Shown here one piece after another: positions 1 through 64,000 of a DNA stretch of 64,000 bases. The stretch lies in NCBI RefSeq assembly GCF_014202895.1, contig NZ_JACHHV010000004.1:1-64000 (forward strand), in the 5' to 3' direction. Under the pieces are notes generated by a model, which did no database searches, was not told the DNA's origin, and saw only the letters and a program-made list of their open reading frames with translations. The position numbers and the translations under genes are program-made. Each line of letters starts with the position of its first letter. The stretch's first letter is position 1. This DNA is from Lactovum miscens. Its GTDB lineage: Bacteria; Bacillota; Bacilli; Lactobacillales; Streptococcaceae.

Positions 1-180
1 CAAGCTACTTTCGCGTTCTAAAATGCCCGCTTTATTTGTCAAAATCTCCGTTATCTGTGTTAAAATCGAGTCCATAAGAACCTTTCTAAGTTGTTGTCGC
101 AAACTCAATTTTAAAGGTTCTTTTTCTTTTTGTCTTTTTTCTGAAATCAAAAAGCGATCACTCTTTCGAGCTACCGCCAA
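1..180 (-). CDS. 5' part of an unknown gene cut by the window edge
   Basis: On the minus strand an open frame runs off the left edge. It can begin at a TTG at 180 or, more convincingly, at an ATG at 75 preceded by AGAAAGG. From that ATG it reads MDSILTQITEILTNKAGILE. The stretch between TTG and ATG is Lys/Arg/Glu-rich and protein-like, so the earlier start cannot be excluded. I do not recognise the family. It is co-directional with ppsA, which lies upstream of it. Confidence 0.4.
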   Translation of the reverse strand, partial: MAVARKSDRFLISEKRQKEKEPLKLSLRQQLRKVLMDSILTQITEILTNKAGILERESSL

Positions 181-254
181 TTATTTTACACTTATAGATT
201 CAAGTCTTCAAATTTTTTGTTTATATGCGACTAATTTACAATTACAATTATTTG

Positions 255-284
255 TTAGACTTTTATTTTTAGTTACCAGTCTAA
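255..284 (-). terminator. Possible terminator at the end of ppsA
   Basis: Inverted repeat TTAGACT / AGTCTAA with a 16-nt loop, overlapping the ppsA stop codon. The stem has only 7 pairs and the T-run on the minus strand is poor, so this is weak. Confidence 0.3.
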
Positions 285-2678
285 TTCATTGGATTCAGCT
301 TTTCCACGCCCGGTCATTGAATCAAGAATGATTCTTTGCTCTAATTGTGCAACCATCCTCTTTGTGTTCTTCACAGCGTCAGGATTCACAGAAATGCTAT
401 CAACACCGCTTCGTACTAAGAATTCGCAGAAATCTGGGTAGACACTTGGTGCTTGACCACAGATTGAGACAGTCTTACCATCCCGATGAGCAACATCAAT
501 CAGATGACGAATAGAACGACGAACAGCTAGATTTCGTTCGTCATAAATATTTTGAACTGTATCATTATCGCGGTCACAGCCTAGGACGAGCATAGTCAAA
601 TCATTTGAACCGATTGAGTAACCATCAATAAATTGATTAAATTGGTCAGCCAAAATGATGTTAGAAGGAATCTCAGCCATTAACCAAATCTTGAAATCAT
701 TTCCTCTCTCAAGTCCCGCATTTTTCATAATGTGAGTAACTTTCTTTGCCTCGTCGACTGTACGACAGAATGGGATCATAATTTGAAGATTCTTAAAACC
801 AAGGCCATTACGAACTTTTTTAACTGCTTCAAGTTCAAGCTTAAAGGCAGGTAGATATTTTGGATCATAATATCTTGAGGCGCCACGCCATCCAAGTAAC
901 GCTGATGGTTCAACTGGTTCATATTTTGAACCGCCAATTAAGTCACGATACTCGCTTGACTTGAAATCTGACAGACGAAGCACAACTTGGCGAGGGGCAA
1001 GGGCTTGACAGACTTTTCGGATTCCTTCCGCTAATTGGTCGACAACCATATCCGACCGCCCATCCTCAATCAAATGCAATGGATGCTCATGGATAAAGGT
1101 GGTCCAAATAAATTCTTCACGCATCAAACCAATTCCGTCTGCAGGTAGTGAGCTATATTTGTCTGCTAAATCTGGGTCTCCTAGATTCATGTAAATTTTA
1201 GTTGCAGTAGTAGGAAATACTTCAGGAACTTTTCCGAGAGTTGACTCTTCATTCTCTTTTTCTTTTATCAGGTCTTCAATAATACCGTCATAAACAATGC
1301 CATTTGTGGCATCTATCGTGATAATTTGACCATTTTTAATAGCCTTTGTTGCTTCATTATCAGAACGAGCCTCTGTACCAACAATACAAGGAATTCCCAA
1401 TTCACGACTGACAATAGCTGCATGGCAAGTCATACCACCTGCGTTAGTAACAATGGCACGAGCCTTCTTCATTGCAGGTACCCAGTCAGGAGTAGTCATC
1501 AGAGTTACGAGAATCTCGCCCTCCTTGAACTGATCAATGTCTTTTGGATCAAAGATAATATGAGCTTTACCAGCAGCACGTCCAGGGCTGGCAGGGAGAC
1601 CACGAACCACAACTTCACGTCTTGTAGTAGTAGCAGTGGCCATTTTTTCACGTTCCTCAGAGCCGGGCTTTGGTTGTTTTTTAATCTTGCGTGACCAGAC
1701 CGTTTCAGGTCGGGCTTGTAGCATCCAAAGCTTGTTAGTTCTTTCATCTAGGGCGAATTCCGTGTCCATATAACAACCGTAATGCTGTTCGAGTTTCTTA
1801 CAATAGTCAGCTAATTCAATAATTTGTTCATCCGTCAAAACTTTGGCTTTTGCCTCATCTTCTGGAATAGCTTCTTCAATACAATCTCCTCCTGGAAGAC
1901 GGACCAAACGAACTTTTTTTCGGTTAACAGTTATATCAGCAATTGTCAAGGTATCTTTATTAACCAAATAATTATCCGGTGTAACCGTACCTTGCACCAC
2001 ATATTCACCTAATCCCCAAGCAGCTTCAATGTCAATTACTTTGTCATTTCCAGTAGATACGTTTATTGAGAACATTACACCAGAGGCTTTTGAAAAAACC
2101 ATCATTTGGACAGTTGCTGATAAAGCCACCTTCATATGGTCATAGCCTTGCTTTGTACGATAGTAAGTTGCCCGATCAGTGAATAAGGAAGCATAACATT
2201 CTTTGACCTTCTGAACAACAATGTCTGCTCCTTTAACATTCAGATAAGTATCTTGTTGGCCTGCAAAAGATGCGTCAGGTAAATCTTCAGCAGTTGCAGA
2301 TGACCTTACTGCTACGAAAGGTTCAGTTTCACCCACTTTTTCTGCTAAATTATTATAAGATTCCCTAATAATATTTGCCAAGTCTTCGGGCATCTCCTCG
2401 CTGACAATCATTTCACGAATTTTTGTTGCAATCCGATGAAGTTGTTCAGAATTTTCAACATCCGTTAAATCTTTGAGCTCCTTTGCAATTTTATCAACAA
2501 GACCAGTTTCCTCCATGAAATGTTGGTAGCCAGCAGCAGTGGTTGCAAAACCATAGGGAACGGGGATTCCCTCAATTGAAGTCATCTCCCCCAATGAAGA
2601 TGACTTACCACCAACCAATGCAACATCTTCGCGCTTTAGTTCATCAAACCAAAGTACATATTTGTCTTCTCGAGCCAT
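273..2678 (-). CDS. ppsA: Phosphoenolpyruvate synthase (pyruvate, water dikinase)
   Basis: Makes PEP from pyruvate, ATP and water (products AMP and phosphate), the entry step of gluconeogenesis from pyruvate or lactate. The 801 residues match the usual length. Order: N-terminal ATP-grasp domain (KSSSLGEM near 25, VRSSATAEDLPDASFAGQQ near 125), the swivelling phosphohistidine domain with GGMTCHAAIVSRELGIP (catalytic His near 418), and the C-terminal PEP/pyruvate barrel with SICGQAPS (catalytic Cys near 738). The ATG at 2678 has an excellent AAGGAGGG upstream. It is uncommon in Streptococcaceae, which more often rely on glycolysis only. A cre-like box about 45 nt upstream suggests repression by CcpA on preferred sugars. 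The identity is secure from the motifs. Confidence 0.95.
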   Translation of the reverse strand: MAREDKYVLWFDELKREDVALVGGKSSSLGEMTSIEGIPVPYGFATTAAGYQHFMEETGLVDKIAKELKDLTDVENSEQLHRIATKIREMIVSEEMPEDLANIIRESYNNLAEKVGETEPFVAVRSSATAEDLPDASFAGQQDTYLNVKGADIVVQKVKECYASLFTDRATYYRTKQGYDHMKVALSATVQMMVFSKASGVMFSINVSTGNDKVIDIEAAWGLGEYVVQGTVTPDNYLVNKDTLTIADITVNRKKVRLVRLPGGDCIEEAIPEDEAKAKVLTDEQIIELADYCKKLEQHYGCYMDTEFALDERTNKLWMLQARPETVWSRKIKKQPKPGSEEREKMATATTTRREVVVRGLPASPGRAAGKAHIIFDPKDIDQFKEGEILVTLMTTPDWVPAMKKARAIVTNAGGMTCHAAIVSRELGIPCIVGTEARSDNEATKAIKNGQIITIDATNGIVYDGIIEDLIKEKENEESTLGKVPEVFPTTATKIYMNLGDPDLADKYSSLPADGIGLMREEFIWTTFIHEHPLHLIEDGRSDMVVDQLAEGIRKVCQALAPRQVVLRLSDFKSSEYRDLIGGSKYEPVEPSALLGWRGASRYYDPKYLPAFKLELEAVKKVRNGLGFKNLQIMIPFCRTVDEAKKVTHIMKNAGLERGNDFKIWLMAEIPSNIILADQFNQFIDGYSIGSNDLTMLVLGCDRDNDTVQNIYDERNLAVRRSIRHLIDVAHRDGKTVSICGQAPSVYPDFCEFLVRSGVDSISVNPDAVKNTKRMVAQLEQRIILDSMTGRGKAESNELDW

Positions 2679-2723
2679 TTATATGACCCTCCTTTTATAA
2701 TAAATTCTCCTTTAAAATAATAT

Positions 2724-2737
2724 TGGAACCGTTTACA
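2724..2737 (-). promoter_or_regulatory. cre box (CcpA operator) upstream of ppsA
   Basis: TGTAAACGGTTCCA on the minus strand matches the cre consensus TGWAANCGNTNWCA at 13 of 14 positions. It lies about 45 nt upstream of the ppsA start, a usual place for CcpA repression. Confidence 0.7.
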
Positions 2738-2885
2738 TTTAACATATTCTAATCTTTTTTGAAAAAAATGTCAAAGTCACTTTTATCAAGAAAAAATATA
2801 AATATTACCTAAATATACATTGATCAATCACAAATAAACCTATAACAACGAGTTAGACTGAACCACGGTTAACACGCTACGATCA

Positions 2886-2914
2886 TTGACAGTCATTAAA
2901 TTTTAGAGTAAAAT
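2886..2914 (+). promoter_or_regulatory. Promoter of the glyQ T-box transcript
   Basis: TTGACA, 17 nt, TAAAAT. The predicted start near 2921 lies just before the T-box leader. Confidence 0.75.
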
Positions 2915-2919
2915 TAATG

Positions 2920-3062
2920 CAAAGCGACTTGGGATGGTGGAAGCCAAGAACAAATGGTATAAAAATTGTGAATAATCTTTTAAAGTGAAAAATAAGGTGG
3001 AACCGTGCTTTGCACCCTTTGTGTATGAGGGGAAAGTGTGGCTTTTTATTTTGATAAAAAAC
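2920..3062 (+). promoter_or_regulatory. Glycyl T-box riboswitch with terminator
   Basis: The conserved T-box AAGGTGGAACCGTG (2994-3007) matches the family consensus AGGGTGGNACCGCG at 12 of 14 positions. Downstream a hairpin with arms CACCCTTT and AAAGTGTG (one mismatch) runs into a T-run near 3050. Stem I is short: a distal hairpin CTTGG / CCAAG encloses GATGGTGGAAG, and GGT followed by A (near 2955) is the likely glycine specifier. Uncharged tRNA-Gly should pair with both sites and allow glyQ transcription. The specifier is an inference from context. Confidence 0.88.
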
Positions 3063-3103
3063 ATTGACTTTCCCAAAAATTTTGAATGATTAAGGAGAAC
3101 TAA

Positions 3104-4048
3104 ATGATAAATCAGAAACTATCTTTTCAAGACATTATCTTAGCATTACAAGGCTTCTGGTCAAAGCAGGGAGCTAATCTCATGCAGGCCTATGACAATG
3201 AGGTTGGTGCGGGGACCATGTCTCCTTACACTTTCTTACGTTCAAATGGTCCTGAGCCATGGGGAGCAGCTTATGTGCAACCTTCGCGACGTCCTGCTGA
3301 TGGCCGGTATGGCGATAACCCAAACCGCCTTTTCCAACATCACCAATTCCAAGTTGTATTGAAACCATCTCCTAAAAACATACAAGAACTTTATCTTCAA
3401 AGTTTGGCTGCACTTGGTATTTCTGCTTTGGAACACGATGTTCGCTTCGTTGAGGACAACTGGGAAAACCCATCCATGGGTTGCGCTGGTATTGGCTGGG
3501 AAGTTTGGATTGATGGGCAGGAATGCACACAGTTTACGTATTTCCAGCAAGTTGGTGGTATTGATGTTGATTCAGTAACTAGTGAAATCACTTATGGCTT
3601 GGAACGTATTGCGACTGTTGTTCAAGATGTAAATGATGTCTATGATCTTGAGTGGGGAAATGGAGTAGGTTATGGTGATATATTCAAAGAGCCAGAATTT
3701 GAACATTCAAAATTTGCATTTGAAGAATCTAATCAAGAATTATTGTTGCAACTCTTTGGAGAGTACGAAACTGAGGCTCTACGATTATTAGATAATGGTT
3801 TAGTTCATCCAGCCTACGATTATATTCTGAAATGCTCACACACTTTCAACTTGCTTGATGCACGCGGAGCTATTTCAGTGACAGATAGAGCTGGTTATAT
3901 GCATCGTGTACGTACAATGGCTCGTAAGGTTGCTAGAACTTTTATTGAAGTACGTGCGAAACTAGGCTTCCCATTACTTAAAGATGAAGCTCTGCGTGAA
4001 AAATATCTTGGTGAGCAAGGAAAATATACAATTAAATCAGAAAAATAA
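3104..4048 (+). CDS. glyQ: Glycine--tRNA ligase alpha subunit
   Basis: Alpha chain of the bacterial alpha2beta2 glycyl-tRNA synthetase; it carries the catalytic core that activates glycine. The 314 residues fit the family. The conserved N-terminal block [17 protein letters not shown] and the motif [12 protein letters not shown] are present, followed by [20 protein letters not shown], which is diagnostic for GlyQ. The start ATG follows AAGGAG. It sits behind a T-box leader, so it responds to charging of tRNA-Gly. The beta subunit lies downstream, but unusually far away (408 nt). Confidence 0.97.
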
Positions 4049-4456
4049 TTTTAAACCAAAAATGATCTGAATAAATAATCAATAATAGTATCTCATAAAT
4101 TGTAAAGAGAAATTGTGTGTATTTAGGATAAAAATAGAGTAAATGAAAATGTACATATCTCTTGAATAATATATTTTTATTAGGTTTGAAAAGTGAGTTT
4201 TTTGGTTTATGAGACTTTGATTTCGCTATTTTAAAAATAGGAGTCCATTAATATCGTGTTGATGCTGATATGATTTTGTTATTGTCTTTTTGGAATTACC
4301 ACTCTTTTAGTGAAATAGGACATGTGGCAGGTTGTAGTAGAAAATTAAGCTTTTGACGAGAACTGAGTATTAATTCATGATTACAAATGTGGCTGAACAT
4401 TTGAATAGTGGGTGATAAAAATTTTTTAGATATTAAAAGAAAGTGGTATTGGATAA
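4049..4456 (+). other. Long AT-rich glyQ-glyS spacer with competing inverted repeats
   Basis: There is no gene in this 408-nt gap. AAACCAAAAA (4053-4062) and TCTCATAAA (4091-4099) can each pair with overlapping parts of one downstream segment (TTTTTGGTTT at 4199-4208 and TTTATGAGA at 4206-4214). A possible promoter TTGACG-17-CATGAT begins near 4354. Its function is unknown. Confidence 0.4.
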
Positions 4457-6457
4457 ATGAGCAATTACTTATTGGAAATAGGACTGGAAGAAATGCCAGC
4501 TCACTTGGTAACACCAGCTGTTGAACAGCTGGCAGAGCGGGTGTCAAATTTTCTTACAGAAAATCAAGTGAATTTCAAAAGAATTTTAAAATTTTCGACA
4601 CCTCGTCGTTTGGCTATTCTAGTTGAAGGTATCGCGGATAAATCTGAATCCAAAGATGAAGAAGTTAAAGGACCATCGGCGAAAATAGCTAAAGATGTTG
4701 AAGGAAGTTGGACTAAAGCTATCCAAGGTTTTTCTCATGGACAAGGAATGATACCTGAGGATCTTATATTAAAGGGAGATTATTATTTTGCTGAAAGACA
4801 TATTGAAGGAATAGCCACCTCAGAAATTCTGACTCGAATCGGCGATGAAGTAATTAAAAAGATGACGTTCTCGACTTATATGAAATGGGGGAATAATGAT
4901 TTCCTATTTGTACGTCCAATTCAATGGTTGGTATCGTTATTGGATGCAGCAGTTGTGCCTTTTGAAATTTTGGATGTTAGAGCCAGTCGAGTGTCTCATG
5001 GTCACCGATTCTTGGCAAATCATTCAATAGAGCTAGTAGATGCCAAATTCTATGAAAAGGCTTTGCAAGATAATTTTGTCATTGTATATGCACCAGCTCG
5101 TAAGCTGGTTGTTGTGCAACAAATTATGAATTTAGTGGAGAAACACAATTGGACAGTTGAACTTCATAGTGACTTACTTGAAGAAGTAAATAACTTGGTT
5201 GAGTGGCCAACTGCCTTTGTTGGTAGCTTTGATGAAAAATATCTTGAAGTTCCTGCAGAAGTTCTGGTAACATCAATGCGAGATAATCAGCGCTACTTTG
5301 AAGTTTATGACTCAGATAATCATTTAGTAGCAAACTTCATATCAATTCGTAATGGTAACAGCGAGTTTATCGAAAATGTAATTGCTGGGAATGAAAAAGT
5401 CCTTGTGGCTCGTTTAGAAGATGCCAAGTTTTTCTGGGAAGAAGACAAAAAGCTCAAGTTAGATGACCTAGTTGCTAAATTATCAGCTATTACCTTCCAT
5501 GCAAAGATTGGTTCATTGTCAGAGCACATGGCTCGAACTAAATTATTGACAGAAAAATTGGGAGAGATTGCTAATTTGACTGCTGCTGAGAAGAAGGATG
5601 TGGCTCGTGCTGCTGATATCTATAAGTTTGACTTAACTACAGGTATGGTCAATGAATTTGATGAATTGCAAGGTGTGATGGGCGAGAAATATGCCTTACT
5701 GGCGGGTGAGACAGCTAATGTAGCAGCCGCTGTGCGTGAACATTATTTGCCAACATCCTCTGACGGTTTGTTACCAGCTACTAAAGTAGGTGCTGTCCTT
5801 GCGGTTGCAGACAAATTAGATTCACTTATTAGCTTCTTTGCTGTAGGATTAATTCCATCAGGATCAAATGATCCATACGCTCTACGTCGAGCAACTGCTG
5901 GTGTGATTCGCATTATTGAATCACAAGGTTGGGATTTCGATTTAACGGACTTTATAAAAGATACAAAGCTTATTGGCTTTGTTAAAGGCCGTATTGCTAA
6001 GCAATTGGAAAATGAAGTTAGAACAGATATTATTGATGCGGTACTCGCTGTTGAAAAACTTAATGTTCTACAAATCATGGTTAATGCTCGTATAATTGAC
6101 AAACATAAGACGTATGATCTATTCAAACCGGCAATGGAAGCTGTCACACGTGTAATCAATATAGTAAAAAAAGAAAATTTTGCAGCTGAAATTAATACTA
6201 ATCTCTTCGATAGCGCTGCAGAAAAGCAACTTTATGATTTCTTAGAAACGACCAATGATGAATGGGATAATTTATCAGCAGAGATCCGTTTCCGTACTAT
6301 TATTCATGCCTTTACTCCGATGATCACAGCGTTCTTTGATGAAGTCATGGTAATGGTAGAGGATGCAACTGTAAAAAATAACCGTTTAGCCTTACTTAAT
6401 GGCTTGACAAGATTAACAAGCACAATGGCCGATTTTAGCCTAATTTTGACAAAATAA
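4457..6457 (+). CDS. glyS: Glycine--tRNA ligase beta subunit
   Basis: Beta chain of the tetrameric glycyl-tRNA synthetase, needed for tRNA recognition and for full activity of GlyQ. The 666 residues start with the classic LLEIGLEEMPA. FSTPRRLA near 50 and the later GLIPSGSNDPYALRRAT and anticodon-binding-type C-terminus are typical. The ATG at 4457 is chosen because the family N-terminus begins exactly there, although the Shine-Dalgarno is weak (AAAGAAAG). A small DUF896 gene follows after 13 nt, as in many Lactobacillales. Confidence 0.97.
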   Translation: MSNYLLEIGLEEMPAHLVTPAVEQLAERVSNFLTENQVNFKRILKFSTPRRLAILVEGIADKSESKDEEVKGPSAKIAKDVEGSWTKAIQGFSHGQGMIPEDLILKGDYYFAERHIEGIATSEILTRIGDEVIKKMTFSTYMKWGNNDFLFVRPIQWLVSLLDAAVVPFEILDVRASRVSHGHRFLANHSIELVDAKFYEKALQDNFVIVYAPARKLVVVQQIMNLVEKHNWTVELHSDLLEEVNNLVEWPTAFVGSFDEKYLEVPAEVLVTSMRDNQRYFEVYDSDNHLVANFISIRNGNSEFIENVIAGNEKVLVARLEDAKFFWEEDKKLKLDDLVAKLSAITFHAKIGSLSEHMARTKLLTEKLGEIANLTAAEKKDVARAADIYKFDLTTGMVNEFDELQGVMGEKYALLAGETANVAAAVREHYLPTSSDGLLPATKVGAVLAVADKLDSLISFFAVGLIPSGSNDPYALRRATAGVIRIIESQGWDFDLTDFIKDTKLIGFVKGRIAKQLENEVRTDIIDAVLAVEKLNVLQIMVNARIIDKHKTYDLFKPAMEAVTRVINIVKKENFAAEINTNLFDSAAEKQLYDFLETTNDEWDNLSAEIRFRTIIHAFTPMITAFFDEVMVMVEDATVKNNRLALLNGLTRLTSTMADFSLILTK

Positions 6458-6470
6458 GGAGATCATCATA

Positions 6471-6644
6471 ATGGTAACCTCAGAACAAGTTGCTCGAATC
6501 AATGAATTAGCTCGCAAGAAAAAAGATGAAAGCCTGACAAAAGAAGAACTGACTGAACAACAGAATCTTCATAAAATTTATATTGATAGTATCAGAAGAA
6601 ACATCCAGACACAATTTGGAGATCCGAAGAATAACCATTTATAA
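6471..6644 (+). CDS. DUF896 (UPF0291, YnzC-like) small protein
   Basis: 57-residue protein starting MVTSEQVARINELARKKKDE, with LTKEEL and a C-terminal segment YIDSIRRNIQTQFGDP. This helical-hairpin pattern and length are those of the DUF896/UPF0291 family, whose Bacillus member YnzC is a short cytoplasmic helical protein of uncertain role. The start has an AAGGAG 7 nt upstream. The gene is almost certainly co-transcribed with glyS; the glyS-DUF896-tkt order is what I recall from streptococci. Confidence 0.9.
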   Translation: MVTSEQVARINELARKKKDESLTKEELTEQQNLHKIYIDSIRRNIQTQFGDPKNNHL

Positions 6645-6685
6645 GCAAAAGTTGGTTAAAATCCATATAGAAATGAATATTAGAA

Positions 6686-6694
6686 TGTTATAAT
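6686..6694 (+). promoter_or_regulatory. Extended -10 promoter of tkt
   Basis: TGTTATAAT with no recognisable -35 element. The predicted start is near 6701, giving a short leader containing the tkt Shine-Dalgarno. Confidence 0.55.
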
Positions 6695-6725
6695 TAGCTA
6701 ATAAATAGAAAAACGGAGAAAGTTA

Positions 6726-8702
6726 ATGTTTGATTATACTGATCAACTCGCTGTCAACACAATTCGTACCCTTTCAATGGATGCTATTCAAAAAGCCAAT
6801 TCTGGTCACCCTGGACTTCCAATGGGTGCTGCTCCTATGGCTTATACTCTCTGGAGTAAGTTTTTAAATGTAAACCCTTTATCTGGTCGCAAATGGTCTG
6901 ATCGTGACCGATTTGTTTTGTCTGCTGGACATGGGTCGGCCATGCTTTATAGCCTTTTACATCTTGCAGGTTATCAAGTTTCAATTGAGGACCTGAAGAA
7001 CTTCCGCCAATGGGGTTCAAAGACACCTGGGCACCCAGAAGTTGGCCATACGGATGGGGTTGAAGCTACGACCGGGCCACTTGGTCAAGGTATTGCTAAT
7101 GCTGTAGGTTTTGCCATGGCAGAAGCTCACTTAGCTGCTCAGTACAATCGCCCTGGCTTTGATATCGTAGATCACTATACTTATGCGATTAACGGTGATG
7201 GTGACTTAATGGAGGGTGTTTCTCAAGAAGCTGCATCTCTCGCTGGCAAATTGAAGCTTGAGAAGTTAATCTTGCTTTATGATTCTAATAACATCTCTCT
7301 TGATGGCAAGCTTGAACAATCCTTTATTGATGATGTGAAATTACGTTTTGAGTCCTATGGGTGGAACTATATCCTTGTTAAGGATGGCAATGATATGGAT
7401 GAAATTTCAACCGCAATTGATCGTGCGAAGAAGTCGAAGGGTAAACCTACAATCATTGAGGTTAAGACAACCATTGGTTATGGTGCTGAAAAGGAAGGTA
7501 CTAATGCTGTTCACGGTGCCCCATTAGGTGTTGAAGGTGTGAAATTTGCGAAAGCAAGTTATGGATGGAATTTTCCAGAGTTTACAGTTCCTGAAGAAGT
7601 GGCGCAACGTTTCCGTCAAACCCTAGTGGCACGTGGTGAATCAATGGAACAAGTTTGGCGTCATACTTTTGAAAACTACACTGAAAAATATCCAGAGCTC
7701 GCAGAGCAATACAAGCTCGCTTTTGCTAATGATACACCTGAACTTGAATTGACAAAACATGAACTTGGTTCGTCTAAAGCCTCTCGTGTGTCTTCACAAG
7801 AAGCCATCCAGGAACTTTCAGCGCAGATGCCTAATTTCTGGGGAGGATCAGCAGATTTGTCAGCTTCAAATAATACCATGGTAAAAACTGAATCCGATTT
7901 TATGCCGGAAAACTACGGAGGTCGCAACATTTGGTTTGGTGTCCGTGAGCATGCCATGGGTGCAATCATGAATGGTATTGCTCTCCACGGTGGAACACGC
8001 GTCTATGGTGGAACTTTCTTCGTCTTCAGCAACTATATGTTGCCTGCTGTTCGTATGGCAGCCTTGCAGAAGCTTCCAGTAACTTATGTTTGGACACATG
8101 ACTCTATTGCTGTCGGTGAAGATGGTCCAACTCATGAACCAGTTGAACAGTTGGCAAGTGTCCGTTCAATACCAAACATTGATGTGATTCGCCCAGCCGA
8201 TGGTAATGAGGTAGTTGCCGCTTGGCGACATGCAATAAAATCGACAGATCGTCCAACCGCCCTTGTTTTAACTCGTCAAAACTTGCCAGTACTTGAAGGA
8301 ACAGCTCAATTAGCTGAGGAAGGGATAGATCGTGGGGCTTACATTCTTTCACCTGAAAAGGGCCAGTTGACGGGCATTATTATTGCGACTGGATCAGAAG
8401 TGGCCTTAGCAATTGAAGCTCAGAAGAAAATTGGTACTGGCGTTCGCGTTGTGTCTATGCCTTCAATGAATCGCTTTGATGAACAAGACTCGGCTTACCG
8501 CGAAAAAGTCCTTCCAATGCGTATTCGTCGTCGCTTAGCAGTTGAGGCTGGCACTAGTTTTGGCTGGGGTAAGTATGTTGGCCTAGATGGTTCTACCGTA
8601 ACTGTTAATAAGTGGGGAGCTTCAGCACCAGTAAGTAAAATTTTTCCAGAATATGGTTTTACTGTGGATAACGTCGTGACCCAATATAAAAAGTTAAACT
8701 GA
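6726..8702 (+). CDS. tkt: Transketolase
   Basis: Thiamine diphosphate enzyme of the pentose phosphate pathway; it moves two-carbon ketol units between sugar phosphates. 658 residues, full length. Seen: [16 protein letters not shown] near 26, ATTGPLGQG, the TPP/metal motif [18 protein letters not shown] near 155, the proton-relay Glu in [15 protein letters not shown] near 405, and [19 protein letters not shown] near 460. The start ATG follows GGAGAAAG. It is transcribed from its own extended -10 promoter and closed by a hairpin terminator. Confidence 0.97.
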
Positions 8703-8721
8703 TAATTATAAAACTAATTAT

Positions 8722-8747
8722 AAAACGGTCGATCGGCCGTTTTTCTT
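8722..8747 (+). terminator. Terminator after tkt
   Basis: AAAACGG / CCGTTTT stem with loop TCGATCGG, followed by T residues. Confidence 0.75.
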
Positions 8748-8870
8748 CTATACTAATCTCAAATCTCAATAACTCTTAACAAAGAAATGGCAACACAATA
8801 AAGGCTAGAACATATAGCATAATAATTTATCTATGTGTAAAAGTACAAAATAGAATATACAAAATGAACT

Positions 8871-9068
8871 TTGGGTCCATATTTTTTAGTGTTAACCAAT
8901 TCAGAAAGGAAAGATAGAATTCAAGTTAATCTTGATAAGATTATATCTAGGCTAGCAGGCGGCGGGAAGCCTTCAAAGTTAAATGGACCATACGGATATT
9001 TTGTATCAATAATAAGAAATAATCCAGATGCATCTGGAATCAATGGTAGAATTTGTAGTGTTTTGTAG
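8871..9068 (+). pseudogene. Orphan 65-codon frame, probably a gene fragment
   Basis: Begins with a TTG and has no Shine-Dalgarno. The middle part (AGGGKPSKLNGPYGYFVSII) has a composition more like a real protein than the surrounding AT-rich DNA. It faintly recalls the C-terminal end of plasmid or phage replication proteins, but I cannot assign it. No intact neighbour supports a function, so a remnant of a longer gene is the best guess. Confidence 0.25.
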
Positions 9069-9130
9069 TATGTTGAGGAAATCAGTTACTTAACTAATAA
9101 AATATGTCATCAGTCAAAATGGTTGATGAA

Positions 9131-9159
9131 TTGGATTTTATTCAAAATTATGGTATAAT
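9131..9159 (+). promoter_or_regulatory. Promoter of the small RNA
   Basis: TTGGAT, 17 nt, TATAAT, with an extended TG (TGGTATAAT). Predicted start near 9166. Confidence 0.75.
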
Positions 9160-9165
9160 TCATCT

Positions 9166-9347
9166 ACGAGCCGATATTGTGTTCTAGTCTTGCCAATTAG
9201 CTTTTAGCTAAATGACTAGTTCTTTGGTGGGACTTCTGGGCTGTTGAGTCAGCCGCGAAGGATTCGTGAGAAGTTGCTAGATTGTTGTGAACCTCTCTAG
9301 CACAACGAAAGTTGCCCAATCTTAAAAGCTGCGAAAGCAGTTTTTTT
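9166..9347 (+). ncRNA. Structured small RNA, about 180 nt; 6S RNA candidate
   Basis: A stand-alone transcription unit: strong promoter, no open frame with a Shine-Dalgarno, and a perfect terminator (AAAAGCTGC / GCAGTTTTT with a GAAA tetraloop). Internal structure: CTAGTC / GACTAG hairpin (9184-9219), GGCTG / CAGCC hairpin inside a CTTCT / AGAAG stem (about 9233-9273), and TGCTAG / CTAGCA. TTGTG-TT-CTAG near the 5' end can also pair with CTAG-CACAA near the 3' end. Length, independent transcription and long-range 5'/3' pairing suggest 6S RNA. It lacks the conserved cores of SRP RNA, RNase P RNA and tmRNA. The structured RNA is well supported; the 6S identity is a guess. Confidence 0.7.
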
Positions 9348-9348
9348 T

Positions 9349-9843
9349 CATCCTCTCTAATGAAAATTGAAATTTCAAAAAAATTTAGTTATTTTTGGTT
9401 TACGAAAGTTATATGTTGAAAAAAACATCTTGAAAATGAAAAATTATATAAATATCTACCATTTTGACAGCCAAGAACTTCTTAAAAAGAGGTTAGATGT
9501 TTCAAACAGATATTAATGAAACGTTTCATAAAATATCAAAAATTTATTGAAATATGGTTATGATTTTTGGATGAATGGAATGTATTAAAATTATTATTAT
9601 CATTGTTTATTCCCTGCTATTTATTAGTGTATTTTTGTTTAAAGTTTTTTTACCGTCAAGTACGTTGTGGAACTTCAATCTAAATGAACTAAAAAATATG
9701 CTACAAATGTTAAATTCACGCAGCCACCTTGGTCTGTGTGTTTATAGTTGGGGGAAAAAGCTGAAACGGTTGGAGTTAAAAGCTTTAATGACTTCAATTA
9801 TTGGCTTTTTTGGAAATCTGTCTTTGAAAATTTTCTTGAAACA
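9349..9843 (+). other. AT-rich intergenic region between the small RNA and rnjB
   Basis: No gene can be supported. A 93-codon frame (9575-9856) has a hydrophobic N-terminus but no Shine-Dalgarno and low-complexity composition. The palindrome ATGAAACGTTTCAT (9516-9529) looks like an operator. Confidence 0.4.
9516..9529. promoter_or_regulatory. Perfect palindrome ATGAAACGTTTCAT, operator-like
   Basis: A 14-bp perfect palindrome resembling LacI/GalR-family operators or a contracted cre box. It lies about 330 bp upstream of the rnjB promoter and has no clear target gene. Confidence 0.3.
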
Positions 9844-9852
9844 TGGTAGAAT
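9844..9852 (+). promoter_or_regulatory. Extended -10 promoter of rnjB
   Basis: TGGTAGAAT, giving a leader of about 88 nt before rnjB. Confidence 0.5.
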
Positions 9853-9885
9853 CTAAATAGTATTTTGCGGGTTATGATTAAATTT

Positions 9886-9910
9886 AAGCGGGCCGTGATT
9901 TGCCCAGCTT
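9886..9910 (+). promoter_or_regulatory. Hairpin in the rnjB leader
   Basis: AAGCGGGC pairs with GCCCAGCTT (one bulge) in the 5' untranslated region. No long T-run follows, so this is more likely an RNA processing or stability element than a terminator. Confidence 0.35.
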
Positions 9911-9946
9911 TATTGTCTAAAGAATTAAAGGAAGAATAGGAAAAAT

Positions 9947-11623
9947 ATGTCTAAAATTAAAATTATCCCAATTGGCGGTGTACGCGAGTTTGGGAAAAAT
10001 ATGTATCTGGTCGAAGTGGATCAGACAATTTTTGTGCTAGATTGTGGGTTAAAGTATCCAGAAAGTGAAATGCTTGGTGTAGACTGTGTAATTCCTGATT
10101 TGAGCTACTTGGTTGAGAATGCAAAACGCATTGCGGGAGTCTTCCTGACACATGGTCATGCAGATTCAATTGGTGCTTTACCTTATTTATTGTCAGAAAT
10201 TGATGTCCCAGTTTTTGGTTCTGAATTAACAGTAGAATTGGCCAAAATCAATACAAAGAACTATGAAGGCTCAAAAAAGTTTGACGACTTCCATATAGTC
10301 AGTGAATCAACTGAAATTGATTTCGGTGAGGCTATTATTTCATTCTTCTCCACTACTCATACCATTCCAGAGAGTCTTGGTGTGGTAGTAAGCGCGAAAG
10401 AGGGAGGAAATGTTGTTTATACGGGGGACTTCCGCTTTGATCCTGCTGTTTCTGAAGGCTACAGGACCAATATGAGCCGTTTGGCTGAAATTGGACAAAA
10501 GGGTGTGTTAGCATTATTATCAGCATCAGCAAACTCAATGTCTACTGTTCAAAATGCTAGTGAGGCTGAGATTTACGACAAGATTTTTGATGTGATTGAT
10601 GATTGGGAAGGTCGAGTCATTATAGCTTGTAATTCAGGTAATATTGGTCGGGTTCAACAAGTTGTTGATGCATCAATTGCTCTTGGCCGCCATGTTGCCT
10701 TTACAGGTAAAGATATGGAGCAAATTGTTGATACAGCTACACGTTTGAAAAAACTCCGAATTGACAATCGTAAAATGATGATTCAAGCAGGAGAAATTAA
10801 GAAGTATCCAGATAATGAACTTGTCATCATTGAAACTGGGCGTATGGGGGAGCCCCTTAATGCACTTGAATTGATGGCAACAAATAAGCACCGTTTTGTA
10901 AAAATACACGAAGGGGATATGATCTATTCAGTCACAAGTCCATCGGTTGCTTTTGAGACACAAGTTGCCCGCACTGAAGATTCAATATATCGGGCCGGCG
11001 GTATTTTTAAGGCACTTAGTTCAGATTTACGCGTGTCTGGTCATGCCAATGCACGTGATTTGCAATTTATGCTGGATCTATTGAGACCAAAGAATTTAAT
11101 TCCTGTTCAGGGAGAGTATCGTGAACTTAAAGCTCACGCTAATCTTGCTATGGAAATGGGAATTCCAGCAAATCGTATTTTCGTTGCAAAGCGTGGCGAA
11201 GTTGTCAGCTTCAAAGGTGAAAAGATGGAGCCAGATGGGACTGTGCCAGCTGAGAACGTTATGATTGATGGGGCAGGTATTGGGGATATTGGATCTGTTG
11301 TCTTGCGTGATCGCAAAGTATTGTCTGAAGAAGGTATTTTCATAGCTGTCTTGACAATTGATCGTCAAAAGAAGGTAATTGTAAGTAAAGCCATGGTTCA
11401 CACTCGTGGGTTCGTCTTTGTCAAAACCTCTAGAGACTTGATGAAAGAAGCAGCAAATCTAGCAAATGAAGCAACTGATAAATATTTGGCGGGCAATGAT
11501 TTTGATTGGGCTGACTTGAAAGGATCTGTCCGCGATGCACTTGGAAAGTTCCTTTATGATCAGACAAAGCGCAAGCCTTCTGTTCTTCCAATTATTATGG
11601 AAGCTCGCTCAAATAAAAAATAA
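9947..11623 (+). CDS. rnjB: Ribonuclease J2
   Basis: Metallo-beta-lactamase/beta-CASP ribonuclease of Gram-positive RNA decay and rRNA processing. 558 residues; the N-terminus contains the IIPIGGVREFGKNMYLVE signature of RNase J. The catalytic motif HxHxDH is altered to H69-G-H-A-D-S74, the usual PVHGE reads PVQGEYR near 386, and the DSTN-type motif is SASANS. This degeneracy is known for the J2 paralogues, which pair with active J1 and mostly act structurally. Hence rnjB rather than rnjA. The Shine-Dalgarno AGGAAGAATAGG precedes the ATG. It is transcribed alone. Confidence 0.88.
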   Translation: MSKIKIIPIGGVREFGKNMYLVEVDQTIFVLDCGLKYPESEMLGVDCVIPDLSYLVENAKRIAGVFLTHGHADSIGALPYLLSEIDVPVFGSELTVELAKINTKNYEGSKKFDDFHIVSESTEIDFGEAIISFFSTTHTIPESLGVVVSAKEGGNVVYTGDFRFDPAVSEGYRTNMSRLAEIGQKGVLALLSASANSMSTVQNASEAEIYDKIFDVIDDWEGRVIIACNSGNIGRVQQVVDASIALGRHVAFTGKDMEQIVDTATRLKKLRIDNRKMMIQAGEIKKYPDNELVIIETGRMGEPLNALELMATNKHRFVKIHEGDMIYSVTSPSVAFETQVARTEDSIYRAGGIFKALSSDLRVSGHANARDLQFMLDLLRPKNLIPVQGEYRELKAHANLAMEMGIPANRIFVAKRGEVVSFKGEKMEPDGTVPAENVMIDGAGIGDIGSVVLRDRKVLSEEGIFIAVLTIDRQKKVIVSKAMVHTRGFVFVKTSRDLMKEAANLANEATDKYLAGNDFDWADLKGSVRDALGKFLYDQTKRKPSVLPIIMEARSNKK

Positions 11624-11630
11624 GATTTTA

Positions 11631-11658
11631 TAGGCATTTTCCAACAGGAAGTGCTTTT
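11631..11658 (+). terminator. Terminator after rnjB
   Basis: GCATTTTCC / GGAAGTGC stem (one bulge, one G-T pair), loop AACA, then seven T residues. Confidence 0.75.
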
Positions 11659-12025
11659 TTTATTTAGAGTGAATTATACTATTCTCAAAAGATAAACTGT
11701 CTTACCTATTAACAAGTTGTATTTTAATTTGATTTGAAGGCCCATTGTAAAACGGATAAATAGTTTCAGAATATCATAAAAGTTATAGTCAGCACTTAAA
11801 AAATTGACCATAGTGGAAGTTGATTTTTTACTAGAAAAGAATTTATTGAGGAATTTATCCAAAATAACTTTGATCTAATATGAAGATTAACACCCTTTTA
11901 AATGGAAACAAAGGGAAATTAATTTTGAAAATCTTATGAAGTTACAACTTTTCAAACCTGCCAATTCTTTAGAATGTGCTATACAAACTCGTTATTAATT
12001 AAAAATGAAAGAAAATGAAAATACC
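11659..12025. other. Intergenic region upstream of the ATPase operon
   Basis: AT-rich. No gene or repeat is seen until the cre-like box at 12026. Confidence 0.5.
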
Positions 12026-12039
12026 TCAAAACGCTTTCA
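12026..12039. promoter_or_regulatory. cre-like box upstream of the atp promoter
   Basis: TCAAAACGCTTTCA matches TGWAANCGNTNWCA at 13 of 14 positions. It lies about 30 bp upstream of the -35 element, a position used for CcpA activation rather than roadblock. Confidence 0.5.
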
Positions 12040-12067
12040 TTTATTGTCTGAAAATGTACGATATGTT

Positions 12068-12096
12068 TTGACTTTACGAGTAAAATGGAGTAATAT
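12068..12096 (+). promoter_or_regulatory. Promoter of the atp operon
   Basis: TTGACT, 17 nt, TAATAT, about 50 nt before atpE. Confidence 0.8.
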
Positions 12097-12147
12097 GAAA
12101 AAGTAAAAATATAACAACATTGTGTTGTAAAGAAAGAGGAACTATTA

Positions 12148-12354
12148 ATGACTGGAAATATTGCCATTATTGCCATTGCCATTGCAGCAGCAGCTGCTGC
12201 GCTTGGTGATGGTATCATCGTCCAAAGCTTTTTGAGTGCGTCTGCACGCCAACCTGAAATGGAAGCACGCCTTTTCTCCCGTATGATCATTGGTATCGCT
12301 TTTGTTGAAGCGACATTCTTCATCGCCCTTGCTATGTCCTTTGTTATCAAATAA
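12148..12354 (+). CDS. atpE: ATP synthase Fo subunit c
   Basis: Forms the membrane c-ring whose rotation is driven by proton flow. 68 residues, two transmembrane helices with a polar loop containing SARQPE, and the ion-binding Glu54 in FVEAT of helix 2. An Ala-rich helix 1 follows the initial MTGNIAIIAI. The Shine-Dalgarno AGAGGAA precedes the ATG. Being first in the operon, before subunit a, is typical of streptococci and lactococci, where the enzyme mainly works as a proton pump for pH homeostasis. Confidence 0.96.
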   Translation: MTGNIAIIAIAIAAAAAALGDGIIVQSFLSASARQPEMEARLFSRMIIGIAFVEATFFIALAMSFVIK

Positions 12355-12387
12355 TAAGTCTTTAACACATAGAAAGGAGGAGTGAGC

Positions 12388-13098
12388 ATGGAATCAACTT
12401 GGACATTCAACTTAGGTCCAATTGCTTTTGACGGTACAATCACTACGATGACTCTTCTCGCCGTGCTAATCATCTTTCTTTTGGTATTCTGGGCAAGTCG
12501 CAAGATGACGATTGTTCCTAAAGGTAAGCAAAATGTACTTGAATTTGTTGTAGATTTCGTCAATGGAATTATTAAGGATCAATTAGGAGCGTCTGAAAGT
12601 CAGAGGTATTCATTATTTGCCTTTAGCCTTTTTTCATTTATTTTAATTTCAAATGAAATTGGCTTGTTGACCAAAATAGATGTCCACGATGTTGCTTTAT
12701 GGAAATCTCCAACAGCAAATCCAATTGTGACATTAACGCTCGCAGGAACTGTTATTGTCTTATCAAATTTGTTAGGTGCAAAGAAATTTGGTGTAATCAA
12801 ATACTTCAAGAATTCTTTCTTGAAGCCGCCTGCTTTCATCTTACCTTTGAATTTACTAGAAGAATTCACAAATACACTTTCACTTGGTCTCCGGCTTTAC
12901 GGAAACATATTTGCTGGTGAGATCATGCTAGGATTAATTGCCTCATTGGTAAGTAACAGTCCGGCACTTTATCCACTGTCAATTCTTTTGGAAGTTATTT
13001 GGATTGGGTTCTCATTTTTCATAGGTGCTGTGCAGGCTTACGTCTTTACATTGTTGTCCAGCATATACCTCAGCCATAAAGTAGTGGCTGAACATTGA
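12388..13098 (+). CDS. atpB: ATP synthase Fo subunit a
   Basis: Membrane stator subunit forming the proton half-channels next to the c-ring. About 236 residues, five or six hydrophobic helices. The conserved LGLRLYGNIFAGEI carries the essential Arg, and the late helix has FIGAVQAYVFTLLSSIYL. A GTG six bases earlier is also in frame, but AAAGGAGG is spaced correctly (7 nt) only for the ATG at 12388. Confidence 0.95.
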   Translation: MESTWTFNLGPIAFDGTITTMTLLAVLIIFLLVFWASRKMTIVPKGKQNVLEFVVDFVNGIIKDQLGASESQRYSLFAFSLFSFILISNEIGLLTKIDVHDVALWKSPTANPIVTLTLAGTVIVLSNLLGAKKFGVIKYFKNSFLKPPAFILPLNLLEEFTNTLSLGLRLYGNIFAGEIMLGLIASLVSNSPALYPLSILLEVIWIGFSFFIGAVQAYVFTLLSSIYLSHKVVAEH

Positions 13099-13114
13099 GA
13101 AAGGAGTAGAAATT

Positions 13115-13615
13115 ATGATATTAGCTGAAACTGCTCCAAACACTATTCTTGGAAATATAATTGTAGTTTCTGGTGCGTTTATATTACTCATTGTTTTATT
13201 GAGATTATTTGCCTGGAAACAAATTACTGGTGTTTTTGAAGCTCGTGCCAAAAAGATAACAGACGATATTAGTGCTGCAGAAGATGCCCAAAAAGAAGCC
13301 AGTGAATTGGTCAATCAAAGACAAGAAGAACTCTCTCACACCCGTGAAGAAGCATCTGAAATCGTTGAGACTGCCCGAATTACAGCTGCTCAGACACGTC
13401 AAAGTTTGCTTGAGCAGGCCATGACAGATGTTACAAAGCAAAAACAGCGTGCTACAGATGATATTGCTAATCAACGTATTGCAGCAATGAATACAGTTCG
13501 TGGTGAAGTCGCAGCAATTTCTGTACAAATAGCTGAGACTTTGATTGGAAAATCACTTGATACTAAAGGTCAATCAGAATTAATTGATAGCTATTTGAAT
13601 AAGTTTGGAGAATGA
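13115..13615 (+). CDS. atpF: ATP synthase Fo subunit b
   Basis: Peripheral stalk subunit. 166 residues: one N-terminal transmembrane helix (about 15-36) followed by a long charged coiled coil (ARAKKITDDISAAEDAQKEA and onward). The ATG has an AAAGGAG upstream. The stop lies one base before the atpH start, indicating translational coupling. Confidence 0.94.
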   Translation: MILAETAPNTILGNIIVVSGAFILLIVLLRLFAWKQITGVFEARAKKITDDISAAEDAQKEASELVNQRQEELSHTREEASEIVETARITAAQTRQSLLEQAMTDVTKQKQRATDDIANQRIAAMNTVRGEVAAISVQIAETLIGKSLDTKGQSELIDSYLNKFGE

Positions 13616-13616
13616 T

Positions 13617-14144
13617 ATGGCAGAGTCATTGATTACCAAAAAATATGCAAAAGCTTTGCTTGATGTTGCCCGTATACATCAACAAATTGAGGAACTTTCA
13701 ATGGAAGTACTTGAACTTGAGAAATCCCTTGAACAAAGTCATGCAGTACCATTTTTAACTGATCCTATAGTACCTGAGAAAGAAAAATCTGAATTGATAA
13801 ATAAAGTTGCAGAAAAAGCGTCAATTTATTTATCAAATTTTCTTAAGACAATTGCTGAAAATGGGCGTTATGCTATATTGTATGACAGCCTGTTTTCCTT
13901 CAGAAAACTTGCCAACAAAGAATTAGGGCATGATGAAGTTGAAGTTATTACAACCGTGACTATATCAGAAACCCAAAAGCAAAGAATGATTAAACTCGTC
14001 AAAGCTGAATTTAACTTGAATGCAGTGACTTTGATTAATCATGTGAATGAAAAAATTCTTGGTGGATTTATCATTCAAAATAAAACTAAAGTACTTGATG
14101 CTTCAGTAAAGTCACAATTGGCGAAAATTGCCAATGAATTATAA
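13617..14144 (+). CDS. atpH: ATP synthase F1 subunit delta
   Basis: Links F1 to the peripheral stalk. 175 residues from the ATG at 13617 (MAESLITKKYAKALLDVA), with the usual C-terminal signature NEKILGGFIIQNKTKVLDASVKS split over about 145-170. An upstream in-frame TTG inside atpF is ignored because GGAG is correctly spaced for the ATG. It follows atpF after a single base. Confidence 0.94.
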   Translation: MAESLITKKYAKALLDVARIHQQIEELSMEVLELEKSLEQSHAVPFLTDPIVPEKEKSELINKVAEKASIYLSNFLKTIAENGRYAILYDSLFSFRKLANKELGHDEVEVITTVTISETQKQRMIKLVKAEFNLNAVTLINHVNEKILGGFIIQNKTKVLDASVKSQLAKIANEL

Positions 14145-15710
<1,566 letters not shown>

Positions 15711-15713
15711 GCT

Positions 15714-16592
15714 ATGGCTGGATCTCTGAACGAAATAAAAACTAAGATTGCTTCAACTAAGAAAACAAGTCAAATCACAGGTGCCATGCAATTGGTTTCA
15801 GCAGCAAAACTACAGAAGTCTGAAAAGATTGCTAAAAGTTATCAGGTTTATGCTGAAAAGATCCACCAAGTAACTCTCGATTTAGTGACAAATGGTGAAA
15901 ATTCTTCAACCAATCCATTGCTTATGGTGCGCCCTGTCAAAAAGATAGGTTATCTGGTGATTACATCAGATCGAGGCTTAGTTGGTGGATATAATACAAA
16001 TATTTTGAAATCTGTGATTGCTGAGCTTAAGGCACACAGCGCAAAGAATGAAGAATATGCTGTTCTTGCTTTGGGTGGAATGGGTGCGGATTTCTTCAAA
16101 TCCCGCGGAATTAAATTGTCTTATGAAATGCGAGGCATTTCTGAAGATTTGTCATTCTCACAAGTCAATGAAATAGTGACTGAGGCAATTCGTCTCTTTT
16201 CTGAAGAAGAATTTGATGAACTCTATGTTTGCTATAATCACCATATTAATTCAATGACAAGTTCTGTTAGGATGGAAAAGATGCTACCAATGACTATTGA
16301 TGCGGAAAAAACAAATCCTAACGAGACAAGACTTAATATTGACTTTGATCTTGAGCCTAGCCGAGAGGAGATTCTTGAAGGACTCTTGCCTCAATATGCT
16401 GAGTCAATGATTTATGGCGCAATTGTTGATGCCAAAACAGCTGAACATGCCGCAGGCATGTCTGCAATGAGTACAGCAACTGATAATGCTCATAATGTCA
16501 TTAATGACTTGACTATTGCCTATAATCGTGCACGTCAGGCTTCAATTACTCAGGAAATTACAGAAATAGTTGCTGGGGCAGCTGCACTCTAA
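15714..16592 (+). CDS. atpG: ATP synthase F1 subunit gamma
   Basis: Rotating central shaft of F1. 292 residues. N-terminal [20 protein letters not shown] and C-terminal [20 protein letters not shown] with [13 protein letters not shown] are the two coiled-coil ends typical of AtpG. Start four bases after atpA. Confidence 0.96.
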
Positions 16593-16603
16593 TGAAGGAA
16601 AAG

Positions 16604-16640
16604 CTGCATGATCCTAGAACTTTTCATGCAAAACATTTTT
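16604..16640 (+). other. Hairpin in the atpG-atpD gap
   Basis: GCATGA / TCATGC with a 12-nt loop, followed by AAAACATTTTTT. It resembles a weak internal terminator or mRNA processing site in an unusually long (140 nt) gap inside the operon. Confidence 0.35.
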
Positions 16641-16693
16641 TAATTCTTAATCAGCCTTGATTTGAAATAAAATATGTTTGAAAAATTTATTGA

Positions 16694-18142
<1,449 letters not shown>

Positions 18143-18143
18143 G

Positions 18144-18575
18144 ATGGCAGAAGCAAATGAAATGGCAGTTCAGGTTATAACACCTGATGGCATTGCTTAT
18201 GATCACCGTGGAACTTATGTGAGTGTTCGTACAGTTTATGGCGATCTAGGTGTTTTGCCAAATATGATTTCAACCATTGCTCGCCTAGCGGTTGACGAAG
18301 TAAAAGTTCGCCGACGTGGAGATAAAAATAATCATGTTGATTATGTTGCAGTGAATGGTGGAATTATTGAAGTCAACAATAATATTGTGACAATCATTGC
18401 CGATTCTGCCGAACGCGATCGAAATATTGATGTGTCTCGTGCAGAACGTGCTAAGATCATTGCTGAACGTGAAATTCAAGAAGCAGAAGAAAAGCATCAA
18501 GTAGATGCACATCGTCGTGCTGAGGTTGCCCTTCGTCGAGCAATCAATCGTTTGAATGTTTCAAAACATATCTAA
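18144..18575 (+). CDS. atpC: ATP synthase F1 subunit epsilon
   Basis: Inhibitory and coupling subunit at the foot of the central stalk. 143 residues: N-terminal beta-sandwich ([24 protein letters not shown]) and a C-terminal helical hairpin ([19 protein letters not shown]). The ATG at 18144 lies one base after the atpD stop; an in-frame extension into atpD is rejected as an overlap artefact. It is the last gene of the operon. Confidence 0.95.
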
Positions 18576-18584
18576 AATAAATAA

Positions 18585-18621
18585 TCAAAAAAGGAGAGCC
18601 TTAAGACCTCTCCTTTTTTGA
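18585..18621. terminator. Strong terminator of the atp operon, usable from both sides
   Basis: A 14-bp perfect stem (TCAAAAAAGGAGAG / CTCTCCTTTTTTGA) with a 9-nt loop. T-runs occur on both strands, so it also serves the convergent HesB-like gene. Confidence 0.92.
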
Positions 18622-18639
18622 TTTGAATAAACTTAGAAA

Positions 18640-18996
18640 TTAGGCACTTAAAACAAGTTCTGTGTTTCTAAAGTCAAAGATTTGAACATTCTGCGCGATA
18701 ACACTGTTATCAGAGATAAATTCAACAAGACCATTCGACAGAGGACGTAACTTCATGTTTTCATCAAGATACATTTTCCCCCAATCCTTGAAATAAATTG
18801 TCCCAATATTTGATTCAATTTGACCATCAAATATTTCAGGCACCTCATCTACTAAGACAAGACGAAAACGAGTGATTCCGCAACAATCAGTGCTGACAGC
18901 TTCACGTGATAGTGTGTGATCAAAATCTAAAATATATTTTGCCGTTTCAAAGTTGTTAAACCTCTTTAAGAGGCCTTCTTCAATTTTTATTTTCAT
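18640..18996 (-). CDS. HesB/IscA-like iron-sulfur cluster biosynthesis family protein
   Basis: 118 residues in a short beta-rich fold. ILDFDHTLS near 25, then CCGITRFRLVLVD and SNIGTIYFKDWG match the small HesB-like (Fe-S biosynthesis) proteins of streptococci and lactococci. These proteins lack the usual CGC C-terminal pair of true A-type carriers, as this one does. Function in Fe-S assembly is therefore inferred only from fold. Single gene, convergent with atpC and divergent from the NDH-2 fusion. The Shine-Dalgarno is weak. Confidence 0.75.
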   Translation of the reverse strand: MKIKIEEGLLKRFNNFETAKYILDFDHTLSREAVSTDCCGITRFRLVLVDEVPEIFDGQIESNIGTIYFKDWGKMYLDENMKLRPLSNGLVEFISDNSVIAQNVQIFDFRNTELVLSA

Positions 18997-19055
18997 ACGC
19001 TAATATTAACACTTCAGTAGACCTATGATAAAAGATGTGCTCCAATGTGAATTTG

Positions 19056-19084
19056 TTTACAATTTAAATTTATTAGGCTATAAT
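19056..19084 (+). promoter_or_regulatory. Promoter of the NDH-2/DoxX gene
   Basis: TTTACA, 17 nt, TATAAT, about 33 nt before the start codon. Confidence 0.75.
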
Positions 19085-19117
19085 TGTTGAGTAATTATTA
19101 ATAAATTAGGAGTAAAC

Positions 19118-21187
19118 ATGACAAATAAGATAATTGTCGTTGGAGCTGGTTTTGCCGGTTTCAAAGCGATAAAAATATTGTCGAAAACGTTGAAGACAGA
19201 AGCTGAAATCACGTTGATTGATCGCCATAGCTATCATACTATGATGACTCAATTACATGAAGTTGCAGCTGGTCGTGTACCATTTACAAATGCACAATAT
19301 GATCTTGGTCGTTTGATTGGCAAGAAGAAAAATGTTCATATCGTCACTGCTGAAGTAACGAGTGTGGATAAGAAAGCTAAAATCGTAAAGACTTCAAATG
19401 GCGATTTCGAATATGATTATATTATTGTAGCTATGGGTGCTGAGCCTGCTGACTTTGGTGTACCAGGCGTCAAAGAACATTCTTTTACACTTTGGTCAAT
19501 TGAAGACGCAATGAAGATCAAGCGCCACCTTGAAGAAATAGTTCAGCGGGCTTCAACAGAACTTGATGATGAGAAACGTAAAGCTATGCTTACCTTCTCG
19601 GTAGCTGGCTCTGGATTCACAGGTATCGAAATGGCCGGTGAGTTGATTGAATGGCGTGATGTAACAGCTAAAGCTTGGAAAATTGATCCTAAAGAGTTCA
19701 CATTAAATGTCATCGAAATGATGCCAACAATTATGAATGTTCTTGATCGTAAGCAAGCTGACAAAGGTAAAGCTTACATGGAGAAGCATGGTGTAAACTT
19801 TTTATTGAACCATGGTATCACAGAAGTTGGACCTGATTTTGTACGCGTTAATGTAGGTGGGCGCGACGATGAGAAAGTTTCGAAGATTATTCCAACTTAC
19901 ACACTTATTTGGACAACAGGCGTTCAAGGAAACACCCAAGCTTCAATGTTTGAACTCAAAGAAACTCAACGCGGCCACCGCCTTCAGGCCAATGAGTATA
20001 TGGAAGCAGTTGGCTTTGAAGGTCAAGGTATCTATGTTGCTGGTGATGTTTCGGGCTTCATTGGAGCAGATGGTCGTCCTCAACCCCAAATCGTTGAAGG
20101 AGCAGAGCAAACAGCTGCAACAGCAGCAGCAAACGTAATTGCTGAAATCAGAGGTACTGAGAAGAAGAAGTTTGAATTCAGCATGTCTGGTACAATGGTA
20201 TCAATCGGTGGACGATATGGTGTTGCCTTCCTTTTCGGTAAAGTCCGTTTATCAGGCTTCTTCGCAATGTTTATGAAGAATTTTATTTACATTCTTTATG
20301 CTCTTCAGGCTGGTTCACTTTGGTATTTCTTTACTTATTTGAAGAATGAATTCTTCCACACGCCTGATGGACGTAATCTTGGTCGTGGACATTTCTCACG
20401 TCTTGGAAATGTACTTTGGAGCTTCCCGCTTCGTCTTTTCTATGGTCTACTTTGGTTACTTGATGCGTTTCCAAAATTATTTGGAAATGCTGACCAATCA
20501 TGGATGGGTGACACTGTTAAGATTTCTACTTTTGTTAAAGGACAATCAGCAACAGGCTGGCTTGTAAAACCAGTTGCGAAAGTAGCTAAAGTTGCTTCAG
20601 ATGCAGCAGCAGGAGCTTCGACAACTGCCTCATCTGCTGCTTACTCTTCATCAAGTGCTGCAGATGCAGCAGCTGGTGCTTCAACTACAACTTCATCAAG
20701 TACAGCAGAAGCAGTTGTTCATCATACAAATGCCCTAGTTTCTTGGTGGAACAGCATCTTCAGTACAAATATTGATGCGAGTGGTGTCAAGCATGTTTGG
20801 AGTCTGAATTATGAATATGGGACTATACCTAAACCTACAACGTCGGGTGTCCCAAGCTGGATGGTTCCTATAATGAAGCTCTTTGTTCCTAATTATGAAA
20901 CGGCTTTACTCTTGCAAAAGGTGATGTCAATCGTCGAATTGATACTTGCTTTGGGTATTATCTTTGGTGCCTTCACTTGGATTGCTTCTGCAGCAACTGC
21001 GGTCTTAACACTCATGTTTGCAACAACTGGTATGTTGACTTGGGTTTCTATCTGGTATGTTTTCGTTGCACTGGCGTTGATGAATGGCTCAGGTCGTGCA
21101 CTTGGTCTTGATAAGTGGATTCAACCATGGTTCCAGAAACATTTCTTCCATTGGTGGTACCGTAAACCTCAATCAATGTATAAATAA
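19118..21187 (+). CDS. Type II NADH dehydrogenase fused to a DoxX-type membrane domain
   Basis: 689 residues. The first 390 are a two-dinucleotide-binding flavoprotein of the NDH-2 family: GAGFAG at 8-13 (FAD), GSGFTG near 165 (NADH), and GIYVAGDVSG near 305. NDH-2 passes electrons from NADH to quinone at the membrane without pumping protons. The rest is membrane-embedded: a first hydrophobic segment near 380-410, a DoxX-like helix FPLRLFYGLLWLLDAFPKL near 435, a low-complexity Ala/Ser/Thr linker (about 490-530, with DAAAGAST repeated twice), then two or three helices ending with the DoxX hallmark NGSGRALGLD near 660. NDH-2 enzymes with C-terminal membrane extensions are known, for example in Listeria flavin-based electron transfer; no partner genes lie here. 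The Shine-Dalgarno TAGGAGT is good. Confidence 0.85.
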   Translation: MTNKIIVVGAGFAGFKAIKILSKTLKTEAEITLIDRHSYHTMMTQLHEVAAGRVPFTNAQYDLGRLIGKKKNVHIVTAEVTSVDKKAKIVKTSNGDFEYDYIIVAMGAEPADFGVPGVKEHSFTLWSIEDAMKIKRHLEEIVQRASTELDDEKRKAMLTFSVAGSGFTGIEMAGELIEWRDVTAKAWKIDPKEFTLNVIEMMPTIMNVLDRKQADKGKAYMEKHGVNFLLNHGITEVGPDFVRVNVGGRDDEKVSKIIPTYTLIWTTGVQGNTQASMFELKETQRGHRLQANEYMEAVGFEGQGIYVAGDVSGFIGADGRPQPQIVEGAEQTAATAAANVIAEIRGTEKKKFEFSMSGTMVSIGGRYGVAFLFGKVRLSGFFAMFMKNFIYILYALQAGSLWYFFTYLKNEFFHTPDGRNLGRGHFSRLGNVLWSFPLRLFYGLLWLLDAFPKLFGNADQSWMGDTVKISTFVKGQSATGWLVKPVAKVAKVASDAAAGASTTASSAAYSSSSAADAAAGASTTTSSSTAEAVVHHTNALVSWWNSIFSTNIDASGVKHVWSLNYEYGTIPKPTTSGVPSWMVPIMKLFVPNYETALLLQKVMSIVELILALGIIFGAFTWIASAATAVLTLMFATTGMLTWVSIWYVFVALALMNGSGRALGLDKWIQPWFQKHFFHWWYRKPQSMYK

Positions 21188-21194
21188 TAAAATG

Positions 21195-21226
21195 AATAAC
21201 GTTCTCAATGTGGACGTTATTTTTTG
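21195..21226 (+). terminator. Terminator after the NDH-2/DoxX gene
   Basis: AATAACGT / ACGTTATT stem followed by a T-run. Confidence 0.8.
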
Positions 21227-21345
21227 TATAAGATTAAGTTCTTCAAGGTATGTGGTAAAATTATTAAATTAGAGTTGTAGAATGAACTCTAATTTTTGAA
21301 CTTTTGAATTACATCTACTTTTTTTAGTTAGAAAGAAGAGCCTTT

Positions 21346-22329
21346 TTGAATAATTTTATCTCTCGTCGTATTTTTCTTGGACTTCATTTAATCATTGGCT
21401 TACTCGCTGATTTGATTTTTATTCCAGTATTAAATATGAACCCAATCAGTTCATCTTTTAAGTCAAACTATAGCTCAGCTTTACTAAACTCAGCTCTAAT
21501 TTTGTTGACTTTCTTTAGCTTGTCAATTTATTTGTTTATTGTTCTCTTTTTCCACTATCAGCTTAAATACCTAATGTTGCTGTTAGTACCCTTTGTAGGA
21601 GGGATAGTATTCTCAGCTCTAGCTTTTGTTAATGCGAATAAAGCAGAAGCTGCTGATTTTAAGATGAATGCTAAATTATGGGCGTTCTTTTCACTACTAG
21701 GGCTCTTTGCTCTTGACCAAAGTTCGGCTTCAATTTTTACCCTCTGGGCTTTCAAAGAGAAGTTAACAATTTGGCAGATAATGATAGACTTGGCTTTCTT
21801 GTCAGCAACTATTTTCTATTTTATTTACTGGGGAAGGAATCGTGGGATTACCAAATGGTCTATAAAAAATCTATTGGCTTCAAAATGGATGATTCTACTT
21901 GGCCTAATTTTGATGATTGTTTGGTCCCTTGTTTATCCAGCTATTTTAAGTATTTTCAATCTAAACATTCCAATAGGTGATAATCAAGCGTTAATCAATA
22001 GTGCAGCAGCAAATACGCCTAGTTGGCTAATGTGGCTTCATCTGGCTATTGGTGCTCCGGTCATGGAAGAGACAATTTTTCGGGCTGGAATTTACGAATT
22101 GCTCTTTGATAAACAGCCAATAATTGCATTTTTCACTTCAGCTATTAGCTTTGCAGCCCTTCACATGTTAAATGGGTCTTTGCTTGATTGGAGAGTTTGG
22201 GGCATTTATTTAGGCATGGGTTTCATTCTGTCAGGGGTTTATTATAAAACGCGTAAGATAGAATCAACTGTAAGCCTTCACTTTCTATGGAATGGAGTCT
22301 GGTCCTATTTATCGTTCTTTATAGGATAA
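21346..22329 (+). CDS. CPBP family intramembrane metalloprotease
   Basis: About 327 residues, eight predicted hydrophobic segments. All three CPBP (Abi/CAAX protease) motifs are present: EETIFRAG (EExxxR) near 240, FAALH near 271, and HFLWN (HxxxN) near 311. Such proteins cleave within the membrane; in lactic acid bacteria they occur as housekeeping proteins or as bacteriocin self-immunity proteins. No bacteriocin gene is seen nearby. It starts with TTG at 21346 after AAAGAAGAG; no better start precedes the first helix. Confidence 0.82.
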   Translation: MNNFISRRIFLGLHLIIGLLADLIFIPVLNMNPISSSFKSNYSSALLNSALILLTFFSLSIYLFIVLFFHYQLKYLMLLLVPFVGGIVFSALAFVNANKAEAADFKMNAKLWAFFSLLGLFALDQSSASIFTLWAFKEKLTIWQIMIDLAFLSATIFYFIYWGRNRGITKWSIKNLLASKWMILLGLILMIVWSLVYPAILSIFNLNIPIGDNQALINSAAANTPSWLMWLHLAIGAPVMEETIFRAGIYELLFDKQPIIAFFTSAISFAALHMLNGSLLDWRVWGIYLGMGFILSGVYYKTRKIESTVSLHFLWNGVWSYLSFFIG

Positions 22330-22940
22330 CTTTTAAAAATTGTATGGTAAAAATAATGTGGCTAAGTTTAATACTTATAAAGTAGTTTCAAAACTGGTCA
22401 TAAATGTTTTTCTTTCCTTTTTGTCTGTGCTGGAACTTTAATATTTTTTTTCATGGATTGATTTTGAAATTATGTACATTTTTTAGCATTTTCGCAATGG
22501 ATTTTGGATTATTATTGACTGGATCTACGTTAAAAAAGTTTGAAAGCAGATGCTTCATTTTCAAAAACATTTTTGGCTCAAAAACAAACATAAAGGTAAT
22601 ATCTTTTGATCTCATTTGGACTTTTATTTCTGATTTTCTTTGTGTAATCTTATTTAGTATTGCTAAAGCATTCATTTTCTGGTACTTTTCAATTGCCAAA
22701 GATTACCCTGAAAGTTTCGTTTTTTTATCATTCAGACCATATTTCTTGGTTGACAATTTTTAACTGTAAAGGGTAAGTCACTGTAATCTTGAAGTTAAAT
22801 GCTGTGTTTAAACTGCTGAAAACTGATCAAATAATGGAGAGAGCTTAAAAACTTCTTAAAATAGGTATTTAGCCCGAGAGTGTGATCTGTTTTTTTGTGT
22901 TAAAATTAACAAAATGAAAGGTTAAAGGAATAGAGCATCG
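22330..22940. other. Gene-poor region before the ABC exporter
   Basis: Two opposite frames of 119 (+, 22404-22763) and 82 (-, 22451-22699) codons overlap each other. The plus frame is Phe-rich; the minus frame is Lys-rich but has a stop just upstream and no Shine-Dalgarno. This may be a decayed minus-strand gene; I cannot name it. A -10-like TTAAAATT lies near 22900. Confidence 0.4.
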
Positions 22941-24992
22941 ATGACAGAAGTAAATAATTTCCAGACTGAAAGTCAAGAAGGGAAAGACCAAGTTCCAATT
23001 CTTGAACTCAAGAAAATTGAAAAGTCTTATTTTCTTGGTAAAGAGGAATTCCCAGTCCTCAAAGGAATTGACTTAGAGGTCAAGCGAGGAGAATTTGTAA
23101 GCTTACTTGGTGAATCAGGTGGTGGTAAGTCCACACTGATGAATATTATTGGTGGACTTGATCGTGAATATCAAGGCCAAGTAATCATAGAAGGAAACGC
23201 ACAAAAATCTAAAAAAGAGAAAGATATGGATGCTTATCGTCGTGATACGATTGGGTTCATTTTTCAATCTTTTAACCTCGTAAGTTATCTATCAGTTCTT
23301 GATAATGTTCTGGTTTCACTTAAAATGACTAACCTCTCTGATAAAGAACAGACTAGCCGGGCACTTGATCTGATTAAACAGGTTGGTCTTTATGAGCACC
23401 GCAAGAAAAAACCTTCTCAACTTTCAGGCGGTCAAAAACAAAGGGTTGCGATTGCTCGTGCACTCGCTTCAGATCCGGATATTATTTTAGCTGACGAACC
23501 GACAGGCGCTCTTGACTCAGTCAATACTGAGGAAGTTTTAGAAATTCTCGAAAGTATTGCACGCTCTGGTAAGACAGTTTTTGTCGTTACTCACTCACAA
23601 GAAGTGGCTGAACACGGAACACGTATTATCCATCTTGAAGATGGTCGAATTCTTAATGATACTCGCTTGAAAGATGCTTATCCTATACCTAACCTTGATA
23701 AGGAATTTAAGCCAAAAGCTTTGACTTTTCTTGATACTTTTAAGACTTCATTTAAGCATTTTATTAATGCTTGGAAAATTAATTTGTTGATTGCTATTGG
23801 TTCCGCTATTGGCTTGGCTTCTGTAATGTTTTTCTTGGGATTGGGAGCTGGTGCAACAAATTATATGAACAACATGGTAAAGAGTTTGGCTAATCCAAAT
23901 GTCTTCTTAGCCGTGCGCCGTAGTCCTGACAATCAGATGAAAAACAATAACCCCGCCTTTTCACAAGCTTTGCAGGATGTAGGGAGAGACTCATCAAGTT
24001 ATTACATGACAAGTGACTATACGAGTAAGCTCAATGCAGTAGGTAATGTTAAGTCAGTGACTCCGATCTACGTAGTAATGACACCTACCTCTTTAAAATT
24101 TGAAAATCAATCTGCTAAAACTAATTCTTTGATGAGCTGGTCTTCTTTGCTTCAAGAATCTTCTTTGGATATCGGGAAAAAGCCTGGTAAAAATGAAATT
24201 GTTCTTTTGGAGTCAGATGTACAAAAGATTAACCCAACGGCCTATAATAATAAAGATTGGAAGTCTATGCTTGGTAAATCTATTGATGTGACCCTCACAT
24301 TGATATCAAGTAATGGTCCAATTCAAGTAACAGTTCCAATGAAAGTCTCTGGCGTTATGGGAGGTGCTGCTTCTATTGCAGGTACAATGACCTCTTTTGA
24401 TACTTTGAAGAGTATTTATAAGGCAAATGGTGTCTCCACTCAAACTGCATTTTCTATCGTAACGATTAATGAAATCAAAAATGTTAAGAAGGCGACGACT
24501 GATATTCAGACGATGAAAGTGAATGGCAAGCTTGTTTTTGCTACAGAAGGAGCAGGCTCTGTCCTAGATTCAATTAGCCAGATCACATCAATTGTCTCGT
24601 ATGTCTTGGCAGCTATTGCGGGCATCTCATTGATTGTAAGTATCTTCATGATTATCGTCACGACTTATATGTCTGTTGCAGCTCGTACCAAGGAAATTGG
24701 TATCTTACGTGCTATGGGTGGGCGTCGAAAAGATGTTTCTCGCTTGTTCACAGCTGAAAGCTTTATTTTAGGAATTTTCTCAGCTATTATTGCGATTGTG
24801 GTCGCAGTGGCAGGACAAATTATTATTAATTCTGCCTTGCATAGCTTAGTTGGTGGAAACATTGTAGCTATCTCACCAGCTATGATTCTTCTTGCAGTTG
24901 TAATAGCCCTAATTATTGCATACTTAGCAAGTCTAGCACCAGCTGCCCGAGCAGCTCGTTTGAACACGATTGAGTCATTAGCTTCAGAATAA
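22941..24992 (+). CDS. MacB-type ABC transporter, ATPase fused to permease
   Basis: 683 residues. The ATPase half (about 20-240) has Walker A GESGGGKST, the signature LSGGQKQRVAIARAL, and Walker B IILADEPTGALD. It is followed by a FtsX/MacB-type permease: one helix near 276-300, a large extracellular domain (about 300-545, Asn/Ser-rich), and three helices near 550, 607 and 642. This is a mechanotransmission-type exporter layout; substrates in Gram-positives include antimicrobial peptides and envelope-stress compounds, but none can be named here. No partner adaptor or two-component system lies nearby. The start ATG follows AAAGGAATAG. Confidence 0.88.
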   Translation: MTEVNNFQTESQEGKDQVPILELKKIEKSYFLGKEEFPVLKGIDLEVKRGEFVSLLGESGGGKSTLMNIIGGLDREYQGQVIIEGNAQKSKKEKDMDAYRRDTIGFIFQSFNLVSYLSVLDNVLVSLKMTNLSDKEQTSRALDLIKQVGLYEHRKKKPSQLSGGQKQRVAIARALASDPDIILADEPTGALDSVNTEEVLEILESIARSGKTVFVVTHSQEVAEHGTRIIHLEDGRILNDTRLKDAYPIPNLDKEFKPKALTFLDTFKTSFKHFINAWKINLLIAIGSAIGLASVMFFLGLGAGATNYMNNMVKSLANPNVFLAVRRSPDNQMKNNNPAFSQALQDVGRDSSSYYMTSDYTSKLNAVGNVKSVTPIYVVMTPTSLKFENQSAKTNSLMSWSSLLQESSLDIGKKPGKNEIVLLESDVQKINPTAYNNKDWKSMLGKSIDVTLTLISSNGPIQVTVPMKVSGVMGGAASIAGTMTSFDTLKSIYKANGVSTQTAFSIVTINEIKNVKKATTDIQTMKVNGKLVFATEGAGSVLDSISQITSIVSYVLAAIAGISLIVSIFMIIVTTYMSVAARTKEIGILRAMGGRRKDVSRLFTAESFILGIFSAIIAIVVAVAGQIIINSALHSLVGGNIVAISPAMILLAVVIALIIAYLASLAPAARAARLNTIESLASE

Positions 24993-25017
24993 TTTTTAAA
25001 CAAAATTGAGTAATCAA

Positions 25018-25050
25018 AAATCCCGAATTTTAATTTATTCGGGATTTTAT
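25018..25050 (+). terminator. Terminator after the ABC exporter
   Basis: AAATCCCGAA / TTCGGGATTT stem, T-rich tail. Confidence 0.85.
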
Positions 25051-25117
25051 CTTTTTTAGATATAATATTAACACCCATAATTATAGTTATGGGTGTTAAT
25101 TATTTAAAGTGATAAAA

Positions 25118-25300
25118 TTATTTAAATTTTTTCTCTGGTAAGATAGCAACTTTTGAAAGAATATAAATAAAAACTGCAAATCCAGCTGAAGCTATAGCTG
25201 CATAAAATACGCTATCATTTACACTTAAAAGCTTAGCACCAATGAATGCAACGACTTGCCCAATGGTCAACGCCCAGAATAATGTTACTATAAATTTCAT
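25118..25300 (-). CDS. DUF2929 (YjzD-like) small membrane protein
   Basis: 60 residues from the ATG at 25300 (MKFIVTLFWALTIGQVVAFI), two transmembrane helices, and a charged tail PEKKFK. The pattern fits the DUF2929 family of Firmicutes, small membrane proteins of unknown function that I recall next to dnaE in other lactic acid bacteria. An upstream in-frame start would add ten residues, but AAAAGG is better spaced for this ATG. Divergent from dnaE. Confidence 0.75.
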   Translation of the reverse strand: MKFIVTLFWALTIGQVVAFIGAKLLSVNDSVFYAAIASAGFAVFIYILSKVAILPEKKFK

Positions 25301-25366
25301 ACAATACCTTTTTCTTTTCTCTAAAATCAAGTATAATACTTCTAAAGGAAAAATTCAAGCAGACAC

Positions 25367-28300
25367 ATGACCTTCGCACAGTTAAATACTAAGACTGAAT
25401 ACAGTTTTTTTGAATCAGTTCTGAAATTGGAAGAATATCTTGATCGAGCTCTCGAGCTGGGCTATAAGACGCTTGGTATTTGTGACCAAGATAATCTTTT
25501 TGCTGCGTTCCGATTTGTAAAGTTGGCTCAGAGCAAAGGTATACAGCCAGTAGTATCATTTCGTAGCAATTTAATTATTGAAGAACAAACGGTAGAAACT
25601 ATCTTTGTTGCCCTTAATACAGAGGGGTATCATAATCTTCTTCGAATTTCTACTCGTTTGAATTATAATAGTTATGATATTTTTGATTTGCTAGACGGTG
25701 TAGCTATTATTCTTAACAGTTTTGATTTTGATAGCTCAAAAAAATTTACTTGTCCAGTTTACTTTTATTCGGAAATATTAACCGAGCTTAGGTCAGACCA
25801 GGTTAATCAATTTATTGCTTTTCCGAGTGTAAAGTATCTGGCTTCAGAGGATGCAGAAGTTTTACAAGTTTTACAATCCATCAAGGCTGGAGAAAGGATT
25901 GATGGCACTGCAAAGACGGACTTTTTGCATCGACCCGAAGTCTATGAAAAATTTTACCAAGAAAAATTTCCGATAGCTTTGGATAATCTGAATCAGTTAG
26001 TTGAGAATATCCATTACGATCTAGCAGAAAAGCTTGAGCTGCCAAGGTTTGATCAAAGTCGTTTAGCTGTAGAAAATCTTCAAGAAGAAGCGATATCCGG
26101 TTTAAAGAAACGGGTGAATCTGACTTCAGAATATGAAGAACGTCTAAAAGATGAGTTATCAATTATTCATCAAATGGGTTTTGATGATTATTTTCTGATT
26201 GTAGCTGACTTACTTCGTTATGCGGCTAAAAACAATATTTATTGTGGGATGGGGCGTGGTTCTTCGGCTGGTTCATTAGTTGCTTACTCACTCGGAATCA
26301 CTCACCTTGATCCAATAGAAAACAACTTTCTCTTTGAGCGATTTTTGAATCCGGAGCGCATTGCCATGCCCGATATTGATATTGATATTCCGGATGAAAA
26401 GCGTCAAGAACTTTTAACCTATATGCAACGCCGTTATGGAACTGAACATGTTGCTCAGGTTCTGACTTTCTCGACTTTTGGCAAACGTCAAGCTCTTCGC
26501 GATGTTGGAAAAGCTTTTGGAATGAATGAGATGGAGCTAAGTCAGATGACAAGTTCAATCTACAATCCAAGAGGAAATCTGACTGAAGAGTTTAAAAATA
26601 ATCAACGATTTAAGGCTGAAATTCTTCGATCAGAATTACTTCAACAAGTCTTCAATTTTGCTCAGAAAATTGAAGGTTTACCTCGTCAGACTTCTTTGCA
26701 TGCTTCTGCCATTGTGCTGTCAGAAGAGCCACTGTATCGTTATGTAGCCCTAAAGCCGTCAGACGGGCTTGCAGTAGCTCAATATGAAGCTGTCGACATT
26801 GAGTCGATTGGTCTACTCAAAATAGATTTTTTGGGACTGAATTACCTTTCATTGATTGATAAGGTACGCGAACGGGTAAAGCAGCAACACAGTGTAGATA
26901 TTGATCCCTTAAGTATCAATTTGCAGGACGATGAAACCCTTGCTTTATTTAGAGCAGGTAATACGGAGGGAATTTTCCAATTCTGGAGGAGTTCTGCACG
27001 TCGATTGCTTAAACAACTAGAACCAACAAAATTTGAAGATGTGGCTAATGCACGTGCTATCAGAAATCCAGGGGCGTCTGATTTCATTCCACAGTTTATA
27101 GCACGGCGCCAAAGCAAAGAAAAAGTCCAAGCAGTTGACCCAGTTCTGACTGAAATCCTTGCTCCAACATTTGGAATTATGATTTATCAAGAACAAGTTA
27201 TGCAGGTGACTCAAAAGTATGCTGGTTTTAGCCTAGGTCAAGCTGATATTCTTCGACGAAATATTTCAAAACGTAAATCAGCTGAAGAATTTGAAAAAAT
27301 GCGAGAGCTCTTTGTATCTGGAGCTACATCACTTGGTCATAAAGCTGAAAAAGCTTCCGAAATATATGATCTGATTGTTAAGTTTGCAGGTTTTGGTTTT
27401 AATCGTTCCCACGCCTATGTTTATGCGGCTTTAGCATTCCAACTAGCTTATTTTAAGGCACATTTTCCTGATGAATTTTACGAAGTTTACCTAGAAAATT
27501 ATGATCGTAAACGCGTTTTGGTTGATCTGAAAGAGAATCATTATCAGTTTGCAAAAATTGATATTAATAAATCACCTTACCATGATAAAGTGAGTCAAGG
27601 AGTTGTTTATTTAGGATTGACACATGTAAAGGGTCTACCTCGCGATTTGGCCTATTGGCTGATTGAAAATCGTCCCTTTGAAGACTTGTCGGAGCTTATT
27701 CGCCATCTTCCTAGTCAGTGGCAACAAGCTACTTTAATTCGGCCCTTAATTGAAGTTGGAGCTTTTGACTCCAAAGATCCCAACCGTGGAAAACTTTTGG
27801 CTAACCTTACAAATCTTATCAATTACAGCTCAATCTTTCAACTTGACTTGTTTGCAACGGATCAATTGAGTTTTTCATATCGAGAAGCTGAAGATCTCAG
27901 TCTTGTTGATAAGTATGAAATTGAGCGAGAAAGGCTAGATGTAGCTCTTTCTTCTCATCCAATTACAGAGTGGTTGGAGAGACTAGAAGGTCTAGTTACA
28001 CCACTAAATCAACTTAACAATAATAAAGTTGCAACAATTTTGGTTGAGATTACAAGCGTAAGAACTTCAAATGATCGTAACGGCAAACAAATGGCTTTTG
28101 TTGAGACAACGGATACTGTTTCAAATATTACAACTGTATTTTTTGCTGATAATTATTTGACAAATCGTCGTTTTATTGAGAGAGGGAAAATTGTCTTAAT
28201 AAAGGGTAGAGCCGAATTGAGGAATGATGAAATGCAAGTTAAAGCTTCCATTGTCATTCCTGTTGAAGAAACAAATCGGAAATTATGGATTTCAAATGCT

Positions 28301-28477
28301 GATAATAATAAGAATTCAAATATTGCGGATATTCTTCGCAATAATCCGGGTCCATGTCAAGTTGTTTTCCATAATGAAGAGACTAAAACAACTCTTCAAA
28401 CAAGATTTTACGTTGAAGACTCAGAACGTCTATTGAATAAATTATCTTCTCTGGATATTAAGGTTATTTATCGTTAG
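25367..28477 (+). CDS. dnaE: DNA polymerase III subunit alpha (DnaE)
   Basis: Error-prone replicative polymerase of Gram-positives, working with PolC at the fork (primer extension on the lagging strand) and in lesion bypass. 1036 residues. The N-terminal PHP domain is degenerate: the usual HxH metal motif reads NTK, and GICDQDNLF replaces the TDH block; this is normal for Streptococcaceae DnaE. The polymerase catalytic motif PDIDIDIPD lies near 335, GRGSSAGSLVAY near 302, and a C-terminal OB fold near 880-960. The Shine-Dalgarno is AAAGGA, 20 nt upstream and weakly placed. A -10 TATAAT lies at 25332. Confidence 0.96.
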   Translation: MTFAQLNTKTEYSFFESVLKLEEYLDRALELGYKTLGICDQDNLFAAFRFVKLAQSKGIQPVVSFRSNLIIEEQTVETIFVALNTEGYHNLLRISTRLNYNSYDIFDLLDGVAIILNSFDFDSSKKFTCPVYFYSEILTELRSDQVNQFIAFPSVKYLASEDAEVLQVLQSIKAGERIDGTAKTDFLHRPEVYEKFYQEKFPIALDNLNQLVENIHYDLAEKLELPRFDQSRLAVENLQEEAISGLKKRVNLTSEYEERLKDELSIIHQMGFDDYFLIVADLLRYAAKNNIYCGMGRGSSAGSLVAYSLGITHLDPIENNFLFERFLNPERIAMPDIDIDIPDEKRQELLTYMQRRYGTEHVAQVLTFSTFGKRQALRDVGKAFGMNEMELSQMTSSIYNPRGNLTEEFKNNQRFKAEILRSELLQQVFNFAQKIEGLPRQTSLHASAIVLSEEPLYRYVALKPSDGLAVAQYEAVDIESIGLLKIDFLGLNYLSLIDKVRERVKQQHSVDIDPLSINLQDDETLALFRAGNTEGIFQFWRSSARRLLKQLEPTKFEDVANARAIRNPGASDFIPQFIARRQSKEKVQAVDPVLTEILAPTFGIMIYQEQVMQVTQKYAGFSLGQADILRRNISKRKSAEEFEKMRELFVSGATSLGHKAEKASEIYDLIVKFAGFGFNRSHAYVYAALAFQLAYFKAHFPDEFYEVYLENYDRKRVLVDLKENHYQFAKIDINKSPYHDKVSQGVVYLGLTHVKGLPRDLAYWLIENRPFEDLSELIRHLPSQWQQATLIRPLIEVGAFDSKDPNRGKLLANLTNLINYSSIFQLDLFATDQLSFSYREAEDLSLVDKYEIERERLDVALSSHPITEWLERLEGLVTPLNQLNNNKVATILVEITSVRTSNDRNGKQMAFVETTDTVSNITTVFFADNYLTNRRFIERGKIVLIKGRAELRNDEMQVKASIVIPVEETNRKLWISNADNNKNSNIADILRNNPGPCQVVFHNEETKTTLQTRFYVEDSERLLNKLSSLDIKVIYR

Positions 28478-28578
28478 GTTTATAATATAATTGCTTTACA
28501 GTTCATATTTCAGGTGTGAAATTTCAAAATTATTATTAGCTAATTCTCTCTATGAAACGACTTATTATGTCTATAATT

Positions 28579-28587
28579 TGCTATAAT
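28579..28587 (+). promoter_or_regulatory. Extended -10 promoter of degV
   Basis: TGCTATAAT, about 50 nt before the degV start. Confidence 0.6.
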
Positions 28588-28638
28588 ATCTCATAAGAAA
28601 ATATCTTTCGTAATCCTGATAAAAGAAACGAGAAAAGA

Positions 28639-29475
28639 ATGTCAATAAAAGTAGTTACAGATTCTACAATTTCAATTTCACCAAACTTAATTAAAGAACT
28701 GGAAATTACAATTGTGCCATTAAGTTTTATGATTGATGGTGTTATATATACAGATGGTGAAATGTCTTTATTAGAGTATCTGGATCGCTCAGAGAACTCT
28801 TCCAAACTTCCTAAAACAAGCCAACCACCTGTAGGTGTTTTCGATGCACTCTATAATGAATTATCAGAAGATGGAAGCTCAATCATTTCTATTCATCTTT
28901 CTCAGACTTTATCAGGAACTGTCGAGGCGGCTAGACAAGGAGCAATGATCTCTGGGAAAGATGTGACCGTAATTGATTCAACTTTTACGGATCAGGGACT
29001 TGCTTTTCAAGTTGTTGAAGCAGCGCGTTTGGCTAAATTAGGTGCTACAAAAGAAGAAGTGCTTGAGGCAATTAATCATATTCAAGAAAACACTGAATTG
29101 TACTGTGGTGTTGCAACTTTGGACAATTTAATCAAAGGAGGTCGAATTGGTCGAGTGACCGGCTTAATTGGTGGGCTTCTTGATATGCATTTGGTTTTGC
29201 AGATGAAAGATTCTAATCTTTTACCTTTTAAAAAGGGACGTGGCAGTAAGACATTTAAGAAATTTATAGAAGAACTTTCGAACAATTTGGCAGAGTCAAC
29301 TCGTAAAATTAAGGAAATTGGAATCTCTCATGCTGAAGCTCTCCCTTTGGCTCAGAGTATCTGTGCTGCTCTTCAAAAATTTGTTGAGAAGCCAATTACT
29401 ATTTTAGAAACAAATACGGTAATAGCTACACATACAGGGCGTGGGGCTTTTGCGGTAATGATAAACTATGAATGA
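28639..29475 (+). CDS. DegV family fatty-acid-binding protein
   Basis: 278 residues: VVTDSTISI near 5, TSQPPVG near 60, IHLSQTLSGT near 90, and GRIGRVTGLIGGLL near 170. In Firmicutes these proteins (FakB group) hold a fatty acid for phosphorylation by FakA in membrane lipid synthesis. No fakA is here, so it is a member of a dispersed set. The last codons and stop sit inside an exceptional inverted repeat. Confidence 0.93.
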   Translation: MSIKVVTDSTISISPNLIKELEITIVPLSFMIDGVIYTDGEMSLLEYLDRSENSSKLPKTSQPPVGVFDALYNELSEDGSSIISIHLSQTLSGTVEAARQGAMISGKDVTVIDSTFTDQGLAFQVVEAARLAKLGATKEEVLEAINHIQENTELYCGVATLDNLIKGGRIGRVTGLIGGLLDMHLVLQMKDSNLLPFKKGRGSKTFKKFIEELSNNLAESTRKIKEIGISHAEALPLAQSICAALQKFVEKPITILETNTVIATHTGRGAFAVMINYE

Positions 29476-29523
29476 AAAATAAGAATTGCAAGTACTAGCT
29501 TGCAATTCTTATTTTTCATTCAT
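29468..29523 (+). terminator. Perfect 25-bp inverted repeat at the degV stop codon
   Basis: Arms of 25 bp (5' arm starts ATGAATGAAAAATAAG, 3' arm ends TTTTTCATTCAT) around the loop TACTAG. The 5' arm contains the degV stop. It may act as a terminator through its T-rich 3' arm, but a tail T-run is lacking. Confidence 0.7.
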
Positions 29524-30204
29524 GTTTACACGATCAAAGTTTGTTTATATAAGGTTGTTGAAATTGAGCAGGGAAGATTTAAAATTGCCCAGGTGCTCAA
29601 CATCTCCTCAGAAAAAAATAAGCTACTCATCAATACTAAAATTACTGACCTATAGATTTGATCTTATTCAAGTTCAAAATCTTGTGGAAACTATGGCGAA
29701 GGTTATTACAACTTAATATTAAATAAAGGAGCGCGAGTGAACTTGGGAGTATCGTGCGATTCATCAGGACCGAGGCCATAATTCAAGTCAAAACATTCTC
29801 AATGAAGCACAACAATAACTTCCAAAAATATTTATATCCCCTAAAGAACTGACCGAGAATCAAAGGGATCTCGCTCGCTAAAGATAAGAAATCTCTGGTA
29901 TTCGAGAATAAATTTGATGTCAAGTCTGCTTAGTTGGTGAGGATTTCGTTATATTAGTGCCAAGAGTGTTTAAAAAAACTTAAAATACAGACATCTCATC
30001 AGGAAGTTATGCCCTTGAAATAATGTAGAAATAAAGCCAAAATTTTAGCTGAACAAAAGTGAAATATAAAATACGTTTTAAGGCTTGTCCTGACAGTATT
30101 TAGAGAATATTTTTAAAAAAGTAAAGATTTTCCTTATATTTTGGATTTTTTTATTCTAAAAGGTTCAAATATGGCTTAAAATCAAGGAATAAGAAAGTTT
30201 TAGC
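29524..30204. other. Gene-free region, possibly decayed coding DNA
   Basis: No intact gene. Several 25-35 codon pieces look protein-like but are broken by stops: one at 29565-29655, one around 29740-29875 (includes FISPKELTENQRDLAR), and one near 29935 (GEDFVILVPRVFKK). I cannot assign a family. Confidence 0.35.
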
Positions 30205-30233
30205 TTGACCCGAAATTCTAAATGTGCTATTCT
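30205..30233 (+). promoter_or_regulatory. Promoter of the HU gene
   Basis: TTGACC, 17 nt, TATTCT. Confidence 0.7.
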
Positions 30234-30276
30234 ATTAATGCCTAAAGGTAACAAAAACATATTGGAGGATTTATCA

Positions 30277-30552
30277 ATGGCAAACAAACAAGATATCGTC
30301 GCAGCAGTTGCAAAATCAGCTGGTCTTACTAAAAAAGATGCTGAAAAGGCAGTTAACGCATTTACAGATGCTGTTAAAGCTGAACTTAAAAAAGGTGGAA
30401 AAGTTCAATTGATCGGCTTCGGTACTTTTGAAACTCGCCAACGTGCAGCTCGTGAAGGCCGTAACCCACAAACTGGTAAAGCTCTTAAGATTCCTGCAAC
30501 AACTGTACCTGCCTTCAAAGCTGGTAAAGCCCTCAAGGATGTTGTTAAATAA
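30277..30552 (+). CDS. hup: DNA-binding protein HU
   Basis: 91 residues, the standard HU length. [20 protein letters not shown], then [20 protein letters not shown], whose RNPQTG is the DNA-bending beta-arm tip, and the C-terminal [12 protein letters not shown]. It wraps and bends DNA in the nucleoid and is the only HU in most streptococci. The ATG at 30277 is preceded by TTGGAGGA; a longer in-frame extension upstream is rejected. Monocistronic, with its own promoter and strong terminator. Codon use is highly biased, as expected for an abundant protein. Confidence 0.97.
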
Positions 30553-30570
30553 TTATTAATCAATCTTTGA

Positions 30571-30603
30571 AGTAAAAAGATCGCCGTGGGTGATCTTTTT
30601 ACT
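30571..30603 (+). terminator. Terminator after the HU gene
   Basis: 12-bp perfect stem AGTAAAAAGATC / GATCTTTTTACT, 9-nt loop. Confidence 0.9.
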
Positions 30604-30654
30604 TTTGGAGAAGAAACAAAACCGAAGCTTTTGGTTATATTTTGATTCAAAGCA

Positions 30655-30663
30655 TGTTATAAT
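30655..30663 (+). promoter_or_regulatory. Extended -10 promoter of uvrA
   Basis: TGTTATAAT without a spaced -35; leader about 60 nt. Confidence 0.55.
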
Positions 30664-30728
30664 TAAGGATACGGAACTATTATTGAAATATCAAGTGCTG
30701 TGTTTATCAAAATTCAGAAAAGAGTAAT

Positions 30729-33554
30729 ATGCCACAAGATAAGATTGTTGTGAGAGGGGCGAGAGTCCACAATTTAAAAAATATTGATGTTACAATTCCT
30801 CGTGATAAATTAGTGGTTGTAACAGGCCTTTCTGGCTCAGGAAAGTCTTCACTAGCTTTTGATACCTTATATGCGGAAGGACAGCGTCGTTATGTAGAAT
30901 CTTTGTCAGCCTATGCACGTCAATTTCTAGGAAATGTTGATAAGCCAGATGTAGATAGTATTGATGGACTTTCTCCTGCAATTTCAATTGACCAAAAGAC
31001 TACTTCAAAAAATCCCCGCTCAACAGTTGGCACCGTCACAGAAATTAATGACTATATCCGACTGCTGTATGCTCGTATTGGTGTGCCCTTTTGTATTAAT
31101 GGTCATGGACCCATTTCAGCCCAATCGGTAGAAGAAATAGTAAATCGAATTTTAGAGTTACCATTTGGTCAGCGCTTACAAATTCTAGCACCAGTAATTC
31201 GAGGAAAGAAAGGTCGTCACGAAAGAACACTTGAACAAATTCAGCGGGAAGGTTATGTACGTGTAAGGATTGATGGAGAAATAGTTGATGTTTCTGAAGT
31301 TGATTCACTTGATAAAAATAAAAAGCATGACATTGATATTGTAATTGACCGAATCGTTGTCAAACAAGATGTTCGAAGTAGGCTCTTTGATTCTGTTGAA
31401 GCTGCTTTACATCAATCAGAAGGTTATGTCAAAATAGATACCATGGATGGAAAAGAATTACTCTTTAGTGAATTTTATGCCTGTCCAGTTTGTGGCTTTA
31501 CTGTACCTGAGTTAGAGCCTCGTCTTTTCTCTTTCAATGCTCCTTTTGGTGCGTGCGCTGACTGTGACGGACTTGGAGTCAAGATGGAAGTGGATATTGA
31601 TTTGGTAGTCCCTGATGAGACAAAAACTTTACGTCAAGGGGCTCTTGCACCATGGAACCCGATTTCAAGTAATTATTATCCAACAATGTTGGAGCAAGCC
31701 ATGACTCAATTTGAGGTCGATATGGATACCCCTTGGAATGAGTTACCGGAAAAGGACCAGAAATTAGCACTTTATGGAACAGTAGATGAAAAAAAATTCC
31801 ATTTCCACTATATCAATGACTTTGGCGGAATACGCGATATTGATATTCCTTTTGAAGGGGTGATTAGTAACATTAATCGCCGTTTTCATGAGTCAACTTC
31901 AGACTTTACACGTGAAGTAATGAAAGGTTACATGACTGAATTACCTTGTAACACTTGTCATGGGTATCGCTTGAATGATCAGGCCCTTTCAGTTCTGGTT
32001 AATAATACACATATTGGAAAACTTTCAGAGTTAGCGATCGGGAATGCTCTTGAATGGCTAAGCAAACTTAAACTATCAGATAAGGATGAAACCATTGCAC
32101 GGCCAATTGTTAAAGAAGTACGTGATCGCCTGACTTTTTTGAAAAATGTTGGTCTAGATTACTTAACTCTCTCTCGTGCCTCTGCGACGTTATCAGGAGG
32201 GGAGTCACAACGCATTCGCCTAGCTACTCAAATTGGTTCAAATCTCTCGGGTGTGCTCTATATTTTAGATGAACCTTCTATTGGTCTTCACCAGAGAGAC
32301 AATGACCGCTTAATTGAATCTCTTCAAAAGATGAGAGACCTTGGAAATACTCTGATTGTTGTTGAACATGATGAAGATACTATGATGGCTGCTGACTGGT
32401 TAATAGATGTGGGACCAGGAGCAGGCGATTTGGGAGGAGAAATCGTTGCATCTGGTACACCAGGGGAGGTAGCAGAGAATATAAATTCTATTACGGGACA
32501 ATATTTGTCTGGTAAGAAGTCAATACCAGTTCCAAAGATACGTCGTAAGATAGATCCTAAACATGAGGTCAAGATTATAGGGGCAAATGAAAACAATCTT
32601 CAAAATATTGATGCTGAATTTCCTCTGGGTCTGATGACTGTCGTCACAGGTGTATCTGGATCTGGAAAATCAACTTTGGTCAACTCAATTCTTAAACGTG
32701 CTCTTGCTCAGAAGTTAAATCACAACTCAGAAAAACCTGGTAAGTATAAATCAATTACAGGTTACAAAGATATAGAACGTTTAATTGATATTGACCAATC
32801 ACCAATTGGACGGACCCCTCGTTCCAATCCAGCTACTTATACTTCCACTTTTGATGATATTCGAGATGTTTTTGCCAATACAAATGAAGCAAAAGTGCGT
32901 GGATACAAGAAAGGACGGTTCTCTTTTAATGTAAAGGGGGGACGCTGTGAGGCATGTTCAGGGGATGGTATTATCCGAATTGAGATGAATTTTCTTCCAG
33001 ATGTTTATGTACCTTGTGAAGTTTGTCATGGGAGACGCTATAACTCTGAGACTCTAGAAGTTCATTACAAGGGAAAAAATATTTCTGAAGTTCTCGACAT
33101 GCGTGTATCTGAAGCTTTGGAATTCTTCCAAAATATACCTAAGATTGCTCGTAAACTTCAAACTATTGTAGATGTTGGCCTTGGTTATGTCACTTTAGGT
33201 CAACCAGCAACAACACTTTCTGGTGGTGAAGCTCAGCGCATGAAACTTGCCTCAGAGTTGCAGAAGCGTTCTACAGGCAAATCTTTCTATATTCTTGATG
33301 AGCCGACGACAGGTTTACACACTGATGATATCGCGACTCTTTTGACAGTTCTTAATCGTCTGGTTGAACAAGGCAATACAATCGTCGTTATTGAACATAA
33401 TCTTGATGTCATTAAAACAGCTGATTATCTTATCGATCTTGGTCCTGAAGGAGGGGCTGGTGGTGGAACTATTCTTGCTACTGGAACACCTGAAGAAGTT
33501 GCTCAAATTGAAAAGTCATACACAGGACAGTACCTGAAATACAAATTAAAATAG
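30729..33554 (+). CDS. uvrA: Excinuclease ABC subunit A
   Basis: Damage-recognition ATPase of nucleotide excision repair. 941 residues, two ABC modules: Walker [10 protein letters not shown] near 31 and GVSGSGKST near 641; signatures [12 protein letters not shown] and [12 protein letters not shown]. Zinc fingers: CPVCGF with CADCDG (about 250-280), and CEACSGDG with CEVCHG (about 738-765). The start is the family N-terminus [15 protein letters not shown]. Transcribed alone; a compact terminator follows. Confidence 0.97.
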
Positions 33555-33563
33555 AAATTGAGG

Positions 33564-33587
33564 AATCTCGCATCGCGAGATTTTTTG
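33564..33587 (+). terminator. Terminator after uvrA
   Basis: ATCTCGC / GCGAGAT stem, 3-nt loop, six T residues. The pepP promoter begins directly at its end. Confidence 0.85.
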
Positions 33588-33594
33588 ATAAAAT
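33586..33594 (+). promoter_or_regulatory. Extended -10 promoter of pepP, leaderless
   Basis: TGATAAAAT followed by six bases and then the ATG, so transcription would start at or within a base of the A of the start codon. Confidence 0.6.
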
Positions 33595-33600
33595 TAACGT

Positions 33601-34650
33601 ATGAGACTTCAAAAGATAAAAGAAAAAATGAAACAAAGTAACCTTGAAGGTTTAGTTATCACGGATATGAAAAATATTTTTTATTTAACGGGATTTTCAG
33701 GAACGGCAGGAACAGTTTTCTTGACAAAGGATGAAGACTATTTCATGACAGACGACCGTTATATTGACTTTGCGAAATCTGTAGTTGGCAACATGAATGT
33801 GTTTTCCACTCGAAGTGCTTTTTCAGAGATTGCCAAGCTAGCCAAAAATATTGATCGGATTGGGTTCGAAGATAATTTGGATTTTGCAACTTATCAGAAT
33901 TTTTCAAGTTTGATAAGTCAGAAATTGATACCGACTCATGAATTTTTCATGGAATTTCGGCAGATTAAAGATTTGTCTGAAATTAAAGTAATCAGAAAAG
34001 CTTGTGAAATCACTGATCTGGCCTTTGAAGCGGTCCTAAAATTTATTGAGCCGGGAAAGTCAGAAATTGAAGTGGCAAATTTTTTAGATTTTAAGATGCG
34101 TGAATTAGGTGCATCAGGGACATCCTTCGAAACAATAGTTGCTTCAGGTGTACGTTCTAGCCTCCCTCACGGCGTTGCAAGTCACAAGTTAATTGAAAAT
34201 GGAGAGGCTATTACCATGGACTTTGGTTGCTACTACAATTTTTATGCTAGTGACATGACACGGACAGTTTTCTTAGGTAAGCCTAATTCTGAGATGAAAG
34301 AAATTTACGAGGTAGTTAGGTTGGCTAATCAAGCTCTCATTGATCAATCTAAAGCAACCCTATCTTTTGCCGATTTTGATAGAATTCCTCGAAATATTAT
34401 TGAATTAGCAGGTTTTGGCGATAATTTCAACCATGGCATTGGTCACGGATTTGGCTTAGATATCCACGAGGTACCCTATTTTAGTCAAAAAATGACAGAT
34501 CAATATTTACAAAAAAATATGATTGTTACTGATGAACCAGGTATTTACCTTTCGGGCTTTGGAGGTGTTCGTATTGAGGATGATGTTTTAATATTGGAAA
34601 ATGGTTGTGAAGTTCTTACAAAATCTCCTAAAGAGCTGATTGTCATATAA
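33601..34650 (+). CDS. pepP: Xaa-Pro aminopeptidase/dipeptidase (M24 family)
   Basis: Cleaves peptides with proline in the second position; part of the cytoplasmic peptidase set. 349 residues: N-terminal creatinase-like domain (1-120) and a pita-bread catalytic domain with all five metal ligands (Asp207 in MDFG, Asp218 in SDMTRTV, His282 in GHGFGLDIHE, Glu312 in DEPGIY, Glu326 in RIEDD). No Shine-Dalgarno: the ATG directly follows an extended -10, so the mRNA is probably leaderless. The pepP-efp order is conserved in Lactobacillales. PepP versus PepQ is decided by context only. Confidence 0.88.
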   Translation: MRLQKIKEKMKQSNLEGLVITDMKNIFYLTGFSGTAGTVFLTKDEDYFMTDDRYIDFAKSVVGNMNVFSTRSAFSEIAKLAKNIDRIGFEDNLDFATYQNFSSLISQKLIPTHEFFMEFRQIKDLSEIKVIRKACEITDLAFEAVLKFIEPGKSEIEVANFLDFKMRELGASGTSFETIVASGVRSSLPHGVASHKLIENGEAITMDFGCYYNFYASDMTRTVFLGKPNSEMKEIYEVVRLANQALIDQSKATLSFADFDRIPRNIIELAGFGDNFNHGIGHGFGLDIHEVPYFSQKMTDQYLQKNMIVTDEPGIYLSGFGGVRIEDDVLILENGCEVLTKSPKELIVI

Positions 34651-34668
34651 TTAAAGCATTAAGCAAAA

Positions 34669-34697
34669 TTGAAATACAATCTGATTTGTGATAAAAT
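34669..34697 (+). promoter_or_regulatory. Promoter of efp
   Basis: TTGAAA, 17 nt, TAAAAT; leader about 90 nt with a small ACAAC / GTTGT hairpin. Confidence 0.7.
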
Positions 34698-34794
34698 GAG
34701 TCGTTAGATACACAACTCGCTTCGTTGTAACTCCTTAGCAGGATTTGCAAGCGTCATAACTAATAGAATAATATAATTTGGAGACAATAATTAA

Positions 34795-35355
34795 ATGGTA
34801 GCAGCACACGAACTCAAAGCTGGAATGACATTCTTGAATGGTGATAAACTTCTTCGCGTAGTAGAGGCATCTCATCACAAACCTGGTAAAGGTAATACAA
34901 TCATGCGAATGAAGTTACGCGATGTGCGCACGGGTTCAGTTTTTGATGATACTTATCGTCCAGATGATAAATATGATCAAGCAGTAATTGATACTGTTGG
35001 TGTTCAATACCTCTACCAAATGGATGGTACAGCCTTCTTCATGAATAATGAAACTTTTGACCAATACGAAATTCCTGTTGAAGTTGTTAAAGATGAATTA
35101 CTCTATGTGCTTGAAAACACAGATGTTAAGATCCAATTTTTTGGCGAAGAAGTGATTGGTATTCAACTACCAACAACAGTTGTCTTGACAGTAACAGATA
35201 CTCAGCCTTCAATAAAAGGGGCAACAGTTACTGGCTCAGGAAAACCTGCAACTATGGAAACTGGACTTGTTGTTAATGTGCCAGACTTTGTTGAAATTGG
35301 TACAAAACTTGAAATCAATACACAAACAGGTGACTACCTAAAGCGTGCACAATAA
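34795..35355 (+). CDS. efp: Elongation factor P
   Basis: Relieves ribosome stalling at polyproline stretches. 186 residues with the three OB-like domains; the functional loop HHKPGKGNT carries Lys32, the residue that is modified in many bacteria. The ATG follows TTGGAG. It has its own promoter but stays next to asp23-nusB, as in streptococci. Confidence 0.97.
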
Positions 35356-35417
35356 GAATATAGCCTTACGCTAATCTTATTGATTAACTGAATAAAATTT
35401 AGATCAAAGGAATTAAC

Positions 35418-35810
35418 ATGGCTGAATTAGAAAATCTTGGTGAGGTTGTCATTGCACCAGAAGTACTTGAAGTGATAATTGGTGTTTCTGCCTCGAAGGT
35501 AGATGGTGTTTATTCATTACGTAATAAACGAACTTTTGAAACACTTGGAAAAAAAGCTGAGGGCAAAGGTGTTTACATCAAAGCTGAGGATGAATCAATC
35601 TCAGTTGATATTTACATTTTTGTAACTGAAGGTGATCGTGTTCCTGAAGTTGCCCAAAATATTCAAAGAGAAGTAAAGGAACGTGTTCTTGGGTTGACTG
35701 AAGTTGTAATTGATAATGTGAACGTTCATATTATGGGCATAATTCCAGCGGATACTAAGAAGCCAGATTTTGCAGATTTGTTTAAGGAAGGATTTTTCGA
35801 TGCCAACTAA
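35418..35810 (+). CDS. Asp23/Gls24 family envelope stress response protein (YqhY-like)
   Basis: 130 residues. GEVVIAPEVLEVIIGVSASKVDG and VAQNIQREVKERV are the family marks. Asp23/YqhY proteins are abundant cytoplasmic proteins, often membrane-associated, linked with lipid metabolism and envelope stress. Shine-Dalgarno AAAGGAA. Its 3' end overlaps the nusB start by 11 nt. Confidence 0.92.
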   Translation: MAELENLGEVVIAPEVLEVIIGVSASKVDGVYSLRNKRTFETLGKKAEGKGVYIKAEDESISVDIYIFVTEGDRVPEVAQNIQREVKERVLGLTEVVIDNVNVHIMGIIPADTKKPDFADLFKEGFFDAN

Positions 35811-36219
35811 GTTGACTCAACACGAGTTAAGAAAAATTGCCATCCAGTTTCTTTATTCATATTCTGTTCGCCCAGATCAGGCAGAAGATGAACTATCTAA
35901 ATTTATTTTGGAAGATAAATTTCTTTCGGAGAATAATAAAAAGTATTTAGATGCTATGATTGATGGAGTGCGCACCAACCAGAATGAGTTGGATGCTGAA
36001 ATTTCAAAATATTTGATAAGCACGTGGTCTATGGATCGATTGACATCAATTGATCGGGCCATACTTGAATTGGCAAGCTATGAAATAATTTATAGTGACT
36101 TGCCACCTGTGATTGCTGTTAATGAGGCCGTTAATTTGACGAAAGATTTTTCAGATGAAGCTGCTTCCAAATTAGTTAATGGAATTTTGACACACCTTAT
36201 ACCAAAAGACGAAAAATGA
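35800..36219 (+). CDS. nusB: Transcription antitermination protein NusB
   Basis: Binds boxA with NusE to support rRNA operon antitermination. 139 residues from the ATG at 35800 (MPTKLTQHELRKIAIQFLYS), with AILELASYEI and the C-terminal VNGILTHL. An earlier in-frame start inside asp23 is rejected; AAGGAAGG is correctly placed for this ATG. Translationally coupled to asp23. Confidence 0.94.
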   Translation: MPTKLTQHELRKIAIQFLYSYSVRPDQAEDELSKFILEDKFLSENNKKYLDAMIDGVRTNQNELDAEISKYLISTWSMDRLTSIDRAILELASYEIIYSDLPPVIAVNEAVNLTKDFSDEAASKLVNGILTHLIPKDEK

Positions 36220-36238
36220 AACAATTTTCGTCTTTTTT
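36205..36238 (+). terminator. Terminator after nusB
   Basis: AAAGACGAAAA / TTTTCGTCTTT stem starting inside the last nusB codons, then T-run. Confidence 0.82.
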
Positions 36239-36270
36239 CATTTTTCTTCCACACATTCAATCATAGAAAT

Positions 36271-36300
36271 TGTTATAATATGATTATGAAATCGTTTACA
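36271..36300 (+). promoter_or_regulatory. Promoter and cre box of the glycogen operon
   Basis: Extended -10 TGTTATAAT at 36271-36279, immediately followed by TGAAATCGTTTACA (36287-36300), a 14/14 match to the cre consensus TGWAANCGNTNWCA. The cre overlaps the predicted start site, a position where bound CcpA would block transcription. Confidence 0.82.
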
Positions 36301-36323
36301 AAATAGAATCAGGAAGAAATCTT

Positions 36324-38345
36324 ATGGCAAAAAAATTTGTGCTTAAGGCGAATGGAATAAAACCTTACCATACAGGTTTGGCCATTCCAATATTTTCTTT
36401 ACGAAGTAAAAAGTCTTTTGGTATCGGGCAATTTAGCGATCTAAAAATACTAGCAGACTTCGTTTACAGTTCAGGAATGGATGTTATACAAATCCTTCCG
36501 ATTAACGATACAACAATTTTTATGGACTGGAGGGATTCATCTCCGTATCGTGCGAATTCAGTTTTTGCTCTGCATCCTATCTATCTTGACTTTACAGACT
36601 ACCTTGATAAGTTTAAAAAATCTGAATTGAAAAAAATTCTTGATGAAGCTAAAGAGTTGAATCAGCTTCCACAAGTTGACTATGAGAGAGTCTCTAATTT
36701 CAAATGGAGACTCGCCAAGAAAGTCTATTCAAATTACTCTAAAACAATTTTTGAAAATTTGTCTTTCAAGAATTTCTATCAATCTAGAAAATTCTGGATC
36801 GAGCCTTATGCGTGCTTCTGCTATTTCCGAGATAATTACCACACAGCAGACTTTAGACTTTGGAAACAAAACAAATATCACGAGGGCCTTTTTGAAGAAC
36901 TTTCATCGGATCCTGAAATCTTTGAAGACCTTAAGCTTCATATCATGATTCAATATTTACTCCATAAACAATTGAAAGAAGCTGTTGACTATTGCCATAA
37001 GTTAGGGATTGCTGTAAAGGGTGATGTCTCAGTTGGAATTGATCGGAAGTCAGTTGATGCGTGGACATTGCCAGAACTCTTCAAGTTGGATAAACAAGCA
37101 GGAGCTCCGCCTGATATTTTCTCGTCTTCTGGACAAAATTGGGAGTATCCAACTTATAACTGGAAAGAGATGTCAAAAGATGGTTATTCGTGGTGGAAAG
37201 CTCGTATGAGGAGTATGGCAGACTATTTTGACATCTATCGGCTTGATCACATTCTTGGCTTTTTTAGGATTTGGGAAAATCCAGAAAATTCAGTTCGAGC
37301 CTTATTAGGGCATTTTTCACCAGCCTTAGCAATGACCGCTGAAGAGATAGAATCATATGGAATTCCTCTACGTTATTGGGGAGTAGAACGTTTTATTCGT
37401 CCTTTTATTAAAGATTGGGTGATTGATGAAATCTTTGGTCGAGATCAACGCGATGAAGTCATTCAGCGGTTCTTAAAATACACGGGTTTCGGTAATTATG
37501 AGTTCAAAGAAGAATTTGGCGATGAACGAAAAGTAAAAATGGCCAAAGGGTTAGAAGATTACGAACGTGAAGGACTCTATCGACTTCATGAAAATGTTAT
37601 ATTTATTCCTGATCATGAAAATCCTAAACTTTATCACCCCAGAATTAATTTGATGGATACAATCTCTTACCGTGAGTTTGGTGATGCTTTTAAGCAACAA
37701 TTGGAAATTATCCACAACAATTATTTCTATGGTAGAAATTATGCTTATTGGCAAGAAAAAGCTGAAGAAATTTTACCTGTTATCAAAGATGCATCAGAAA
37801 TGCTGGCTTGTGGTGAAGATTTGGGAATGGTACCAGATAATGTTCCAAGTGTCATGTGGCAGTTGAAAATCCTTCGCCTGATTATTGAACGAATGCCAAC
37901 TGATAGTAACTTCATCACAGATTTGAAATGGACACCTTACTTATCTGTTGTGACGACCTCAAGTCATGACATAACTCCACTCAGCCTTTGGTGGCAAGAA
38001 GATAAAAACCTCATACAACGCTATTACAATGAGGTAATGGGATTGGAAGGGATGGCACCTAAAGAGGCTAACCCAAGTATCATACGAGAGATTCTCAAAA
38101 GAAACTTAAATACTAAGGCTATGTTGGCAATATTCCCAATTCAAGATTGGCTGGATACACAAGATGATCTAAGAAATCCTAATGCCAGTCTAACCCGAAT
38201 TAATAATCCAGCATATAGCTATTATTATTGGAGATACAGATTGCATCTTGACCTTGAGGATTTAGTGGATAATCAGGGCTTTGAAAATTTCTTGTCTGAT
38301 TTTATCAAAAATTCAAAACGCTCAACGGTTGGGCTAACCGAGTGA
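36324..38345 (+). CDS. malQ: 4-alpha-glucanotransferase, DPE2-like GH77 (amylomaltase)
   Basis: Transfers glucan segments between maltooligosaccharides. 673 residues, much longer than the roughly 500-residue MalQ of other lactic acid bacteria. Sequence blocks are those of plant DPE2 and its bacterial relatives: VIQILPINDTTI, SPYRANSVFALHPIYLDF, GIDRKSVDAWTLPELF, and GQNWEYPTYNWKEMSKDGY. Catalytic Asp in YRLDHILGFFRIWE (near 304), Glu in CGEDLGMVPDNV (near 500), and TTSSHD near 548. The two N-terminal CBM20 starch-binding domains of full DPE2 are absent. It heads the glycogen operon where glgB might be expected. Shine-Dalgarno AGGAAG. Confidence 0.9.
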   Translation: MAKKFVLKANGIKPYHTGLAIPIFSLRSKKSFGIGQFSDLKILADFVYSSGMDVIQILPINDTTIFMDWRDSSPYRANSVFALHPIYLDFTDYLDKFKKSELKKILDEAKELNQLPQVDYERVSNFKWRLAKKVYSNYSKTIFENLSFKNFYQSRKFWIEPYACFCYFRDNYHTADFRLWKQNKYHEGLFEELSSDPEIFEDLKLHIMIQYLLHKQLKEAVDYCHKLGIAVKGDVSVGIDRKSVDAWTLPELFKLDKQAGAPPDIFSSSGQNWEYPTYNWKEMSKDGYSWWKARMRSMADYFDIYRLDHILGFFRIWENPENSVRALLGHFSPALAMTAEEIESYGIPLRYWGVERFIRPFIKDWVIDEIFGRDQRDEVIQRFLKYTGFGNYEFKEEFGDERKVKMAKGLEDYEREGLYRLHENVIFIPDHENPKLYHPRINLMDTISYREFGDAFKQQLEIIHNNYFYGRNYAYWQEKAEEILPVIKDASEMLACGEDLGMVPDNVPSVMWQLKILRLIIERMPTDSNFITDLKWTPYLSVVTTSSHDITPLSLWWQEDKNLIQRYYNEVMGLEGMAPKEANPSIIREILKRNLNTKAMLAIFPIQDWLDTQDDLRNPNASLTRINNPAYSYYYWRYRLHLDLEDLVDNQGFENFLSDFIKNSKRSTVGLTE

Positions 38346-38391
38346 TTCTTGACTAGTTTTATTAAAAATTGTGGTAATAAAGGAGAATATT

Positions 38392-39537
38392 ATGGCAAAT
38401 GACGAAATGCTTGCTTTAATCCTGGCAGGCGGTCAAGGCACTCGCCTTGGAAAACTTACAAAAGATATTGCAAAACCTGCAGTGCCATTCGGTGGGCGTT
38501 ATAGAATTATTGACTTTGCCTTATCAAACTGTGCAAATTCAAATATTCATAATGTAGGTGTTATCACTCAATACCAACCCCTTGAGTTAAATACTCATAT
38601 CGGTAATGGTGCACCATGGGGACTTGATGGAATTAATTCAGGGGTCACTATTCTACAACCTTATGGTTCACAAGAGGGATCAAAATGGTTTGAGGGTACT
38701 TCACACGCCATTTATCAGAACATTGATTACATTGACAAGATGAATCCAGAATATGTTTTGATTCTTTCGGGTGATCATATTTATAAAATGGATTATGAAG
38801 CAATGCTAGAAGAACATAAAGCAAAAGAAGCTTCATTGACAGTGTCCGTTATGGAAGTTCCAATCAAAGAGGCTTCACGCTTTGGTATCATGAATACTGA
38901 TGACAATGGCCGTATCATTGAATTTGAAGAAAAACCAATGGAGCCAAAATCAAATTTGGCATCAATGGGTATTTATATTTTTACTTGGAAACGTCTTCGC
39001 GAAGTTTTGACAACGAATCGATCAAAAGGAGTCTCCGTTGAAGACTTTGGGCAAAATATCATCCCACAATACATTGAGTCGGGTGAAAATGTATTTGTTT
39101 ATCGTTTCAAAGGATATTGGAAAGATGTTGGTACTATTGACAGCCTTCATGAAGCCAATATGGAATTCTTAACACCCGGTAACGAACTGAATATCTACGA
39201 TCGTAACTGGCGTATCTTTAGCCGGAACAACATTTCAACCCCTCACTTTGTTACCAGTAAGGCACATGTGCATAATGCAATGATTGGTGACGGTTGTTAT
39301 GTTGATGGAACGGTTATTCATTCTATAATTTCTCAGAATGTCGAAATTCATGAAGATTCGATTGTGGAAGATAGTTTTGTCATGTCTCACGCTTCAATTG
39401 GAAAAAATGTAATGATCAAATATGCTATTGTTGGTGAGGGAGCAAAGATTGCCAATAATGTATCCATCATAGGTACCCCAGATGAGATTGCGGTCATTGG
39501 GCACGGTGAAATTGTTGGAGAGGAGAATGACCTATAA
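38392..39537 (+). CDS. glgC: Glucose-1-phosphate adenylyltransferase GlgC
   Basis: Makes ADP-glucose, the donor for glycogen. 381 residues from the ATG at 38392, with AAAGGAG upstream; a GTG 21 nt earlier is not used. N-terminal nucleotide-binding [34 protein letters not shown], the glucose-phosphate site FEEKP, and a left-handed beta-helix C-terminus. Its stop overlaps the glgD start by one base. Confidence 0.96.
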
Positions 39538-40688
39538 TGAAAAATTTTAATAAAATGTGTGCTATCTTATCAAATGTGACAACTTATGACAGATTATCAC
39601 CTTTGACAGATGAACGTCCTATTGCTACTTTACCTTTTGACTGTAAATATCGTCTAATTGACTTTCCTCTCTCGTCTCTTTCAAATGCAAATGTTAGGGA
39701 TGTCTTAATGTTTTTCAATGAAGGTGAGACACGATCTGTATTTGACCATATTGGATCCGGTAAAGAGTGGGGGCTTGACTCACTGGCTTCACACATGTTT
39801 GTCTATATTCAACAGGACTTTGAAAGAAAAAAGGATAAGGGTCTTCCTTATTTCAATGAACAGATTGATTTCTTGAAGAAATCAGGCGCACCTTATACAG
39901 TTTTGATTGGGTCTAAAATCATTGCTAATGTAGATTTACAGGCTGTATTAAAGATTCATCAAAGTTCAGATAAGCATATCACAACCGTTTATAAGAAGAT
40001 GCCTGCTACGGAGTTTGAGCCATATGATACCGTCGTTCACTTTGATGAAAATAACCGTGCTTACGGGGTACATATGCAACAGATTAAAAAGGAGGGCGCC
40101 GTTCAAGAGTTTGAAAATTTAGCACTCAATACTTTCATAGTTGATACAGATTGGCTAATTACCTTTATTGAAGAAATGCAAAAAAACGGTGAGTATTCAT
40201 CAATTTCTCGTCTTCTTCGCAACCACTTATGGGATGCTGACACCAATACTTACGAATATACTGGATATGTTAGCAATATCTTAAGTGTGAAGTCTTATTA
40301 TGAGGCAAACATGGCAATGCTTGATTCGACAAATTTCACCAGTTTACTTTATGGTGCTAATCCAATCTATACGAAAATCAAGAATGAAGTGCCAACTTTC
40401 TTTGCTGAAAATTCATGGGCGCATCGCTCTCAATTTGGTTCAGGGTGCGTAATTGAAGGCGTTGTGATTGATTCTTTAGTTAGTCGTGGCTCTTTCATTG
40501 AAACAGATGCCACTGTTGACAAGTCACTGATTTTTACTAATGCGCGTGTGAAATCGGGTGCGCAAATCAAGTATGCTATTCTTGATAAAGGAGTAGTAGT
40601 AGAGGCAATAAAGATTGAAGGAACTCCGGATAACCCTATTGTTATTAAAAAAGGTACTCATGTTACCGAAGATATTATTCAGAATTAA
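39537..40688 (+). CDS. glgD: GlgD, regulatory subunit of ADP-glucose pyrophosphorylase
   Basis: 383 residues, paralogous to GlgC but without the GGxGxRL nucleotide loop (the N-terminus reads CAILSNVTTYDRLSPL). In Gram-positive bacteria GlgD pairs with GlgC and raises its activity. YRLIDFPLSSLSNANV and a beta-helix tail are kept. Starts within the glgC stop (TAATG). Confidence 0.94.
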   Translation: MKNFNKMCAILSNVTTYDRLSPLTDERPIATLPFDCKYRLIDFPLSSLSNANVRDVLMFFNEGETRSVFDHIGSGKEWGLDSLASHMFVYIQQDFERKKDKGLPYFNEQIDFLKKSGAPYTVLIGSKIIANVDLQAVLKIHQSSDKHITTVYKKMPATEFEPYDTVVHFDENNRAYGVHMQQIKKEGAVQEFENLALNTFIVDTDWLITFIEEMQKNGEYSSISRLLRNHLWDADTNTYEYTGYVSNILSVKSYYEANMAMLDSTNFTSLLYGANPIYTKIKNEVPTFFAENSWAHRSQFGSGCVIEGVVIDSLVSRGSFIETDATVDKSLIFTNARVKSGAQIKYAILDKGVVVEAIKIEGTPDNPIVIKKGTHVTEDIIQN

Positions 40689-40735
40689 ATACTTTCTCTG
40701 CCAGCTATTGTTATTTTTGTTTGGTAGAAAACTAT

Positions 40736-40775
40736 AAATTCTGTCAGTTATGTTTATTATTTCTGACAGAATTTT
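40736..40775 (+). terminator. Terminator-like hairpin between glgD and glgA
   Basis: 12-bp perfect stem AAATTCTGTCAG / CTGACAGAATTT, 15-nt loop, T-rich 3' side. It separates glgCD from glgA, so glgA has its own promoter. Confidence 0.8.
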
Positions 40776-40828
40776 ACTTATAAATAAAGGTATCTAAAAA
40801 ATCATTCACATATTATTAGTAATTAAGA

Positions 40829-40837
40829 TGATATAAT
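40829..40837 (+). promoter_or_regulatory. Extended -10 promoter of glgA
   Basis: TGATATAAT, about 64 nt before the glgA ATG. Confidence 0.6.
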
Positions 40838-40900
40838 CAAATTGTGTAAATCTTGCTAGGTAGCTTTTGTTTGACTAACTTTACTATGAGGAGGATGTTT

Positions 40901-42325
40901 ATGAAAATCCTATTTGCTTCAAGTGAGTGTGCTCCCTTCTTTAAGACAGGTGGTCTTGGAGATGTTACGGGTGCACTGCCAAAAGAACTAGCCAAAAAAG
41001 GAGAAGAAGTCCAAGTTGTCCTTCCACTCTTTTCTGGTATTAAAAATGAATATCGTCAGCAGCTTAAATTTGAATTTTTTGACTTTGTAGATGTTGGATG
41101 GCGTCGTCAGTTTGTTGGAGTTAACACCCTAGTCAAAGATGGCGTGAAATATATTTTCTTAGAAAATGAACAATACTTTGGTCGTGATAATTTATATGGC
41201 TACATTGATGATGGAGAGCGTTTTGCGTGGTTCCAATTGGCAATTTGCCAACTTCTTGAACGTTTTGATTGGATTCCAGACTTGGTTCATGTAAATGACT
41301 TTCACACAGCGATGATTCCTTTTCTATTGAAAGAAAAATATAACTGGATTGAAGCTTATCGTAAAATCAAAACAGTTTTGACGATTCACAACATTGAATT
41401 TCAGGGTGCCATGGATCCCAGTGCATTAGCTCTCTTTAATGTTAGTAAAAACCGCTTTGACGAAGGAGTACTTGAGCACAATAATGCATTAAATTTTTTA
41501 AAAACAGGTATCCTTTATGCAGATCGCATAACCACAGTGTCGCCAAGCTATGCAGAGGAAATTAAAACTTCAGAGTTTGGCTGTGGCCTTGATTCAATTC
41601 TTCGGTACGTTACAGATAAGGTGTCAGGTATTCTTAATGGTATTGATTATGATGTCTTTGACCCAGCCAAAGATCCGGCTTTAACGACACACTTTACAGC
41701 GAAAGATTTAAAGGGTAAGCAAGCGGCTAAGATTCATTTGCAAAGACGAATGAATCTGCCAGTGGATCCAGGTGTACCAATGATTGGTATGGTTTCTCGT
41801 TTAACAAATCAAAAAGGTTTTAACTTGGTTCTCTCTGAGATGGAGGAGATTCTCTCACAAGATGTCCAAATTGTATTAATTGGTACTGGAAACAGTGAAT
41901 TGGAAAATGGCTTCCGTTATTATGCAGAAAAGTATCCAAATAACTTCCGAGCAAATATAGTCTTTGATTTGAATTTGGCTCAAGAGATCTATGCTGGATC
42001 GGATTTCTTCTTAATGCCTTCAGCCTTTGAGCCATGTGGACTCAGCCAAATGATTTCGATGCGTTATGGTACGTTACCAATCGTTCACGAAATTGGGGGA
42101 TTGAAGGATACTGTAATACCTTATAATCCGATTACAAAAGATGGTACAGGCTTTGGCTTCATTGATTTCAATGGTAGGGTTTTGCTAGATTTAGTGTATC
42201 GTGCGATTGATCTTTATTGGAAAGATCCAGCAACTATTGAAAAGATGCGTCGGCATGCTATGTTAATCGATTTTTCTTGGAAAACAAAGGCAGATAACTA
42301 CTTAGAACTTTATAAGTCAATTTGA
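40901..42325 (+). CDS. glgA: Glycogen synthase GlgA
   Basis: GT5 enzyme that adds glucose from ADP-glucose to alpha-1,4 chains. 474 residues from the ATG at 40901 (GAGGAGG six bases upstream); a longer in-frame TTG start is rejected. ADP-glucose motif KTGGLGDVTGALPKEL near 15; C-terminal PSAFEPCGLSQMISMRYG near 375, with the retaining-enzyme Glu. Confidence 0.96.
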   Translation: MKILFASSECAPFFKTGGLGDVTGALPKELAKKGEEVQVVLPLFSGIKNEYRQQLKFEFFDFVDVGWRRQFVGVNTLVKDGVKYIFLENEQYFGRDNLYGYIDDGERFAWFQLAICQLLERFDWIPDLVHVNDFHTAMIPFLLKEKYNWIEAYRKIKTVLTIHNIEFQGAMDPSALALFNVSKNRFDEGVLEHNNALNFLKTGILYADRITTVSPSYAEEIKTSEFGCGLDSILRYVTDKVSGILNGIDYDVFDPAKDPALTTHFTAKDLKGKQAAKIHLQRRMNLPVDPGVPMIGMVSRLTNQKGFNLVLSEMEEILSQDVQIVLIGTGNSELENGFRYYAEKYPNNFRANIVFDLNLAQEIYAGSDFFLMPSAFEPCGLSQMISMRYGTLPIVHEIGGLKDTVIPYNPITKDGTGFGFIDFNGRVLLDLVYRAIDLYWKDPATIEKMRRHAMLIDFSWKTKADNYLELYKSI

Positions 42326-42381
42326 TTATAGAGTAGCTTGAGTTTTATTACTAATTGAATTAAATAATAGGAAAAGAAATT

Positions 42382-44775
42382 ATGGAATTGACAAAGCAAC
42401 AATTTACTGAGGATTTGAGAAAATCTCTCACTCAAAACTTTGCTAAAACAACAAAAAATGCCAATGACCAGGAAATTTATATGTCTCTTGCTCGTGTGAT
42501 TAAGGGATATTATTCTAAAATTTGGCTTGAAGACAATGAGTACAAAGATAAGACAGCAGCCAAACAGACTTATTATTTCTCTATTGAATTTATGCCAGGA
42601 AGAATGTTGAAATCCAATCTTTTGAATCTTGGACTTTTGCAAACAGTACGCGATGCATTAGCTGATATAGGGTCAGATTTAGATAAAATTTCTGAAAACG
42701 AGCAAGACATGGCGATTGGCAATGGTGGGTTGGGCCGTTTGGCGAGTTGCTTTATGGATTCACTTGCCTCAACTGGACTTCCTGGTAACGGAAATGGTAT
42801 TCGCTATAAATATGGGCTCTTCAAACAAAGAATTATTGATGGCTATCAGGTTGAACTCCCAGATGTTTGGTTGACTAACGGAAATCCATGGGAAGTTCGA
42901 CGTTCGGACAAAGCTGTAGAAGTAAAGTTTGGTGGAAATGTTTGGATGGAAGAAATAGGACATGGTCGTTACACTCCACATTTTGAAAACCAAGAAACAA
43001 TACTTGCTGTCCCATATGATACTGCTATGGTAGGTTATGAGAATAAAACCGTAAATAATCTTTGCCTCTGGCGTGCGGAATTACCTGAAGGAAGTGAGGT
43101 AATACATCCATCACTTGATTATATGCAAGATGTGGATACTTTATCTGCTGTCCTCTACCCAGATGATTCGAATTATTCTGGCCGTTTACTCCGCCTTAAG
43201 CAAGAATATTTCTTTGTTTCAGCTGGCTTACAACGTATTGTTAATCACTATTTGAACCTTGGGCTCCCACTTCCACGAATTCCTGAACATGTAGCAGTTC
43301 ACATCAATGATACCCACCCGGCTCTTTGTATACCAGAATTTATGCGTATCCTTATTGATGAACACGAAATGAGCTGGGAATCAGCTTGGCAATTAACTGT
43401 TAAGACAATGTCATATACGAACCATACCATTATGGCTGAAGCTATGGAGAAGTGGTCAGAAGAAATGATGAAATCACTTCTTCCGAGAATTTATCAAATT
43501 ATTGTTGAAATAGATAATCGCTTTGCTAAGGAATACATACCTAAGGTTGGACCTTCTCTCGTGCATAATACACGTATCGTTAAAGACGGTAAAGTACACA
43601 TGGCTAATCTCTCAATCATCGGTTCACATTCAACAAATGGCGTTGCAAAGATTCACTCAGATTTGCTTAAAGATGTTGTGCTTCATGACTTTTATATTAT
43701 CTTCCCAGAACGTTTTAACAATAAAACTAATGGTATTGCTGAGCGAAGATGGATTCAGATTGCCAATGAAGAATTATCTGGTCTAATAGATGAGACGATT
43801 GGCAAGTCATGGCGTAAAGATTTAAATGATCTGACAGTTTTGAAAGCCTTCCAAGATAATGACGAAATTCTTAACAAATTTGAAGCAGTAAAATTCCATG
43901 ATAAAGAACGCTTAGCCAAGCTTATTCTTGAAAAGAATGGGATAACGGTTAATCCAAATGCAATCTTTGATGTTCAAGTAAAACGTCTCCACGCCTACAA
44001 ACGTCAGCTTTTGAATCTTCTTCATATTATGAAGCTTTACTTTGATATAAAGGATGGAAATGCTGAAAACATGGTTCCTCGTGTTTTCATCTTCGGAGCA
44101 AAGGCAGCTCCTTCCTACCAATATGCCAAGGCTATCATCAAAGCTATTAATGAAGTTGCAAATATGATTAATAGCGATACAGATGTTGAGGATAAACTTA
44201 AGGTTGTTTTTCTTGAAAATTACAATGTTTCATTAGCTGAACAAATCATTCCTTCAGCGAATGTGGGGGAACAGATTTCACTTGCATCTACTGAAGCATC
44301 GGGAACTTCAAATATGAAATTTATGCTTAATGGTGCTCTAACAATCGGGACACTTGATGGCGCCAATATCGAGATTAAGGATGCTGTTGGGGATGAGAAT
44401 ATCTTTATATTCGGTATGAATAAGGATGATGTTCTTGAGTATTACACAAATGGTCGCTACCAATCTACTGAGATTTATAATTCAAATCCAATATTAAAGC
44501 GTATTCTTAATGCCTTTGTGGATGGCAGTATACCAAATATTGAGAATGAAGGTCGCGAGATCTTTGATTCAATGACCGTTTATAATGATGAATATTTTGT
44601 TCTCCGTGACTTCGATTCTTATGTTGAAACACAAAAACGCCTTGAAGATTACTATCGTGATCGTCATGCATGGAACAAATCTTGCTTGCTCAATATTGCA
44701 AATGCTGCGCGGTTTAGTTCTGATAGAACTGTTCGTGAATATGCTGAGCAGATCTGGCAAATTAATCCTAGATAA
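42382..44775 (+). CDS. glgP: Glycogen/alpha-glucan phosphorylase
   Basis: PLP enzyme releasing glucose-1-phosphate from glycogen ends. 797 residues. GNGGLGRLASCFMDS near 113, HINDTHPAL near 310, and the PLP-Lys motif EASGTSNMKFMLNGALTIGT near 640. Shine-Dalgarno GGAAAAG. Closely follows glgA (56 nt), so synthesis and breakdown share a transcript. Confidence 0.97.
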   Translation: MELTKQQFTEDLRKSLTQNFAKTTKNANDQEIYMSLARVIKGYYSKIWLEDNEYKDKTAAKQTYYFSIEFMPGRMLKSNLLNLGLLQTVRDALADIGSDLDKISENEQDMAIGNGGLGRLASCFMDSLASTGLPGNGNGIRYKYGLFKQRIIDGYQVELPDVWLTNGNPWEVRRSDKAVEVKFGGNVWMEEIGHGRYTPHFENQETILAVPYDTAMVGYENKTVNNLCLWRAELPEGSEVIHPSLDYMQDVDTLSAVLYPDDSNYSGRLLRLKQEYFFVSAGLQRIVNHYLNLGLPLPRIPEHVAVHINDTHPALCIPEFMRILIDEHEMSWESAWQLTVKTMSYTNHTIMAEAMEKWSEEMMKSLLPRIYQIIVEIDNRFAKEYIPKVGPSLVHNTRIVKDGKVHMANLSIIGSHSTNGVAKIHSDLLKDVVLHDFYIIFPERFNNKTNGIAERRWIQIANEELSGLIDETIGKSWRKDLNDLTVLKAFQDNDEILNKFEAVKFHDKERLAKLILEKNGITVNPNAIFDVQVKRLHAYKRQLLNLLHIMKLYFDIKDGNAENMVPRVFIFGAKAAPSYQYAKAIIKAINEVANMINSDTDVEDKLKVVFLENYNVSLAEQIIPSANVGEQISLASTEASGTSNMKFMLNGALTIGTLDGANIEIKDAVGDENIFIFGMNKDDVLEYYTNGRYQSTEIYNSNPILKRILNAFVDGSIPNIENEGREIFDSMTVYNDEYFVLRDFDSYVETQKRLEDYYRDRHAWNKSCLLNIANAARFSSDRTVREYAEQIWQINPR

Positions 44776-45228
44776 CTTTATGAATAACATAATAGATGCA
44801 TATTTATGCTGAAATAGAATTTTATGTTCCTTGTAGTATATTTATGTTTCGTGGTTAACAGGGAAGGTTTTTTTAGGTCCTATTTCAAAATAATTAAGCT
44901 TGAATTATTATATCCCTTTTTAAATGTCTTATAGCTGAAATACTTTTTCCAGCTTAGGACAAATGGGTAATTTCTGATTCATATTCTCCTCAAAATAATT
45001 TCAATTTTATTTAGCATTTTATCGTATATTTTCAAGAAAATAGCATTAAAAAATTCATTTTTATGAATCATTTATTGTGACTTAACTTTTTTAATGGTAT
45101 TAACTTTTTTGATTTTTTCATATACATGTATATGTATAAAGCATCATTTAAAAAAATGAAGATAAGTTTGACCAACCCCAAGAAATTGAGCGAAAAGTCT
45201 TTAAACAATAAATAAATTACACGAAAGC
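44776..45228. other. Intergenic region between glgP and the amylopullulanase gene
   Basis: No gene. It holds a direct repeat (TTAACTTTTTT at 45082 and 45100) and a 16-bp perfect palindrome, CATATACATGTATATG, at 45119-45134, about 110 bp upstream of the next promoter. Confidence 0.5.
45119..45134. promoter_or_regulatory. 16-bp perfect palindrome, possible operator
   Basis: CATATACATGTATATG is its own reverse complement. It lies upstream of the amylopullulanase promoter beside a pair of direct repeats. The regulator is unknown. Confidence 0.35.
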
Positions 45229-45237
45229 TGGTATAAT
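45229..45237 (+). promoter_or_regulatory. Extended -10 promoter, nearly leaderless
   Basis: TGGTATAAT, eight bases before the ATG at 45246; no -35 element. Confidence 0.6.
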
Positions 45238-45245
45238 TAGACCAC

Positions 45246-47042
45246 ATGTATAGTTATAATCCTTGGAAAATATTCCATAAAGAACCTTTCGGTGCGGTTC
45301 GAAATAACCAGCTGATGAGAATTCGTTTTGTTGCGGATGGAGATGTTTCAGTAAAGATGGTGATTCACCGTGACTTCGGAACACCTCATGAGTTTGAAAT
45401 GCTTAGAATTGATGAGCGGACTTTTGAAACTGTTGTAACTTTTGACCATGGGCACGCCCTCTACTTCTATCACTTTGAGATAGTTGAACAGTCAGACTGG
45501 GGAGGACGCCGACTCTATTATTCGTCGTCTTTGCTTGGTGGTGAAGGTTATCTGGTTGAAGATGCTGGCCTGATTCGCCCCTTTCAGGTTACTGTTTTTG
45601 ATGGTGAAGATGAGACTCCAGACTGGTACAAAAACTCTATCTTTTATCAAATTTTCCCTGATCGTTTTTTTAATGGAAACTTAGATAGTCATATCAATGC
45701 ACCAAAGGCAAATAGTTTTTTATATGCTCAAGAGAGTGATGACCCCTTCTATATTAAAGATATCAAAACGGGCGAAATTGCGCGCTGGGACTTTTATGGT
45801 GGAAACATCAAAGGAATTATTGCTAAAATTCCATATCTAAAAGAGCTTGGAGTTAATGCTCTTTATTTAAATCCAATATTTTTGTCAAAATCCAACCATA
45901 GGTATGATACGTTAGATTATATGCGTATTGATCCTGTGCTTGGGACTGAAGCTGATTTTCAAAAGTTAGTTGATAAGCTTCATGAAAATGGTATGCACAT
46001 TATCCTTGATGGTGTCTTTAGTCATGTAGGTGATGATTCAGAGTATTTCAATCGTTTTGGTACTTTTGGTAAAGAGTTAGGAGCGGCTCAAAGTAAAGAG
46101 AGTCCTTATTATGAGTGGTTCAAATTTATAAACTGGCCAGAAGATTACAAAACTTGGTGGGGATTTAAAAATATGCCTGAGGTAGATAAAAATAGTCCAA
46201 GTTTTCAACAATTTATCTATGGAGGTAAGGAATCTGTACTGAGCAAATGGAATGAATTTGGAATAGATGGGTGGCGTATAGATGTTGCTGATGAGCTTCC
46301 TGATTCATTTATTCGTGGAATAAGAAAGAACCTAACTGACACAGATGGTCAGAAGGTTTTAATTGGTGAGGTCTGGGAAGATGCTTCAAACAAACTTGCA
46401 TATAATCAACGACGTAACTATATTTTAGGTGAAGCCTTACAGGGTGTAATGAATTATCCTTTGCGCGATTTGATAATTAACTATGTACTTAGAAATATCT
46501 CAGCAGAGGAAGTTGCTAGCCAATTAATGACACTACGAGAGAACTATCCAAAGTCTATATTCTATGGGAATTTAAACAATATTGGAAGTCATGATACTGA
46601 GCGAATTCTCACGATGGTTGGAGAGAAGAGCATGGATATTGCAATTGGTATGATGTTTGTAATGCCAGGTGTTCCTACTATCTATTATGGGGATGAGGCG
46701 GGAATGACTGGTAACAAGGATCCTGAAAACCGTAAATTTTTTCCTTGGAATGATATTCATGAACCATTTTATACCTTGTACCACTATTGGGCACATGAAC
46801 GTTTAGAAAATGAGGCACTCAAGACTGGTGATTTCAACGTTGGTTTCGTTGGTAACTGTTTAGCAATACTCCGTTGTAGTGAGCATTCATCATCTATTTA
46901 TATTGCAAATCCAAATGAAAGCTCAGTCACAATTAACCCTGTAGATATAATTTTTTTAAGAGATCATAACTTATATGAAGATCTCTCTCTCATAGGAGTA
47001 ATTGAAATAGCTTCCAAGTTCAGTTGTTTAAAAAGATTCTAA
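45246..47042 (+). CDS. apu: GH13 amylopullulanase/neopullulanase-type enzyme, intracellular
   Basis: Cleaves alpha-1,6 and/or alpha-1,4 bonds of glycogen. 598 residues without a signal peptide: an N-terminal beta-sandwich (1-125), then the GH13 barrel starting SIFYQIFPDRF. Catalytic residues in DGWRIDVADE (Asp, near 345), LIGEVWED (Glu, near 374), and IGSHDTERI (Asp, near 447). It matches the amylopullulanase at the end of the lactococcal glg operon, so a debranching role is likely. No Shine-Dalgarno; the ATG lies 8 nt after an extended -10, so the mRNA is probably leaderless. Confidence 0.88.
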   Translation: MYSYNPWKIFHKEPFGAVRNNQLMRIRFVADGDVSVKMVIHRDFGTPHEFEMLRIDERTFETVVTFDHGHALYFYHFEIVEQSDWGGRRLYYSSSLLGGEGYLVEDAGLIRPFQVTVFDGEDETPDWYKNSIFYQIFPDRFFNGNLDSHINAPKANSFLYAQESDDPFYIKDIKTGEIARWDFYGGNIKGIIAKIPYLKELGVNALYLNPIFLSKSNHRYDTLDYMRIDPVLGTEADFQKLVDKLHENGMHIILDGVFSHVGDDSEYFNRFGTFGKELGAAQSKESPYYEWFKFINWPEDYKTWWGFKNMPEVDKNSPSFQQFIYGGKESVLSKWNEFGIDGWRIDVADELPDSFIRGIRKNLTDTDGQKVLIGEVWEDASNKLAYNQRRNYILGEALQGVMNYPLRDLIINYVLRNISAEEVASQLMTLRENYPKSIFYGNLNNIGSHDTERILTMVGEKSMDIAIGMMFVMPGVPTIYYGDEAGMTGNKDPENRKFFPWNDIHEPFYTLYHYWAHERLENEALKTGDFNVGFVGNCLAILRCSEHSSSIYIANPNESSVTINPVDIIFLRDHNLYEDLSLIGVIEIASKFSCLKRF

Positions 47043-47045
47043 TTT

Positions 47046-47088
47046 AAGAAAAATCCTTTGGCTACTCTGGAGCCAAGGGATTTTTCTT
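47046..47088. terminator. Bidirectional terminator between the apu and pbp1A genes
   Basis: AAAAATCC-TTTGGCT / AGCCAA-GGGATTTTT stem with a 7-nt loop. A/T tails on both sides serve the convergent genes. Confidence 0.87.
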
Positions 47089-47101
47089 ACGTTATTGAAT
47101 G

Positions 47102-49303
47102 TCAGTTACCATTTCCGGAACTAGTACTAGTTCCATTTTGGCTACTAGAAGTATTGGAATTAGTAGAAGAGCCTTGTCCGTTGCTCGTCGTTGAAGAATT
47201 TAAACTAGAACTTGACGATGAAGAACTTGAAGAGCTTGAAGAACTTGATGAAGACGATGGAGGTGTTGCACCAGCTAAGTAAAGTTCTGAGCCATAACGA
47301 TTTACACCGGAAGGCATTGTCCAGTCAGAGCTAGTTGCAGGGTTAGCATAGAAATAAGACATCATCGCAGTATAGACTTCACTTGGAACAAGAATATCTT
47401 GAACTGGATAAAGCTTGTCTGAATAACCAGTCCAGACTGCGATTGAGTAATCTTTAGTATAGCCCACAAAAGTTTCATCTGGAACTTCGTTAGTACTAGA
47501 AGCTTTTAGTTGTGCAATTTGTTCATCAGAATAATTTGAAGTACCAGTCTTACCTGCTTGATGAAGCCCTAGTTGACTCAGACGATTTGGTGGGAAGCTT
47601 GAGCCATTTGTACCATAAGGAATAACACCTTTTAACATATCTGTAATCATGTAAGCAGTTGTTTCTTTCATAACACGACTGGTAGAAGGAGTTAGGTCTT
47701 TAGAAACTCCATCTGAGTAGACAATTTTTGAAACATAATATGGCTTAGTGTAATACCCCCCATTTGCAAATGCTGCATAAGCAGCAGCTTGTTTCTCTGA
47801 ACTTGTACCCCATTGGTTCCCGGATTTGTCTGCGCTGCTTGAGATCGCATTTGAGTAGTGCTCAGCTGGGTAGTTAATGCCAACTTTAGATAGAAAGGCT
47901 GATGAAGCATCAAGTCCAACCGTTGCAAGAGCTTTAACGGCAGGTATATTACGAGATTGCCAAAGGGCGACACGCATTGTGACATTGCCCATATATCGAT
48001 TATCCCAGTCGTTGACAGCTACAGTAGGTTGGCCAGGTACAGCAGGATAATTATAGGGGCTATCATCAAAGACTTGCGCAGTTGATTTGAAGGTTCCGTT
48101 ATCAATACCTGGTGCATAGTCTGTCATTGGCTTCATTGATGAACCCCAGTCGCGATCTGTATTGACGGCTGGATTATTTCCAAGTACTGAATCAGTTGAT
48201 TGATTACGTCCACCAAGCTGGGCAATTACCGCTCCTGTTTTTGGATCAACGATTGTTGCAGCCACTTGCTGCCCATCAGGGTAGTTCACACCAGTACCAT
48301 TGAAAACGTTATAAAGCTGATTTTGAGCATCTGAATTCATTGTTGTATAGATCTTCATTGGGGTGGTTGAAGGATCTTGATGAGTATCTGCTTGAACTTG
48401 TAGAAGAACTTGAGTGATAAAATTGTTATATTGTAAGGGAATGGAACTTGTTGTTGACAAGGGTTGAAGGCCATCAGTAATTGGTGTTTTTATGGCTGTT
48501 TCTTCAGCAGTCTTTGTGATCTTCCCATATTTGTACATTGCTTCTAAAACTAGATCCCGTCGCGTCTTCGCATAGCCTTGTGTCGCAGAATTATAAGGGT
48601 CATATTGAGCAGGAGCCTGAGGAATACCAGCTAATAGAGCTATTTGAGGTAAAGTTAACTGAGTCAAAGGCTTTCCGTAGAAGTTCTGGGCAGCAGTTTG
48701 CATACCATAATAGCTGTTGGACATATAAACTTTATTGACATAAAGTGTAAGAATTTCTGCCTTAGAAAGCTTTTTCTCTAATTCAATTGACATCCAAGCT
48801 TCTTGGGCCTTCCGCTTAATTGTACGGTCAGATGCGCTGGTTGTGAAGAATGAAAGTTTGATCAATTCTTGTGTGAGGGTTGATCCACCTTGAGTGGTGT
48901 CACTTGAAGCATTGTGTAAGACTGAACCTAAAATTCGAATTGGATCAACACCACGATGGTCAAAGAAACGGTGATCCTCTATAGAAGTAATAGCATCAAC
49001 CAGAGTCATTGGAATTTGATCACTTGTTATATTTACACGTTTTTCGACACCAAGCTGAGCCATCACATTCCCATTTGAGTCATAAATAACAGTGTTATTT
49101 GGAGATTGTAATTGATTCATGTTGAGCTTTGGAGCAGTTGATGCATATGAAACAAAAAGAAGAGCTCCAAAAATAAATCCCACAATACCAAGTGTCAAAA
49201 TTGGAATAAGTACCCATTTTATAATGCGTCCAACACGAAACTTTTTTTTGGGTCGGGAAGACTTGTTTTTGATTGTTTTATTCGCAAGAGATTTATTTGA
49301 CAC
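47102..49303 (-). CDS. pbp1A: Class A penicillin-binding protein 1A
   Basis: Bifunctional peptidoglycan synthase. 733 residues: basic cytoplasmic tail, one helix (about 28-52), GT51 glycosyltransferase with Glu109 in SIEDHRFFDHRGVD, and a transpeptidase with SSMK (near 389), SRN (near 450), and KTGTS (near 580). The C-terminus is a long linker with 18 consecutive Ser, then Ser/Thr/Asn-rich. Start is GTG (MSNKSLANK); the ATG two bases upstream is out of frame. It follows recU after 10 nt, the widespread recU-pbp operon. Confidence 0.95.
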   Translation of the reverse strand: MSNKSLANKTIKNKSSRPKKKFRVGRIIKWVLIPILTLGIVGFIFGALLFVSYASTAPKLNMNQLQSPNNTVIYDSNGNVMAQLGVEKRVNITSDQIPMTLVDAITSIEDHRFFDHRGVDPIRILGSVLHNASSDTTQGGSTLTQELIKLSFFTTSASDRTIKRKAQEAWMSIELEKKLSKAEILTLYVNKVYMSNSYYGMQTAAQNFYGKPLTQLTLPQIALLAGIPQAPAQYDPYNSATQGYAKTRRDLVLEAMYKYGKITKTAEETAIKTPITDGLQPLSTTSSIPLQYNNFITQVLLQVQADTHQDPSTTPMKIYTTMNSDAQNQLYNVFNGTGVNYPDGQQVAATIVDPKTGAVIAQLGGRNQSTDSVLGNNPAVNTDRDWGSSMKPMTDYAPGIDNGTFKSTAQVFDDSPYNYPAVPGQPTVAVNDWDNRYMGNVTMRVALWQSRNIPAVKALATVGLDASSAFLSKVGINYPAEHYSNAISSSADKSGNQWGTSSEKQAAAYAAFANGGYYTKPYYVSKIVYSDGVSKDLTPSTSRVMKETTAYMITDMLKGVIPYGTNGSSFPPNRLSQLGLHQAGKTGTSNYSDEQIAQLKASSTNEVPDETFVGYTKDYSIAVWTGYSDKLYPVQDILVPSEVYTAMMSYFYANPATSSDWTMPSGVNRYGSELYLAGATPPSSSSSSSSSSSSSSSSSSLNSSTTSNGQGSSTNSNTSSSQNGTSTSSGNGN

Positions 49304-49313
49304 ATTACGTTTC

Positions 49314-49922
49314 TCAGCTATTTAGACCACCACCTATCTGATTTCTTATAATTTCAATGTATGGAATTCGTGGAATTTGTTGATTGGGAAGAAGAAAACC
49401 ATACTTTTGGATAAAATCAAGGGGCATAGATTTTAGTCCTTTATTTTCTTCATAAAATTCAACCATTTTTGAAGCAGGCAAATAATAAGTTTCAAGCCTA
49501 CTAGAAAAATGAAGAAGAATGAAGGCAACGCCCTCTTGCTTGAGGACTGCTTTCATGTGTTCAATTTGATGATGGTGAAAATTTTTTAGAGGGAAGGATT
49601 GTTTTTGATTTGTCTCTTTTGCTTCGAAATCGATATATCTACCCTTATAAACCCCAGAGTAATCGGTTGTGGAGGCCTGTCTGAAATATGCTTCAGTAAT
49701 CTTTGCGCGGCTTCGAGCAGGATAGTCAACATGCACGATTTGAATAGGGGTTGGTTTTTTATGAATCACAGCTATTTCTTGACTCAGATAATACTCGTTA
49801 GTCGCATTGATATCTTCTTCAAAACTCATCCCACGTTTTGCAAAATTTGTTGGCTTTTTAGGACAACTTGGGCTATAAGTCTTAAAAGACTTTGTTTTTT
49901 GACCATTTGGATAATTTATCAT
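49314..49922 (-). CDS. recU: Holliday junction resolvase RecU
   Basis: Resolves recombination junctions; in Gram-positives it forms an operon with a class A PBP gene. 202 residues: [16 protein letters not shown] near 32, the catalytic cluster [17 protein letters not shown] near 90, and [18 protein letters not shown] at 49922, with GAAGG a little far upstream. Confidence 0.95.
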
Positions 49923-49943
49923 ATTTTAGATTAAACCTTCATA

Positions 49944-49952
49944 ATTATAACA
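49944..49952 (-). promoter_or_regulatory. Extended -10 promoter of recU-pbp1A
   Basis: TGTTATAAT on the minus strand, 21 nt before the recU ATG. Confidence 0.55.
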
Positions 49953-50130
49953 TAATTGCTAATAAATCATTGTGAATATAAGCGAGGCATACATTGAGGG
50001 GCTACACTCTTTTCAAATTGATAAAAAAAATCAGTCTTTGGGCTGATATTTTATTGACAAGCCTTTGTTAGAATAAGAATGTAAATAAAGAAGCCCTTTT
50101 GAGCAGGAGGGGTACTAAGGAGACAAAATA

Positions 50131-51144
50131 ATGGCTGATAAAAAAGAAAGAATCTTGGACCTTATGCGTAAAGGTATTATTACAAATGATGAGGCAATTG
50201 AGCTGCTTGAAAAAGCAGATATAAGTTCTGAAGATATCAAGTCTGAGGAAAATAAAAATTTTGATAAAGAAGGTTTTGAAAGTCACAAGCAGGACACTGG
50301 TGAATCCATTAAGAACACCTTCAATCAGGCAGCTGATAAAATTGTTGAAGCTTTCAAAGGGCTCTCAAAAACAGTTGATGATAATGTTGATTTTTCAAAT
50401 GGCTGGCCAAAAGTAAAAACTCAAGATAAAACTGTTGAATTTGATATTGCTGAAAGTTTTCACTCAGTTAGGCTTGATGTGAAGGCAGGAAAAGTTGTAA
50501 TTTCTTCTGGAGATAATGCTCATATTAAGGTGGATTACAAAGTCTTTGGGCCAACAAGTGATTTTGAAGCTTACATTTCTGAAAATACCAAAGTTGAAGT
50601 TTTGGATGAAGTCTTGAATATTTTTGCAAATGGCCGAGTTGCCGCTGATGTCAATCTTTATCTTCCTAGAAAAGAATATGAAGAACTTAAGTTTGTGTTA
50701 TTGAATGGAAAAGTAGATATTGATAATCTGACAGCTAAGGACATTGTTGTCTCAAGCAAGAATGGTGAACTACTTTTGAATAATACAACATCTGAAAAAT
50801 TATCTCTTGATCTAATCAACGGAGATATAAAGTTTGATGGAAGCTTTGTCGAGGCATCAGCAGGATTAACGAATGGTTCAGTACGCATCACACAACGTGA
50901 TCGCCGTGCAAAAAGTTTGAATGTCAAAAATATTAATGGAGATATTAAACTATCAGTTCCTGAAACACTTGCTTTGACAGGACGTGTAAAAACTGTTTTT
51001 GGTGGTTATAAGACTCGATTACGTCTTGACCAACCTTTTGAGTCAGGAAAAAATGGGGCTACAGTTGTGCGCAGTGGCTCAGACAATTTGACATTTGATA
51101 TGGAAATTAAGTCAGGTACAATTTGGTTAAAGGATGGTGAATAA
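50131..51144 (+). CDS. DUF4097 family protein (YvlB-like), envelope stress
   Basis: 337 residues: a short N-terminal helical module (ERILDLMRKGIITNDEAIEL) followed by a charged linker and a repetitive beta-solenoid (about 95-337) of the DUF4097 type (VLLNGKVDIDNLTAKDIVVS and similar turns). No signal peptide, so cytoplasmic. Paired with a PspC protein 5 nt downstream. In lactococci such a pair belongs to the CesSR cell-envelope-stress regulon; that link is by analogy. Shine-Dalgarno AAGGAG. Confidence 0.85.
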   Translation: MADKKERILDLMRKGIITNDEAIELLEKADISSEDIKSEENKNFDKEGFESHKQDTGESIKNTFNQAADKIVEAFKGLSKTVDDNVDFSNGWPKVKTQDKTVEFDIAESFHSVRLDVKAGKVVISSGDNAHIKVDYKVFGPTSDFEAYISENTKVEVLDEVLNIFANGRVAADVNLYLPRKEYEELKFVLLNGKVDIDNLTAKDIVVSSKNGELLLNNTTSEKLSLDLINGDIKFDGSFVEASAGLTNGSVRITQRDRRAKSLNVKNINGDIKLSVPETLALTGRVKTVFGGYKTRLRLDQPFESGKNGATVVRSGSDNLTFDMEIKSGTIWLKDGE

Positions 51145-51149
51145 ATCAC

Positions 51150-51503
51150 ATGAAGAAGAGGCTAACAAAATCAAATGACAACCGTTGGTTCTCAGGCGTT
51201 ATTGGTGGTATTGGTGAATACTTTGGCTTAGATGATCAGATTATTAATATCATACGAATTATCTATATAGCCTTAGTAGTGATGGGGGTTGGCTCACCAA
51301 TTCTCCTCTATATTGTACTCGCAGTAATTATGCCAAGGGATTACAGTGGTCAAAAAGATTACCAACGTTCGTCACATGAGAAAACTTGGGAAACTCACTC
51401 AAGTTACTATGAGCCAAGAGGACATCACTTTGGTTCAACAGGTCGAAAGATCAAAGAAGCAGAAGCTGTAAAGGATGAAAAAGACGACTGGTCAGACTTC
51501 TAA
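51150..51503 (+). CDS. PspC domain protein
   Basis: 117 residues. RWFSGVIGGIGEYFGLDDQII followed by one strong helix (about 36-62: YIALVVMGVGSPILLYIVLA) is the PspC domain; the tail is hydrophilic. These membrane proteins respond to envelope stress. Operon with the DUF4097 gene, closed by a strong terminator. Confidence 0.9.
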   Translation: MKKRLTKSNDNRWFSGVIGGIGEYFGLDDQIINIIRIIYIALVVMGVGSPILLYIVLAVIMPRDYSGQKDYQRSSHEKTWETHSSYYEPRGHHFGSTGRKIKEAEAVKDEKDDWSDF

Positions 51504-51506
51504 GTA

Positions 51507-51544
51507 TATAACAAAAGGCGCTTGATAAAGTGCCTTTTGTTATA
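51507..51544 (+). terminator. Terminator after the PspC gene
   Basis: 13-bp perfect stem TATAACAAAAGGC / GCCTTTTGTTATA, 12-nt loop. Confidence 0.88.
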
Positions 51545-51786
51545 ATACCTTTATCAAGAAATAAGCTATAATATATTTTATTTCGTACAATGCTCCCTTT
51601 TATTATTATAATCTTAAAAGGATTCAGATCAGATAGATTGTTTGATAAACTTGAATAACAAAATGGAACTATGAGGAAAAAGGTCTAAAAATGTATTTTT
51701 ATATCCCAAAACAGGCATTAGGGTATACCTCTAAATGCCAATTTTTACTCTAAAACACAAAAGAATAACACGCTTCACTCTTGATA

Positions 51787-51795
51787 TGTTAGAAT
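51787..51795 (+). promoter_or_regulatory. Extended -10 promoter of the CorA gene, leaderless
   Basis: TGTTAGAAT, six bases before the ATG at 51802, the same geometry as at pepP. Confidence 0.6.
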
Positions 51796-51801
51796 TCTGT
51801 T

Positions 51802-52722
51802 ATGATAAAGAATTATGGATTGAATAGTGAGCATAAGCTTGTAGTGGTAGAGGAATTTAGGGATTTTTCATTTGTTTTCCAGTCAAGCAGGGGAGAAATA
51901 GGTGTAATTTCAAAAAAATTTGATTTTCCTTTTGATTATTTGGGAGGGATACTTGATGATTATGAGAATGCTCGTTTCGAATCTGATAAAAATGGTAATA
52001 CGCTCCTATTACTTCAATTTGCTGCATCAGTTGAAAACGGTGAAGTTCAAACTTTTCCTTTTGCTCTTGTTACTACGGCAGCAGATAAAGTTATTTTTTC
52101 TCTCAATCATGAAGTTCATCTAAATGATGAGGTAGTACAACGTTCTTATAATCCCAAAAAATTTAAACATGAAATCGCCCATCAGATTATTTCTGTAATG
52201 ACAAAAGATTTTGCTAATTACTTAGCTAACTTTAAAAAACGTCGTGCAGTGATTGAAAAAAGCATTTCAAAATCAACTCAGAATGATCAACTTCTGGAGA
52301 TGATTCGTATGCAAGCTAGTCTAGTTTATATTCAGGAGGCATTGGATAATAATCTTCAAGTTTTAAAAAAATATATTGATGTGTTGAAGGAACAAGGTGA
52401 TGATGGTTTTGCCGAAAGTGTTTTTGACCTGTACATTGATACTGAACAGGCAAAAAAAGAGGCCCGTATGCAAGCGAGGCTGATTGAAAATTTACGTGAT
52501 TTATTTTCAAACATTGTTGCTAATAATCTAAACATTGTGATGAAAATTATGACTTCAGCAACTTTTGTTCTTGGTATTCCAGCCGTAGTTTTTGGATTTT
52601 ATGGAATTAATGTTCCAATTCCTGGTCAGAGTTTTTCTTGGATTGTTTGGATAATAATTGGTATGACTTTGATTGTTTGTGGAGTTGTTTCTTGGGTATT
52701 ACGAAAAAAAGATATGATGTAA
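51802..52722 (+). CDS. CorA family divalent cation transporter with a GIN motif
   Basis: 306 residues: a large cytoplasmic funnel with a long helical part and two C-terminal transmembrane helices (about 250-270 and 280-300). The loop between them reads FGFYGINVPIPG; the family signature is YGMN. GMN is needed for Mg2+ selectivity in studied CorA proteins, so ion preference may differ. The stalk helix starts near 150. No Shine-Dalgarno; the gene appears leaderless. Confidence 0.87.
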   Translation: MIKNYGLNSEHKLVVVEEFRDFSFVFQSSRGEIGVISKKFDFPFDYLGGILDDYENARFESDKNGNTLLLLQFAASVENGEVQTFPFALVTTAADKVIFSLNHEVHLNDEVVQRSYNPKKFKHEIAHQIISVMTKDFANYLANFKKRRAVIEKSISKSTQNDQLLEMIRMQASLVYIQEALDNNLQVLKKYIDVLKEQGDDGFAESVFDLYIDTEQAKKEARMQARLIENLRDLFSNIVANNLNIVMKIMTSATFVLGIPAVVFGFYGINVPIPGQSFSWIVWIIIGMTLIVCGVVSWVLRKKDMM

Positions 52723-52761
52723 GCAGAAAATTTGTTTATAAAATATAGATATATTTATAAA

Positions 52762-52800
52762 AAAAAAGAGAAGCTTGGTTTTAGCTTCTCTCTTTTATTT
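52762..52800 (+). terminator. Terminator after the CorA gene
   Basis: AGAGAAGCT / AGCTTCTCT stem with T-rich tail. It ends exactly at the stop codon of the convergent microprotein gene. Confidence 0.87.
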
Positions 52801-52928
52801 TAATGCCAAATTGGTAATTGGATAATCATTTGTCCGACGGTCATTCCAATCATGATTACGAACATGATAATAACTACAACCTTTACAACTGTCATAAAGG
52901 GACTTTTTTTCTTTTTATACTTAGCCAT
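52800..52928 (-). CDS. DUF4044-like membrane microprotein
   Basis: 42 residues starting MAKYKKKKSPFMTVVK: a basic N-terminus and one transmembrane helix (VVVIIMFVIMIGMTVG). Layout and length fit the DUF4044 small proteins of lactic acid bacteria, whose function is unknown. There is a clear promoter on the minus strand (TTGAAT, 16 nt, TATAAT) only nine bases before the ATG, and no Shine-Dalgarno, so this is another nearly leaderless gene. Confidence 0.65.
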   Translation of the reverse strand: MAKYKKKKSPFMTVVKVVVIIMFVIMIGMTVGQMIIQLPIWH

Positions 52929-52967
52929 ATGTAGGGTATTATACACTATTTTCTTACTAATTCAAGA

Positions 52968-53408
52968 TTAATTACGAACAATTAAAGCGTCGCAAGGTGC
53001 ACGGCTAATAATATATTGAGCAACAGAACCAATGAAGATACGCTCAACATATGAGAGACCAGTTGCACCAAGCACAATAAGATCAGCTTCCTCTTCTTTT
53101 GGGAGTGTTTGCCCTATCATAACCTTTGGTGAACCAAATTCTACGCGTGTCTTAATTTTTGTCACACCAGCAACTTTAGCATCTTCGGCAAAATCGTTAA
53201 TTAAGTTTTCCGCACCTCGTTGTGTGTCATCTGCTAAGACAGAGCTACCGTAAGAGGCAAGTGATTGATAGGCGCGTAAATCAATAACGTTTACAAGAAT
53301 CAACTCTGCATCGTTACGCAAAGCGATAGCCACAGCCTTGTCAAAAGCTTTAGTAGATTCAACAGAGCCGTCAATACCGACTAGGATTTTATGATAATTG
53401 TCAATCAT
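52968..53408 (-). CDS. Universal stress protein UspA family
   Basis: 146 residues: N-terminal KILVGIDGS and C-terminal GATGLSYVERIFIGSVAQYI, the nucleotide-binding G-x2-G-x9-G-S motif, so an ATP-binding Usp. AGGAGG precedes the ATG. Single gene. Confidence 0.93.
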   Translation of the reverse strand: MIDNYHKILVGIDGSVESTKAFDKAVAIALRNDAELILVNVIDLRAYQSLASYGSSVLADDTQRGAENLINDFAEDAKVAGVTKIKTRVEFGSPKVMIGQTLPKEEEADLIVLGATGLSYVERIFIGSVAQYIISRAPCDALIVRN

Positions 53409-53640
53409 TTTGAAATACCTCCTACTTTCTTAACCTAATTTTAACACTAATACCTGAAAAGTACATTATTATTGTGCGACATAAATGTAAATTTTTCGAA
53501 AATATAGAAATATATGAAAGAAAATACTTGAAATAAATCGAAAAACTTTATGAAAACAAAAAAATATAAAAGTTGTGAGCTTTGATATTGAAATTGTAGG
53601 TTTTATCGTCTACACTAAGAGTAAGATGAAAGGAGAAAAA

Positions 53641-54948
53641 ATGTTCGATTTCATTATCATTGGTAGTGGTCCTGGGGGGCTTGCGCTTGCTTATAAATTG
53701 AAAGCCCGAAATTACAAAGTAGCTGTGGTTGAAAAGGATAAATGGGGTGGTACTTGTCCAAATTACGGTTGTGATCCAACAAAAGTCATGATGGCAGTAG
53801 TTGAGGCCAAGCAACATGCAGACCAGCTTTTTGGTGAAGGCTTAAGTGGAGGCTTAAAAATTGATTGGGAATCTATGAGGCAACGTAAATTAGAAATCAC
53901 AGACCCTTATGCCGAAAGAACATTTAATGGATTGATAAAATCAGGCATAGAATGTATTTATGGCAAGGCAAAGTTTACCAGTTCGGAAGAGCTTGTTGTA
54001 GACGGAAGGGTCTATTCGGCAAGGAAATACATTATTGCCACAGGTTCACGTGCTCGCCATCTAAGTATTGAAGGCGCAGAGTATTTGAACGACAGTAATC
54101 ATTTTTTGAATCTTGAACATCTTCCCCAAAATATTACCTTTTTAGGGACTGGTCCCGTAGGGCTTGAATTGGCTCAGTTGGCCAAGGGAGCTGGGGCTCA
54201 TGTGACTATTATTGCACAGTCCAATTTAAAGATCGCCCACTTTGACAAGGAGATTGGTGAAGCTTACTTGGAAAATTTGAAATCCCTTGGGATTGAATTT
54301 AAAAGTCAAATATTAATTAGTAAAGTTGAAAAAACTTCAAAAGGTTTAATTCTTACAGGAAACAATGGCTTTACACTGGAAACTGACTTCGTTGTAGAAG
54401 GAGTTGGCAGAGTTCCAAATATTGATTTGCTTAACCTCGATGTACTTGGAGTGGAGACAAGTTCTTCAGGGGTGATTGTTGACGAATTTTTGCAAAGTTC
54501 AAATCCTAATATCTATGCCCTAGGTGACGTGGTTGCCAAATCTGTTCCTCATTTGACACCAGTCTCCGAATTTGAAGGAAATTATTTAGGCGATAACTTA
54601 GAAATGGAAAATCCAAAAATGATTAATTATCCTGTGATTCCGTCAGTGGTTTATGGTTCTACCAAAATGGCAGAAGTCGGGATCTTAGAGGGAAAAAATA
54701 TCAAAGTGAAGTTCTTTGACACAAGTTCTTGGTATAGTTATCGTCGAATTGCTGATCCTGTTGCAAAGGTAAAAGTAGCAATAAATGATCAAAAAGAACT
54801 AGTTGGTGCTTCGATTATTAGTAATGTGGCAGATGAACTTGTCAATCTCATTACGATCTTGATTCAAAAAAAGGTTTCTTTAGAACAGCTTGATCAGATG
54901 ATTTTAGCTTATCCTACAATTGCTAGCGATCTGAATTATTTCTTTTGA
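53641..54948 (+). CDS. FAD-dependent disulfide-reductase-like oxidoreductase with altered active site
   Basis: 435 residues from the ATG at 53641 (AAAGGAG upstream; an in-frame start 66 nt earlier is rejected). GSGPGG near 9 binds FAD; GGTCPNYGCDPTK supplies the redox pair Cys39/Cys44; GTGPVGLELA near 180 binds NAD(P)H; and YALGDV is near 300. The C-terminal dimer-interface motif HPTxxE, which provides the catalytic base in glutathione reductase-type enzymes, reads YPTIAS (Tyr424, Ser429). It may reduce another acceptor or work as an oxidase. The substrate is unknown. Confidence 0.85.
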   Translation: MFDFIIIGSGPGGLALAYKLKARNYKVAVVEKDKWGGTCPNYGCDPTKVMMAVVEAKQHADQLFGEGLSGGLKIDWESMRQRKLEITDPYAERTFNGLIKSGIECIYGKAKFTSSEELVVDGRVYSARKYIIATGSRARHLSIEGAEYLNDSNHFLNLEHLPQNITFLGTGPVGLELAQLAKGAGAHVTIIAQSNLKIAHFDKEIGEAYLENLKSLGIEFKSQILISKVEKTSKGLILTGNNGFTLETDFVVEGVGRVPNIDLLNLDVLGVETSSSGVIVDEFLQSSNPNIYALGDVVAKSVPHLTPVSEFEGNYLGDNLEMENPKMINYPVIPSVVYGSTKMAEVGILEGKNIKVKFFDTSSWYSYRRIADPVAKVKVAINDQKELVGASIISNVADELVNLITILIQKKVSLEQLDQMILAYPTIASDLNYFF

Positions 54949-55110
54949 AGTAATGACCAATAAAATTAGTCAAAATATTGGTAGATTTTTAAAACTATTA
55001 AAATACATAGATATCTCTTCAATAGATCCTTAAATTCCTTTCAAAACGTAGGCTGAAGAAATTCCGCTATAAAATTTTAAGATGATTGATTTATAGTATA
55101 ACTTTAAGAC

Positions 55111-55148
55111 TAGGTATTCAATTATAAAGTAGTTTACTTGAATACCTA
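55111..55148. repeat. 11-bp inverted repeat
   Basis: TAGGTATTCAA / TTGAATACCTA around a 16-nt spacer, without T-run. Its role is unknown; it lies between the intact oxidoreductase and the decayed one. Confidence 0.5.
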
Positions 55149-55178
55149 AGTTAAGGTCATTTAAGCTTGTAAAAAGCA

Positions 55179-55996
55179 ATGAAAAATTATACTTGGTTAA
55201 TAGTTAATATATTCAAAAAAGGAAGTAAAAATTGCAATCATATTTTTATAGATACCTCTGCGACACCAATAATTCCAGACATTACTGGAATTATTAAAAG
55301 TAAGAATATAGTAATCAACAAAGAAATCATGGAATTAACTAAGCTTCCAAAGCATTTTGTGATCTTAGAAGCAGATGCCGTTGGATTAGGATTCTATCAG
55401 CAGTTAGTAAGCAGATTTACATTAATCAGCAATTCAGATAGACTTCTGGAGCAAGAAGACGATGGTATTTCGTTGGCGGATATATCAAAGTTAACAAGGC
55501 TCATAAGCCATTGCTGAAAAGATTTGAGCAATAAAGGATATTGAGGCGGAGATCAATTTTATTACTTGTCTACTGATGATTTTAATATTTTGAAAAACCA
55601 ATTTTATGGCGATAGAAGTCATAAACTCAGTGATCGTCTCTTCCCTATGGTATAGTATCTTTATTGAATCTACTTTATCAAGAATTAGTTTAAATAAAAA
55701 ACAAGCTAAATCGCTAGAAATTACATATAATTTATTTAAAGTGAAAGCAGAAGAAATTGTAAAAGCTAGAATTACCAATGAAGACGGAGTCTTATAAGTT
55801 TTAACTGATCCAAATGGTAGTAAAATTCTGGGCTATACTTTATCATGAAGATTCACATAAGGTTATCAATCTCATATTTTTAGCAACGAAGGCACACATG
55901 CCATATAACTTTTTGAGAAAACAAATATATAACCATCCAACTATGAGTGAGGACCATAATACCTTACTTGCGCAGCCCATTAACAGTAAGGAGTAA
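55179..55996 (+). pseudogene. Decayed pyridine nucleotide-disulfide oxidoreductase
   Basis: Pieces in shifting frames together resemble the middle and C-terminal parts of an RclA/MerA-type flavoprotein: IDTSATPIIPDITGI, then EIMELTKLPKHFVIL (55179-55517), then SRISLNKKQAKS (55680-55797), and finally YHEDSHKVINLI and YNHPTMSE (55835-55960). The FAD-binding N-terminus and CxxxxC are missing and stops interrupt it. The HPTMSE motif is intact. It is a relative of the oxidoreductase just upstream, so this may be a decayed duplicate. Confidence 0.82.
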
Positions 55997-55998
55997 AA

Positions 55999-56919
55999 GT
56001 GATAGAATTCAAAAATGTTTCAAAGGCATACGCACAGAAGAAAATTCTTGATCATGCTAATTTTAAGATTGAAAGTCGGGACTTTTTTGTTTTAGTTGGT
56101 CCAAGTGGCTCTGGCAAAACAACAACGCTCAAAATGATCAATCAGCTCATTAGTCAGACGGAAGGACAAATCTTAATTGATGGTCAAGATACTAAGACGG
56201 TTGACTTACGTCAACTTCGTCTCTCAATCGGGTATGTCCTCCAACAGATTGCCCTTTTCCCTAATCTCACAGTAGCAGAAAATATTGAATTAATTCCGGA
56301 AATGAAGGGCTGGGACAAGAAAAAACGCCAAGCTCGCAGCCGTGAACTAATGGAATTGGTTGGTCTAGATCCAGAAGTTTATGCTCAGCGAATTCCCATT
56401 GAATTATCAGGCGGTGAGCAACAACGTGTAGGAATTTTGCGGGCTATTGCTTCAGAACCTAATATTGTACTAATGGATGAACCCTTTTCAGCGCTTGATC
56501 CAATTTCCCGTCGTCAACTTCAGATATTTATCAAAGATTTGCAAAAAAAATTACAGTTAACGATTGTCTTTGTGACGCATGATCTAAATGAAGCCTTGCT
56601 TCTAGCTGATTGTGTTGCGATTATGAATGATGGTCTCATTCAGCAGATTGATAAGCCGAGCGAAATTTTCCATCATCCGGCCAATAAATTTGTAGCACAT
56701 TTTTTCCAAGAATATCATCAAGATTTAAGCCAATCACAAGTATCAGATTTACACCTAACCGAACAAACTTCAGATTATTCATTGAAAGAAGTTTCGGCTG
56801 ATCTTTCAATTTCAGATTTGATCAATGAGTTAGCACAGGAAAAAGTGATCCGCTTTGGAAATTATATAATCACATCTGATGATATCGTTAGATTTTTAGC
56901 AGGAGCTAGTGCAGTATGA
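55999..56919 (+). CDS. choQ: Osmoprotectant/choline-type ABC transporter ATPase
   Basis: 306 residues. Walker A GPSGSGKTT near 34, signature LSGGEQQRVGI, Walker B IVLMDEPFSALD, and a C-terminal extension. It powers the fused permease/binding protein encoded next (ATGA overlap). Family: OpuCA/ProV-like; the lactococcal equivalents are choQ/choS, and in Streptococcus pneumoniae the same architecture (EgtU) imports ergothioneine. GTG start after AAGGAG. Confidence 0.88.
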   Translation: MIEFKNVSKAYAQKKILDHANFKIESRDFFVLVGPSGSGKTTTLKMINQLISQTEGQILIDGQDTKTVDLRQLRLSIGYVLQQIALFPNLTVAENIELIPEMKGWDKKKRQARSRELMELVGLDPEVYAQRIPIELSGGEQQRVGILRAIASEPNIVLMDEPFSALDPISRRQLQIFIKDLQKKLQLTIVFVTHDLNEALLLADCVAIMNDGLIQQIDKPSEIFHHPANKFVAHFFQEYHQDLSQSQVSDLHLTEQTSDYSLKEVSADLSISDLINELAQEKVIRFGNYIITSDDIVRFLAGASAV

Positions 56920-58418
56920 ACCAATTAATTTCAACTTTTCAGCGTCAGCAAGGGCAATTCTGGCAAGCTCTTTTGCAACATATTCAGATTTCTTTAATCT
57001 CAATCTTTATTGCGATTCTGATTGCGATTCCCTTGGCTTTACTTCTGCGTCGTTATCCTAAAATTGCTGAAGTAATTTTACAAATTACTGGGATTTTACA
57101 AACGATTCCAAGTTTGGCACTACTGGGCTTACTCATTCCCTTTATCGGTATTGGGAGCCTCCCTGCTATTGTTGCTTTAGTTGTTTATGCTATCTTTCCG
57201 ATTCTTCAAACAACATATACTGGGCTCAATCAGATAGATCCGTCGCTGACCGAAGCTGCCACAGCGTTTGGTATGACGCGTCGTGAGCGATTAATGAAAT
57301 TTGAACTGGCTTTAGCCATGCCGTTTATAATGGCAGGTATCCGTACTGCCACAGTTATGGTTATTGGTACAGCCACTCTAGCTGCTTTGATTGGTGCAGG
57401 TGGTTTAGGTAATTTCATTCTCCTCGGCATTAACTCTAACGATGTCAATTTAATCTTGATTGGTGCCATTTCGTCAGCCCTTCTTGCGGTGATTTTCTCA
57501 GCTGCCTTAAAATTCTTGGAAAGAGCAAAAATTCGTTTTATTATCATTTCCTTCTTTCTGGGACTAGTCTTACTTGGAGGTTCTTATTATCAGCCTCAAA
57601 CGACCAAGCATCCTCAAATTACCATAGGTGGTAAACTTGGTGCAGAACCTTCTATCCTTATAAATATGTACAAGGATTTGATCGAGAAGAATAGCAATAT
57701 TCGTGTTAATTTAAAGTCAAACTTTGGCGATACAACCTTCCTGTACAATGCCTTGAAGTCAAATAAAATAGATATCTATCCTGAGTATACAGGCACAATT
57801 ACTTCTACTTTTTTGAAGAACACAACAAAATCTACAGATCCTGCAGAGGTCTGGAAAGAAGCTGCTGTAGGTATTCAAAAACTTAACAACATGGTTTATC
57901 TTTCTCCAATGAAGTTTGAAGATACCTACGCTCTGGCTGTTAAGACAAATTTTGCCAAAGAAAAGAAAATTACCACAATTTCAGAATTGGCGGGTCTCTC
58001 AAATATCAATGCTGGTTTTGATCTTGAGTTTGCCAACCGTTCAGATGGATACAAGGGATTACAAAGCCTTTATGGTCTAAATATGAATGTAAAAACCATG
58101 CAGAATAGTTTGATCTATGGAGCACTTAATTCTCAGAGTGTTGATGTAGCCGAAGTTTATTCAACAGATAGTCAAATCAAACAATTTAATTTAACTGTCC
58201 TAAAAGATGACAAGGGACTTTTTCCCCCTTATCAAGCAGCTCCACTTATGAATGCGAGCTTGCTAAAAAAATATCCAGAACTTGAGAACATATTAAATAA
58301 ACTAGCTGGGAAAATTAATGATTCTCAAATGGTTGAAATGAACTATGACGTGAGTGTCAAACAAGATGATCCGGCTAAAGTTGCTAAAAACTTTCTTAAA
58401 GCACAAGGTTTATACTAA
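56916..58418 (+). CDS. choS: ABC permease fused to substrate-binding domain (ChoS/EgtUBC type)
   Basis: 500 residues: permease with five or six helices (about 20-225, including the EAATAFGMTRRERL ATPase-contact loop) and, from about 235, an extracytoplasmic binding domain (ITIGGKLGAEPSILINMYKD, DIYPEYTGT, FEDTYALAVK). One polypeptide per half replaces the usual separate lipoprotein. The substrate could be choline, betaine, carnitine or ergothioneine; the sequence alone does not decide. Overlaps choQ by 4 nt. Confidence 0.88.
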   Translation: MNQLISTFQRQQGQFWQALLQHIQISLISIFIAILIAIPLALLLRRYPKIAEVILQITGILQTIPSLALLGLLIPFIGIGSLPAIVALVVYAIFPILQTTYTGLNQIDPSLTEAATAFGMTRRERLMKFELALAMPFIMAGIRTATVMVIGTATLAALIGAGGLGNFILLGINSNDVNLILIGAISSALLAVIFSAALKFLERAKIRFIIISFFLGLVLLGGSYYQPQTTKHPQITIGGKLGAEPSILINMYKDLIEKNSNIRVNLKSNFGDTTFLYNALKSNKIDIYPEYTGTITSTFLKNTTKSTDPAEVWKEAAVGIQKLNNMVYLSPMKFEDTYALAVKTNFAKEKKITTISELAGLSNINAGFDLEFANRSDGYKGLQSLYGLNMNVKTMQNSLIYGALNSQSVDVAEVYSTDSQIKQFNLTVLKDDKGLFPPYQAAPLMNASLLKKYPELENILNKLAGKINDSQMVEMNYDVSVKQDDPAKVAKNFLKAQGLY

Positions 58419-58512
58419 TTTTTAATTGGCTGAAGATTTCAAAATGATTTATGTTATTATCCTGTTAAATACTTTTTATATTTTTAGAAATTGTAAATAA
58501 AAAGGAATAATT

Positions 58513-59090
58513 ATGACAGGTTTTTTCTCGATTTACGTGAGGGGTTGAAGCTTCAATTGTTTTGAGGGTCATTCTCACTCAACTTTACAAAAACAAATAA
58601 AAAATTCTTATGAAATTTGTTTTTTTGGTATTCTGCTCGCATTTCAAATCTGTGTCGTTGGTGGGACCATCCCCTCCCTAACACTTGGAGAAATTGAAAA
58701 TAATGGCCTATTTGAGGGGTAATAATGATGTTTGTTTCTACAGACTTTATTAGTTATCTCCCTTATTTGATTCACCATAATTCAAGTGTTAGTGCGGTTG
58801 AAACTAGACTTTCAAGAAACTCAGGATGCATTACGTTAGTCTCTTCTTACTGTCTTTTGTCTTTCCTGACAGTTTTGTGGGAAGGAATGGAACTCTTTAT
58901 TTTCATTATTTTTCAATTTTAAAATAGTTCATACCTTATTGCTATGGTAACTTTGTTAGGTCTTTTCTTGGCTATTTTGATTACTTACTTGATTTATCAA
59001 GGGAAATTGGAAATATGTTACAGAAGCAAAAGTCGTAAAAACTATTTGTGGCATTCTCCGTTTCTTCGCATTATTTAATTGTAATTTCAA
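58513..59090 (+). pseudogene. Decayed FTR1/EfeU-type iron permease
   Basis: AAAGGA and ATG (58513) of the old start are intact, but the frame stops after 11 codons. Across frames the FTR1 features can be read: YVRG / LREGL (the REGLE iron motif) near 58532, NNGLFEG near 58705, LLSFLTVLWEGMELFIF (second, now WEGME, motif) near 58855-58910, and LLGLFLAILITYLIYQGKL near 58950-59010. Several frameshifts and stops exclude function. Confidence 0.75.
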
Positions 59091-59182
59091 ATTGAATTTT
59101 TGAAAATCCGAACGTTGAATTAATCTTTTTTAAATTTTACTTTCTAGAAATAACTCCTGACTAATAATTCTGATAAACTAGA

Positions 59183-59188
59183 TAAAAT
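59183..59188 (+). promoter_or_regulatory. Possible -10 of the pyr operon
   Basis: TAAAAT just upstream of GGAGG. No good -35 is seen, so the start site is uncertain. Confidence 0.4.
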
Positions 59189-59202
59189 GTCCGGAGGAAA
59201 AA

Positions 59203-59340
59203 ATGTTGAAGAAAAAAATTCGTTTGTGTTTACCAAAAATTAAACAAATTGATTTCATTTTTAAACATCTTTTAAATCCATTTTCACATTTTCAACTATA
59301 TTTAAACCATAAAAGTTCATATCTGTTACTTCTTAAGTAA
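59203..59340 (+). CDS. Leader peptide of the pyr operon (pyrL-like)
   Basis: A 45-codon frame with an ideal GGAGGAAAAAA upstream, starting MLKKKIRLCLPKIKQ. Its mRNA is rich in U clusters (about 59248-59300). Its stop codon lies in the apical part of a terminator hairpin directly in front of pyrB. The E. coli pyrBI leader peptide, as I remember it, has 44 residues with VRHFVLPRLKK at a similar place. The mechanism would be the same: low UTP slows RNA polymerase at U-rich sites, the ribosome catches up and prevents the hairpin. The homology is unproven; the arrangement is seen directly. Confidence 0.6.
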   Translation: MLKKKIRLCLPKIKQIDFIFKHLLNPFSHFQLYLNHKSSYLLLLK

Positions 59341-59365
59341 TTCAGATATGGGCTTTTATTTTATG
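59311..59365 (+). terminator. Attenuator in front of pyrB
   Basis: Stem AAAAGTTCATATCTG / CAGATATGGGCTTTT (15 bp, two G-T), extended by an apical TTACTT / AAGTAA stem with a 2-nt bulge, then TTTTATTTTAT. It overlaps the end of the leader ORF. Confidence 0.85.
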
Positions 59366-59384
59366 CCTTTTAGGCTAGGGAGGG

Positions 59385-60305
59385 ATGATGCCAATCGTGA
59401 AATCAATTGTTAAGCTAAAACATTTTACAACTATTGAAAATATTTCAAATGAAGAGATATTGACCTTATTAGATCGTGCTCATGAATTTAAAGCAGGAGC
59501 CTCATGGGAGCCAAGGAAGAAGCAAATATTTACCAGTAACCTGTTTTTTGAAAATTCGACAAGAACCCATAACTCTTTCATAATTGCAGAGCGAAAATTA
59601 GGGCTAGAGGTATTGGAATTTGATGCAGTAGGGTCTAGTTTATCAAAAGGCGAAACACTTTATGACACTATTCTTACCTTGGATGCATTGGGGGTGGACG
59701 TCTGTGTGATTCGACATAGTCAGGATCAATATTATGATGAACTGATTCAATCACCAAATCTACATTTAGCAATTGTTAATGGAGGAGATGGCTCAGGTCA
59801 ACATCCTTCACAATGCCTGCTTGATCTAATGACGATTCAGGAAGAATTTGGAACTTTTGAAGGGCTCAAGATTTTAATTGTTGGAGATATTGACCACTCA
59901 AGAGTTGCGCGAAGTAATGCCCAAATGTTAACAAGGTTGGGTGCTAAAGTATATTTCTCTGGTCCAGAAGAATGGTATTCCGAAGAAGAATTTTCTGAAT
60001 TTGGACCGCACATGCAAATTGATAATTTGCTAGGTGAAATGGATGTGGTGATGCTTTTGCGAGTACAACATGAGCGTCATACAGAAGATGAGGGTTTTAT
60101 CAAAGAAAACTATCATCAAACGTTTGGACTTACCCTTGAAAGAGCAAAAAGGATGAAATCTGGAGCCATAATCATGCATCCAGCGCCAGTTAATCGAGAT
60201 GTGGAACTAGCCGACCAACTTGTAGAAGGATCTCAATCGAGGATTGTAAAACAGATGCAAAATGGTGTCTATGCCCGAATGGCTATCCTTGAAGCGGTGT
60301 TATAA
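59385..60305 (+). CDS. pyrB: Aspartate carbamoyltransferase
   Basis: Second step of pyrimidine synthesis. 306 residues; carbamoyl-phosphate loop [12 protein letters not shown] near 54, HPSQCLLDL, and [10 protein letters not shown] near 225. Two ATGs in tandem (59385, 59388) follow GGGAGGG closely; the second is the better spaced. Without a regulatory subunit gene, so of the Gram-positive trimer type. The operon continues directly into pyrC. Confidence 0.96.
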
Positions 60306-60307
60306 GC

Positions 60308-61594
60308 ATGAAATTTATTATAAAAAATGCTCGAATAATTGATAAAGAAAACAAACTTATTCAGGTTGATTTTCTTTTAGAGTCTGGGAAAATTAAAGCA
60401 ATTGGATCTGATCTTTCAGAAATCTATGGGTCAGTTGAAAAGATTTATGATGCTAAAAACGCACTGGTAATTCCTGGCTTAGTTGACTTACATGTTCATT
60501 TACGTGAACCAGGCTTTGAATATAAAGAAACAATTGAAACAGGAAGTCTAGCTGCTGCACATGGAGGCTATACGACAATTTGCGCCATGCCAAACCTAAA
60601 TCCTGTTCCAAGTAAGCCTGATAGAGTAAAAGCAATCTACGAGAAAATCAAAGAACATGCAAAAGTAAAAGTACTGCAATATGCAACTATAACTGATGAA
60701 TTGCGCACGGGAGATTTAGTCGACTTTGAGGGTTTAATAAAAGCAGGAGCTTTTGCCTTTTCTAACGATGGGGCTGCTATTCAATCAGCTTCTACAATGT
60801 ATCAAGCAATGCTAGAAGCAGCCAGACTAGGTAAAGCAATTGTCGCACATGTTGAAGAAGAAAGTCTAATGAATGGTGGTGTTATGCGTTTAGGTAAACG
60901 CAGCCATGAATTAGGAATTCCAGGAATGCCTTCAATTGTTGAAAGCTCACAATTAGCGCGTGACTTGGTCTTAGCTCAAGCAACTGGTGTGCATTATCAC
61001 GTTTGCCATGTTTCAACAAAAGAAAGTTTACGCTTGATTCGTGATGCAAAGAAAGCTGGTGTGCATGTGACGGCCGAAGTCTGTCCTCATCATCTAATTT
61101 TATCTGATGAGGATATTATAGAAGATAACGCCATATGGAAGATGAACCCACCTCTTCCAAGCAAGTCGGATCGGGCTGCACTTGTAGAAGGATTACTAGA
61201 TGGCACGATTGATTTAATTTCCACCGATCATGCCCCACACTCAAAAGCTGAAAAAGAAGGATCTTTCGTTGAGGGATCTTTTGGAATAGTTGGCAGCGAA
61301 ACAGCTTTTTCACTCATTTATACAGAGTTTGTGAAAAAAGGAATTTTCACATTAGAACAAGTGGTTCGCTGGATGAGTTTGAATCCAGCTAGCTTGTTCA
61401 ATCTAAAGGTGGGTAATTTACAAATTGGAAGTCCAGCTGACCTTGCAGTTTTTGATATTGACAATGATTATGAAATAGATGCAAGAGACTTTGAGTCTAA
61501 GGGCACTAACAGTCCCTTCATTGGTTGGAAGGTTAAAGGAAAAACATTAATGACTTTTGTAGAAGGAAAACTTGTTTGGTATGAAAAGGAATAA
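60308..61594 (+). CDS. pyrC: Dihydroorotase
   Basis: Cyclises carbamoyl-aspartate. 428 residues; metal site DLHVHLREPG near 60, then AHVEEES near 182, CHVSTKES, and STDHAPHS near 306. Type I (long) dihydroorotase. Starts 2 nt after pyrB. Confidence 0.95.
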   Translation: MKFIIKNARIIDKENKLIQVDFLLESGKIKAIGSDLSEIYGSVEKIYDAKNALVIPGLVDLHVHLREPGFEYKETIETGSLAAAHGGYTTICAMPNLNPVPSKPDRVKAIYEKIKEHAKVKVLQYATITDELRTGDLVDFEGLIKAGAFAFSNDGAAIQSASTMYQAMLEAARLGKAIVAHVEEESLMNGGVMRLGKRSHELGIPGMPSIVESSQLARDLVLAQATGVHYHVCHVSTKESLRLIRDAKKAGVHVTAEVCPHHLILSDEDIIEDNAIWKMNPPLPSKSDRAALVEGLLDGTIDLISTDHAPHSKAEKEGSFVEGSFGIVGSETAFSLIYTEFVKKGIFTLEQVVRWMSLNPASLFNLKVGNLQIGSPADLAVFDIDNDYEIDARDFESKGTNSPFIGWKVKGKTLMTFVEGKLVWYEKE

Positions 61595-61600
61595 AGCAGT

Positions 61601-62680
61601 ATGAAAAGATATTTGATTTTAGAAGATGGAAGTATTTTTGAAGGTAATAGCTTTGGAGCAACAACAGATGCTACAGGTGAACTGGTCTTTTCAACTGGAA
61701 TGACAGGCTATCAGGAATCAATCACTGATCAAAGCTATAATGGCCAACTCTTGATCTTTACTTACCCACTTATTGGAAATTATGGGATCAATCGAGATGA
61801 CAACGAGTCACTGATGCCAACGACAAAGGCAGTTATTGTAAAGGAGGTGGCTCGACGGCCAAGTAATTGGCGTAATGAAATGAGTCTCGATGACTTCTTG
61901 AAGTCGAAGAATATTCCTGCTATTTCAGGAATTGATACACGTGCTCTTACACGTAAGATACGTAAAGAAGGTACCATGAGAGCAAGTTTGATTTCTGAAA
62001 TTGATGACCTTGATGAAGAAATAGAGGGGTTAAAAACTTTAGATTTACCAACTAATCAAGTTGAACAAGTTTCTACCTTGAAAGCTTATCCTTCACCAGG
62101 TAAAGGACGTAAAGTTATTGTGGTGGATTTTGGACTAAAACATTCAATATTACGTGAACTTTCAAATCGTAACTGTGATTTGATTGTACTCCCCTATAAC
62201 ATTGAAGCAAAAACAATTCTAGATTTTCATCCAGATGGTGTAGTTTTATCTAATGGCCCAGGCGATCCTAAAGATGTCCCTGAGGCCATTGAAATGATTC
62301 GTAATATTCAAGGGAAAGTCCCAATCTTTGGAATCTGTCTCGGTCATCAACTTTTCAGCCTCGCCAATGGTGCAGATACCTATAAGATGAAGTTTGGTCA
62401 CCGTGGCTTTAACCATGCGGTGCGTGATCTTTCAAGTGGAAAAATCCAGTTTACCTCACAAAATCACGGTTTTGCAGTTAATCAAGCAACTTGTGATCCT
62501 GAACGTTTAATCGTGACACACGTTGAGATCAATGATGGTTCAGTCGAAGGCGTTCGCCATGCAAAGTTTGCTGCATTTTCTGTTCAATTCCATCCAGATT
62601 CAGCACCAGGACCACATGATGCTGTGGGATTATTTGATAATTTTATGACACTCATGGACGATTTTAAGAAAGGAAAATAA
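61601..62680 (+). CDS. carA: Carbamoyl-phosphate synthase small subunit
   Basis: Supplies ammonia from glutamine. 359 residues; N-terminal [20 protein letters not shown], class I amidotransferase nucleophile Cys in [10 protein letters not shown] near 247, and the His in [11 protein letters not shown] near 330. Six nt after pyrC. Confidence 0.96.
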
Positions 62681-62682
62681 GG

Positions 62683-64000
62683 ATGCCCAAAAGAACTGAT
62701 ATTAAGAAAATTATGGTCATTGGCTCAGGTCCCATCATTATTGGTCAAGCTGCTGAATTCGACTATGCGGGTACACAAGCCTGTCTTGCCCTTAAAGAGG
62801 AAGGGTATGAAGTAGTTCTTGTCAACTCAAACCCTGCAACCATCATGACTGATCGTGAAATTGCTGATAAGGTGTACATTGAACCGATAACGATTGAATT
62901 TGTTAGCCGCATCTTGCGTAAAGAAAGACCAGAAGCCTTACTTCCCACACTTGGTGGTCAAACGGGACTCAACATGGCGATGTCTTTGCATAAGATAGGT
63001 ATTCTTGAAGAACTCGATATTGAATTACTCGGAACGAAGCTCTCAGCGATTGATCGAGCTGAAGATCGTGAACTTTTCAAAGGGCTCTGTGAATCTATTG
63101 GTGAACCACTCTGTGAATCAGATATTGCCACTACCGCTGAAGAAGCATTGACAATTGCCGAAACAATTGGCTACCCATTGATTGTTCGACCAGCCTTTAC
63201 CCTTGGAGGTACAGGCGGGGGTATTTGCCAAAATCAAATAGAACTTGTGGAAATTGTAAAAAATGGATTGAAACTCTCACCTGTTACACAGTGTTTAATA
63301 GAGCAATCAATTGCTGGCTACAAGGAAATTGAGTATGAAGTGATGCGTGATTCAGCAGACAATACGATTGTTGTCTGCAATATGGAAAACTTTGATCCTG
63401 TCGGTATTCACACAGGTGACTCGATCGTCTTTGCTCCAAGCCAAACCTTGTCAGATTATGAATATCAAATGCTTCGTGATGCAAGCTTTAGAATTATACG
63501 TGAACTTGGTATTGAAGGAGGTTGTAATGTCCAATTTGCTCTTGATCCAAAAAGTTTTAACTACTATGTCATTGAGGTTAACCCACGTGTCTCTCGCTCA
63601 TCAGCACTTGCTTCAAAAGCAACAGGTTATCCCATTGCCAAGTTGGCTGCGAAGATTGCGGTAGGTTTGACCTTGGATGAGATGAAAAATCCTGTCACGG
63701 GGAAAACCTATGCTCAATTCGAGCCAGCTCTTGATTATGTGGTCACAAAGATTCCGCGTTGGCCATTTGATAAGTTTGAAAATGGTGACCGTAATCTTGG
63801 GACACAAATGAAGGCTACTGGTGAAGTTATGGCCATCGGTCGAAATATTGAAGAGAGCCTTTTAAAAGCAGTTAATTCACTTGAAATTGGACTAACTCAT
63901 GCTGAGCTGCCAGAACTTCAGGAAGTTTCGGAAGAAGTCTTAATTGAAAAAATGATTAAGCCTCAAGATGACCGTCTCTTCTATGTAACAGAAGCAATCC
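62683..64000 (+). CDS. carB: Carbamoyl-phosphate synthase large subunit (5' part)
   Basis: Makes carbamoyl phosphate from bicarbonate, ATP and ammonia. The frame runs off the window after 439 codons; the full protein is about 1060. Seen: [40 protein letters not shown], the ATP-grasp glycine loop FTLGGTGGG near 173, and [20 protein letters not shown] near 295. ATG two nt after the carA stop, AAGG upstream. Confidence 0.96.

Follow-up and report, generated by a model that had tools for sequence, protein, structure and literature searches.

The genes for UMP synthesis in Lactovum miscens, pyrB-C-carA-B-pyrK-D-F-E, all run in one direction, and a putative attenuator precedes every one of them. 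The gene cluster extends beyond the end of the window (the whole stretch of 64,000 nt that was analysed). The coordinates of the leader features, of the genes and of two comparable leaders found elsewhere in the order are given in Table 1. Upstream of the leader, a glycine-betaine-type ABC transporter ends at 58418, and the interval from there to the leader (58420-59190), about 770 bp, is without a recognisable gene; it holds short membrane-like ORFs that have no Pfam match, and these are perhaps decayed genes. No good sigma-70 promoter was found upstream of the leader, promoter-like sites occurring at chance level in the prediction.

Table 1. Positions of leader features and pyr genes in Lactovum miscens, and of the leader ORFs of two other Lactobacillales genomes.
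Feature	Position	Strand	Remarks
Shine-Dalgarno GGAGG	59193..59197	+	5 nt upstream of the leader ATG; assigned from sequence
Leader ORF, 45 codons	59203..59340	+	U-rich, G-poor; ATG start; peptide MLKKKIRLCLPKIKQIDFIFKHLLNPFSHFQLYLNHKSSYLLLLK
G-depleted, U-tract-rich stretch	59229..59308	+	1 G in 80 nt; proposed UTP-sensitive pausing region, pausing putative
Intrinsic-terminator hairpin (attenuator)	59309..59358	+	5′ arm wholly coding for leader peptide
Interrupted U tract of attenuator, TTTTATTTTA	59354..59363	+	overlaps foot of stem; read from the sequence
pyrB, aspartate carbamoyltransferase	59385..60305	+	first gene of operon; Pfam/NCBIfam
pyrC, dihydroorotase	60308..61594	+	Pfam/NCBIfam
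carA	61601..62680	+	NCBIfam
carB	62683..64000	+	extends beyond end of window; NCBIfam
pyrK, pyrD (type 1), pyrF, pyrE	after carB, to about 68,970 of contig (locus L138)	+	NCBIfam
Leader ORF through intrinsic terminator, upstream of pyrB (G389)	L148:1282-1503		
Leader ORF through intrinsic terminator, upstream of pyrB (G488)	L149:1272-1469		

An earlier note on this DNA had described a 45-codon ORF with an ideal Shine-Dalgarno sequence and a stop codon inside a strong terminator hairpin, and coordinates, folding and shuffles all agree with that description. The TAA stop (59338-59340) lies within the hairpin, close to its tip. The hairpin has 22–23 pairs and a folding energy of −22.2 kcal/mol (z −8.0), a stability reached by none of 200 shuffled sequences, and is followed on its 3′ side by TTTTATTTTATG. 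It ends 26 bp before the pyrB ATG (59385), within the 20–40 nt claimed previously. A generic terminator scan of the window did not list it, probably because its stem is long and AU-rich and its U tract is interrupted. When the leader region was shuffled with dinucleotide content preserved, a Shine-Dalgarno sequence with an ORF of at least 45 codons appeared in 0.045% of cases; with the hairpin held fixed and shuffling confined to the leader upstream of it, 0.135% of cases had an SD-ATG ORF of at least 40 codons that ran into the hairpin. The window contains 43 terminator-like hairpins on its two strands, and the pyrB leader is the sole non-trivial case of overlap with a Shine-Dalgarno-preceded ORF. 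Such ORFs run into two further hairpins; one is a 68-codon ORF at 12148 that by eye has the look of a genuine, ATP synthase c-subunit-like gene, and the other is a 20-codon ORF at 51691. Codon usage of the leader ORF did not discriminate its frame and did not favour translation, so that it is the Shine-Dalgarno sequence and the length of the ORF that suggest it is translated.

Terminators frequently adjoin stop codons in this genome. By a crude count of 23 ordinary genes, the terminator lies a median of 17 nt past the stop codon, and less than 12 nt past it in 39%, a configuration that would suit a small, self-contained gene ending in a terminator and unconnected with pyrB, which would be served by its own promoter. 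However, the leader hairpin reaches 32 nt back into the ORF, an overlap not matched by any convincing ordinary gene of the genome, and the gap between hairpin and pyrB is too short to hold a promoter and a Shine-Dalgarno sequence, making this the least probable of the alternatives considered.

The claim that the leader is U-rich is also upheld. The 80 nt before the hairpin consist of 42.5% T, 39% A, 17.5% C and 1.3% G. This T content is in the top 2.3% of coding-strand 80-mers of the window and in the top 5% of all, and the single G is the lowest count among its 63,920 80-mers. Only seven 80-mers in the window have one G or none, all of them in the pyrB leader, while none has one C or none, so there is no equivalent on the opposite strand. 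T runs of 3–5 are spaced about 10 nt apart from 59253 to 59303. The RNA of such a G-poor leader would stay open, and the polymerase would meet many consecutive U additions, at which it may pause. An excess of C over G (17.5% against 1.3%) can also mark a site of Rho-dependent termination; this was ruled out, the genome being without Rho (no match to PF07497, for which all nine genomes used as controls, among them B. subtilis and L. lactis, were positive).

If the operon were controlled in the manner usual for the order, then a PyrR-binding element would be expected in the leader. The earlier note had seen no PyrR loop there, and this was confirmed: RF00515 (PyrR-binding RNA) has no match in the leader or elsewhere in the genome, and at E ≤ 5 the leader matches no Rfam family, a degenerate PyrR element included. 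The PyrR protein was not found either, the best match in the genome (99.2% complete) being HPRT-like, with 27.6 bits where the cut-off is 138. PyrR is present in 325 of 337 genomes of the family and in 211 of 218 from an even draw of the order. Within the genus, pyrR was found in three genomes (G001, G003 and G004), and in G003 RF00515 lies directly ahead of pyrB, which indicates that PyrR control has been replaced in L. miscens. The best reading is that it was lost in the L. miscens lineage and that the leader attenuator took over. The PyrR-binding leaders of Lactobacillales and Bacillus, carried by nearly all relatives, are likewise attenuators ahead of the same genes, but L. miscens has neither the protein nor the RNA element.

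Loss of PyrR control together with the old leader might instead have left a relic, a hairpin acting as a fixed damper that lowers expression of the operon constantly. The missing pyrR and the stretch upstream of the leader that lacks a recognisable gene are in keeping with this, whereas the ideal Shine-Dalgarno sequence, an ORF spanning the entire 5′ arm of the hairpin and an extreme G-depletion that would hardly be maintained under drift argue against it, and a relic is regarded as distinctly improbable.

The attenuation mechanism of the E. coli pyrBI operon is well established and needs no antiterminator. Its leader is like that of L. miscens in having a U-rich ORF of 44–45 codons with a Shine-Dalgarno sequence, overlapping an intrinsic terminator just upstream of pyrB, and a U/C-rich, G-poor stretch ahead of the hairpin. 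The two leaders share no sequence homology. They differ also in that the E. coli ORF crosses the terminator to end 3 nt short of pyrB, whereas the L. miscens ORF stops within the hairpin; the E. coli leader controls pyrB-pyrI only, whereas that of L. miscens precedes the whole pyrB-pyrE pathway; and the terminator is GC-rich in the one and AU-rich in the other. A local likeness between the peptides had been pointed out earlier (IRLCLPKIK; LPKIKQ against LPRLKK), but it is at chance level, the pairwise local score of 21 against E. coli PyrL being equalled in 42.5% of shuffled peptides. The PF08052 (PyrBI_leader) profile, suggested as a check at the time, gave no match at E ≤ 10 to the window peptide or in its own genome, and the positive control, PyrL of E. 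coli MG1655, scored 117 bits. With no PF08052 match and a likeness no better than chance, homology to, or transfer from, enterobacterial PyrL is rejected. The earlier note had left the origin as either convergent or transferred; transfer is thereby dismissed, and convergence is probable.

Conservation of the ORF in relatives was another of the checks proposed, and no member of the genus carries it, an outcome that the earlier note had named as counting against its proposal. A search of 58 relatives with the leader peptide gave, as best non-self matches, scattered chance matches, and a search with the leader DNA across the genus found no counterpart. The leader is not expected in these relatives, since each of them retains PyrR or lacks pyrB. 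The leaders of 109 other pyrB loci held only short ORFs with weak starts, of the sort that arises by chance, most of these ORFs being in leaders of the PyrR type.

Of a pyrBI-type mechanism, the L. miscens locus has a Shine-Dalgarno-preceded ORF running into a terminator before pyrB, a hairpin that is lost under a ribosome in a model, and a stretch that is U-rich in composition. The earlier proposal of a pyrBI-style attenuator thus stands in its anatomy and in the absence of the PyrR RNA and gene, and falls as regards kinship with PyrL; the leader probably works like pyrBI, and membership of the PyrL family is rejected. With ample UTP, the polymerase would pass the U-tracts of the leader fast, leaving the first ribosome behind; the hairpin would then form, and transcription would mostly end before pyrB. 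With scarce UTP, the polymerase would slow at the U-tracts, and a ribosome started at the leader ATG would catch up and mask the 5′ arm of the hairpin, allowing the polymerase to continue into pyrB-pyrE. Read-through at low UTP would have the right sign for the control of pyrimidine synthesis.

In the model, in which pairing was forbidden beneath a 30-nt ribosome footprint, the terminator remains intact up to A-site codon 32; from A-site codon 37 the expected pairs drop from 21 to at most 6 of 22, and they are 0 at codons 39–44. An antiterminator helix was considered and rejected, since the strongest pairing with the hairpin's 5′ arm amounts to 7 A-U/G-U pairs, which is too weak. Because the leader contains no worthwhile competing helix, opening of the hairpin requires an agent such as a ribosome, the obvious candidate. 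In E. coli, a ribosome with its stop codon near a terminator suppresses termination, and coupling in short leaders requires polymerase pauses (PMC4824070). The B. subtilis polymerase outpaces its ribosomes, and a short distance between stop codon and terminator is a sign of this (PMC7858274). As terminators adjoin the stop codons of ordinary genes in L. miscens, tight coupling is not to be presumed here, and if polymerase does outrun the ribosomes, then termination would be the default and low UTP would be needed for a ribosome to catch up. The anatomy of the leader and the genes it controls suggest a translated ORF, with UTP acting as the signal and the position of the ribosome determining whether termination occurs. 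Taken as a whole, a translation-coupled, UTP-sensitive transcription attenuator of the pyrBI kind, independently evolved and controlling the entire pyr operon after PyrR loss, is the favoured reading and is considered fairly likely.

A leader peptide could also act as a sensor in its own right, if a ribosome stalling at the Leu run near the hairpin tip (CTG TTA CTT CTT), or at some other peptide motif, set the level of termination. Leader-peptide attenuation was reported to be unknown outside Proteobacteria and Actinobacteria until the prediction of His leaders in Bacilli (PMC2965389). These His-codon peptides, ahead of hisS/hisZ, lend such a sensor some plausibility. They resemble the L. miscens leader as predicted cases of leader-peptide attenuation in Firmicutes that replace another sensor and are possibly convergent, but theirs is codon-specific sensing of an amino acid (PMC2965389), whereas the L. 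miscens leader is proposed to sense UTP by way of polymerase pausing. Leucine, moreover, has no link to the pyr operon, there is no trp-type alternative hairpin, and the leaders of a second PyrR-less lineage (genus g41, described below) have no Leu run at the hairpin; an amino-acid or nascent-peptide sensor is therefore very improbable.

The order-wide search left seven genomes without PyrR, that of L. miscens included; G389, G488 and G416, which are all in another family, likewise have pyrB. G389 and G488 belong to one genus (g41), with pyrB proteins that are 89% identical, and in both an ORF of the kind listed in Table 1 (73 and 65 codons, respectively; MKTDKL.CTL...SSVFIFPDLFQNKKFN...DLIDFNRDIFL...) runs through a terminator. 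The promoters are clear sigma-70 sequences (TTGACA and TTGACT, 17 nt, TATACT), and the Shine-Dalgarno sequence is GGAGG in one leader and weaker (GAAGGCGG) in the other. The hairpins (−13.9 and −14.3 kcal/mol) start around codons 45 and 43 and are followed by TTTTTTT, still within the ORF, with pyrB and pyrC downstream. Conservation between the two leaders covers the hairpin, the promoter and the central part of the ORF (SSVFIFPDLFQNKKFN, DLIDFNRDIFL); one G-U pair of the hairpin is replaced by A-U, and net length changes upstream of the hairpin keep the frame. Coding selection is unproven in these leaders, since pN (0.15) and pS (0.17) are about equal. The chance of such a layout, from shuffles, is 1.0% and 0.2%. 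Neither pyrB leader has a match to RF00515, which was found at pyrB in all 12 of the PyrR-bearing members of their family that have pyrB.

The g41 leaders are like that of L. miscens in belonging to the same order, in the absence of PyrR, in an ORF lying over a terminator before pyrB and in a U-rich upstream part. They differ in having an unrelated peptide and a clear promoter, and in that the ORF crosses the hairpin and T7, as in E. coli. Because the same layout is present in two PyrR-less lineages with unrelated peptides, it appears to follow PyrR loss there, which suggests repeated evolution of a pyrBI-like switch among Gram-positive bacteria. Opinion is evenly balanced on the wider proposition that, after PyrR loss, UTP-sensing leader-peptide attenuation arose independently at least twice in Lactobacillales (in L. 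miscens and in genus g41), convergent with Gram-negative pyrBI and in organisms thought to be loosely coupled, pausing at low UTP itself creating the coupling.

Replacement of PyrR by such a leader is not universal, as genus g3 and G416 show none. The four PyrR-less g3 genomes with pyrB (G006, G015, G022 and G028) have no comparable leader and no Rfam cis-element. The g3 genomes are reduced (about 1.0–1.3 Mb), and pyrB often stands apart from the rest of the pyr genes; a BioD-like gene comes after it in G028, and G015 (L008) has a hairpin with T6 about 40 nt upstream of pyrB. G416 has no ORF reaching a terminator ahead of pyrB. Upstream of its pyrB (L150) are a promoter and a structured leader of roughly 200 nt that ends in T8 and matches no Rfam family; it may be a cis-element not described before.

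That the PyrR-less g3 genomes may rely on yet another kind of control is compatible with a further alternative for L. miscens, in which the hairpin is a real attenuator under some other protein, small RNA or metabolite that binds the U-rich leader RNA, the ORF being incidental. The U-tracts, given their regular spacing, could form a binding array, and the codon usage of the leader gives no signal. Against this, chance seldom yields a Shine-Dalgarno sequence with a long ORF that enters the hairpin, this layout recurs in the second PyrR-less lineage, and neither an Rfam family nor another antiterminator fold was found for the leader; another effector is considered unlikely, and coupled attenuation of the pyrBI kind is preferred. 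If true, a pyrBI-like switch in Lactobacillales would provide a natural test of ribosome–polymerase coupling in Gram-positive bacteria, and a kinetic RNA/translation sensor would have been seen twice in place of a protein regulator. The g41 leader, with its clear promoter, would be easier to test than that of L. miscens.

The 20-codon ORF mentioned above (51691-51753, + strand; MYFYIPKQALGYTSKCQFLL) is a marginal case. It has a Shine-Dalgarno sequence and a hairpin of −11 kcal/mol, and lies ahead of a gene for a CorA-type Mg2+ transporter (51802-52722); enterobacterial Mg2+ transporter leaders likewise employ leader peptides.
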